Shown here piece by piece: positions 1-42,000 of a stretch of 42,000 nucleotides of DNA (positions are counted from its first letter, which is position 1; the number at the start of each line of letters is the position of its first letter). Below the pieces are notes generated by a model that ran no database searches, was not told the DNA's origin, and was given only the letters and a program-made list of their open reading frames with translations. Source of the DNA: Planctomycetaceae bacterium (GTDB lineage: Bacteria; Planctomycetota; Planctomycetia; Planctomycetales; Planctomycetaceae); contig PBOU01000011.1 of assembly GCA_002724415.1 (NCBI GenBank), positions 1 to 42,000 on the forward strand. The letters run 5' to 3'. Position numbers and translations under genes: made by a program.

Positions 1-1
1 A

Positions 2-628
2 GCTGAGGTGGAAACACAGGCGGTAGCTGAAGTGGAAGCTGAGGCGGTAGCTGAGGTGGAAGCTGAGGTGGAAGCTGAGGTGGAAGCTGAGGTGGAAGCT
101 GAGGTGGAAGCTGAGGCGGATCAAGCGGTGTCCGGTCCTGGAGTGGTCGACGACGGGCGTGGCTCGGAGACTGTTTCTAATCAGACGGCCGCAGAGGTTG
201 TCGAGTCCCCGGAAGCGGTGACGCCATTGGAAAGCGGCCAGGAGGAGCGAGTCTGGACTGAGGTGACCGGTCGAATCAGCGGCCTGTTACGGGAACACGT
301 GCAGCGGGTCGACCGCATAGCAATTTCCGGGCCAAATCGTCTGGATCTGGTCTTTGCTGCGGAATATGATTTCCACAGGCGATTTTGCGAGCGTCCGGAA
401 GTGATACGACAACTCGAGGAATTGCTCCAGGACGTGACCGGCGGTGTGGTCCAGGTGAGGCTGATTCAGGAGGAACGAAAACCGGAACCCGAACCGGCAC
501 CCGAGGAGCAGTCGAAAACAAACGTTGAGGTCATCGAGACCGATCCGATGGTCGAGGAAGCTCAGAATGTCTTCGGGGCTACGGTTCAGCGTGTCGTGCC
601 TGTGAATCGCCCGGCCGTGGGCGAATGA
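2..628 (+). CDS. dnaX: DNA polymerase III subunit gamma/tau, C-terminal part (5' end outside window)
   Basis: The reading frame is open from the left edge, so only the C-terminal ~208 residues of the clamp-loader subunit are present and the AAA+ ATPase part lies upstream. Visible are an acidic hinge made of repeated Ala-Glu-Val-Glu units (roughly the first 40 residues), a low-complexity Glu/Pro linker, and a folded segment (about 270-475) that starts VWTEVTGRISGLL and resembles the DnaX C-terminal domain. A second acidic, proline-rich linker follows. The identification rests mainly on the order dnaX-ybaB-recR, which is widely conserved in bacteria and is completed by the next two genes. The start at the first in-window GTG would be an artefact of the edge. 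Confidence 0.8.
   Translation, partial: AEVETQAVAEVEAEAVAEVEAEVEAEVEAEVEAEVEAEADQAVSGPGVVDDGRGSETVSNQTAAEVVESPEAVTPLESGQEERVWTEVTGRISGLLREHVQRVDRIAISGPNRLDLVFAAEYDFHRRFCERPEVIRQLEELLQDVTGGVVQVRLIQEERKPEPEPAPEEQSKTNVEVIETDPMVEEAQNVFGATVQRVVPVNRPAVGE
50..109 (+). repeat. 12-bp coding tandem repeat (AEVE units) in dnaX
   Basis: Five identical consecutive copies of GCTGAGGTGGAA occupy this stretch. Imperfect copies lie on both sides (from base 2, and one with GCG at 110-121). The unit length is a multiple of three, so copy-number change would keep the frame and only lengthen or shorten an acidic Ala-Glu-Val-Glu hinge. Confidence 0.95.
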
Positions 629-750
629 TCCGAAATCTCTCGGGTCGTGTTGGTGGGATGGAGACACGGCTGCCAGCGTTTGTGGTTTTTGTGAAGGTCG
701 CCGGAGACGAGTTGTGGCGAAACGCATTGGATGAGAGTGAAGGAGGCGAG

Positions 751-1116
751 ATGTTCAAGGGGTTGGGGGATATGGCATCGCTGATGAAGCAGGCTTCCCA
801 GATGAAGGGAATGGTCGGTGAGATGCAGGAGAAGTTGGGCCGTGTGCGAGTCACCGGAATGGCAGGTGGTGGGATGGTTCAAGTCGAGGTGTCGGGGCAC
901 CAGAAAGTTCTCTCGTGCACAATCGCTGAGAACCTGGCGGCGAGTGATGACCGTGAGATGATCGAAGATCTGGTGGTGGCTGCGACCAACCAGGCGATGG
1001 AAAAGGCTCGCGAGGCAGCCGCGGCCGAAATGAACCAATTGGCTGGAGGCCTGGATATGCCGGGACTCTCCGATGCCCTGAATCAGTTTACTGGTGGCAA
1101 CCTGCCGACGGCCTGA
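751..1116 (+). CDS. ybaB: YbaB/EbfC family nucleoid-associated protein
   Basis: This is a 121-residue protein of the small DNA-binding dimer family found between dnaX and recR in most bacteria. The N-terminus ([15 protein letters not shown]) and the following methionine/glutamine-rich helix ([15 protein letters not shown]) are typical, as is the GMVQVEVSG core strand. An upstream-extended frame exists, but the start at 751 is preceded by a near-perfect Shine-Dalgarno (AAGGAGG at 740-746, 4 bases before the ATG) and gives the family's usual length. The family coats DNA and is linked to recombination and replication genes by its position; its exact role is not settled. Confidence 0.93.
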
Positions 1117-1148
1117 ATGGTCCTGGCAACACGACGAGAATCTCCACG

Positions 1149-1775
1149 ATGGCTCCTTCGAAGTTCGAGACCACTGATCATCCGTATGGCGAATCGGTGG
1201 GGCAACTGATCAACGAGTTTGCCAGGCTCCCGGGAATTGGCCGCAAGAGTGCTGAGCGACTGGCCCATCACGTACTCGCGACGGCCGCGGACGAAGTGAT
1301 GGGCCTGGCCGACGCAATCCGGCAAGTGAAGGAATCGATTCGGTTCTGTGCGATCTGCTACAACCTGACCGAAGCGGAATTGTGCGCGATCTGTCGAGAC
1401 GCTCGTCGCAGCAGGCACGTGGTGTGTGTGGTGGAACAGCCTCGCGATATCGTGTCCCTCGAAGCGGCCGGAGTTTACGAGGGGGTGTACCACGTTTTGG
1501 GTGGGGCATTGGCACCGCTCTCGGGGATTGGCCCCGAGCAGTTGCGGATCGAACCGTTGTTGCGACGGGTTCGTGAGGATGGGGTGACAGAGGTGGTGAT
1601 GGCGACCAATCCAACACTCGAGGGCGACGGCACCGCATTGTACTTGTCGAACTTGCTGGACAATCTCAACGTCCAAGTCACCCGCCTGGCCCGGGGAATT
1701 GCCAGCGGAAGTGTTCTCGAATTTGCCAACCGGGAAATGCTGGCTGACGCCATGCGAGGTCGTCAACAGTTCTGA
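1149..1775 (+). CDS. recR: Recombination mediator protein RecR
   Basis: The 208-residue protein is of normal RecR length. It has an N-terminal helix-hairpin-helix ([18 protein letters not shown], about residues 24-41), a zinc finger C67-x2-C70-x8-C79-x2-C82, and a Toprim domain ([10 protein letters not shown] through [19 protein letters not shown]). The C-terminus matches the family ([17 protein letters not shown]). RecR works with RecO, and RecF where present, to load RecA onto SSB-coated single-stranded DNA at gaps. It follows ybaB by 32 bases and is presumably co-transcribed with dnaX-ybaB. Confidence 0.97.
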
Positions 1776-1837
1776 CACCAGTCCCCGTCTCTCTCCGTGT
1801 TCTGTCCGTAGTCTCTCTCTCCTGGCGACCGTCCATC

Positions 1838-3328
1838 ATGCCACTGCAGTTCTCACAGCAGGTGCGAATGGGTCAGCAGATGAGCCAGCAAATGAAGCTG
1901 GCTCCGCGGATGATCCAGTCGATGGAAATCCTGCAGATGCAGCGAGAGGAACTCGAAGCCAGGATCGAGCAGGAAAAAGCGGAGAACGTGACCCTGGAGG
2001 ATGCGGAATCTGAAATGGTTGACGGGGCCGAGTCGACGGAGGTCGAGCCTGTTGCGGAAGTTGAGGTCGAACAACAGGAACTGGTTGTTGATAGCGAGAG
2101 CAACAACACGGAAGACTTCGAACGGCTCGAGTCGATCGAGCCAGACTGGCCGGATGACAACGTGTTCCAGGCGGGGCGGCCTTCGGCAGACCGGGTCGCG
2201 CAGGCTGGCGAGCGGTATCACGATGCGATGGCCAACATGGCGGCCCGGGCCCCGTCGTTGCACGATCATCTGCTGGAACAGTGGGGACTGGTCGAACTCG
2301 AAGAGGATCAAAGAGCCTTTGGTGAGTACCTGATCAGCCACCTGGACCGCAATGGCCGGCTACCGAATTCACTGGAGGAAATTGTCCAGGTGTACGGTCG
2401 GCCGGTGTTGCCAGAGCGGGCGGTGGAGGTTCTCCGGCGGATTCAACAACTTGATCCACGTGGTGTTGGTGCCCGGGACGTTCGCGAGTGCCTGTTGTTG
2501 CAGTTGACCAAGACCACTCCATTGAAGGACGTGTTGACCACGTTGATCAATGGACACCTCGATGAACTGGCCAACAATCGCCTGCCGCACATCCAGAAAA
2601 AGACCGGTTACTCCATCGAGATGATCCAGGCTGCCAGCGAGGTGTTGTTGCATCTGGATCCGTTCCCGGGGCGACGGTTTGAGAGCGAGGTGATCCGGCC
2701 AGTCACGGCTGATCTCAGCGTGGAACTTGACGAGCACGGTCGTTGGGTGGTGGAGCACGAGTCCGAAACCCAGCCACGACTGCGGCTGAGTCGGCATTAC
2801 CAGGAACTGTTGCGTAAGGGGTCCGGGGCCGACAAGCAGACCCGAGACTATCTGAAAAAGAAGGTCGAGTCGGCAAAGTGGTTGATGGATGCGATCGAAC
2901 AGCGAGCCAGGACTGTTCGCCAGGTGGCCCAGGTGATTGTCGATCGGCAGTCGGCGTTCCTGGTTGATGGACCCGAGGCGATCGTTCCGTTGAAAATGCA
3001 GCAGGTCGCCGACGTGGTTGGCGTGCACGTGACCACCGTCTCGCGTGCTGTTGACGGAAAGTGGATCCAGACCCCCCGAGGCCTGTTCGCCCTGAGATCG
3101 TTCTTTGGTGGTGGCACGACGACCTCCGGAGGAGATGATGTCGCGTGGGAGATCATCCGGTTGAAGATGAAAGACATTATCGACAACGAGGACAAGTCGC
3201 GACCGCTTTCCGACGATGCGTTGGTCGATGCCCTTTCGGCCCAGGGGTTTCAACTGGCGCGTCGCACGGTCACCAAGTACCGACAACGGCTGGATATTCC
3301 CTCGTCACGACAGCGGCGCGAGTACTAG
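1838..3328 (+). CDS. rpoN: RNA polymerase sigma-54 factor RpoN
   Basis: This 496-residue sigma-54 starts with the glutamine/methionine-rich Region I (QQVRMGQQMSQQMKLAP, then ...SMEILQM), which contacts enhancer-binding activators. A strongly acidic Region II follows (about residues 45-105), then the core-binding domain and a helix-turn-helix segment (MQQVADVVGVHVTTVSRAV). The RpoN box is at residues 474-483 (ARRTVTKYRQ), the signature for recognising the -24 element. The gene lies 62 bases after recR and may be the end of the dnaX operon. Its stop codon overlaps that of the convergent thiL within the tetranucleotide CTAG. No sigma-54 activator is encoded in this window. Confidence 0.97.
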   Translation: MPLQFSQQVRMGQQMSQQMKLAPRMIQSMEILQMQREELEARIEQEKAENVTLEDAESEMVDGAESTEVEPVAEVEVEQQELVVDSESNNTEDFERLESIEPDWPDDNVFQAGRPSADRVAQAGERYHDAMANMAARAPSLHDHLLEQWGLVELEEDQRAFGEYLISHLDRNGRLPNSLEEIVQVYGRPVLPERAVEVLRRIQQLDPRGVGARDVRECLLLQLTKTTPLKDVLTTLINGHLDELANNRLPHIQKKTGYSIEMIQAASEVLLHLDPFPGRRFESEVIRPVTADLSVELDEHGRWVVEHESETQPRLRLSRHYQELLRKGSGADKQTRDYLKKKVESAKWLMDAIEQRARTVRQVAQVIVDRQSAFLVDGPEAIVPLKMQQVADVVGVHVTTVSRAVDGKWIQTPRGLFALRSFFGGGTTTSGGDDVAWEIIRLKMKDIIDNEDKSRPLSDDALVDALSAQGFQLARRTVTKYRQRLDIPSSRQRREY

Positions 3329-4284
3329 TCGATTCGATGTTCGTATCCGAGCGGAGGAAGTGGCACGATATGCCCATTGGGCATCACCAGTTCCACGCCA
3401 CTGCCGGGAACGATTTCACCGATATCTGACAGTGGAGTTCCACACGGAGGGGCAGCGACGAGTTCTTCGGCGACTCGTGGGTCGACTGCAGCCAGCAATT
3501 CGAAGTCTTCTCCGTCGGCAACGGCATGTGCCAACGGTGTGCGGCCGTCACGAACGGGAGTGTCCGGTTCCCTGGTGGGGATGTCACTGGCGTTCAGCCG
3601 TGCACCCACACCGCTTGCTGTGAGTACGTGGTGCAAATCGGCGGCGAGTCCGTCGCTGATGTCGATCATCGCGTGCAGGCCGCCAGATTCCACCAGGCCA
3701 ACCGATTCGGCCAGTCGCGGCGTGAAGTCCAGGTGATGTCGCTCGCGGCTGTTGCCGAGATAGCCCGTGACGAGCAGGCGGTCCCCGGGGCGGGCACCGG
3801 ATCTCAGTATCGGGCCACCTTCCAGTGGAGTGCCAATCACCGTGACACTGACAACCAGGGGGCCGTCGGTGGCAGTGGTGTCGCCACCAGCCAGGGCGAC
3901 GCCGGTCTGCTCGGCGAGCGTGATCAGGCCATCATGCAATCTCTGGCCGAGATCGTGTTGGCTGCCGCGGGGCAGGGCGACGGAGACCACCGCTGCGAGA
4001 GGTTGGCCACCCATGGCAGCGATGTCACTGAGGTTGACGGCCAGGGCCTTGTGGCCCACCTGTTCCGGTTTTGCCCGGGACAGGTCAAAGTGGACGTTCT
4101 CGACAAGCATGTCGACGGCGACGAGAGCGGGATGAGTGGTCGGCCAGGAAAGCATGGCCGCATCGTCACCGATGCCCACGTCGACCAGTGGATGGGATCC
4201 CGTCCGCTGGCGGATCCATTCTATCAACCCGAACTCGCCGCCAGGGAGTCCTGTTGTCGGGGAGGATGGAGTGCGGGCAGGCAC
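3325..4284 (-). CDS. thiL: Thiamine-monophosphate kinase ThiL
   Basis: The enzyme phosphorylates thiamine monophosphate with ATP to give thiamine pyrophosphate, the last step of cofactor synthesis. The 319-residue protein has the family's N-terminal GEFGLIEWI, the metal/nucleotide-binding DVGIGDDAAM, a second acidic motif AGGDTTATDGPL, and DISDGLAADLHHV in the C-terminal AIR-synthase-like domain. The predicted start is a GTG with a weak GGAA upstream; no later methionine precedes the conserved region, so the start is fairly safe. It lies 50 bases downstream of htrA on the same strand and probably shares its transcript. Confidence 0.95.
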   Translation of the reverse strand: MPARTPSSPTTGLPGGEFGLIEWIRQRTGSHPLVDVGIGDDAAMLSWPTTHPALVAVDMLVENVHFDLSRAKPEQVGHKALAVNLSDIAAMGGQPLAAVVSVALPRGSQHDLGQRLHDGLITLAEQTGVALAGGDTTATDGPLVVSVTVIGTPLEGGPILRSGARPGDRLLVTGYLGNSRERHHLDFTPRLAESVGLVESGGLHAMIDISDGLAADLHHVLTASGVGARLNASDIPTREPDTPVRDGRTPLAHAVADGEDFELLAAVDPRVAEELVAAPPCGTPLSDIGEIVPGSGVELVMPNGHIVPLPPLGYEHRID

Positions 4285-4334
4285 AGCGGGGTTCCGGTGA
4301 TTCGAGGGGCCCTGATTCTACCGGGCCGATCGCG

Positions 4335-5705
4335 TCAGCGGGCGTCCGACTGGATGGGAATGTGTCCGAAAAGTGTCTCGCGGCCTCGCAGCACATAAAA
4401 CTTGACCGGGTTGAACGTGCGGAGTTCGGGGTGGTCGAGGACCCAGCGGACGTTTTCCATGTTGACGGTTTCCCACTCGTGCAGGCCCACCAGGACATCA
4501 CCCTGCTGGATACCGTGCGATGCGGCGGGACCGTCTTTTCGGACACCGGTGACTTTCAAACCGCCGCGGTAGTGCTCAAGGACCTTGGAACCGTGCTGCT
4601 CCTGAAGTTGCTGTCGTTTGACGACTTCAAACTTCAGGCCGATGGCCTTCCACGTCTGTGTGTCGGCCGAGGGGACCTGGGCCGTCGAGGCCGCTTTCCG
4701 GGTGCCAAGAACCAACCCCTTGGCGACGGTCTTGCCGTCCCGGAGGATTGCCAACTCGACCTGGGTTCCGGGCTTGTGGTCCAGCAACGATCGTTCCAGG
4801 TCAGCCGCATCGATGACCGTCTGCTTGCCCGAACGAAGGATCACGTCACCCTGTTTCAGGCCCACCGAAGCGGCCGGGCTGTTGGCGTCGACTCCTGTAA
4901 CCAGCAAACGCCGCCTGGGGCCCTGCTTGTCGTCTTTGGTTTGGATGCCATGCCACGTTTGGGTGAGCCGGTCGACTGCCAGCAGCTTGGCGATCACGCG
5001 ACGGGCATCATCGATCGGGATCGCAAATCCGATTCGTTGGGCTCCAGCGCGGATCGCCACGTTGATTCCGACCACGTCGCCTTCCAGGTTGATCAGTGGT
5101 CCACCACTGTTTCCGGGGTTGATGCTGGCGTCGGTTTGGATCAGGTTGTGGTAGGTTTGCTTGTCATTGACTTCGACCTCGCGATGCAAGGCACTGAGGA
5201 TTCCGCAGGTGACCGTGTCCTCGTAACCGTAGGCATTTCCGACGGCGAAAACGGTTTCGGCCAGCATGAGATCACTCGAGGTTCCCAGCGGCATTTCCGG
5301 CAAAGCGTGTCCCGCATCCACCTTGATGATTGCCAGGTCCGCCTTCCGGTCGAATGAAATGACTCGTGCGGTGTGGACACCGCCATCGGAGAGGGTGACA
5401 CGGAGCCAGTCGACACCCGCGATGACGTGGTAGTTGGTGACGATGTAACCACGTCGATCCACGACCACTCCGGTTCCCATTCCGCTGACCTTCTGCCCGG
5501 TGCGTGTGGCGTACAGGACGCTGTCGGCGGCCACGGTCTTTTCACTGCGGATGTTGACGACCGAGGGGGCGATTCTTCGGACGGCGCGGACGGCTGCGGT
5601 TTCACGCAGCGAACTCGCTTTCACGCTCCTGGTTATTCCAGGAGCAAGAAGAGCAGACACGACCAGGATCGCGAGACTGGTGAGGATCTTCGGGTGCGTT
5701 TTCAT
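4335..5705 (-). CDS. htrA: HtrA/DegP-family serine protease with two PDZ domains
   Basis: This is an envelope quality-control protease of 456 residues. The chosen ATG begins a clear export signal (MKTHPK followed by a hydrophobic stretch to about residue 22); a longer frame upstream to 5903 looks non-coding. The trypsin-like domain carries the complete catalytic triad: His93 (TNYHVIAG), Asp123 (KADLAIIK) and Ser200 (NPGNSGGPL). PDZ1 runs from about residue 240 to 330 (VTGVDANSPAASVGLKQGD). PDZ2 occupies the last ~100 residues (VTGVRKDGPAASHGIQQGD). It probably acts in the periplasm-like compartment on misfolded proteins. The choice among DegP, DegQ and DegS cannot be made from sequence alone. 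Confidence 0.93.
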   Translation of the reverse strand: MKTHPKILTSLAILVVSALLAPGITRSVKASSLRETAAVRAVRRIAPSVVNIRSEKTVAADSVLYATRTGQKVSGMGTGVVVDRRGYIVTNYHVIAGVDWLRVTLSDGGVHTARVISFDRKADLAIIKVDAGHALPEMPLGTSSDLMLAETVFAVGNAYGYEDTVTCGILSALHREVEVNDKQTYHNLIQTDASINPGNSGGPLINLEGDVVGINVAIRAGAQRIGFAIPIDDARRVIAKLLAVDRLTQTWHGIQTKDDKQGPRRRLLVTGVDANSPAASVGLKQGDVILRSGKQTVIDAADLERSLLDHKPGTQVELAILRDGKTVAKGLVLGTRKAASTAQVPSADTQTWKAIGLKFEVVKRQQLQEQHGSKVLEHYRGGLKVTGVRKDGPAASHGIQQGDVLVGLHEWETVNMENVRWVLDHPELRTFNPVKFYVLRGRETLFGHIPIQSDAR

Positions 5706-5926
5706 CGGTGCGACTGTGAGTTTCAAGGCGGCGGGGGTGTGCTCTTGGACGTGGCCTGTCCTTCCTTGGGCCCACGGGTGTGTCGCTCCATCGGTCTCCC
5801 CGCACTGCGTTTGATCGGCACCTTGTCCGGGGGTCCTTGAAATCGCGCTGGTGATTACGCATAACGAATACACCGGAGGCGACCGACCGGACCGGTCAGC
5901 CACCTGTAACGACTGTTCGGTCCTTA

Positions 5927-5958
5927 CAACCGGACAGTTGACGCAACCGGATAACTGT
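5927..5958 (+). promoter_or_regulatory. Repeat-rich putative promoter/operator upstream of the TPR gene
   Basis: Two direct copies of CAACCGGA (5927-5934 and 5944-5951, 17 bases start to start) flank TTGACG, which could be a -35 element. ACAGTT (5934-5939) and AACTGT (5953-5958) form an inverted repeat around the second copy. TACGAT just downstream is a possible -10 with a short 15-base spacer. The arrangement looks like a regulator site between divergent htrA and the TPR gene, but no regulator is known. Confidence 0.35.
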
Positions 5959-5977
5959 TACGATCGGAACAAGCCGA

Positions 5978-6283
5978 ATGCCCAGTCGGGAACAACTTGA
6001 AGAATTGCTCGCGGCCGACCCAACCGACGTGTTTTTGCTCTACGCCGTGGCGATGGCGTGTGCATCGGAGGGAGACACCGACCAGGCGGTCGAGAAATTG
6101 GCCGAACTGGTCGACGAGCACCCGGATTATGTGCCCGCGTGGTTCCAACGCGGGCAATTGCTGGCCGGGGTGAACCGGAACGAGGAGGCCCGCGAAGTGC
6201 TTGTCGAGGGAATCGGCGTGGCGCGCCGTGTGGGTGATCGGCACGCCGAGGGAGAAATGACCGAGTTTCTGGAGTCGCTGTGA
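5978..6283 (+). CDS. Small tetratricopeptide-repeat protein
   Basis: This acidic 101-residue protein contains about two TPR-like helical pairs. The first segment, DVFLLYAVAMACASEGDTDQA, is followed by EKLAELVDEHPDYVPAWFQRGQ, with the spacing and the Ala/Gly/Pro positions expected of TPRs, and a third partial repeat (NRNEEAREVLVEGIGVARR). No signal peptide or membrane helix is visible, so it is probably a cytosolic protein-interaction adaptor. Its stop overlaps the GTG start of the next gene, implying translational coupling with the acyl-CoA-dehydrogenase-like protein. The partner and function are unknown. Confidence 0.8.
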   Translation: MPSREQLEELLAADPTDVFLLYAVAMACASEGDTDQAVEKLAELVDEHPDYVPAWFQRGQLLAGVNRNEEAREVLVEGIGVARRVGDRHAEGEMTEFLESL

Positions 6284-7386
6284 CAATGTCGTTCTGGCCC
6301 GAGGGGGACCGTGGCTTTCAGGAGGCATTGCGTGTTCTGAAAGACAACACCTCGTCATTGGACAACGCCGAGGTGTTTCCGACGGCCAGCCTCGGTGTGC
6401 TCGGCGATGCCGGTGTGCTGGGCTGGGTCATTCCACGCGAATACGGCGGCAGCGAGTTCTCGGGAGCCGAACTGGTCGAGGGGTACCTGCAGCTGGCACG
6501 TGCCTGTTTACCGACCACGTTTGTGCTGACACAGCGGAATGCTGCTTGCCAACGATTTGCCTTGTCGGAAAACGAACCGTTGAAAGCCGAGTTGTTGCCA
6601 CAATTGGTTGGTTCGGCACGTTTCGTTACGGTCGGGATTTCACACCTGACCACGTCCCGGCAACACCTGTCCCAGCCGGCGGTGCGGGTCAAACTCGCGG
6701 AGGGCCGGATCCAACTCGACGGGGTCGTTCCCTGGGTCACAGGTGCCGGGCAGGCCGACTGGGTGTTGACCGGCGGAAGTTGTGAAGATGGGCGGCAGGT
6801 GCTCGTGGCGCTGCCGATGGACAGCCGGGGAATAACCGTGCTGCCGGCCCAGGACCTGTTGGCTCTGGACTCATCGCAGACTGCATCGATTCAGCTCGAG
6901 AATGTGTTGGTCGATGAGGGGTTGCTGGTGGCGGGGCCGGTGGAAGGCGTGATGCACAGCGGTGGCCGCGGCGGTACGGGATCGTTGGGAACGTCCGCGT
7001 TGGCCCTGGGTGCGGCCTCGTCCAGCCTGGAACGTTTGGCCGAGGAGGCCAGGAATCGTCCGGAACTCGATGAGGTCCTGGATCTCATGACCTCCGAGTG
7101 GGAGCAGGTGGCCGGTGATGTGCTGTCGGCTTCCGGGGAAGCGGCTGACAGTCAGGCACCAGAATTGACGAACGAATCGCTCAGGCAACGGAGCAATTCG
7201 CTCGTGCTGCGAGCGGCTCAGGCGCATCTGGCGGCTAGCAAGGGAGCGGGTTTTACTGCGAGCCATTCGGCATCGCGGTCAGTCCGGGAGTCGATGTTTT
7301 TCCTGGTCTGGAGCTGCCCGCAGGCGGTGGTTGCTGCCAATCTCAGGGAGTTTGCCGGGCTTCTTGACGGGCCGATGGCCTGCTAG
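6280..7386 (+). CDS. Acyl-CoA dehydrogenase-like flavoprotein (divergent)
   Basis: The 368-residue protein has the general acyl-CoA dehydrogenase layout. It has an N-terminal helical domain (GVLGDAGVLGWVIPREYGGSE is the usual substrate-side motif), a middle beta domain (VPWVTGAGQADWVLTG), and a helical C-terminal domain ending RSVRESMFFLVWSCPQAVV. The C-terminal part lacks the usual GGxGY and GTxEI-like motifs, and I cannot point to a catalytic glutamate. It may therefore act on an unusual substrate or as a related oxidoreductase. The start is GTG 6280 (overlapping the TPR gene stop) or ATG 6286. Its stop overlaps that of the convergent aminopeptidase gene in a shared CTAG. Confidence 0.82.
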   Translation: MTMSFWPEGDRGFQEALRVLKDNTSSLDNAEVFPTASLGVLGDAGVLGWVIPREYGGSEFSGAELVEGYLQLARACLPTTFVLTQRNAACQRFALSENEPLKAELLPQLVGSARFVTVGISHLTTSRQHLSQPAVRVKLAEGRIQLDGVVPWVTGAGQADWVLTGGSCEDGRQVLVALPMDSRGITVLPAQDLLALDSSQTASIQLENVLVDEGLLVAGPVEGVMHSGGRGGTGSLGTSALALGAASSSLERLAEEARNRPELDEVLDLMTSEWEQVAGDVLSASGEAADSQAPELTNESLRQRSNSLVLRAAQAHLAASKGAGFTASHSASRSVRESMFFLVWSCPQAVVAANLREFAGLLDGPMAC

Positions 7387-8504
7387 TCGTCCAGCCCCTC
7401 GTTGAGTCCCTGCAGGTCATCAGGCAGGAAACGTCCGTCACGGCGGATGACCTCGCCATCGAAAGCGATTTCTCCTCCGCCGTATTCAGGAGTCTGGATC
7501 AGTACCAGGTCCCAGTGGATGCGACTGCGGTTGCCGTTGTCGGCCTCGTCGTAGGCCTGGCCGGGCGTGAGGTGGAACGATCCACCTATTTTTTCATCGA
7601 AAAGCGTGTCGAGCATCGGGTGCTTGACACGGTTGTTGGTTCCCAGCGACCACTCGCCGATGTAACGGGCCCCCTCGTCGGAGTCGAGAATCTCGTTGAG
7701 TCGATCTGTTTCGCCGCCGCAATCTGCCTGAACGATCTTTCCATTTTCGAAGGTGAAACCGATGCGGTCAAAAACCGTTCCCTGGTACAACGACTGGGTG
7801 TTGTAACGGATCGTGCCGTTGATGCTGTCGCGAACCGGCGCGGTGAAACATTCGCCGTCGGGGATGTTTCTACCGCCCGAGCAGGGGATGACCGGGATGT
7901 CGGCGATCGAGAAAGTCAAGTCGGTGTCCGGAGCGGTGATGTGTACCTGGTCGGCGGACTCCATGCGGGCCTTCAGCGGCTTGAGATCCTCGGCCATCCG
8001 GGCGTAGTCGGCTGTGCAGACGTCGAAAAAGAAGTCCTCGAATCCGGCGGTGCTCATGTGTGCCGATTGAGCCATCGAGGCAGTGGGATAGCGAAGCACG
8101 ACCCAGCGGGTGTTGGGGACACGGACCTGGCTGTGAACCGGATGCCACCAGTGGGCCTGGTAGAGGTCCATCTGGTCGCCTGGGACGTCGGCAAACCCGT
8201 TGCTGTTGGCAGCACCACGGATGCCGACGTAGCAGTCCATCTGTTCCATCTGGTGGCGTTCGAGTTCTCCGCACAGTCCGAGACTCTCGGGGGTGCCGGT
8301 GCGATAGAGGCTGCGAAGAATCGTGTTGCTTTTCCAACTGACCACCGGGATGGCCTTCCGTTGGGCGGCTCCCTCGACCAGGGCACAAACCAGTGCCGGG
8401 TCCGGCAGGTCGAAGGCTTCGATCAGGATCTTCTCACCAGCCGTGAGCCGGCAACTGTGGTCCAGGAGTGTCTGCGCGAGCGAATCGATGCGAGGATCTT
8501 GCAT
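7383..8504 (-). CDS. M29-family metallo-aminopeptidase
   Basis: The 373-residue protein matches the thermophilic aminopeptidase/AmpS family, cytosolic dimeric enzymes that remove N-terminal residues using a two-metal site. Characteristic segments are ECFTAPVRDSINGTIRYN, a GTNNRVKHPMLDTLFDEKIGGSFHL stretch carrying metal-binding glutamate and histidine, AYDEADNGNRSRIHWDLVLI with the late His-Asp pair, and GGGEIAFDGEVIRRDGRF at the C-terminus. The start was placed at the ATG at 8504 because the 26 residues upstream in frame are unlike the family. No strong ribosome-binding site is visible. Confidence 0.93.
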   Translation of the reverse strand: MQDPRIDSLAQTLLDHSCRLTAGEKILIEAFDLPDPALVCALVEGAAQRKAIPVVSWKSNTILRSLYRTGTPESLGLCGELERHQMEQMDCYVGIRGAANSNGFADVPGDQMDLYQAHWWHPVHSQVRVPNTRWVVLRYPTASMAQSAHMSTAGFEDFFFDVCTADYARMAEDLKPLKARMESADQVHITAPDTDLTFSIADIPVIPCSGGRNIPDGECFTAPVRDSINGTIRYNTQSLYQGTVFDRIGFTFENGKIVQADCGGETDRLNEILDSDEGARYIGEWSLGTNNRVKHPMLDTLFDEKIGGSFHLTPGQAYDEADNGNRSRIHWDLVLIQTPEYGGGEIAFDGEVIRRDGRFLPDDLQGLNEGLDD

Positions 8505-8709
8505 GGCAAGGGGTGATCCTGTCGGGAGCGATGCGTATTTCCAGAACGCGATCGATAGGCCCGGTCTGGCCGGGCACGGCAATCACGATCACGTAGAGCA
8601 CGGCCGACATGATGGCGGCTATCGGGACAGCGATCAACCATCCGCCCGGGGTGTCGCGGGGCACCGATCGACGCCGGCCGGGCCGACGTCCAGGATCGCA
8701 CGTGGTCAA
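8434..8709 (-). CDS. Doubtful small ORF with one hydrophobic segment
   Basis: This 91-residue frame lies between the phosphate-transporter gene and the aminopeptidase gene on the same strand and overlaps the start of the latter by about 70 bases. It encodes one credible membrane helix (GGWLIAVPIAAIMSAVLYVI) followed by VIAVPGQTGPIDRVLEIRI and an Arg/His/Pro-rich tail that looks like translated non-coding sequence. Most of the 263-base gap otherwise has no gene. It may be a small membrane protein or chance; I recognise no family. Confidence 0.3.
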   Translation of the reverse strand: MTTCDPGRRPGRRRSVPRDTPGGWLIAVPIAAIMSAVLYVIVIAVPGQTGPIDRVLEIRIAPDRITPCHARSSHRFARADTPGPQLPAHGW

Positions 8710-8767
8710 GGAAGTTCAGGCTTGGCGGTCGCTCGAAAGAGATCAAGCAACAGGCACGCCAGCGGAT

Positions 8768-10450
8768 CTAGATTTCCTCGCTCATTGCTTCCATGATGTT
8801 GACGCCGTGATCTCGCACAGCACGATAAGCGGCGAGTGATGACGTGAACGCGAGATTCACGAATGGCTCGACCTTGTTTTTGCTCAGTTCACTGATGTGC
8901 TTGTTGCGAAGTGTCTTAACCTGCCCGGCGATCTCGGTTGCCAACGAAGCTGCGCTGGGATCGAGTTCCGTTTGCCGATCCTCGTAGGTGTTGAAAACAA
9001 GATCCAGGTACTGGGCGACCGAATCGTGCAAAGAGCCGAGTTCCGCTCGTTGAATCTCGTCAAACTGAAACCCCTGGTTTCCGAGCCGGAGTTGGAATTT
9101 CTGGACGCTGGCAAGGCAATCGCTTATGGACTCGTATTCGTCAGCCATCCGCAATTGCTCACGCCCCTCTTCGATCACCCGGTGCGGCACGTTGCCGGAC
9201 AGTAGGTTCGTCATGAAGGTGACAAACTCGTCCTGTATGGTGTCGAGATCCTCTTCCAACTGAAACAGATTTTTTACACGTTTCGGATCGGGGTCATCTT
9301 CGCCAAGTGACGCCTTCAACCAATCCATCATTTTCCTGCAGCCCTCTGCCATTCGCAGCAGTTCCACACGCGATTGTTCGATGCCAACCACCGGTGTCTC
9401 GAGCATGCGGACGTCGAGATTTGTCAGGCGATGTTTTTCCTTGGCCCTTCGTTCCGGCACGATTCGTGCAAGAACGCGTGCCGCCACATGGGCAATCGGC
9501 AAAAACAGCAGCGTGTTGACGACGTTGAAGATCGAGTGAGTTGCCGCAATGGCTGCAGTGATCTGTGGAAAAGTTTTGATTCCTTCTTCGTCGATGACCG
9601 CCTGAGTCACGTCGGCGCTGATCGCCCAGGGGACAAATTTCACGTACTGAAAGAAAATGATGCTTATCCAGGAGACGCCAATCAGGTTGAACAACCCGTG
9701 AAAGTATGCAGCACGGCGTGCATTGGTGTTCGCTCCGATGGATGCCAGCAGTGCAGTAATTGTCGTGCCGATGTTCTCACCCAGAACGAGTGCGGCGGCA
9801 GTTGGATAGTTGATGACGCCGGTGAGCGCCAGCGCGATCGTGATTCCCAGCGTCGCAGAGGAAGACTGAACCATGACGGTCAGCACGCATCCAGCCAGCA
9901 TGCATTGAAGCATGCCGAGAACCGTGTCGGCGCTGAATCGGCCAAACCATGCTTCAAAGGCTGGCAAATCCTTGATGTACGCACAGGCATCCTTCATCAA
10001 CTCCAGTCCGAAGAACACCATCCCCATGCCCATGATGGCCATCGCGATATAACGGACACGATCCCCCTTGGCGAACAAGTAAACGAATGCTGCCAGGCCA
10101 AGGATCGGTAGCCCGTATTTGCCGATCTTGAGAACGAGAATCCAGCCGGTGATCGTGGTCCCGATATTGGAACCCATGATCACACCGATCGCCTGCATCA
10201 ACGTCATCAATCCACTGTTGACGAACCCAACCACCATGACCGTGGTGATCGAACTGGACTGGACCAGGCAGGTGACAGCCAGGCCCACAATGGCGGCCAA
10301 CACGCGGTTGTTGGTGGCCATGCCAATCATGCGTCGCAGGCCAGTACCCGCCACGGCCTGCATCCCCTCGGACATGTATTTCATGCCGAGCAGGAAAATT
10401 CCCAGGCCCCCAATCAGGCCGAAGATCATGCTCAAAACTTCTTCACTCAC
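8768..10450 (-). CDS. Na+/phosphate cotransporter (NptA/PhoU-domain family)
   Basis: This 560-residue membrane protein imports phosphate with sodium, or performs a related anion transport. Two inverted transport repeats are visible. The first carries AVTCLVQSSSITTVMVVGF and GVIMGSNIGTTITGW. The second carries LTVMVQSSSATLGITIALAL and LVLGENIGTTITALLASIG; the QSSS and NIGTT pairs are the family hallmark. After the last helix (about residue 340) comes a soluble helical PhoU-like domain of ~200 residues. The GTG at 10450 was preferred over an ATG at 10495 because AGAGGA lies 6-11 bases before it and the protein then begins SEEVLSMIFGLIGGLGIFLLG. Confidence 0.92.
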   Translation of the reverse strand: MSEEVLSMIFGLIGGLGIFLLGMKYMSEGMQAVAGTGLRRMIGMATNNRVLAAIVGLAVTCLVQSSSITTVMVVGFVNSGLMTLMQAIGVIMGSNIGTTITGWILVLKIGKYGLPILGLAAFVYLFAKGDRVRYIAMAIMGMGMVFFGLELMKDACAYIKDLPAFEAWFGRFSADTVLGMLQCMLAGCVLTVMVQSSSATLGITIALALTGVINYPTAAALVLGENIGTTITALLASIGANTNARRAAYFHGLFNLIGVSWISIIFFQYVKFVPWAISADVTQAVIDEEGIKTFPQITAAIAATHSIFNVVNTLLFLPIAHVAARVLARIVPERRAKEKHRLTNLDVRMLETPVVGIEQSRVELLRMAEGCRKMMDWLKASLGEDDPDPKRVKNLFQLEEDLDTIQDEFVTFMTNLLSGNVPHRVIEEGREQLRMADEYESISDCLASVQKFQLRLGNQGFQFDEIQRAELGSLHDSVAQYLDLVFNTYEDRQTELDPSAASLATEIAGQVKTLRNKHISELSKNKVEPFVNLAFTSSLAAYRAVRDHGVNIMEAMSEEI

Positions 10451-10661
10451 GTTTATTCCTCTTGTCTCACCTTTCCTGGGCGAATCAGTCGTCAAACTCG
10501 GCGTCGGTCCCGGTAACAGTGCTCAACGAGTGACTGAATCGCAGCGTTGCTGTCGATTTGCTGGAGCAGACTCACGCTTGATTGTCTGCGCGAATTGAGC
10601 ATGGGGCAGGTTGCGTCGCCGTTGGCGGCCCGTTCAATGCCCAGAAAAATAGCAGGAGCAA

Positions 10662-10735
10662 CAGGCGAACAAAAGTGTCCGCCCGGGGAACTTTCGACTT
10701 GTTTTTGTCGCGTTCGCCTGGTCGTCCGCGGGCGG
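10662..10735. repeat. Two interleaved perfect inverted repeats downstream of the ExeA-like gene
   Basis: CAGGCGAAC (10662-10670) pairs with GTTCGCCTG (10712-10720), 9 bp. CCGCCCG (10679-10685) pairs with CGGGCGG (10729-10735), 7 bp. The arms alternate B1-A1-B2-A2, the order of a pseudoknot, so both stems could coexist in an RNA. The block begins one base after the minus-strand stop of the ATPase gene. It is not a classical terminator because no uridine run follows. Confidence 0.6.
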
Positions 10736-10736
10736 T

Positions 10737-11915
10737 TTAGTCCCTGTCGGTGTCGGTGTCGGTGTCGGTCGTCCGGGTGGCCGCTCGGCGGAGGCGGGAG
10801 AAAAGTCCCGTGTGTGGCCGGGGGGGCTCGTGGTCGGCATGGGCGGTGTTCGGCTCGGGAAGCACAACGTCATACTCGGTGACCTCGACGGACGTTTTGT
10901 CGGAACCACCTGTGGCGGCGAGGTCCCAGGCGATTTCATCGCTCTTGGTTTGCGGGGTGGTTGTGTCGGGGGGCTGCCGGGAATCGGCACCGACCTCGAC
11001 GGAACAGAATCCGTCGTCGGTCTCTCTCATCTCGACGGAGGGGCGTGGCGGAAGATCGGTGGCCTGGTGTTCACCGGTGTTTCTGGTGGGTTCGTTGAAC
11101 CGCAGCGGGAGGCGTCGCGATTGAGTGAGGGCGTCGAGAACTTCTCCACGCGTGATAGGGGCTGCCGCGGCCCAGGCACCTCGCTGGAGACTGGCGTCAG
11201 CCAGGTGATTCAGACAACGGGGAGATCCGTCGCAGACGATTGCCAGGAGTTCCACAGCCTCGGTGGTCATCACCTGCTCGGGGTCCCCGCCGGCGAAACG
11301 AATTCGGGAGGTGAGGTAATTCTGTGACTCGGCGCGTGTCAACGGTTGCAGGCAGGCCTGTGCGCGGACGCGTTGGTAGAGTCCATCCAGTTTCGGGTCG
11401 GCGAGACGTTCCTCGAGTTCAGATTGGCCGGTCAAGAGGAGTCGGACCAGCGGGCGACCATTCGAATCCAGGTTGGTGAGTCCGCGAAGTTCCTCCAGGA
11501 CGGGGATCGCGAGCCGGTGTGCTTCATCAACGGCCAGCAACACACCATCTTTGTGGTCAGGGAGTCCGAGGATCGCGTCGGCGACAGCGAGTCGCAGGTC
11601 CTGGTCGTCCTGTTGCGTGAATGGGTGCCCTAGCGCGTGGAGGATCGCCTTGTGCAGTTCGCGTGGTTGGTCAAATTGTCCTGTGCGCAGACAAAGTCCG
11701 ACCAATGACGAGGTCAGGTCGCGGGTCATGGCCAGGGTGCAGATTGTCTTTCCGGAACCGGCCGGGCCGGTCAGGACGGCAATGCCCTGGCCGGACGTCA
11801 GGCACCCGGCGAGTTCACCCAACTGGGTGCCGAGATCACCGTAAATGACCAGCGCGGCTGGATCGGGCGAGGCGGGGAACGGGGCGTGGGCGAGTTTGTA
11901 GAATGACTCGTACAT
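10737..11915 (-). CDS. ExeA/GspA-like AAA ATPase
   Basis: The 392-residue protein begins MYESFYKLAHAPFPASPDP, the start typical of the ExeA-like family. It has a Walker A at residues 50-57 (GPAGSGKT), a Walker B (VLLAVDEAH) and a sensor-like LLTGQSELEE. The AAA domain ends near residue 270. The remaining ~120 residues are low complexity, Thr/Asp/Pro-rich, and end in a Thr-Asp repeat. Family members couple ATP hydrolysis to secretion-machinery assembly or act as general P-loop ATPases; in planctomycetes many copies have no assigned partner. It stands alone on the minus strand and lacks the peptidoglycan-binding domain of true ExeA. Confidence 0.85.
   Translation of the reverse strand: MYESFYKLAHAPFPASPDPAALVIYGDLGTQLGELAGCLTSGQGIAVLTGPAGSGKTICTLAMTRDLTSSLVGLCLRTGQFDQPRELHKAILHALGHPFTQQDDQDLRLAVADAILGLPDHKDGVLLAVDEAHRLAIPVLEELRGLTNLDSNGRPLVRLLLTGQSELEERLADPKLDGLYQRVRAQACLQPLTRAESQNYLTSRIRFAGGDPEQVMTTEAVELLAIVCDGSPRCLNHLADASLQRGAWAAAAPITRGEVLDALTQSRRLPLRFNEPTRNTGEHQATDLPPRPSVEMRETDDGFCSVEVGADSRQPPDTTTPQTKSDEIAWDLAATGGSDKTSVEVTEYDVVLPEPNTAHADHEPPRPHTGLFSRLRRAATRTTDTDTDTDRD
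10745..10768. repeat. Hexanucleotide tandem repeat at the 3' end of the ExeA-like gene
   Basis: Four consecutive TGTCGG units (plus strand) encode alternating Thr-Asp at the C-terminus of the ATPase, just before its stop codon. Changes in copy number would remain in frame. Confidence 0.9.
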
Positions 11916-12234
11916 GGCGGGATACGGGTTTCTGTCCGGGGAAAGGACCGAGACGATGGGCTAAACGTCGTCGGACGCGGGAACGTGAAAAATCGTTTGA
12001 CAGCCGGGATACCCAGTTCGCTCTTCGGCCCCCTAGAGGCGATTTCTTGAGAAACTTCATCAGAATCGTCACATCCGGTTCCTGTCGCCTGGTTGCGGTC
12101 CGGGAGTGTTTCCAGAACAATCCGAGACTTCCTCTGGTGTCGTGCCGTGGGTAGAATTCAAAGCGTGACCGGGCCAGTTGGCCCGGAACTGACAATTCCG
12201 CACGGGATGCGGCCCCGAGTGACGGGCCGTTAGC
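11916..12234. other. 319-base divergent intergenic region
   Basis: This region separates the ExeA-like gene (leftward) from phoH (rightward). Short frames within it have no recognisable coding character. It contains a TTGACA at 11997-12002 without a convincing -10 partner, a TAGAAT at 12152-12157, and the palindrome described separately. Otherwise I see nothing definable. Confidence 0.6.
12169..12186. repeat. Perfect 18-bp palindrome upstream of phoH
   Basis: CCGGGCCA and TGGCCCGG are separated by two bases (GT), 48 bases before the phoH start and 11 bases after a TAGAAT hexamer at 12152-12157. It could be a protein operator or a strong 5'-leader hairpin. No T-run follows, so it is not an intrinsic terminator. 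Confidence 0.6.
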
Positions 12235-13230
12235 ATGTCCGAAGCGATCATTCTGTTCGACGATCCCGAGGAGATACGAACACTCCTGGGGGCCCGAGAC
12301 GAGCACCTGCGCCGCGTGCGGGAATCGGTCGGGATCGATGTTGTCTTTCGCGACGACGCGCTCAGGCTCCAGGGTGACTCCGAATCAGTCGACCAGGGCG
12401 TGGCGGTGATCGGTCGACTGCGAGAGTTGATCAACATTGCGGGGGAATTGGGTACCGACGATGTGCTGAAGGTCCTGGGACAGGATGTTGCGGCCAGCCG
12501 GGGCGGCGATGATTCTGCGGTCGACGTGGGAATATCGTCGACGACCGGGGAATTGGGTGATGGCCGGATCGAATTGTTCGAGGCAGCCAAGAACGTCCGA
12601 CCCAAGACCCCGGGACAGGACGTGTATGTCCGGGCCATTCGCCGGAATGACCTGGTGTTTTGCACGGGGCCAGCAGGAAGTGGCAAGACCTATCTCGCTG
12701 TTGCCATGGCTCTGTCGGCTTTGAGATCAGAACAGGTCCGCAAGATCGTGCTGGTCCGTCCAGCCGTCGAGGCGGGGGAAAAACTGGGCTTCTTGCCCGG
12801 TGACGTGACGGCCAAGGTCAATCCTTACTTGCGTCCATTGCTGGATGCCCTCGCCGATATCCTCAGCTACGATCAGGTCAAGCGTTACATGGAGCACGAT
12901 GTCATCGAGATTGTTCCGTTGGCCTTCATGCGAGGCCGTACGCTCAACGAGACATTCATCATTCTCGACGAGGCCCAGAACGCCACCAAAACCCAGATGA
13001 AGATGTTCTTGACCCGGATGGGCCAGGGATCAAAGATCGTCGTGACCGGCGATACCACGCAGGTCGATCTTCCTGATCATCTGGCTGGTGGATTGCCCGA
13101 TGCCGTCAATCGACTGCAGATGATCGACGGGGTTGATGTCGTCAGGTTGCAGGCTCGCGACATCGTGCGTCATCGGCTGGTCACTGAAATCGTCACGGCC
13201 TACACGAAGAACCCATCGAACGGACAATGA
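12235..13230 (+). CDS. phoH: PhoH-family P-loop ATPase (YbeZ type)
   Basis: The 331-residue protein has an N-terminal KH-like RNA-binding region (about residues 1-110), then a helicase-like P-loop domain. Walker A is GPAGSGKT at residues 145-152; LVRPAVEAGEKLGFLPGD and the DExx-type FIILDEAQNAT follow, then the TRMGQGSKIVVTGDTTQVDLP sensor. This is the ybeZ partner of YbeY, implicated in rRNA/RNA metabolism. It is the first gene of a conserved phoH, HD phosphodiesterase, ybeY, CorC cluster, consistent with joint expression. The next gene begins 34 bases downstream. Confidence 0.95.
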   Translation: MSEAIILFDDPEEIRTLLGARDEHLRRVRESVGIDVVFRDDALRLQGDSESVDQGVAVIGRLRELINIAGELGTDDVLKVLGQDVAASRGGDDSAVDVGISSTTGELGDGRIELFEAAKNVRPKTPGQDVYVRAIRRNDLVFCTGPAGSGKTYLAVAMALSALRSEQVRKIVLVRPAVEAGEKLGFLPGDVTAKVNPYLRPLLDALADILSYDQVKRYMEHDVIEIVPLAFMRGRTLNETFIILDEAQNATKTQMKMFLTRMGQGSKIVVTGDTTQVDLPDHLAGGLPDAVNRLQMIDGVDVVRLQARDIVRHRLVTEIVTAYTKNPSNGQ

Positions 13231-13264
13231 TCCAGGCCAAGGCCTGGACGAGGATCAGTCGAGG

Positions 13265-14911
13265 ATGTCGTGGTTCGGTCACAAGTCGTCACGCACGGTT
13301 CGCGCCGCCGAAATCGGTGGCACCTCCTCGCGGATTGGCTGGCTGCGTCGGACACTGGGTGACCGTGGCGTCCAACTGCGATTGTTGATGTGCCTGGGAG
13401 CCATCGTGGCGATGCTGGTCGTCGTCGAGGGATGGCGGTCGCCGCAAAAATGGCGGGTCGGCGACAGGCCCGTGGCGGGCATTGCCGATCCGGTTTTGCA
13501 GGGGCGTGGTTGGCTGGTGGAGCCTGGCCAGGCAATCGCCCCGGGAACCCTGTCCCGGATTGAATCACTGCACCGGCGACAGGGGGCCTCGCGGACCGCG
13601 TGGCTGGTGCGGGGCACGACGGTGTTTGTCCTGTTGCTGGTGCTGGTGGTGCTCAACGGTGCCTGGTTGGTGCGGACCGAGCCGGAACTGGTGCGGCATG
13701 CGGGCCGGCTGGGAGTCTACCTGGCCAGCATGGTCCTGACCGTTGGGCTCGGGCGATTGCTCTCGCACGATCCCTGGAGAGCCGAGATCATCCCGTTGCT
13801 GGTGACGGTCGTGGTGTTTGCGATCGCCTGGAACCAGGTCGTGGCCATCGTCACTGCGCTGACCCTCTCGCTGTTGTTGACTCTCTCGACCGTCGTTGAC
13901 ATCGGTCACTTCATCGTGCTGTTGTCGGTGTCAGCGACTGCCATCCTGCCTCTCACTCAAGTCTCATCACGGTCGATCCTGATCAAGGTGGGGTTCTGGG
14001 CCGGCGTGGTTTTCGTGCTGGTGGGCTGGGGCACCCTGACGATCACCTCGACGGTTCCGGTCGGGCAATCCTGGGACGTGGCGGTGTTGTGGCCTGCGGG
14101 GCGAGGTTTTCTGTGGTGCCTGGTGGCAGGATATCTGGTCGCGGGAAGCCTGCCCTTTATCGAAAGCACCTTCGGGGTTGTGACTGATATCAGCCTGCTG
14201 GAAATGGGCGATGTCTCGCATCCCTTGTTGCAGGAGTTGGTGCAACGAGCTCCGGGCACCTACAACCACTCGATCGTCGTCGGCACCATTGGTGAGGCGG
14301 CAGCCGATCGGATCGGGGCCAACGGGTTGCTGGTGCGAGTGGCGGCCTACTTTCATGACATTGGCAAGATGCTCAAACCCGAGTACTTCATCGAGAACAC
14401 GACAGGGGAAACCCTCAGCCGTCATGAACAGCTGGCGCCGGCGATGAGCACGTTGATCATCATTGGTCATGTCAAGGATGGTGTTGAACTGGCTCGACAG
14501 CACAACTTGCCACAGCCGGTGATCGATTTTATCGAGCAACACCATGGCACGACCCTGGTGGAGTATTTCTTCCACGAGGCGGAACGGCAGGCCGCCGACG
14601 ATCCGGATTACCGCACCGATGCGCTGGAATCGTCTTTCCGTTATCCCGGACCACGTCCCCAGACTCGCGAGGCCGGGGTGATGATGCTGGCCGATGCGGT
14701 CGAGAGCGCCAGCCGGACGGTGTCCGATCCGACTGCCAAGCGGCTGGAAAGCCTGGTGCATCGGGTGACGATCAACCGGTTGCTCGATGGGCAATTCGAG
14801 GAATGCGGGCTGACGCTGAGCGAGCTGCGCAAGATCGAGGAGTCGCTGACAAAATCGCTGATCGGTATCTATCACGGACGAGTCACTTACCCGGAGCAAC
14901 GTACGGCGTGA
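13265..14911 (+). CDS. Membrane HD-domain phosphodiesterase (7TM-HD, PgpH/YqfF-like)
   Basis: This 548-residue membrane protein probably hydrolyses c-di-AMP. One helix at about residues 36-55 is followed by a short external segment and then several membrane helices (about residues 120-310). A cytosolic HD domain has GTYNHSIVVGTIGEAAADRIGAN, the metal site His364-Asp365 in YFHDIGKM, and FIEQHHGTTLVEYF. Those motifs match PgpH, but the protein is ~160 residues shorter than the Bacillus enzyme because the extracellular region is reduced. The start at 13265 follows GAGG closely; an upstream frame overlapping phoH is unlikely. Its stop overlaps the ybeY start (GTGA). Confidence 0.92.
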   Translation: MSWFGHKSSRTVRAAEIGGTSSRIGWLRRTLGDRGVQLRLLMCLGAIVAMLVVVEGWRSPQKWRVGDRPVAGIADPVLQGRGWLVEPGQAIAPGTLSRIESLHRRQGASRTAWLVRGTTVFVLLLVLVVLNGAWLVRTEPELVRHAGRLGVYLASMVLTVGLGRLLSHDPWRAEIIPLLVTVVVFAIAWNQVVAIVTALTLSLLLTLSTVVDIGHFIVLLSVSATAILPLTQVSSRSILIKVGFWAGVVFVLVGWGTLTITSTVPVGQSWDVAVLWPAGRGFLWCLVAGYLVAGSLPFIESTFGVVTDISLLEMGDVSHPLLQELVQRAPGTYNHSIVVGTIGEAAADRIGANGLLVRVAAYFHDIGKMLKPEYFIENTTGETLSRHEQLAPAMSTLIIIGHVKDGVELARQHNLPQPVIDFIEQHHGTTLVEYFFHEAERQAADDPDYRTDALESSFRYPGPRPQTREAGVMMLADAVESASRTVSDPTAKRLESLVHRVTINRLLDGQFEECGLTLSELRKIEESLTKSLIGIYHGRVTYPEQRTA

Positions 14912-15456
14912 ACGCAAGTGACGACAACCACTCTGGAGATGGGCCCGGAGCAGGTGAACTGGCCGAGGGCGGTTGGCTCATCGACGTCGTTGATCGTACC
15001 GGCGAGTGTCCGGTGAGCACCGAGCGTCTGATGGAAGTGGCCGAGGGCGTGTTGAGGAGCGAGGAGGTCCTTGCGGCCGAGGTCAGCGTGGCGATTGTTG
15101 ACGATGTCCAGATGAGCGACCTGCATCTTGAGTTCCTGCAAATCGCCGGTCCAACCGACGTGCTCACGTTCCCACTTTTGGGCGACAGCCTGGTTCCCTG
15201 GCAGGGGCCGATCGACGCGCGGCGTGGGGCGGGGATGCGGATTGGTGGCGAGGTGGTCATCAGTCGTGACACGGCGGTCCGAGTGGCTGGTGAAGTCGGG
15301 AGTCTCCCGTCGGATGAAGTGATCCTGTACCTGGTGCACGGGCTGTTGCATCTGTGTGGCTACGACGATCTCGATGACCTGCAGCGAGACCAGATGCGTC
15401 GTCGCGAGGCCGAGTTGCTGGATGTGCTCGAGGTGGCGGCGAGGGTGGACGGGTGA
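14908..15456 (+). CDS. ybeY: Endoribonuclease YbeY (Asp replaces third metal His)
   Basis: This 182-residue metallo-endoribonuclease is involved in 16S rRNA 3'-end maturation and ribosome quality control. The GTG at 14908 overlaps the preceding stop. Family features are FLQIAGPTDVLTFPL (normally LNxxxRxxDxPTDVLSFP) and IGGEVVISRDTA. The metal motif begins His144, with His148 following, then GYD; the third ligand position, usually His, is Asp154. The N-terminal ~20 residues are extended and polar. Position between PhoH and CorC genes supports the assignment even though the third ligand is changed. Confidence 0.92.
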   Translation: MNASDDNHSGDGPGAGELAEGGWLIDVVDRTGECPVSTERLMEVAEGVLRSEEVLAAEVSVAIVDDVQMSDLHLEFLQIAGPTDVLTFPLLGDSLVPWQGPIDARRGAGMRIGGEVVISRDTAVRVAGEVGSLPSDEVILYLVHGLLHLCGYDDLDDLQRDQMRRREAELLDVLEVAARVDG

Positions 15457-16760
15457 GCGAACAATTCGGCGTGCTGCTGGCAATGTGTGGCCTGGTGGCA
15501 CTGACATCCCTGGCGGACAGCAGCTTGCGGACGTTGTCCCGCAGTCGCCTGGAAGCAGTCTGTTACAGGCGGGGGCGAACCGGATTGTTCGGGACCATTC
15601 TGGCTCGACGGGAACGCGTGCAGTTGGCAGTCACCTGTGCTCACGTCTTGAGCCTGATTCTTGCTGGACAGGTGTGCATCTCCTGGGCCTTGCGTCCCGG
15701 TGAAAGTGCAGGGAATGACTGGTCGCAGGTGGGGCGGCTTGCTGTGGTGGCGGTGGCCCTGCTGCTGACCTCGGTGATGCTGCCGTGGACTGTGGGGCGA
15801 GTGTGGGGGGAGCGGTTTCTTGTCCGCGGCTGGGGGGGACTCTCGGTTTTGACATGGATCCTGGCCCCGGTGTCGGTGGTCGTCGGGCAACTGGACCGCC
15901 TGTGCCATCGCATCGCCGGTCGGCCCGAACCGGTTCCGGGTGACCTGGCCGCATTGAGCGACGAAATTCGCAGCGTGGTCGACGAGGGACAACGAGGTGG
16001 GCTGATCGAAGCGGCAGCCCGGGCGATGATTGATCGCGTGATGGAATTGCATGATGAGGATGCCGCGGCGGTGATGACGCCACGGACCGACATGATCTGC
16101 CTGAGGGTCGATGCGTCGCTTGAGGATGCCCGGCGGCAGTTGCTGGAGGCCGGTCACACCCGTGTGCCGGTGATCGGAGAGACGACCGATGACATCGTCG
16201 GCATCCTGTATGCCAAGGACATTCTCGGACATCTCAAGGTCGACGTCGCCTCTGCCCCTGGAGGTCTGCGCGAGGTCGTGCGAGAACCGTTCTACGTTCC
16301 CGAAACGACCGGGATCGACACCCTCCTGGAGACCTTGAAGCACGAACAGGTCCACCTGGCAATCGTGCTTGACGAATACGGTGGCGTCGCTGGATTGGTG
16401 ACACTGGAAGATATTCTGGAGGAGATCGTTGGGGAGATCGAGGACGAATACGACGTGGGAGGCGGGGACCTGGTGCGGTCAATTGGCCCGGGGATGATCG
16501 AGGTCGACGCACGGGCCCATATCGACGATCTCAATGAGCGTTTCGGGTACGGGATGCCTGAAGACGAGGACTACGACACGCTGGGAGGATTCGTGATCAC
16601 TCGTTTGGGGCGGATCCCGGTACCCGGCGAATCGCTGGATTGGGAGCAATGGCGATTCCACATCGAGGCCGCCGATCAACGGCGTGTCCGGCGATTGCGA
16701 GTGGAGAGCCGGGGTGTCGACTCCCAGGAGTCGGAGACGAACGACCCCGGCCTGGGTTGA
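15453..16760 (+). CDS. HlyC/CorC (CNNM-like) membrane protein with CBS domains
   Basis: The 435-residue protein has three or four N-terminal hydrophobic helices (about residues 5-25, 50-70, 90-110, 125-150). A CBS pair follows, around residues 205-335 (AVMTPRTDMICL, HTRVPVIGETTDDIVGILY, then DEYGGVAGLVTLEDILEEIVGEI). The C-terminal transporter-associated domain ends with GGFVITRLGRIPVPGE. Relatives move or regulate magnesium/cobalt or other divalent ions. The GTG start overlaps the ybeY stop. It ends the four-gene phoH cluster, and its stop codon directly abuts that of the convergent dusB gene. Confidence 0.93.
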   Translation: MSEQFGVLLAMCGLVALTSLADSSLRTLSRSRLEAVCYRRGRTGLFGTILARRERVQLAVTCAHVLSLILAGQVCISWALRPGESAGNDWSQVGRLAVVAVALLLTSVMLPWTVGRVWGERFLVRGWGGLSVLTWILAPVSVVVGQLDRLCHRIAGRPEPVPGDLAALSDEIRSVVDEGQRGGLIEAAARAMIDRVMELHDEDAAAVMTPRTDMICLRVDASLEDARRQLLEAGHTRVPVIGETTDDIVGILYAKDILGHLKVDVASAPGGLREVVREPFYVPETTGIDTLLETLKHEQVHLAIVLDEYGGVAGLVTLEDILEEIVGEIEDEYDVGGGDLVRSIGPGMIEVDARAHIDDLNERFGYGMPEDEDYDTLGGFVITRLGRIPVPGESLDWEQWRFHIEAADQRRVRRLRVESRGVDSQESETNDPGLG

Positions 16761-17840
16761 TTACCAGTGGGCGTTGGGGCCAGCCGGGACGGGCACCTGG
16801 AATGCGCCGGCGTCACGTCCCTGGTGGTGTTCCTGTTGCACCCGGCGGATGGCCTGGTCGAATTCATCGCGGCTGCGAACCTGTTGAAAACGATGTCTCA
16901 GTGCCGGCCGGACTCGCATTGATTTCAGGTACCAGTGGATCATCTTCCGGAAGCCGACGATGGCTTTCGTTTCGCCCTTCTGCTCAACCAGGTATTCGAA
17001 TTGCTCGAGCAGCAAGGCCAGTCGCTCATCGAATCCACCCGGCGGGTCCCAGTGTCCGGTCTGCTCCCATTGGACGAGTTGGCGGAAGATCCAGGGGTTT
17101 GCCAGGGCACCACGACCGACCGAGATCCCGTCGCAGCCGGTGGTTTCCAACATCCGGGACGCGTCTTCGACACTGAGTATGTCTCCGTTGCCGATCACTG
17201 GGATCGAATCGACTGCTTCGACGACCTGGCGAATGCCATCGAGATCGACCTGTCCACTGAAACCTTGCTCACGTGTGCGGCCGTGTATGGCGATTGCCGC
17301 AACTCCGACGTTCTCGAAAGCGCGGGCGAACATCGGGGCGGTCAACGACTGGTCATCCCAGCCGAGCCTCATCTTGACTGTCACCGGCAGCGAGACCGCG
17401 TCAACCACACTGCGAACCAGCGAGACGGCTGCATCAGTCCGTTGCATCAATCCGGCGCCGGCGCCCAGGCCCGCGACCTTGGGAACGGGGCAGCCCATGT
17501 TGATGTCGATTGAATCCAGTTGAAATTCCGATTCCAACAGCCGGGCGGCATCGGCGAGGTAGTCGGGTTCACTGCCAAATATCTGGATCGACAGTGGGGT
17601 GTCTTGTGGACACGTTTGTACCAGTTCCAGGGCCTTGTGCCGACGAGCCAGTAAGCTGCGGGCATTGACCAGGTCCGTCGTGCACAATCCGACGCCACCC
17701 ACGCGACGGATCATTCGGCGGAATGGCAGGTTGGTGAAGCCAGCCAGCGGAGAGAGCAGGAAACGCGTCGCCAGCGGCAGTCGGCCGTAGCTCAGTTGCG
17801 CCGGAACGGTGCCAGGTTTCCCGTTCGACAGATTGCTCAT
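16761..17840 (-). CDS. dusB: tRNA-dihydrouridine synthase DusB
   Basis: This FMN enzyme reduces specific uridines of tRNA with NADPH. The 359-residue protein has the TIM-barrel start FLLSPLAGFTNLPFRRM, the catalytic-cysteine motif INMGCPVPKV (Cys117), VKMRLGWD, AIHGRTREQGFSG and the FMN-phosphate loop VIGNGDILS with GISVGRGALANPWIF. The last ~25 residues are polar and may be disordered. Its start overlaps the pheT stop by four bases, so the two are translationally coupled. Confidence 0.95.
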   Translation of the reverse strand: MSNLSNGKPGTVPAQLSYGRLPLATRFLLSPLAGFTNLPFRRMIRRVGGVGLCTTDLVNARSLLARRHKALELVQTCPQDTPLSIQIFGSEPDYLADAARLLESEFQLDSIDINMGCPVPKVAGLGAGAGLMQRTDAAVSLVRSVVDAVSLPVTVKMRLGWDDQSLTAPMFARAFENVGVAAIAIHGRTREQGFSGQVDLDGIRQVVEAVDSIPVIGNGDILSVEDASRMLETTGCDGISVGRGALANPWIFRQLVQWEQTGHWDPPGGFDERLALLLEQFEYLVEQKGETKAIVGFRKMIHWYLKSMRVRPALRHRFQQVRSRDEFDQAIRRVQQEHHQGRDAGAFQVPVPAGPNAHW

Positions 17841-19855
17841 CGCAGGCTGATTCCCAGGTCAGCCTGGCATGCCGCGACGACCTGGGCTTGGGCGTCCTCG
17901 ATTTCCTCGTTGGTCAAGGTCCGCTGGTCGGACCGGTATCCGATCGTGACAACATAGGACTTCTTGTCGGCAGGGATCTGCTCTCCCCGGTATTGTCCAC
18001 CGAAGGAAACACTGTCCAGCAGCGGTCCGGCGTTGTCGCGGACCACGCCTTCGAGGTCTTCCCAGGTGATGTGTTCGTCGAGCAGGAAATTGAGGTCTCG
18101 TTCGATCGCGGGAAATCGCGGGAGTTCCTGGAATCGCCGGGTGGTTTCGACAGCGGATTCGATGGTGGCGAGGTCGAGTTCCACGATGGTGACTGCGTCT
18201 CGCAAGTCGAGCGGGTCAGTGGCGTCGCGTGTCAGTTCGCCGAGGCAGCCACAGGGGCTGTCGTCCAGGAAAAGCCGGGCGCCTCGCCCCTCGACAAATC
18301 CCGGCAGTTCAATTGGCCTGGCAGTCAGCCGGGAGTGAGGTGCCAGTCGGGACACGACCATTTCGCACACCCCCTTGAGTTCTCCGAAAGAGCGGCCTGT
18401 GACGGCGGTGACACGGGTTGGTTCGGATCCCTCGGCACCGGGGCGGGCTTCCAGGTACACGTTGGCGATCTCAAAGAGATCCACGCCAAATGTGCCGTGG
18501 CGTTCATTCTCCCTGCGTGACTGGAGCAGGCTGGGCACCAGGCTCTGCCGCAACAGGTTCTCGTGGCGACGGGAGGAGTGTTCCACCGAAAGCGGTTCAC
18601 GGTCCGGGTCGGGCCGGAAAATCGAGAACAACTCGGCCGTGATGAACGACAAGGTCATCGCTTCATTGAAGCCGGAGGCACAGAAGAGGTCGCGAAGAGT
18701 GTTGGTGACCAGGTCCCGGTGCGTGGGCCGCGAGAGTGTCAGTGGAACGCGATTGTCTTCGGGAATCCGGTCATAACCCCAGATCCGGGCGACTTCCTCG
18801 ATCAGGTCAATTTCTCTGGTGAGATCTCGTCTCCAACCGGGCACCGTGAACGTGGCACCATCGGTGTCGGCGTCGCCGACCAGCGTGAGTCCCAGTTGTT
18901 CGAGGATACTGCAGATGTCGGCCGAGGGGACGTCGACGCCGAGCACACGTGGGACCTGGGCGAAACGGATCGAGACGGATGTGGGTTCTTCCGGGGGCGG
19001 TTCGCCCGCCCAGATGAGATCGTCGAGCAGTTCACCGCCAGCCAGTTCGAGTATCAATTCGCAGCAGCGACGACTGGCAATGTCGAGTCCATGCGGATCA
19101 ATGCCTCGTTCGAAACGAAACGATGAGTCGCTGAACAGCGAGAGACTGCGGGCGGTGTTGCGGACAGACAGGGGGGCAAACTCGGCCGTTTCGACGAGCA
19201 CGGTGGTGGTCGCCTCGGAGATCTCGGTCTCGGCTCCTCCCATGACGCCGGCCAGGGCCACGGGTTTTTCGGCATCGGCGATCACGCACATTCCCGGGGC
19301 CAGGGTGTAGGTCGTGTGGTTGATGGCCTCGAATTGTTCGCCACCGGTTGATTCACGGACGACAATCCGGCCTCCGGTGAGCTTGTCAAAATCGAAGGCA
19401 TGCAGGGGCTGTCCGGTTTCCAGCAGCACGTAATTTGTGATGTCGACGATGTTGTTGATCGTTGCGATTCCCACTGTGGCCAATCGACGGACCAGCCAGT
19501 CTGGGCTGGGGCCGACACGGACCCCCCGGAGCACCCGGGCCGTGTAGCGGGGACACAATTCTGGAGAATGAATCTCGACCGAGGTGGCCTCGGTCACGGA
19601 ATTCCCGGCTGTCGCGGGGTGTGGATCGGGGGAGTCGAGCGGGAGGTCGTACAGCACCGAGATTTCTCGGGCGACACCGACATGGCCCAGGCAATCGGGT
19701 CGGTTACTGGTCACCTCAAGATCGATGGCCGTGTCGTCACCCCGGGACTCAACTCCCTCGAGATTGAGTCCCGACATGGTCAGCCGCGTGGTCAAATCCT
19801 CGAGCGGCATCTCGAGCGAGACGTACTGCCCGAGCCATTCCCAACTGACGATCAT
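17837..19855 (-). CDS. pheT: Phenylalanyl-tRNA synthetase beta subunit, lacking the tRNA-binding OB domain
   Basis: The 672-residue beta subunit joins PheS to charge tRNA-Phe and edits Tyr-tRNA-Phe. It starts MIVSWEWLGQYVSL and goes directly from GLNLEGVESRGD to IDLEVTSNRPDCLGHVGVARE; the ~110-residue OB-fold normally inserted there is missing, which explains the reduced length (usual ~790). The B3/B4 editing region, B5 and the catalytic-like core are present. The C-terminal anticodon-binding FDX-ACB domain is intact (FPAIERDLNFLLDE to the end). No pheS lies next to it, unlike the common pheST operon. The start was placed at 19855 by the family N-terminus. Confidence 0.95.
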   Translation of the reverse strand: MIVSWEWLGQYVSLEMPLEDLTTRLTMSGLNLEGVESRGDDTAIDLEVTSNRPDCLGHVGVAREISVLYDLPLDSPDPHPATAGNSVTEATSVEIHSPELCPRYTARVLRGVRVGPSPDWLVRRLATVGIATINNIVDITNYVLLETGQPLHAFDFDKLTGGRIVVRESTGGEQFEAINHTTYTLAPGMCVIADAEKPVALAGVMGGAETEISEATTTVLVETAEFAPLSVRNTARSLSLFSDSSFRFERGIDPHGLDIASRRCCELILELAGGELLDDLIWAGEPPPEEPTSVSIRFAQVPRVLGVDVPSADICSILEQLGLTLVGDADTDGATFTVPGWRRDLTREIDLIEEVARIWGYDRIPEDNRVPLTLSRPTHRDLVTNTLRDLFCASGFNEAMTLSFITAELFSIFRPDPDREPLSVEHSSRRHENLLRQSLVPSLLQSRRENERHGTFGVDLFEIANVYLEARPGAEGSEPTRVTAVTGRSFGELKGVCEMVVSRLAPHSRLTARPIELPGFVEGRGARLFLDDSPCGCLGELTRDATDPLDLRDAVTIVELDLATIESAVETTRRFQELPRFPAIERDLNFLLDEHITWEDLEGVVRDNAGPLLDSVSFGGQYRGEQIPADKKSYVVTIGYRSDQRTLTNEEIEDAQAQVVAACQADLGISLR

Positions 19856-20035
19856 CGGCTGCCTCGTCTCTCGCCTGCGTGCCACCAAACGGCTAATCTA
19901 AGCCGCGTTCCGGAGGATGAAAAGGGTATCTGGAGCGACGGCCGTCGTGCTATTCTTTCGCACCAGGTGTGTTGAGGGTGTGTCGAAACGGTGAACGGTC
20001 GGTTGAAGTCGTAAAAAGACAGGGGAGTGTGACAG

Positions 20036-21007
20036 ATGCCACGGGCGATTCGATTCAATGACCGGACCAATCTGACCAGTGGGATTGCTCGTCTGGGGCA
20101 GAGAATGCAACGACAGGGGACCGTTGCCGAGCAGGCTCATGACGGCGACACGCTGATCGTGAGTGCCGTCGGCGACATCGGTGTCCGTCTGCTGGGTATC
20201 GACACCGCGGAGATCAGTTTCCTGTTTCCCGGAACGACCGAGTTCGTCGGCATCGAAGACGAACGCTGGAAGGGCTTTCTGGCCGACCCATTTGACAAGA
20301 AATGGCCCCGGTTCAGTAAACCCCTCCCGCAAGGGTTGCAGCAGTTTTTGAAGGCCCGGCTTCATGACGACGCGTCCGAGAATCACCATCATCATGCTCG
20401 TGCGGCGGAGACGGCGCTGGAACGAGAAATCACGGCTGATCTGAAAGTGATGCAAAAGACGATTGACACGTTCCAGATGTTCATGGTCTTCGGGTATGAG
20501 ATCATGGATGGCTATGGCCGATTTCTGTGTTTCATCAACCGCAACCAACCGAATCGCAACAAGCCGGCTCCGCGTCCATTGAGCTACAACGAGCGGTTGT
20601 TGAAACTTGGGCAGGCGAGTCCTTATTTCATCTGGCCCAATGTCAACCCGTGGCGGAAACAGGATTCAATTCTCGAAGCAGTGCCTGACCCGAAGGGCAT
20701 GAAACGCCAGGCGTTGCTCGACCAGTCACTGGGGCGCGTGCGGCGTGACGTGGCTGCCGCACGGGCGGCTCACCGTGGGATTTTCGACGCCACCGGACCG
20801 CTGCAACTGGAGCCGTTTGAACTGAGGTTTCTCGCCAGGCGGTCTCTGCCGTCACGGTGGGTGATCGATCTGGACGCCGATGATGGCGTGTTGCGACGAC
20901 CAGAGAATTACTACCGGATTCCCAATGCCGAGGATCGGTTGTTTGTCTCCCCCGAGCACGTTCCCCTGTTTGTGGAGCGTGGCTGGAAACGTGAATCGGT
21001 TTCCTGA
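20036..21007 (+). CDS. Staphylococcal-nuclease-like (SNase-fold) protein with long insertion
   Basis: The 323-residue protein contains the SNase active-site string HDGDTL (Asp36, Asp38) followed by VRLLGIDTAE (Arg51, Asp56, Glu59). Later comes DGYGRFLCFI (Arg162). These correspond to Asp19, Asp21, Arg35, Asp40, Glu43 and Arg87 of staphylococcal nuclease, so calcium-dependent phosphodiester cleavage is plausible. The spacing from Glu to the second Arg is 103 residues instead of 44, owing to a helical insert that includes four consecutive histidines (117-120). The last ~150 residues are not recognised. No signal peptide is seen. AGGGGAG before the start supports it. Confidence 0.75.
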   Translation: MPRAIRFNDRTNLTSGIARLGQRMQRQGTVAEQAHDGDTLIVSAVGDIGVRLLGIDTAEISFLFPGTTEFVGIEDERWKGFLADPFDKKWPRFSKPLPQGLQQFLKARLHDDASENHHHHARAAETALEREITADLKVMQKTIDTFQMFMVFGYEIMDGYGRFLCFINRNQPNRNKPAPRPLSYNERLLKLGQASPYFIWPNVNPWRKQDSILEAVPDPKGMKRQALLDQSLGRVRRDVAAARAAHRGIFDATGPLQLEPFELRFLARRSLPSRWVIDLDADDGVLRRPENYYRIPNAEDRLFVSPEHVPLFVERGWKRESVS

Positions 21008-21039
21008 CCAGCGAAGCGGGCCGCGGTGGAAACGCGTGG

Positions 21040-21948
21040 TCACTTCGGGTCGCGTGCGTGCGGGTGTGCTCGCTCGTAGGTCTCACGCAGTCGCCTGGTG
21101 CTGACGTGGGTGTAGATCTGCGTCGTGGTCAGGCTCTTGTGTCCGAGGAGTTCCTGCACGCTGCGGAGATCGGCTCCCCCGTCGAGCATGTGGCTGGCAA
21201 AGCTGTGACGGAGGGTGTGCGGAGAGGTGATCTGGTCGAGTCCTGCGGCAGCGATGTGTTTTTCCAGAAGCCGGCCCACGCTGCGGGCGGTCAGCCTCCG
21301 GCCGAATCTGTTCAGGAAGATGGCATCTCGTTCGACAGGGCTGATGTCCGACGCGGGCCGCCGTACCGCGAGCCAGTTGGACAACGACGCGGCGGCAAAG
21401 CGTCCGATCGGCGCGATTCGTTCCTTGCGGCCCTTGCCCCGGACCCGCACGATATTGCCGTCACGATCCCAATCCTCGAGGTTCATCGCGACCAGTTCGC
21501 TGACCCGCAGCCCGGCGGAATAGAGTGTTTCCAGGATGGCGCGGTCTCTCAGCCCGGACGGCTGCTCTTTCGACGGGGTTTCCAGAAGCGTGGCCACTTG
21601 CTCGGTGTTCAGAAAATGAGGCAATCGCCGTCCCTGTCGGGGTGTACGCAGCGCCCGGGCCGGATTGGATTCGACCAGCTTTTCGCGGCGACAGTATTCG
21701 AAAAAGCTTCGCAGGCTGGCCAATCGTCGGGCGACGGTGCTACGGGCGTAGCCCCGCTGGTGCAGGTCCGCCACGAACGCACGCAACTGGGCGATCGAGA
21801 TGGTCGCAGGGGACGGCAACCGGTCCTCGGACAACCGAAAGAACTCCAGCAGGTCGGCCAGGTCCGCGCCGTATGACTTCAAGGTCAGCGGCGATGCGTT
21901 CCGCTCGATCCGCAGGTACCGCAGAAAGCCCTCGATGGCTGTCTGCAT
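21040..21948 (-). CDS. xerC: Tyrosine recombinase XerC/XerD family
   Basis: This 302-residue site-specific recombinase is probably the chromosome-dimer resolution enzyme acting at dif. It has a SAM-like N-terminal DNA-binding domain ([19 protein letters not shown] to about residue 95) and a complete catalytic set: Arg148 (SAGLRVSEL), Lys172 (VRGKGRKER), His244 and Arg247 ([10 protein letters not shown]), His270 (LLGHKSL) and the nucleophile Tyr279 (TQIYTHV). No phage, integron or attachment site is nearby, favouring a housekeeping Xer role. It follows a small unknown gene by 16 bases. XerC is preferred over XerD only loosely. Confidence 0.9.
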
Positions 21949-21964
21949 GGGAAGCCTCGATTTG

Positions 21965-22297
21965 TCAGGGCAGGCGGCCGACTCCGCGGTGCCTCAGGCC
22001 CGGCATCGGAACCGACTGGGGCTGAGTGCTTGGAGCGGAGGAGGATGGGGCGGTGGTTGGCGACGCAGCGGCCGATCCCGAGGGGGGCGAGGACGAGGGG
22101 ACGGCCGATGTCTTGGCAATCGTCTCTTCCTTGAGCCGCCTGACTTTTTGGCTGAGCACAGCGGCGTCATACCAACTGAAACTCAACTCCTCGTCAGCCG
22201 CGTATTGTCCCAGCTTTTGCAGGACACTCTCGGTGCTGTCGTCATCGTAAAGGAAGACGTACCGCTCCGAATTTTTTACCAACGCCAAGACGTTCAT
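21965..22297 (-). CDS. Small unknown protein with disordered tail, upstream of xerC
   Basis: The 110-residue protein begins [20 protein letters not shown]. It has an alpha/beta-looking N-terminal 60 residues ([36 protein letters not shown]) and a Ser/Pro/Ala-rich tail ending in Arg/Gly. I recognise no named family. The compact acidic/aromatic head and the coding-like composition argue that it is real. It is 16 bases upstream of xerC and likely co-transcribed. The ATG at 22297 was chosen over one four codons earlier because the hydrophobic strand starts there. Confidence 0.7.
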
Positions 22298-22538
22298 TTC
22301 ACGTTGCACGTGCCGAGTTCCTTACCCGGGTCGATTTACCCCAGAGTTCTATCGGCCACTACACGTGATAAAACCCGCGTTTTCTTCAGTGCAGGGCACA
22401 CAATCCGACCGGATATCGCTAGAACCGGTACAACCGGACCAAACCAGCTTCCGAGGTGGTTGGTGGGCAGGGCTTCCTGCTGCTCGAGGTGACCGTTAGG
22501 ATGTTCGGGGTGTTGGTTCGGAAAATTGGCGAGAGACC

Positions 22539-23624
22539 GTGGAACACCTGATTCCTGGCGAATGGTTCCAAGATCTGCACTGGGCAGTGCTACTGGGCCT
22601 GGTTGCGATCTCGATGTTCACGCTGATGGTTGGCGCGGATTGGCTCGTCGAGAGTGCCAGTACGCTGGCCCAGCGTCTGGGAGTCCCACAGATAATCGTC
22701 GGGGCCACGATTGTCAGCCTCGGGACGACCGCTCCGGAGTGCGCCGTCAGCGTGATGGCCGCCTGGGAAGGCAATAGCGGCCTGGCCCTGGGGAATGCTG
22801 TCGGATCGGTCATTGCCGACACCGGGCTGATATTCGGCCTGGGGTGCCTGCTGACCCGGTTGCCAGTCAACCGTTTCTTACTGGATCGGCAGGGGTGGGT
22901 GCAGTTTGGATCCGCCGTTGTGTTGGCCGGACTCTGTTACGGGTTGTGGTTGGGGCATGGTGACATGGCGGTGGTTCCCCGTTGGGCCGGCGGGATGTTC
23001 CTGGTCCTCCTGGGGGTCTACATGGTTGTTTCGGTCCGGTGGAGCCTTCAGGACGAAGTGCAGGTGGCCGAACCTGGTGCTGACCCGGTTGCCAAGATGG
23101 AGGCCGATGACAAGACGGCTGGGAAAGTGTTCGTGTTGTTGGGCGTGTTGCTGGTTGGTGCGGCAACGGTGGTGGCCAGTAGCCACGTGCTGATCGAGTC
23201 GGTCGAAGTCATGGCCCGGCGACTGTCGGTCCCCGATGTGGTGTTGTCGGCAACGCTGGTGGCTTTTGGAACGTCGTTGCCGGAACTGGTGGTTGGTGTG
23301 ACCGCGATCCGGCGTGGTCATCCCGAGTTGCTCGTCGGCAACGTGATTGGTGCAGACGTGCTCAATGTGCTGTTCGTGATTGGTGCGTCGGCCATTGCAG
23401 CCGAGTTGCCGATTGTTGACGATTCGGTCACCGACACGTTTTCCCGCGAGATATTTCTTCGATTGCACCTGCCGACCATGTTGCTGATCCTGGTCATCTT
23501 TCGAGCATCGATTTTCCGGGCCATCCGGGTGAATACGTTCCAGCGCTGGATGGGTGCACCGTTGTTGTTGTGTTATGTCATGTTCGTGATCATCAACGCA
23601 CTTTACGGCGGCGGTGCCTCATGA
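22539..23624 (+). CDS. Ca2+/cation antiporter (CaCA family, YrbG-like)
   Basis: The 361-residue membrane protein has two inverted five-helix repeats, each with the alpha-repeat motif: SLGTTAPECAVSVMAAWEG then GNAVGSVIADTG, and AFGTSLPELVVGVTAIRRG then GNVIGADVLNVLF. The Pro-Glu in each is the ion-binding site. It exchanges sodium or protons, possibly with potassium, for calcium across the inner membrane. A cytosolic loop of ~35 charged residues joins the halves. The start is GTG. Its TGA overlaps the ATG of the following gene. Confidence 0.93.
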   Translation: MEHLIPGEWFQDLHWAVLLGLVAISMFTLMVGADWLVESASTLAQRLGVPQIIVGATIVSLGTTAPECAVSVMAAWEGNSGLALGNAVGSVIADTGLIFGLGCLLTRLPVNRFLLDRQGWVQFGSAVVLAGLCYGLWLGHGDMAVVPRWAGGMFLVLLGVYMVVSVRWSLQDEVQVAEPGADPVAKMEADDKTAGKVFVLLGVLLVGAATVVASSHVLIESVEVMARRLSVPDVVLSATLVAFGTSLPELVVGVTAIRRGHPELLVGNVIGADVLNVLFVIGASAIAAELPIVDDSVTDTFSREIFLRLHLPTMLLILVIFRASIFRAIRVNTFQRWMGAPLLLCYVMFVIINALYGGGAS

Positions 23625-24862
23625 ACCGTTCATCGCAGTCGATGGACCCGTCATCGGTTGTGGACTGGTTCGGCTCGCAGGTTCCCGTGGATGACTTTGC
23701 GGGGCGTCGCGTGCTGGTGATTGTCCCGGACACGACCCGGACGGCACCGCTGCCGTTGCTGTTTGGGGGAGTGCACCGTCGGATTGCTCCAGTTGCCGAA
23801 TCAATTGATGTGATCGTGGCGCTCGGGACACACCCGGCAATGAGTGAATCAGCGATCGGGGAAATGTTGGGGCTGGCCGCGCTGGAGGGAGCCGAGGCAA
23901 TTGGATTGTACAATCACGAATGGGATCGGCCCGATCGATTGAAGCGTATAGGCACATTGACTGCCGAAGACACCGCCGCACTCTCTGGCGGCTTGTTGTC
24001 CGAGGACGTCGCTGTCGAAATCAACTCGAGGATTGACGACTACGATGTGCTGCTGGTCCTTGGCCCGGTGTTTCCGCACGAGGTGGTTGGTTTTTCAGGA
24101 GGCAACAAGTATTTCTTCCCGGGAATTGCCGGAGCGGAGATCCTGAATTTTTTTCATTGGCTGGGAGCCCTGATCACCAATTCGCAGATAATTGGCAGGA
24201 AGCAGACACCGGTTCGCGAGGTGGTTGACAGGGCTGCGGCGATGATCGGAGTGGAGCGGCGGTGCGTGTCATTTGTCGTCGGGGAGGACGGTGGCGTTCT
24301 GGACCTTTTTTACGGGACTCCGGAGTCTGCCTGGTCGAACGCCGCTGACCTGTCCAATCGGACTCACATTCGCTGGAAATCTCACCCGTTCCATACGGTG
24401 CTGTCATGTGCGCCGCCGATGTACGATGAATTGTGGGTGGCCGGGAAGTGCATGTACAAACTCGAGCCGGTTGTCGCCGACGGGGGCGAGTTGATCATCT
24501 ATGCCCCACATCTGTCGGAAATCTCAGTGACTCATGGCGAGTTGATCAAACAGGTGGGGTATCACGTACGAGACTATTTCACGAGCGATCCGGAACGGTT
24601 TGCTGATATCCCGCGTGGAGTTTTGGCTCATTCGACCCACGTTCGCGGTGGTGGACGAATGGTCGATGGTGTGGAGGTTCCCCGGATCACGGTGACATTG
24701 GCCACGGCTTTGTCCGAGGAAACGTGTCGGAGCGTGAACCTGGGGTGGCGTGATCCGGCAACGATCGACATCGAATCGTTTGCGGATCGCGAGGACGAGG
24801 GAGTGTTGCTCGTGCGGCGAGCCGGTGAGCATCTGCATCGTCTCGAGGAGAAACTGCCATGA
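23621..24862 (+). CDS. LarA-like (nickel-dependent lactate racemase family) protein
   Basis: The 413-residue protein matches the LarA superfamily (DUF2088). The DTTR motif (Asp37, Arg40), His71 in ALGTHPAM, and His153 and Lys163 in FPHEVVGFSGGNKYFFPG correspond to the substrate-binding, catalytic and cofactor-tethering residues of lactate racemase. The lysine is where the nickel-pincer nucleotide is attached. The substrate is unknown: relatives racemise or epimerise various 2-hydroxy acids. The larB, larC and larE cofactor genes are not in the window. ATGA overlaps at both ends place it in a tight operon with the cation antiporter and a sugar/inositol-phosphatase-like enzyme. Confidence 0.85.
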   Translation: MNRSSQSMDPSSVVDWFGSQVPVDDFAGRRVLVIVPDTTRTAPLPLLFGGVHRRIAPVAESIDVIVALGTHPAMSESAIGEMLGLAALEGAEAIGLYNHEWDRPDRLKRIGTLTAEDTAALSGGLLSEDVAVEINSRIDDYDVLLVLGPVFPHEVVGFSGGNKYFFPGIAGAEILNFFHWLGALITNSQIIGRKQTPVREVVDRAAAMIGVERRCVSFVVGEDGGVLDLFYGTPESAWSNAADLSNRTHIRWKSHPFHTVLSCAPPMYDELWVAGKCMYKLEPVVADGGELIIYAPHLSEISVTHGELIKQVGYHVRDYFTSDPERFADIPRGVLAHSTHVRGGGRMVDGVEVPRITVTLATALSEETCRSVNLGWRDPATIDIESFADREDEGVLLVRRAGEHLHRLEEKLP

Positions 24863-25662
24863 ATGCTCCAGCGACCGATCTTGCCCGGCGACTCGATTTT
24901 GCCGTGGCCCTGTCCTCGGAGGTCGGTGAACTGATACTGCGGTATTTCGACGATCCGGATCTCGTCGTCGAGCGCAAACGTGATGAGACTCCGGTGACGG
25001 TTGCCGATCGTCAGGCGGAGCAGTTGATTCGTGACCGCGTGGCCGAATCGTGGCCGGGTGACGGAGTGTTGGGCGAGGAGTTCGACGAGACAACCGGGAC
25101 CAGCGGGTTTCGCTGGATTCTCGATCCGATTGACGGCACCAAGTCGTTCATTCACCAGGTGCCACTGTTCGGCACGTTGATTGGACTGGAACACGACGGA
25201 CAAATGGTGGCCGGAGTCTGTCGTATGCCTGCTCTCGACGAGGTGGTTTTCGCCGGAGTTGGCCTGGGCGCCTGGTGGCAACGCGGGGCCGGTGAGCCGC
25301 AGGAAGCGCGTGTGTCGACTGTCGATCGGCTGGACGAGGCACTGTTTTGTACGACCACGATCACCGGATGGAGAACGACCGGTCGCCAGGAAACATTTGA
25401 GCGTCTCTGTTCCGCGTCGGGACTGGTCCGGGGCTGGAGCGACTGTTACGGCCACCTGCTGGTGGCGACCGGGCGGGCTGACGTGATGGTCGATCCAGAG
25501 ATGAACACCTGGGATGCGGCGGCGTTGTTGCCGATCTTGGAAGAGGCCGGTGGTCACTTCGTGACCCTGGATGGACGGGCGGTTGTCGATGGCGGCAATG
25601 GTCTGAGCGTGAATGCTGGGATTTGCGATGCCGTGTTGAAGGTGATTGCTGGCGAGGAATGA
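24859..25662 (+). CDS. Inositol-monophosphatase family phosphatase (HisN-like)
   Basis: The 267-residue Mg-dependent phosphatase has the usual metal-site signatures: GVLGEEFDE, the ILDPIDGTKSFIHQVPLFGTLI box, and the C-terminal WDAAALLPILEEAGG motif. The full-length spacing fits the family. The DPIDGTKSFxxxxPxF form with a following LIGL resembles bacterial histidinol-phosphate phosphatases, but inositol, sugar or nucleotide phosphates cannot be excluded. It overlaps the LarA-like gene by four bases. Confidence 0.9.
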   Translation: MNAPATDLARRLDFAVALSSEVGELILRYFDDPDLVVERKRDETPVTVADRQAEQLIRDRVAESWPGDGVLGEEFDETTGTSGFRWILDPIDGTKSFIHQVPLFGTLIGLEHDGQMVAGVCRMPALDEVVFAGVGLGAWWQRGAGEPQEARVSTVDRLDEALFCTTTITGWRTTGRQETFERLCSASGLVRGWSDCYGHLLVATGRADVMVDPEMNTWDAAALLPILEEAGGHFVTLDGRAVVDGGNGLSVNAGICDAVLKVIAGEE

Positions 25663-25697
25663 TCCGGTTGGGTTTTTCAGAAACGAGTCCCAGCAGT

Positions 25698-25703
25698 TAG
25701 AAT
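25698..25703 (+). promoter_or_regulatory. TAGAAT -10-like hexamer upstream of VWA gene
   Basis: This hexamer lies 34 bases before the start of the first VWA gene, in the only gap between the antiporter operon and that gene. No good -35 is visible. The same hexamer recurs upstream of several other genes in this window. Confidence 0.35.
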
Positions 25704-25736
25704 GTGGTCGGAATTGCCGGTTGGTGACGTCACCTG

Positions 25737-28244
25737 ATGCAACTGATCAACCCCGCCATTATCTATGGACTTGGCCTGGCTGCTGTGCCGGTTCTCCTGC
25801 ACATGATGCTACGGGCCCGTCCGAAGCCTCACCTGTTTCCCGCGTTGCGTTTGCTTGAGCAACGTCGGCGACACAATCGCCGGCGATTGCGGCTGCGGCA
25901 CATCTGGTTGTTGCTGTTGCGGATGGCGTTGATCGTGTTGATCGTTCTGGCGGTTGCCCGTCCCAAGTTGCCTGCTGCCGACTACTGGCCACAGTGGCCG
26001 GGCGAGGTCTTGGGGTTGGCGGCCGTTTTCATCGTCCCGTTGGTTGTTTACCGGGTGGTGATCGGTCTCTGGCGTCGTCGGGAGTGGCCGGGGCATGTGC
26101 TGGCCACCCGCCGGTCCTTGTTGCGTGGAGGGCTGGGGGGGCTGCTGCTGCTGTTGCTGGCGCTGTGGTCGCTGGGTTGGTATGGACCCCGGGTTGGTGA
26201 GGAAGCGACCAATCCGTCATTGGGCTCGGCTCGCAATGCGCCCGTCATGGCGGTCTTCGTTTTCGACACCAGCCAGAGCATGGAATACCGTCACCAGAGC
26301 AAGACCCGGCTCGAGGTGGCTCAGGACATCGCGTTGGAACACCTGGACCGTCTCCCGGCCGGGAGCCAGGTGGCGATTATCGACACCGCGGTCGAATCGA
26401 CCCGCGGGACATCTTCGGACGGAGACAAATCCACGGCGTCGGCTGGTCGATTCGTGATCTTCCAGTCCAGCCCGGTGGCCCTGCGCCGCCGTATTGATCA
26501 ATTGGCCCTGCATTCGGTGAGCCGGACGCTGAACGGCTGCATCGAAAGTGGCCTGTCCCTTCTGGAGTCGCATCGCGAACGTGAAGTGACTCGAGCGGCC
26601 GGCGAAGATGGATTTGTCCGTGAGGTCTACGTGTTCACCGACCTGGCTCGTGGTGCCTGGTCACGGGGGACCGCCGACGCCAAGCGGTTGAGTCGGGCAG
26701 TGGAAGAGTGTCCGTGGCTGGGAGGCGTATACGTCGTGGATACGGGAGTGGCCAAACCGATCAATACGGGGATCGCCTCGCTGGACGTCTCTCGGCAGAC
26801 GGTCGCCGATGGCGGAGCGGTGACAATCACCGCAACGGTGAATGGCACCGGGTTGAATGGCGAGGTGGCTCAGACGGTGGATCTGGTGGTCCTCAATGCC
26901 GCCGGGCAACGTGTGCCACGTGGATCCGCAGAGGTCAAGCTGATGGGGGAATCCGAAGCAACTGTCAGCCTGGTCGCCGATGGACTCACCGGTCCGTATG
27001 TGCAGGGAGAATTGCGGTTGCGCTCGAGTGATCCGCTGGCTGCCGACGACGTGGCATTTTTTACCGTGGCGGTGGCCTCGGCTCCTCGCGTCCTGTTGGT
27101 CGCGCCAACAGCGTCGGAGGCGGCGTACCTTATCGAAGCCCTGTCTCCACGGCAGGAGGTCGAGCGAGGCAAGGCACGGTTTCGCTGTGACCACTTGCCA
27201 CCCAATCGATTGTCTGATGCCAGGCTGGCGGAATACCGGGCCGTGATCCTGATGAATGTGCCGGAGATCCGAAAAGAATCATGGAACAACTTGGAGGAGT
27301 TTGTCCGGGAAGGAGGTGGTCTGGGGGTCGTCTTGGGCTCGAGCGTCCATTGGCAACAAGGCCGCGGGGTGAAACCGTCCTCGTACAACACGGCAGCGGC
27401 CCAGGCCGTCTTGCCGGCCGCGTTGGATGTGTCGCGAAAGTTCACGCCACCCGAATACCTTGATCTGCGGAACACGACCCATCCGGCCTTGAAATTGTTC
27501 GCAGATCTTGGAGGTGCCGGCGACCTCGTGCTGCGAGATGTCCGGTACTACTGGAGACTGAAAGCCGGCGTGGACAGCCAGGTGGTGTCTCGTTTCACCG
27601 GAGATGCTCACGATCCGGCGTTGCTGGAACGCGGGCTGGGCCGGGGGCGATCACTGATGTTGGCCACCGCCTTGGATTTGCGCTGGCAATGGAATGATCT
27701 CGCCCGGTCAGACTGGTACGTGGTGCTGGTCGATCAACTGGTGGGTTACCTGGCCCAGCGTTCCGGCGAAGCCTACACCTACGAGGCGAACACCTCGCTG
27801 GCGATCCAGTTGTTTCCGTCGCGACCGGTTACCGAGTTCTCCGTTGTGACTCCCGATGGCAGCCAGCAGCCGGGCCAGTCTCGCGACGGCCAATTGCTCA
27901 CGATCGATGTGTCCGAGTCCCTGGGGCATTACCAGGTACGTGGTCGGGGTGATGCGGCCGAATGGAGAGCCGGATTCAGCCTGAATCTGGATGCCGCTGA
28001 ACGCGACTTGACGAGACTGGGGAAGGAGGACCTGGATGCGTTGCTGGGTGCTGATCGTTACCAGGTCGCCGGTGATCTCGAGGAACTCGAACGTCGGGTC
28101 GGTGATATGAGGGTGGGGCGAGAGGTTTTTCCGCTGGTGCTGGTTCTTCTTCTCCTGGCCTTTTGCTGTGAACACCTGGTCGCCAACCGATTCTACGACA
28201 CCGATCGAGGGGGCCAGGTGAGCGTGGCCGGAGGCCGTGCATGA
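25737..28244 (+). CDS. BatA-domain / VWA membrane protein
   Basis: The 835-residue protein begins with the aerotolerance-regulator (BatA) N-terminal membrane module: INPAIIYGLGLAAVPVLLHMML, then an Arg-rich loop and LLLLRMALIVLIVLAVARP. Two more hydrophobic helices follow (about residues 88-105 and 125-145). A VWA domain comes next with MIDAS residues DTSQS (177-181), then a large ~550-residue extracytoplasmic part including Ig-like and amidotransferase-like segments. A final helix lies near the C-terminus (VFPLVLVLLLLAFCC). Planctomycetes commonly encode such proteins beside MoxR ATPases, but none is present here. It is coupled to the next gene by an ATGA overlap. Confidence 0.88.
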   Translation: MQLINPAIIYGLGLAAVPVLLHMMLRARPKPHLFPALRLLEQRRRHNRRRLRLRHIWLLLLRMALIVLIVLAVARPKLPAADYWPQWPGEVLGLAAVFIVPLVVYRVVIGLWRRREWPGHVLATRRSLLRGGLGGLLLLLLALWSLGWYGPRVGEEATNPSLGSARNAPVMAVFVFDTSQSMEYRHQSKTRLEVAQDIALEHLDRLPAGSQVAIIDTAVESTRGTSSDGDKSTASAGRFVIFQSSPVALRRRIDQLALHSVSRTLNGCIESGLSLLESHREREVTRAAGEDGFVREVYVFTDLARGAWSRGTADAKRLSRAVEECPWLGGVYVVDTGVAKPINTGIASLDVSRQTVADGGAVTITATVNGTGLNGEVAQTVDLVVLNAAGQRVPRGSAEVKLMGESEATVSLVADGLTGPYVQGELRLRSSDPLAADDVAFFTVAVASAPRVLLVAPTASEAAYLIEALSPRQEVERGKARFRCDHLPPNRLSDARLAEYRAVILMNVPEIRKESWNNLEEFVREGGGLGVVLGSSVHWQQGRGVKPSSYNTAAAQAVLPAALDVSRKFTPPEYLDLRNTTHPALKLFADLGGAGDLVLRDVRYYWRLKAGVDSQVVSRFTGDAHDPALLERGLGRGRSLMLATALDLRWQWNDLARSDWYVVLVDQLVGYLAQRSGEAYTYEANTSLAIQLFPSRPVTEFSVVTPDGSQQPGQSRDGQLLTIDVSESLGHYQVRGRGDAAEWRAGFSLNLDAAERDLTRLGKEDLDALLGADRYQVAGDLEELERRVGDMRVGREVFPLVLVLLLLAFCCEHLVANRFYDTDRGGQVSVAGGRA

Positions 28245-30532
28245 TCCGGTTCGATATGGCACCGGCCTGGCACTGGTCGATGGTGGTGACGGTCATTGTC
28301 GCCGTCATGGGGCTGGTCATCTGGAGTTATCCTCGTCGCCTGCGAACCGTGTCGCCGGGCGCCGCCAGGCTGTTGTTGTTCCTGCGGCTTGCCGTCGTCC
28401 TGGTGCTGGCCTTCACGATGTTCAGGCCCAGCCTGCAACTGATTGAACCCGACAGCAGGCCGCGGGTGCTGGCCGTGGTGATGGATCGCTCCAAGAGCAT
28501 GGGGGTCGCGGACGCGGCCGGTGGTAAGACGCGCCGGGAGGCACTGGTCGAAACCGTCGCGGAGCATCGGGGTCAACTGGAAGAGGTTGATGGCAACATC
28601 GAGGTTCGATTTTTCGACTTTGACAAGGAACTTGTTCCCCTAGAACTGGGCCAGGATCGGTTGCCGAAAACGGAAACGACCGGTGACCAGACGGCGATGG
28701 GCAGCGTGCTTGAAAAGGTGTTCCAGGAGGCTCGGAATCAGCAGATCAGTGGTGTGATCCTGATGGGGGACGGTGCCCAACGAGCGGTCGCCCCGTTTGA
28801 TCTTGATCCGCGTCGTGTGGCCAGGCTTCTGGGAGACCAGGGCTTGCGGGTGTACACCGTTCCCTTTGGGGCTTCTGGATCCAGCGACAATTCGCTCGAT
28901 GTGGCTGTCGACGATTTGCTCGTCGATCGAGTCGTCTTCGAGAACAAGGCGGTGATCGTCCGGGCGCGGGTGCGATTGATGGGAGCGGCCAATCGTGATG
29001 TCACCGTGCGGCTGAAGGTCGAAGATCGGGCCGGGCGGACGGTCGGTCAGTCGGGGCCGATGGTTCAGCCACCATCCACTGGTCGGACGTCGCCGATCCG
29101 GCGGATCACGACGACCCAGGATGAGGATGTTCGCCAGATCGAGTTGTCTTTCGTGCCCACCCGGTCCGGAGAATTCAAGATCGCTGTCGAGGCTGACGGC
29201 CTTCCGGGCGAGGTGCGTCGGACCAACAATCTGCGGCGGTCATTGATCAGCGTGCGACGCGGTGGGATTCGCGTGGCCTACATTGATCGTCCGCGTCCCG
29301 AGATCCGCAGCGTTCAGTTGCTGAGGGCGTCGGAGAAGATCCAGTTGGAAACTCATATCGTACGAACCGGACCAGGAGGCCGCGCGGCGAGCCTCGCGGC
29401 GGACCTGTTCGCACCCGACACGCATGACGTCTACATTCTCGGGAATGTTCCAGCCAGCACGCTCGGCCGGGAACACCTGGCCAGCCTGGCGGCCCGGGTT
29501 CGTGATGGGGCTGGTTTGCTGATGCTGGGTGGATTCAGTGCTTTTGGTGCCGGGGGCTATGCCAACACACCGCTGGATGCCCTGTCGCCGGTGGCGATGA
29601 ACCCGGCCGAATTGCAGGGGGCCGGGGCGATCGAGACCGATTTGCATCTGATGCAGGATGTCCGGGTGGTCCCCACCGATGCCGGATTGTCACATTATAT
29701 CATGCGAATTGCCGACAACGGGGAGGCGAACCGGACCCGTTGGGAGGCGTTGCCGCCATTGGAGAAAGCGAATCGGATCCGCCCCAAGAACGAGTTCGTC
29801 GATGTGCTGGCTCGAGATTCCGATGGGAATGCGATGTTGTTGTCGGCCGATACCGGAACGGGCCGGCTGATCGCCTTTGCCGGTGATTCGACCTACTTCT
29901 GGTTCCAGTTCGGGTTCCGTGAAGTTCATCAGCGATTTTGGCAGCAGATGATCTTCTGGTTGTCACACAAAGAGGACGACTCGGATCAGCCGGTTTGGGT
30001 CCAGGTGGAACCTCGGACATTCAATGCGGCGGCGGAAGTGCCGTTGCGGTTCGGAGCACGTGATGCGGACGGGCGGCCGATCGACGATGCCGAGTTCCAG
30101 GTCCAGGTGGTTGCTCCGGGGCAACGGGAGGTCCAGTTGAGGCCGCGACGGGAAAGCGATGCGTTTTCCGCGAGGTTTGCTGAAACGTCCGATGCCGGGG
30201 ATTACTGGGTCGAGGTCAATGCCCGTCGTGACGGCCAGGCGATCGGTTTGCCGGCCCGGGCCAGGTTTTTGATCGATGCCCGCGACCTGGAACTGGATGA
30301 TCCAGCAGCAGATCCCGGGTTGCTGGAACAGATCTCTGAACTCAGCGGTGCCGGTCGATTTGCTCCGGAACAATTCCACGAGGCAATCGAACAACTGGCG
30401 GCCGAGCCTGCCGCCAACGGGTTGACCCAGGCGACCGTCATTGAACTCTGGGACAACTGGTACGTGCTGGGGGTTTTCGTCGTGCTGCTGTCACTGGAGT
30501 GGTTCTTGCGGAAACGGCTCGGAATGGTCTAG
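28241..30532 (+). CDS. Large VWA-domain membrane protein
   Basis: The 763-residue protein has two N-terminal membrane helices (about residues 10-28 and 42-60), then a VWA-like region with MIDAS residues DRSKS (82-86). A CARDB/Ig-like beta segment (about 220-330) is followed by a class I glutamine-amidotransferase-like domain (DVYILGNVPAST, GAGLLMLGGFSAFGAGGY) and beta-rich regions. One C-terminal helix precedes a short basic tail. It is most likely an envelope complex subunit with the preceding protein; no enzymatic role is evident. Its stop codon overlaps that of the convergent cupin gene in CTAG. Confidence 0.86.
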   Translation: MIRFDMAPAWHWSMVVTVIVAVMGLVIWSYPRRLRTVSPGAARLLLFLRLAVVLVLAFTMFRPSLQLIEPDSRPRVLAVVMDRSKSMGVADAAGGKTRREALVETVAEHRGQLEEVDGNIEVRFFDFDKELVPLELGQDRLPKTETTGDQTAMGSVLEKVFQEARNQQISGVILMGDGAQRAVAPFDLDPRRVARLLGDQGLRVYTVPFGASGSSDNSLDVAVDDLLVDRVVFENKAVIVRARVRLMGAANRDVTVRLKVEDRAGRTVGQSGPMVQPPSTGRTSPIRRITTTQDEDVRQIELSFVPTRSGEFKIAVEADGLPGEVRRTNNLRRSLISVRRGGIRVAYIDRPRPEIRSVQLLRASEKIQLETHIVRTGPGGRAASLAADLFAPDTHDVYILGNVPASTLGREHLASLAARVRDGAGLLMLGGFSAFGAGGYANTPLDALSPVAMNPAELQGAGAIETDLHLMQDVRVVPTDAGLSHYIMRIADNGEANRTRWEALPPLEKANRIRPKNEFVDVLARDSDGNAMLLSADTGTGRLIAFAGDSTYFWFQFGFREVHQRFWQQMIFWLSHKEDDSDQPVWVQVEPRTFNAAAEVPLRFGARDADGRPIDDAEFQVQVVAPGQREVQLRPRRESDAFSARFAETSDAGDYWVEVNARRDGQAIGLPARARFLIDARDLELDDPAADPGLLEQISELSGAGRFAPEQFHEAIEQLAAEPAANGLTQATVIELWDNWYVLGVFVVLLSLEWFLRKRLGMV

Positions 30533-30894
30533 TCCAGCCACTCGTCGTCGGGATCGAATTTGGGGAAGACGACGATCAACACTTTCATCGTGCCCACGGC
30601 GCGGTGTCGAGTGCCTGGGGGAATCATGATGCACTGCCCCTGTCGAACTGGAATCAGTTCGTCGTCGAGCTGCATCTGCGCGTCATCATCGCACTCGAGG
30701 AAGTAGTACGTTTCGGTCAATCGCTTGTGGTAATGCAACTGGGCATCGGCTGAAATCTCGGTGACGTGGATCGTCCCCGGATAGGATTCGATGTCGGCGA
30801 AGGCCCGTCGAGCCGTGCCACAGGGGCACTCGGTGCCGGGGATTTCCGAAAAATCGACAAGGTGATAGTTGGCGGCTGTCCGGGACTCGCTCAT
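30529..30894 (-). CDS. Small cupin-fold protein
   Basis: The 121-residue single-domain cupin has motif 1 (HYHKRLTETYYFLE, with the two histidines and a later glutamate as metal ligands) and motif 2 (GQCIMIPPGTRHRA). It may bind a metal and a small ligand, acting as an isomerase, dioxygenase or sensor; there is no evidence to choose. An N-terminal CPCGTARRAF segment has two close cysteines. The start at 30894 gives a compact family-like protein; an ATG at 30936 is possible but adds atypical sequence. Confidence 0.88.
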   Translation of the reverse strand: MSESRTAANYHLVDFSEIPGTECPCGTARRAFADIESYPGTIHVTEISADAQLHYHKRLTETYYFLECDDDAQMQLDDELIPVRQGQCIMIPPGTRHRAVGTMKVLIVVFPKFDPDDEWLD

Positions 30895-30983
30895 GGCATG
30901 ACTCGTCGAGGTGGGCGTGGAGAAACACTGACGCATTGTGGTGTTGAGGTGCCTGGAGAGTCAACGAGATCTGTTCGAGCCGA

Positions 30984-31011
30984 TTGACAGGCGATTTCCG
31001 GCACGGACAAT
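30984..31011 (+). promoter_or_regulatory. Putative sigma-70-type promoter of the selenoprotein gene
   Basis: A perfect -35 TTGACA (30984-30989), a 16-base spacer and GACAAT (31006-31011, 4 of 6 to consensus) lie 46 bases before the OsmC-like start. It sits in the divergent gap between that gene and the cupin gene. Confidence 0.5.
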
Positions 31012-31057
31012 GCGTTGCATCTGTTTGTTCTGCTACTCAACTGCGAGGTGATCAGCC

Positions 31058-31537
31058 ATGAGCGTCGTGCACACCAGTCGGATCGAGATCACCAGGCACC
31101 AGGGGCCTCATCGGACCGCTCGCATTGAAGGGTTTGACGGGGTGCTTGATTTTGGAATCCACGGAGGCATCCGGGACTTCTATGCCCAGAAGTACGGCCG
31201 TGAATTTGATGGACCCGAGTATCCTGCCACCCTGGACCACATGATTGCTGGCGTGGCCGGGTGACTGACCGGGTCCCTGGCAGCCGCGCTGGATGCGCGG
31301 TCAATTGTGACGTCAGAACGGTTGGTGGCATCGGTTGAGGGTGACATTGCCGAAGTCGAGGACGTGCTGCGGATCACGGCGATTCGACTGCTTTTTCGGC
31401 TTGTGGCCGATCAGTCCATTGATCACGACGCGGTGGAGCGAGCCCTGGCGACATTTTCGGCGAAGTGTCCGGCCTACCAGTCGGTTCGCGGTTGCATAGA
31501 GTGCAGCTGGGACCTGGAGATCGTTATCGCGGATTGA
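31058..31537 (+). CDS. OsmC/Ohr-family peroxiredoxin-like selenoprotein (in-frame TGA = Sec69)
   Basis: Read through one TGA at 31262-31264, this is a single 159-residue protein of OsmC length in one unbroken frame. Residues 1-68 (MSVVHTSRIEITRHQG ... DFYAQKYGREFDGPEYPATLDHMIAGVAG) and 70-159 (LTGSLAAALDARSIV ... YQSVRGCIECSWDLEIV) are the two halves of an OsmC fold. The TGA falls at the family's first redox cysteine (the AC/AxC-xxxL helix). Cys137 in AKCPAYQSV is the conserved second cysteine. OsmC/Ohr enzymes reduce organic hydroperoxides with a thiol donor; selenium at the peroxidatic position would raise reactivity. A SECIS-like hairpin follows the TGA. The 14-base 3' end overlaps the convergent gene. 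The alternative, a disrupted pseudogene, would need the only lesion to hit the catalytic codon. Confidence 0.85.
31284..31300 (+). promoter_or_regulatory. Putative bacterial SECIS element
   Basis: CCGCGC (31284-31289) and GCGCGG (31295-31300) form a perfect 6-bp stem with the loop UGGAU. The loop begins 26 bases after the TGA and has G at its second position. Bacterial SECIS elements are hairpins inside the coding region just after the UGA, with a small apical loop containing G near its start, which this matches. A further G-U pair can extend the stem. Confidence 0.65.
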
Positions 31538-32480
31538 TCGCAAAACGAGTGATCAGCTGTTGGTGATCGGAGTGTGAACTCCAGGCCGTGTGGCAATCGA
31601 CGAAGCCGACACGGCGGTTTCCCCAGGCCTGGTCCAGGTCGAGCAGCGGCAGCGGGAGCGGCCATGTGGGGCGGAATCCGCTTCCGGCAACCTCCCAGGC
31701 GTTTGTGAGCGAGAGACGCCACCGGTCAAACCATGCCGAGTCGGTCGGGGTGTTGAAGTCACCGGTGACGAGAACCGGCTTGTTGGTGATGGTGGTGGCC
31801 AGTTTGTGGAGTTGTGCCAGGGCGTGTTGTCGCGAGATCCAGGGAGTGCTTGTGACGTCGGCAAGGATCAGCACCAGTTCGTGGCCGCGGCAACAGATGT
31901 CGAATTGTCGAAAGCGAACGGTGTTGGCCAGGGATCCCGAGCGGGCCTGGTGGACCGTGCCATTTTTGACCAGGACGAGCATTCCGCTGCCGAGTCCACT
32001 GGACGCGTGATCGGGGAACCTGCCTTGCCAGAATCGATCGAGTTCCGGTTCTGTTGGCCCGGCCTCGACCAGGCAGATGATGTCGGCGGGTTCGCCGTGA
32101 ATGGTCTGGGCCAGCCGATCCCAGCCAGCCTGTCCATGGTCGGTGTTCCACGTCAAACAGGACAGCGTGTCGTCGGAGAGTTTGGTGGGAGGTGGGTTCG
32201 AATGGGAGTTGATCGCCCAGGCCACCATCACAATCAAGCCGATGGCGGCGACCGGACTGGTCCACGGTGAGCGGTTGCGGAGTCTCAGGCCACCGGCCAA
32301 CAACACCAGCAGGCTGGCCAGTACCGGCCAGGGCGTGGCGTAGAACATTGTGCCGGTGGCCGGCAGTGCATCCCGGACACTGAGCCTGACAGCCAGCCCT
32401 GCCAACCCGGTTGCACCAGCCACCGTCGACAGCGCCGTGCCCAGCCACGGCCGCGATCCTCGTGGCCCACGGTCATTCAT
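31524..32480 (-). CDS. Membrane-anchored endonuclease/exonuclease/phosphatase family protein
   Basis: The 318-residue protein has three hydrophobic helices in the first ~90 residues (around 15-33, 47-63, 73-92), which tether an extracytoplasmic or cytoplasmic EEP domain. The family active-site strings are present: LTWNTDHG, IICLVEAG, VTGDFNTPTDS and SSHSDHQQL at the C-terminus (the SDH motif). It could cleave nucleic acid, phospholipid or a phosphorylated metabolite. Its 3' end overlaps that of the convergent OsmC-like gene by 14 bases. Confidence 0.88.
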   Translation of the reverse strand: MNDRGPRGSRPWLGTALSTVAGATGLAGLAVRLSVRDALPATGTMFYATPWPVLASLLVLLAGGLRLRNRSPWTSPVAAIGLIVMVAWAINSHSNPPPTKLSDDTLSCLTWNTDHGQAGWDRLAQTIHGEPADIICLVEAGPTEPELDRFWQGRFPDHASSGLGSGMLVLVKNGTVHQARSGSLANTVRFRQFDICCRGHELVLILADVTSTPWISRQHALAQLHKLATTITNKPVLVTGDFNTPTDSAWFDRWRLSLTNAWEVAGSGFRPTWPLPLPLLDLDQAWGNRRVGFVDCHTAWSSHSDHQQLITRFAINPR

Positions 32481-32539
32481 GAGTCGCCGGTGCGGTCACC
32501 GTTTCCGTCGGTTTTTCGCGGTGCCGCAGGGGAGAAAAA

Positions 32540-33034
32540 TTATTCCAGTGTTTCGGCCAAAATGGCATCGGCCTGTCCCCGCCGGTAATCCCTGATTTGT
32601 TGTCTGAGTTCGGGGCGACTGCCGGCCAAGATTGCGATAGCCAACAGCGCGGCGTTGACAGCTCCGGCCTTGCCGATGGCGAGTGTGCCCACGGGGATGC
32701 CCCGGGGCATCTGGACCGTGGCCAACAGGGCGTCCATTCCATCGGTGGCCCAGCCCGTCATGGGGACACCGAGGACCGGCAGGACGGTGTGGGCGGCACA
32801 GACGCCTGCCAGGTGTGCGGCTCCACCGGCTGCCGCGATGATGACCTCGACTCCTCGCTCTTCAGCTCCACCGACGTACTCCGAAGTTTCCTCGGGAGTT
32901 CGGTGTGCCGAGAGCACCCGGCACTCGTTGGCGATGCCAAACTGGTCGAGCATGTCACGGGTGTGCTGCATCGTACTCCAGTCCGACTTGCTGCCCATCA
33001 GAATATTCACCAGCGGCGTGTCTTGTTCGCTCAT
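32540..33034 (-). CDS. purE: N5-carboxyaminoimidazole ribonucleotide mutase PurE
   Basis: This enzyme performs the carboxyl-transfer step of purine synthesis (N5-CAIR to CAIR). The 164-residue class I PurE has MGSKSDWSTM, ECRVLSAHRTPEET, the substrate loop AAAGGAAHLAGVCAAHTVLPVLGVP and VQMPRGIPVGTLAIGKAGAVNAALLA. No purK partner is in the window. A 13-base palindrome (TGGCCC, one base, GGGCCA at 33069-33081) lies 35 bases upstream of the start, of uncertain meaning. The downstream EEP gene starts 59 bases past its stop. Confidence 0.96.
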   Translation of the reverse strand: MSEQDTPLVNILMGSKSDWSTMQHTRDMLDQFGIANECRVLSAHRTPEETSEYVGGAEERGVEVIIAAAGGAAHLAGVCAAHTVLPVLGVPMTGWATDGMDALLATVQMPRGIPVGTLAIGKAGAVNAALLAIAILAGSRPELRQQIRDYRRGQADAILAETLE

Positions 33035-33162
33035 CTTGCTTGTCCATCTCTTTCAATTGCAACTCGTGTGGCCCAGGGCCAACCCCCGGTTTTCGGTCCA
33101 GTGTTCTCATGAACGTCTGAAGCCTACTGACACGTCACGCGGACGGCAAGATTCCCGCCGCA

Positions 33163-33191
33163 TTGCTGCCCGTCGATGGCCTCCTTAGAAT
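33163..33191 (+). promoter_or_regulatory. Putative promoter for receiver-like protein and mrp
   Basis: TTGCTG (33163-33168), a 17-base spacer and TAGAAT (33186-33191) form a reasonable sigma-70 promoter. It lies 26 bases before the GTG at 33218. Confidence 0.5.
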
Positions 33192-33217
33192 CGGGCTGTT
33201 GAGTCGTCAAACCATTC

Positions 33218-33613
33218 GTGGAAGTGGGCGTGTCGTCGGTCATCGTCTTGGAACAGTCCGGCCGGTTTTTTCGTGAATTGAAGACCGAGTGGTCGCGTCA
33301 AGCAGTTTCGGGGGGCGGTGTTGGCGAGATCGATGACATCGAATCGGCCGGGAGCGTTCCGGAAGTGTTCGCGCTGGCCGATGCCAGTCGACGTGGAGTG
33401 GTCGTGGCTGACTTGGCGGCAGGGCAGCCTGACGTGCTGCGTTTGTTGGAAGGATGGGATCGGGGCTGGCCGATCGTGGTGATCGGATCACTGGACACCG
33501 GAGAACTGGAATGGCCGCTGAGAGAGTTGGGGGCGACCACCGTGCTTTTTGAGCCGGTGACTCCTTCTCGGCTGTTGGCAATGTGTCAGCGAGTGTTGAA
33601 GAACGTGACATGA
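33218..33613 (+). CDS. Degenerate response-regulator receiver-like protein
   Basis: The 131-residue protein looks like a lone CheY-type domain that has lost key residues. VVVADLAAG sits where the phospho-acceptor strand would be, WPIVVIGSLD resembles the strand ending in Thr/Ser, and LGATTVLFEPVTPSRLLAMCQRVL matches the last helix-strand region. The invariant Lys of KP is replaced by Glu (FEPV), and the acidic cluster at the N-terminus is absent (VIVLEQSGRFF). No output domain is present. Three GTG starts are possible (33218, 33224, 33230). It precedes mrp by 42 bases. Confidence 0.6.
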   Translation: MEVGVSSVIVLEQSGRFFRELKTEWSRQAVSGGGVGEIDDIESAGSVPEVFALADASRRGVVVADLAAGQPDVLRLLEGWDRGWPIVVIGSLDTGELEWPLRELGATTVLFEPVTPSRLLAMCQRVLKNVT

Positions 33614-33655
33614 CCGTCTGGACTGGAGGGTCCGGCAAGGGGATGAAATCAGACG

Positions 33656-34702
33656 ATGAATGATGTGACACTGCGGGGCAAGGTGGAAGCGATCATCGAT
33701 CCCGAATTGGGACGTTCGCTGGGTGATTTGCGAATGGTCCAGTCGGTGGAGGAGGCCGATGGAGCCGTCCAGGTGACCATCGAACTGCCGACGACGGCCT
33801 ATCCCGAGCCGGAACGGATCGAACGGCTCATCGATGAAGCGACCGATGGAGCCGTTGAGGTGATCTTTGAACGCACGGTGCGTGGTTCGAATTCGGGAGG
33901 GAAGATCGGTCTGAAAATTGCCAACGTGATCTGTGTTGGCAGTGGAAAGGGTGGGGTTGGCAAGAGCAGCGTTGCTGCAGGACTGGCATTCGCGTTGAAG
34001 GCTTCTGGAGCGCGTGTTGGGCTGATGGATGCCGATGTGTATGGCCCGAGTGTGCCGCATCTTCTGGGTGCCAGTGGAGAGCCGTCGGTGGTCGAACACG
34101 TTGGGCCCGACGGTGAACCCGTGCCCCGCATCCAGCCCCTGGAAGTTGACGGGATGCGATTGATGTCGATGGGGTTCCATGTCGAGGAGGATCAGGCGGT
34201 GATCTGGCGAGGCCCCTTGCTGCATCGCACGCTGACCCAGTTCCTGCAGTCCACCGACTGGGGTGAGCTGGATTACCTTGTCATCGACATGCCGCCGGGC
34301 ACAGGTGATGTTGCTCTGACGCTCTCCCAATTGCTTTCACTCTCAGGCGCGGTCATCGTCTGCACCCCGCAGCAGGTCGCGCTGCTCGATGCGCTCAAGG
34401 CTGTCTCGATGTTCAAACAGGTCAAGATTCCTGTGTTGGGGATGGTCGAGAACATGACGGGCGATATTTTTGGTCGGGGTGGGGCGCGTGACAAGGCGGA
34501 GGAGTTGGGGTTGCCCTTCCTGGGTGAATTGCCGGCTGATCCGGAGGTGAGGATACGTGGGGATGCGGGCCGGATCAGCACATTGATTGCCGACGACAGC
34601 CCGGTGAGAGATCAATTGATGGCGATCAGCCAGAAGGTGGCCATCGAGGTGGCTCGGCAGGTGACAACCGGGACCGGGCTCCCCGAACTCGAAATTCTCT
34701 GA
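33656..34702 (+). CDS. mrp: Mrp/NBP35-family P-loop ATPase (iron-sulfur carrier)
   Basis: The 348-residue protein starts with a MIP18-like (DUF59) domain (IIDPELGRSLGDLRMV, about residues 1-75) and a Gly/Ser linker. A deviant Walker A, SGKGGVGKS (96-104), opens the ATPase domain. GLMDADVYGPSVPHLLG, YLVIDMPPGTGDVALTLSQ and GMVENMTGDIFGRGGARDKAEELG follow. It is thought to bind and deliver Fe-S clusters. The CxxC usually found after the ENM motif is missing here. Its place before sufU and sufS supports an Fe-S role. Confidence 0.92.
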   Translation: MNDVTLRGKVEAIIDPELGRSLGDLRMVQSVEEADGAVQVTIELPTTAYPEPERIERLIDEATDGAVEVIFERTVRGSNSGGKIGLKIANVICVGSGKGGVGKSSVAAGLAFALKASGARVGLMDADVYGPSVPHLLGASGEPSVVEHVGPDGEPVPRIQPLEVDGMRLMSMGFHVEEDQAVIWRGPLLHRTLTQFLQSTDWGELDYLVIDMPPGTGDVALTLSQLLSLSGAVIVCTPQQVALLDALKAVSMFKQVKIPVLGMVENMTGDIFGRGGARDKAEELGLPFLGELPADPEVRIRGDAGRISTLIADDSPVRDQLMAISQKVAIEVARQVTTGTGLPELEIL

Positions 34703-34735
34703 CGCCCGGTGAGTGATCTCTGGACAAGACCTGCC

Positions 34736-34764
34736 TTGGCGTTGCCCGTGGCGACTCCTAGAAT
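34736..34764 (+). promoter_or_regulatory. Putative promoter for sufU
   Basis: TTGGCG (34736-34741), a 17-base spacer and TAGAAT (34759-34764) precede the sufU start by 82 bases, in the only sizeable gap of this cluster. The SUF pair could therefore be expressed apart from mrp. Confidence 0.5.
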
Positions 34765-34846
34765 GGAAGTCATAGCGGTGGCAGTACCGTACGCGTGGCG
34801 TTGGGTTGAGAGCCTGCCGGTTGGGGATGAGTGACGGGAGACGCCG

Positions 34847-35242
34847 GTGAGCGACGAACTGTACGATGAGTTGATCCTGGATCACTACGAGTCGCCGTAT
34901 CATCGCGGCCAACTCGACGCTCCCAGTTGCACTCACACCGAGCGGAACCCGCTGTGTGGTGATCGGGTCCAGTTGCAGTTGCAGATCGACTCGGAAAACC
35001 GGATCCAGCAGGCATTTTTTGACGGCGAAGGGTGTGCCATCAGTCAGGCTGCCGCCTCGATTCTTTGCGAACACATCGAAGGGATGACGCTCAGCGAAAT
35101 CGAGGCATTTGATGCTCCGGCGATGCTCGACTTGCTGCAAGTCCAATTGACGGCCGTGCGACAACGTTGCGGATTGCTGGGATTCAAGGTGCTCAAGACA
35201 CTGGTGTATTCACAAGATGCCGCCACCGGTGCCTCGACCTGA
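34847..35242 (+). CDS. sufU: Fe-S cluster assembly protein SufU
   Basis: The 131-residue protein is a SufU/IscU-type assembly factor. It begins MSDELYDELILDHYESPYHRG, like Gram-positive SufU. Ligand residues are in place: Cys37 and Asp39 (NPLCGD), Cys63 (GEGCAIS) and Cys108 (RQRCGLLG). In relatives with a bound zinc it accepts persulfide sulfur from SufS. GTG start with GGGAG upstream. The sufS start lies downstream, so the two form a cysteine-desulfurase/acceptor pair. Confidence 0.94.
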   Translation: MSDELYDELILDHYESPYHRGQLDAPSCTHTERNPLCGDRVQLQLQIDSENRIQQAFFDGEGCAISQAAASILCEHIEGMTLSEIEAFDAPAMLDLLQVQLTAVRQRCGLLGFKVLKTLVYSQDAATGAST

Positions 35243-35285
35243 TCCCGATTGGCGAAACGAGCCACGACAAAAAGGACTGAGGGGC

Positions 35286-36506
35286 GTGGAGACTATTCGC
35301 GACGATTTTCCGATCCTGAACCGTCCGCTGGCGGATGGCACGCCGCTGGTCTACCTGGACTCTGCTTCCAGCGCCCAGAAGCCGCGGGTTGTGATTGACT
35401 CGCTCAGTGACTGCTACGAACGGTATTACGCCAATTCACACCGGGGTGTGTACCAGTTTGGTGTTCAGGTGGATGAAGCGCTCGAAGGATCTCGTGAACG
35501 GATTGCGAGGATGATTGGAGCGGAGTATCCCGAGGAAGTGATTTTCACTTCGGGCACGACCATGTCGATCAACCTGGTCGCCCAGTCGTGGGGAAGGTCC
35601 CAGTTGTCGCCTGGTGACGAAGTGTTGGTCAATGAAATGGAGCACCACGCGAACCTGGTGCCCTGGCAGCAGGTGGCCATTCAGACCGGGGCCGTGTTGC
35701 GGCACATTCCGATGACCGATGACGGTCGACTGGATCTGGAGCGACTCGACGAATGCCTCACACCGCGGACCCGCCTGGTTGCAGTCACGGGGATGTCCAA
35801 CGTGCTGGGGACGGTCAATCCGATCGAGCGGTTGGTCGAGGCGGCCCGTGCGGTGGGTGCATTGGTGCTGGTGGACGGGGCCCAGAGTGTTCCTCATGCT
35901 GCCGTCGACGTGTCCAATCCCCAGGTTGATTTTCTCGCCTTTTCCGGCCACAAGCTGTATGGCCCTTCGGGTGTCGGCGTGTTGTACGGGCGTCGTGAAT
36001 GGCTCTCACAGATGGACCCGTTCCTGTTCGGGGGAAACATGATCAGCGAGGTGGGGCTGACCGAGTCGAGTTGGGCTGAACTGCCGGCAAAATTTGAAGC
36101 GGGCACGCTGCCGGTGGCGCAGGCGATCGCACTGGGCGCGGCCGTTGATTATGTGGTCGGACTGGGGTTCGACGAGATCGGGCGTGTCGAGCACGCATTG
36201 TTGGAAGAGGCGCAGAAGCGTTTGAGCGAGATTCCCGACATGGTGATTCACGGTCCGGCAATCGAGCACAAGGGGGCGATTGTCAGTTTCAGTGACCAGC
36301 GGGTTCACCCGCACGATATGGCCGAATTGCTCAAGCGAAAAGGGGTGGCCGTCCGGGCCGGGCATCACTGCACCATGCCACTACACAGCCGCCTGGGGGT
36401 CGTCGCCACGACCCGTGCCAGTTTTGCTGCATACAACGACTCGTCTGATGTCGATGTTTTGGTCGATGCCATACAGTACGCACGCAAGACCCTGCGCCGC
36501 GACTGA
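35286..36506 (+). CDS. sufS: Cysteine desulfurase SufS
   Basis: This PLP enzyme removes sulfur from cysteine and passes it to SufU. The GTG at 35286 gives 406 residues, the usual SufS size, beginning ETIRDDFPILNRP; an ATG at 35217 would overlap sufU and add atypical sequence. Visible are YLDSASSAQKP, NEMEHHANLVPWQ, VDGAQSVPH, the PLP lysine Lys223 (SGHKLYGPSG), and the active-site Cys362 (AGHHCTMPLH). The group II form with an extended Cys loop fits SufS rather than IscS. Confidence 0.95.
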   Translation: METIRDDFPILNRPLADGTPLVYLDSASSAQKPRVVIDSLSDCYERYYANSHRGVYQFGVQVDEALEGSRERIARMIGAEYPEEVIFTSGTTMSINLVAQSWGRSQLSPGDEVLVNEMEHHANLVPWQQVAIQTGAVLRHIPMTDDGRLDLERLDECLTPRTRLVAVTGMSNVLGTVNPIERLVEAARAVGALVLVDGAQSVPHAAVDVSNPQVDFLAFSGHKLYGPSGVGVLYGRREWLSQMDPFLFGGNMISEVGLTESSWAELPAKFEAGTLPVAQAIALGAAVDYVVGLGFDEIGRVEHALLEEAQKRLSEIPDMVIHGPAIEHKGAIVSFSDQRVHPHDMAELLKRKGVAVRAGHHCTMPLHSRLGVVATTRASFAAYNDSSDVDVLVDAIQYARKTLRRD

Positions 36507-36528
36507 TTCATCAGGGGTGGACCCGGAG

Positions 36529-37833
36529 ATGGCAACACCATCGTCAACAACGGACCCGGTCGGACGATTCCTCAGTCGTCGTCGGGACTGGTCGGCCAAC
36601 AACGTGGTTGGCTTCATGATGAAGCAGGCCGTGGATCATCCCGAGTGTATTTCGCTTGCGGCGGGTCTGGTTGATCCCCAGACACTGCCGATCGAAGCGA
36701 CCAGTCGGGCGGTTGAGAGAATGTTGAGTGATCCCACGTTGGCTCGGGCGGGGCTGCAATACGAGACGACCGAGGGGGCCCAACGGTTACGAGACCTGTT
36801 GCTGGAGTACCTGGCCGGCCTCGAAGGAGTGACGGCCGATGCAGTCGGGTTGAAGATCGACCGCGACCAGTTGGTGTTGTCGACCGGTTCCCAACAGATG
36901 CTGGCGCTGCTCTGCGAGGCCACGCTTGATCCGGGCGATATTTGTCTGATTGCCGATCCGACGTATTACGTGATGCTGGGAACCGTCAATGGCCAGGGAG
37001 CTCGTGCGGTTCCGATCGAGTCCGACGCGGACGGGATGCGGATCGATTCTCTTGAACGAACTCTGGCAGCGCTCGACGCGGAGGGGCAACTCCAGCGGGT
37101 CAAGATGATCTACGTCGTTAGCGATTTCGACAATCCACGCAGTGTCAGCCTGGCCACGGATCGCCGACGTCGGCTGGTGGAAATCGTCACGGAACTCTCC
37201 GGACAGCAGAGGATCTTGATCGTCGAGGATGCGGCGTATCGCGAGTTGTATTACGACGGAGTGTCCCGGCCGAGCGTCTGGAGTTTCGATGAAGAGGGTG
37301 AGACGGTGGCTCTTGTCCAGACCTTTTCAAAGTGCTTTTCACCAGGTTTGCGGGTGGGGTTCGGCATCTTGCCACGCGATCTGGTCGGGCCCGTCCTGGA
37401 TCTCAAGGGGAACCAGGATTTTGGATCGACAAGCTTCAGCCAGCATCTGTTGGCGACAGTGCTCGAGGATGGCCTGTTTGCCAGCCACGTTGACCACTTG
37501 CGTGATGCCTACGTCGTTAAGCGAGATGCGTTGACCGAAGCCGCCGCCGTGCATCTTGGTGACGTTGAAGGCGTGGAGTGGCTGGTCCCCGATGGCGGAC
37601 TCTATGTCTGGTTGACTGTTCCGGAACACGTCGACGCGGGTTTTGATGGGGCGTTGTTCAATCGGGCTGTCCAACAGGAACAGGTCATGTATGTGCCCGG
37701 CGATCTCTGCCACATCGGTGTGGACGGCGTGCGCCCGAGGAACCAGTTGCGATTGAGCTTCGGTGTCGAGAACTCTGAACGGCTTGCCGATGGAATGGCG
37801 AGGCTGGCACGGGCAATCCGGGCCGAACTATGA
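36529..37833 (+). CDS. PLP-dependent aminotransferase, class I/II (2-aminoadipate-like)
   Basis: This 434-residue fold-type I enzyme has the family segments ISLAAGLVDPQTLPIEA, LQYETTEGAQRLRDLL, LSTGSQQMLALLCE, VVSDFDNPRSVSLATDRRRRLVEI and the PLP lysine Lys268 in TFSKCFSPGLRVGF. The N-terminal SANNVVGFMMKQAVDHPE segment and the overall sequence resemble LysN/2-aminoadipate and MocR-like aminotransferases. The donor and acceptor are unknown. It overlaps epmA by ATGA. The start is ATG 36529, or GTG 36517 four codons earlier. Confidence 0.87.
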   Translation: MATPSSTTDPVGRFLSRRRDWSANNVVGFMMKQAVDHPECISLAAGLVDPQTLPIEATSRAVERMLSDPTLARAGLQYETTEGAQRLRDLLLEYLAGLEGVTADAVGLKIDRDQLVLSTGSQQMLALLCEATLDPGDICLIADPTYYVMLGTVNGQGARAVPIESDADGMRIDSLERTLAALDAEGQLQRVKMIYVVSDFDNPRSVSLATDRRRRLVEIVTELSGQQRILIVEDAAYRELYYDGVSRPSVWSFDEEGETVALVQTFSKCFSPGLRVGFGILPRDLVGPVLDLKGNQDFGSTSFSQHLLATVLEDGLFASHVDHLRDAYVVKRDALTEAAAVHLGDVEGVEWLVPDGGLYVWLTVPEHVDAGFDGALFNRAVQQEQVMYVPGDLCHIGVDGVRPRNQLRLSFGVENSERLADGMARLARAIRAEL

Positions 37834-38846
37834 CGTTGCTTCATCCAGACGACTGGCGAGCGGTGGCCTCGTGGGAAGTCCTGGCGGCGCGGGCCGACAT
37901 GCTGGGGAGGCTTCGGCGTGTCTTTGACGAGGCGGGGTACCTGGAGGTCGAGACCCCGCTGCTTTCCAGGGATGTGTGTGTTGATGAACACATCGAGCCT
38001 TTTGTTGTCCCGGAGCCGGATGGTGACACGGAGTTCTTTTTGCAGACGTCTCCGGAATTTGCGATGAAACGGCTGGTTGCCCAATGGGGGCGGCCGATCT
38101 TCCAGGTGACTCGTGCTTTTCGGTGTGGCGAAACCGGGACGCGGCACAATCCCGAGTTCACGATCGTCGAATGGTATGAGCCGGGGTCGACCTATCTAGA
38201 GCAGATGGACCTGGTGGAGAGCGTGGTGCGTGGAGTCGCCGAAGTGCCCGCCGATCCACCTCCCTGGGTTTTGGGTGAGGGCAGCGGCGAGCGGTTTGGG
38301 CGAATCAATTACGACGAGGCCTTTGACCGGGCCATCGGAACTGAAGTCCTGGGACGATCGACGGCTGAAGTGATCGGCCTGGCGCGTCGTGAACTCGAGA
38401 CGGTTCCCGACGGATTGGACGAGTCGGATCGGGACGCCTGGCTGAACCTGTTGTTGTCCGAGCGTGTGGAACCGACACTGGGGCGAGATTGCCCGGAGTT
38501 CCTCTTTGATTACCCGGCCAGCCAGGCCGCCCTGGCGAGAGTCCGCCACGGCGAGGTCGACGTGGCAGAACGGATGGAATTGTTCATCGATGGCCTGGAA
38601 ATCTGCAACGGGTATCAGGAGTTGACCGATGCCGACGAGTTGGCCGAGCGGATGGCCAGCCAGTCGCAACGCCGTGTTGCCTCGGGGCGTCGTGGCTTGC
38701 CTGTGACCAGCAGGCTCGAAGCTGCTCAGCGGGCGGGATTGCCCGATTGTGCCGGAGTGGCACTGGGGTTCGACCGCTTGGTGATGCGGACGCTCGGACT
38801 CGGGCGGATCGAAGAGTCCCTGGTGTTCCCGATTGCGAGAGCCTGA
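37830..38846 (+). CDS. epmA: EF-P lysine ligase EpmA (class II LysRS-like)
   Basis: The enzyme attaches beta-lysine (or lysine) to a conserved lysine of elongation factor P, aiding proline-stretch translation. The 338-residue protein is a class II synthetase core with no anticodon-binding domain: YLEVETPLLSRD, FFLQTSPEFAMKRL, IFQVTRAFRCGETGTRHNPEFTIVEWYEPG, and the C-terminal motif 3 ALGFDRLVMRTLGLGRIEESLVFP. The absent N-terminal OB domain separates it from true LysRS. The lysine aminomutase EpmB and EF-P are not in the window. Confidence 0.94.
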   Translation: MTLLHPDDWRAVASWEVLAARADMLGRLRRVFDEAGYLEVETPLLSRDVCVDEHIEPFVVPEPDGDTEFFLQTSPEFAMKRLVAQWGRPIFQVTRAFRCGETGTRHNPEFTIVEWYEPGSTYLEQMDLVESVVRGVAEVPADPPPWVLGEGSGERFGRINYDEAFDRAIGTEVLGRSTAEVIGLARRELETVPDGLDESDRDAWLNLLLSERVEPTLGRDCPEFLFDYPASQAALARVRHGEVDVAERMELFIDGLEICNGYQELTDADELAERMASQSQRRVASGRRGLPVTSRLEAAQRAGLPDCAGVALGFDRLVMRTLGLGRIEESLVFPIARA

Positions 38847-38850
38847 CCGG

Positions 38851-39816
38851 TCAACGTGGCAGGTTGATCGTTTCGCGACCGTTGCGAGTGGCCAAGGCCT
38901 TGAGAATCTTGAAGTCGATGTACTTGTCGATCGTTGTGGCCCGGCCATCGACGAATCCGAAAACAACGACGTCGGGATGCCAGCTCCCGAACCCAAAATA
39001 ATGGATACCCTTTTGTGTCCACCATGTGTCGAATTGTTGCGGCTGGTTGGCGACAAGACGGTCGGGGATATTGTCGTTGTTGTCGTCGGCGACCCGGGCA
39101 CAGCAACTGTATCCGTCGCCCCAGAGTCCCATCAGTGATTCACCGATCAGGATGGTGTGGGAGTCGTCGTCCTCGACATCACGGAAAGTGATTCGACTGT
39201 TGACGTACATGGTGCCATTGGTGCCCCGGGTGCCCATGCAGGCGCGGTAGGTCGAGTAGCCGAATCCTTCGCTGGTGGCCGATCGCCCGGGCCGCATGGA
39301 GGCCAGGCGAGCGCTGCCACAAACATAGGAGGACATCTCTCGCGTCATCTTCATCATGTTGTTCGGACTGGTTTTGAGTTCCTTGAAGTTGATCTCGGTA
39401 GTCCCACCGGCTCCCATCTGGGGCAGGATCAACGCCTGCCAGCCCCAGTCGAACGACATTCTCCATTCCTGGTACCGTGCCGGTTGCGGGCCGAAGACGA
39501 GGTTTGGTCCCTGCGGGGAGAGTGGGATCGGAAGCTGGGTTTCCTCGGGAAAGGAAGCGGCGATGGTCTGGGAATTGCCGGATGGGATATAGCCGGGAGG
39601 AAAACTGTGGAACGAGTCGGCGTAGTTGTGGATCGCCAGGACGATCTGCTTCATGTTGTTGATGCATTCGGTGCGGCGAGCCGCCTCACGAACCTGTTGT
39701 ACGGCCGGCAACAGCAGTGCGGCCAGCACCGCGATAATCGCGATCACTACCAGCAGTTCAATCAGGGTGAAGCCCGACCGTCGTGCGTCAGGAAAGGACT
39801 GTGAGCGAAACCTCAT
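38851..39816 (-). CDS. DUF1559 / type IV pilin-like secreted protein
   Basis: The 321-residue protein has a class III signal with cleavage expected between Gly15 and Phe16 ([37 protein letters not shown]). A long N-terminal pilin helix is followed by the DUF1559 body ([23 protein letters not shown]). The C-terminal H-x9-DG motif ([12 protein letters not shown]) is present. This family is greatly expanded in Planctomycetota and suspected to form pseudopili or surface structures. AGGAG before the ATG at 39816 supports the start; the longer frame does not look coding. Its stop is 4 bases from that of epmA. Confidence 0.92.
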
Positions 39817-39939
39817 GGCTGCAGCTCCTGAATCGAGGCTGACCGGGGCAAATGGACTGCAAAAACAAGGGAAATTGCCCACTGGTCAGAGACTACCAGC
39901 GGCATCACCGGCTTGCAATACCGTCTAAAGTGGCCCTGT

Positions 39940-40620
39940 TTACGAGGCGCGGTTGCCCGTCTGAGCTGTTTGCCTGCCCGGATTTTCCACCTGGTTGGTC
40001 CATTGGGACGGGGTCAAGAATGACTGCCAGCAGGTGTATTTCTTTGAGGCGACCGCTTGTGGCAGCAGGAGACTTCGGTTCGGTTTGCGGGGCGGATTGG
40101 CCAGTGTCATCCCGGCCTCACGTGGCGTGCGGCCCCCCTTGGCGGCATTGCATTTGAGACAGGCTGAAACGATGTTGTCCCAGGTCGTTCGGCCTCCCCG
40201 ACTCCGGGGGACGACATGATCGAGGCTGAGTTGTGATGCTGGGAAACGCCGCTTGCAATACTGGCAGTGGCTGTGGTCGCGCCGAAAGATGTTGTGGCGA
40301 TTGAACTTGACGCCGTGCTGGGGGACCCGGTCGTACCGCAGCAAGCGGATGATCCGGGGCACCTCGACACAGAAACTGACCGAGTTGATCCAGTCCTCGG
40401 CGTCGTTGCGTTCTCCGAAGGCCGTCTTCATTTCACCGGTTTCTCGCCAGGATTCGAAATCGTAGGAGCGGTAGTGACCGTCCTCAACATTGACGATTTC
40501 GGCGGAACCCTTGATGAGCAGGCAGAAGGCACGGCGAGCGGAGATGATCTGGACGGCAACGTAGCCCCGGTTGAGCGTGAGAACGTGGGCCTGGAGAGCC
40601 GAGGCACTCGCCGTCACCAT
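39940..40620 (-). CDS. HNH endonuclease
   Basis: The 226-residue protein has a basic N-terminal half (ARRAFCLLIKGSAEI, then VPRIIRLLRYDRVP) and a zinc-stabilised HNH domain: HCQYCKRRFPASQLSLDHVVPRSRGGRTTWDNIVSACLKCNAAKGGRTPREAG, with two CxxC pairs and the catalytic DH. The HNH type with VPRxxRL upstream is common in free-living bacteria and is not tied to phage. No phage genes surround it; its DNA target is unknown. A TAGAAT-type promoter lies upstream. Confidence 0.93.
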   Translation of the reverse strand: MVTASASALQAHVLTLNRGYVAVQIISARRAFCLLIKGSAEIVNVEDGHYRSYDFESWRETGEMKTAFGERNDAEDWINSVSFCVEVPRIIRLLRYDRVPQHGVKFNRHNIFRRDHSHCQYCKRRFPASQLSLDHVVPRSRGGRTTWDNIVSACLKCNAAKGGRTPREAGMTLANPPRKPNRSLLLPQAVASKKYTCWQSFLTPSQWTNQVENPGRQTAQTGNRAS

Positions 40621-40659
40621 CTGGATTCTCCGGTGTTTGTCGCCTCTTGAAGGGCGCGC

Positions 40660-40689
40660 ATTCTAGGCGGCTCGTGGCTCGTTCTTCAA
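40660..40689 (-). promoter_or_regulatory. Putative promoter of the HNH gene
   Basis: On the minus strand TTGAAG (40689-40684), an 18-base spacer and TAGAAT (40665-40660) lie 39 bases before the start at 40620. Confidence 0.45.
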
Positions 40690-40701
40690 CGCAATCGGCG
40701 G

Positions 40702-42000
40702 TTAGCAACCGCCCAGCCAGGGCAGTGGCGCGCCGGCAGCGGGCAACCGCAGCGATTCGACGCTGGTCACCTGGTCGTGTTCACGCAGGGCATCAAGTGA
40801 TGCGTCTGTCGGAGGAGAATCGAGGTTGAGCACCGCCAACGCGTCACCACCGGGTTCGGTCCGTTCCCGTCCCAGCGACAGGTGAGCGATGTTGACCTCG
40901 TGTTGACCCAGGACGGTTCCGATGAACCCGATCAATCCGGGAATGTCCCGGTGGACAATCACCAGCAGGTTGCCGTCGAGAAACGCATCGAGTTGGAATC
41001 CATCGAGTCGGACCAGGCGGAGAAACTGGTTGCCGAAGACCGTGGCCGAAGCGGAATGAGTTCCAGATTCCGTTTCCAGTGAGGTGCGGATCAGTGTCGA
41101 GAAATCACCCGCCTCGGAGGACCGTGATTCCGTGATCTCGATTCCCCGTTCGCGAGCCATCCACTCGGCGTTCACGAGATTGACTTCGGCGTCGAGTGCT
41201 TCGCTGAGCAATCCGGCTGCAAAACTGGCGGTCACCAGTCGCGTACTTTTTTCGCTGACCTCGCCCCGATACTCGATCCTGGCCGATCGCACTCGTCCGG
41301 CACGATTCAGCTGTGAGAGCAGCAGGCCGAGCCGATGTGCGAGGTCGAGATGGACACGGATGCCGGCCAGGTCGGTGGCCGAGATCGGTGCCATGTTGAT
41401 TGCGTGACGCACCTCGCCGTTGACAAGGAAAGCGGACAAGATGTCGGCGGCCTCGATGGCAACCGACTCCTGGGCCTCCTCGGTAGAGGCTCCCAGGTGG
41501 GGGGTGGCCAACACCCGGGGATCGCTCAGCAGGGGATGGTCGCCGGGGGGTTCCTGCTCGAACACGTCGATCGCGGCACCGCCGACGTGCCCACTGGCGA
41601 GTGCTTCAGCCAGCGCTTGTTCGTCCACGATTCCGCCACGGGCGCAGTTGATGATCCGCACCCCGGCCTTCATCGCGGCCAATCGGTCGGCATCGATCAG
41701 GCCACGTGTTTGGCTGGTCAATGGCGTGTGTACGGTCAGGAAATCACACTCAGGAAAAATGGCGTCGAGATCCTCGAACAACTCGATGCCCAGTTCTGTG
41801 GCCCGTTCCGATGAGAGGAAGGGGTCGAAGCCGATGATTCTCATCTGCAGTCCGCGAGCTCGCTGGCAGACGGCCAGTCCCACCCGGCCCAATCCGATCA
41901 CGCCGAGTGTCTTTCCGGCGAGTTGGGTGCCGACAAATTGGCTGCGAGCCCATTGTCCATCCCGGAGGCTGTGAGCGGCTGGCGCGATATTTCGGGTCAG
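40702..42000 (-). CDS. serA: D-3-phosphoglycerate dehydrogenase, partial (5' end beyond window)
   Basis: This is the first enzyme of serine synthesis, oxidising 3-phosphoglycerate with NAD. The frame is open to the right edge, so the N-terminal ~100 residues are missing. The visible ~432 residues contain the NAD-binding GVIGLGRVGLAV, a nucleotide-binding loop acidic residue (GFDPFLSS), NCARGGIVDEQAL, DVFEQEPPGDHPLL, the catalytic-histidine region TPHLGASTEEAQ, a regulatory intermediate domain and a C-terminal ACT domain (VIVHRDIPGLIGFIGTVLGQHEVNIAHLSLGR). The type with the additional domain is the longer SerA form. An alternative start inside the window at 41901 would remove half the NAD domain and is rejected. 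Confidence 0.96.
   Translation of the reverse strand: MTRNIAPAAHSLRDGQWARSQFVGTQLAGKTLGVIGLGRVGLAVCQRARGLQMRIIGFDPFLSSERATELGIELFEDLDAIFPECDFLTVHTPLTSQTRGLIDADRLAAMKAGVRIINCARGGIVDEQALAEALASGHVGGAAIDVFEQEPPGDHPLLSDPRVLATPHLGASTEEAQESVAIEAADILSAFLVNGEVRHAINMAPISATDLAGIRVHLDLAHRLGLLLSQLNRAGRVRSARIEYRGEVSEKSTRLVTASFAAGLLSEALDAEVNLVNAEWMARERGIEITESRSSEAGDFSTLIRTSLETESGTHSASATVFGNQFLRLVRLDGFQLDAFLDGNLLVIVHRDIPGLIGFIGTVLGQHEVNIAHLSLGRERTEPGGDALAVLNLDSPPTDASLDALREHDQVTSVESLRLPAAGAPLPWLGGC

Follow-up and report, generated by a model that had tools for sequence, protein, structure and literature searches.

The window, i.e. the whole 42,000-nucleotide stretch of DNA that was analysed, lies in a metagenome-assembled genome (MAG) of 6.26 Mb in 228 contigs, which is 94% complete with 5.5% contamination. 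Among its genes is an OsmC-family frame whose translation contains exactly one internal TGA (Table 1), as stated in the original prediction of a single TGA splitting a 159-codon OsmC-like gene. The Pfam OsmC domain (PF02566) matches across this TGA (residues 56-150, 39.8 bits versus a cut-off of 27.5), and codon-position GC is alike on its 5' and 3' sides. The Shine-Dalgarno-like motif preceding the gene, GAGGTGATC, occurs five times in the window (0.7 expected), and a sigma-70-like promoter match is present further upstream. A cupin gene is divergently oriented upstream, and an endonuclease/exonuclease/phosphatase gene is convergent and overlaps the 3' end. An Rfam search of the locus itself returned nothing relevant.

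Table 1. Features of the OsmC-family locus in the window
Feature	Position	Strand	Remarks
Sigma-70-like promoter match TTGACA-16-GACAAT	30984..31011	+	Consensus match only
Shine-Dalgarno-like GAGGTGATC	31045..31053	+	9-nt match, upstream of ATG 31058
OsmC-family gene, predicted selenoprotein	31058..31537	+	159 codons, predicted Sec at codon 69, stop TGA 31535-31537
In-frame UGA, predicted Sec69	31262..31264	+	Aligned to peroxidatic Cys of OsmC/Ohr
Predicted bSECIS hairpin GCCGCGC-UGGAU-GCGCGGU	31283..31301	+	Apical loop 31290-31294
Cys137 codon	31466..31468	+	Invariant second (probably resolving) cysteine, CP motif

Peptide patterns that left out the TGA site were run against 84,980 species genomes to find relatives. 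Eight were found (40-66% identical), with titles naming Planctomycetota/Pirellulaceae, Deltaproteobacteria (ranked Myxococcota), Desulfobacteraceae, Syntrophobacterales, SAR324, and an unclassified bacterium, and all eight carry TGA at the aligned codon. In profile searches, two carriers were identified in 392 Planctomycetota genomes, namely the window and one other, each with one TGA, which occupies the same residue in both. In the Desulfobacterota, the phylum of the Desulfobacteraceae relative (L032), 37 strong matches (>100 bits) were obtained in 36 of 395 genomes, one of which contributes two partial matches, which overlap and lie at contig ends, and every strong match contains exactly one TGA. 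A further 29 Desulfobacterota members that were read out have the TGA at the same residue. Altogether, some 44 homologues, drawn from at least three phyla, contain one TGA and keep the protein intact on both sides, and in all 39 members read out the TGA falls on one aligned residue. The matches following the strong ones scored at most 54 bits and represent a short fragment or other OsmC families; no relatives were found among plasmids and viral contigs. The original prediction had proposed aligning homologues at position 69, and this alignment gave TGA in all close relatives and Cys in none. Indeed, no close Cys form was found in the 787 genomes searched, although the search profile held Cys at the site. 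The subfamily, characterized by the motif U[LM]xG[TS], is thus apparently Sec-only and spread over Planctomycetota, Desulfobacterota, and SAR324.

These homologues bear directly on the possibility that the TGA arose through a sequencing error, or through a nonsense mutation that recently hit a cysteine-type gene now in decay. The contig does come from an incomplete MAG, and a 90-codon open stretch 3' of one stop has about a 5% chance by composition, which is weak evidence alone. However, the roughly 44 homologues, which come from at least three phyla and carry one TGA at this place with frames intact on both sides, refute an error or decay, which we regard as extremely improbable. Together with the even codon-position GC and the Shine-Dalgarno match, they also place the interrupted OsmC frame far beyond chance. 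Still less credible is a reassigned genetic code in which TGA specifies Trp, Gly, or Cys: the same gene terminates in TGA, selA, selB, and selD are present, and TGA stops 17 of the 29 long ORFs of the window and is thus the usual stop, which refutes a reassignment.

Selenocysteine insertion requires consideration of the RNA 3' of the UGA. Published limits for bacterial SECIS elements comprise a loop of 3-9 nt, a stem of 4-16 bp, a G within the first two loop positions, a UGA-to-loop distance of 16-37 nt, and an energy of -7.5 or lower (PMC13188914). The hairpin in the window, with its loop beginning 25 nt after the UGA, a G at loop position 2, and an energy of -13.3 kcal/mol, lies within all of these limits, as do the hairpins of 38 of the 39 distinct members, the window included; L069 fails the strict hairpin test. 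Of synonymous shuffles, 19% stayed within the same limits, as did 8.8% of the other codon positions in these genes; the two rates are not p-values because related sequences are not independent. In the first ten aligned sequences, compensatory changes were observed at stem pairs 27-35 (GC/AU) and 23-39 (CG/GC/GU), and stem covariation was 0.311, compared with 0.106 for shuffles and no more than 0.104 for slid positions. At pair 27-35, a silent third base varies together with an Ala/Val change, a coupling for which protein-level selection is no explanation. Taken gene by gene, the folding energy 3' of the UGA is no more than mildly unusual, and the bSECIS assignment therefore rests on the rule test and the covariation.

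In the Desulfobacterota branch (clade B), the hairpin is located nearer to the UGA, with its loop 18-20 nt downstream, and its stem is made of two Leu-Ala codon pairs. The Leu codons of this stem are CTG or TTG in 59 of 59 cases (87/182 elsewhere in the same genes) and the Ala codons are GCC in 55 of 60 (174/355 elsewhere); 96% of the cells are paired, with a CG/UA exchange at 16-35. For the clade-B stem, a variant of 9 bp was also tested but was dropped for the 7-bp stem. The nearer loop of clade B indicates that two SECIS registers, with the loop at about 25 or about 19 nt, exist within one family.

The genome also encodes machinery for Sec insertion. A selA gene (479 bits) adjoins selB (300 bits) on contig C161, and the selB product contains SelB-wing_3; SelB carries the winged helix that binds SECIS. 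A selD gene is located on contig C59 (L020, G000:C59:6125-7045); its catalytic motif, CAGUAGK, contains an in-frame TGA, and selD is thus itself a selenoprotein gene. These contigs may be mis-binned. Within the window, a weak selD-model match at 3325-4284 on the minus strand (54 bits, cut-off 125) is AIR-synthase-like and not SelD. The search for selA, selB, selC, and selD put forward in the original prediction was therefore successful for three of the four genes, whereas searches of the 94%-complete, 228-contig MAG for tRNA-Sec with Rfam RF01852, ARAGORN on regions, and three DNA patterns yielded only ordinary tRNAs or chance matches. The prediction had taken an absence of selB/selC from the complete genome as evidence against Sec, and for selC, formally, that absence is what was observed here; tRNA-Sec genes with anticodon TCA are present in the genomes of seven of nine carriers, and we infer that the missing gene reflects an assembly gap.

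An AlphaFold2 model built from the 39 aligned members has a pLDDT of 87. Its best Foldseek matches are OsmC/Ohr proteins (Escherichia coli OsmC 1qwi, E = 2e-7), and OsmC/Ohr structures also lead in VIA-align at Z of about 9-12 (E. coli OsmC 1nye, Z = 11.1), above unrelated SAM synthetases at Z of about 8. In the profile alignment, U69 and Cys137-Pro138 fall on the Cys pair of 1lql, 4mh4, and 1ukk, so that the placement of the TGA at the first redox-cysteine position and of Cys137 at the second, already proposed from the sequence, agrees with the catalytic cysteines of OsmC/Ohr; U69 and C137 are probably the peroxidatic and resolving pair. Residues invariant in the 39 members include H5, R19, D60, H61, U69, G72, C137, and P138. 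The TGA conservation, the covarying bSECIS, the presence of selA, selB, and selD, and the alignment of the residue to the OsmC/Ohr cysteines all support the earlier reading of the TGA as Sec, and we hold with high confidence that the UGA of this frame is decoded as selenocysteine.

A working scheme can be outlined from these features. SelB would recognize the hairpin, which begins some 20 nt 3' of the UGA, and deliver Sec-tRNA-Sec, so that the UGA would be read as Sec69 and a 159-residue protein would be produced. According to the alignment and the predicted fold, Sec69 would lie on the central helix in the place of the peroxidatic Cys, with Cys137 in that of the resolving Cys. The selenolate could then reduce an organic (e.g. 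lipid) hydroperoxide, Cys137 would trap the resulting selenenic acid to give a selenenylsulfide, and the enzyme may be reset by a dithiol, for which dihydrolipoyl proteins are suggested by analogy. Organic hydroperoxide reduction through a selenenylsulfide with dithiol reset, the substrate being suggested by the family, is the function that we modestly favour. XfOhr uses Cys61, Arg19, Glu51, and Cys125 (PMC5962072), and R19 is a candidate for the Arg of Ohr. The catalytic Glu of Ohr, located 10 residues before the peroxidatic Cys, is not retained (Leu59 at -10 and Asp60 at -9), and classic Ohr chemistry is thus not assured.

The main functional rival is a thiol or persulfide oxidoreductase that has the OsmC fold, retains Sec, and would suit anaerobes rich in sulfide. 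The concentration of carriers in Desulfobacterota and the invariant D60-H61 in place of the absent Glu are consistent with such a role, as is FTN_1133, a protein reported to be implicated in the organic peroxide response yet to lack thiol-peroxidase activity (PMC4069020). However, the two-residue redox geometry (U/C) of the peroxidases is kept without exception, and we consider the oxidoreductase role a realistic but less probable option than hydroperoxide reduction.

A different question is whether the gene is a plain member of the catalogued OsmC-like selenoprotein family, as the mention of known metagenomic OsmC-like selenoproteins in the original prediction might imply. Such proteins have indeed been reported from the Sargasso Sea/GOS surveys, with three sequences (UxxT) in 2005 and five in 2008 (PMC1088965, PMC2398784), and one OsmC entry, UxxT, is included in the 2022 and 2026 tables (PMC9312934, PMC13188914). 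Judging from the motif only, the Sargasso family probably corresponds to NCBIfam NF041052 (OsmC_like_Se). The gene in the window belongs to the same superfamily (PF02566) and has Sec at the same catalytic position in place of the peroxidatic cysteine. Members of the present family, however, scored 12-25 bits against NF041052 (cut-off 95), and their U[LM]xG[TS] motif, with Gly72 invariant at +3 and Ser/Thr at +4, is not UxxT, whereas the Sec proteins above the NF041052 cut-off (L082 and L083) read FULLTQ and FUMFSQ, i.e. UxxT or UxxS. Moreover, NF041052 includes Cys members above its cut-off, whereas the 787 genomes searched yielded no close Cys form of the U[LM]xG[TS] family. In a tree of 75 proteins, the U[LM]xG[TS] Sec family forms one clade (100/99) and groups with Cys homologues from Desulfobacterota with the NF041052 Sec proteins left outside (99/94), so that Cys homologues lie between the two Sec groups; a tree in which both Sec groups were forced together was rejected narrowly (AU p = 0.044), with long branches in play. 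Simple membership in the catalogued family is therefore unlikely, and the gene apparently represents a second, Sec-only OsmC selenoprotein subfamily. The tree split and the narrow AU rejection, read with the long branches in mind, make two origins of Sec in OsmC likely, not proven. Some of the original Sargasso sequences, known here by motif, might be of the U[LM]xG[TS] type. No description of the U[LM]xG[TS] subfamily was found in the main texts of the open-access papers searched. Two TGA-containing copies of NF041052-type OsmC were also observed in one genome (G434).

The nearest Cys branch found (99/94) consists of the Desulfobacterota proteins L112-L115 and L117, which differ from the Sec family in having Cys at the site, a long separating branch, and a second cysteine that lies within KKYCIVSAS and lacks the CP motif. 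One genome (G684) carries both a Cys OsmC of this branch and a Sec OsmC of the U[LM]xG[TS] family (L117 and L079; G684:C17 and G684:C10). Classical OsmC/Ohr proteins (1nye/1qwi, Thermus 1ukk, and Xylella Ohr 1zb9/4xx2) are alike in fold and redox-residue positions but have Cys where the present family has Sec, possess the Glu of Ohr that is missing here, and share about 16% identity with it; TIGR03562 and TIGR03561 scores, where listed, are 12-25 bits, below the cut-offs of 86 and 89.

Within the Sec clade, the proteins from Desulfobacteraceae (L032) and the Myxococcota-labelled genome (L031) were placed with the planctomycete L036 (84/90), and this grouping suggests that the gene may have been transferred between phyla. 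For the composite picture of an independently arisen, obligately Sec OsmC subfamily that has moved between phyla as a single gene and combines a two-register SECIS hairpin with a chemistry beyond the reach of cysteine, we would give even odds. Cys homologues are said to exist for nearly all selenoproteins, and Cys/Sec pairs are one main discovery strategy (PMC13188914); a subfamily without a close Cys form is easily missed, and its genes are easily annotated as two fragments. What is added to the earlier reading is the subfamily itself, which is apparently Sec-only and stands apart from the catalogued one. It would offer a clean case for studying the reasons for retaining selenium. It also suggests two acquisitions of Sec by OsmC and hints that Desulfobacterota and planctomycete lineages have a redox activity not yet studied.

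Apart from antisense shadow ORFs of the gene, no conserved neighbours were found in 19 loci. The OsmC selenoprotein gene is a stand-alone unit, and the proposed reductant and substrate thus draw no support from an operon partner. Located 2-5 kb downstream in the window (33656-36503) are genes for an Mrp/NUBPL-type Fe-S carrier and a class-V aminotransferase (cysteine desulfurase-like), for which a link to selenium supply is possible.
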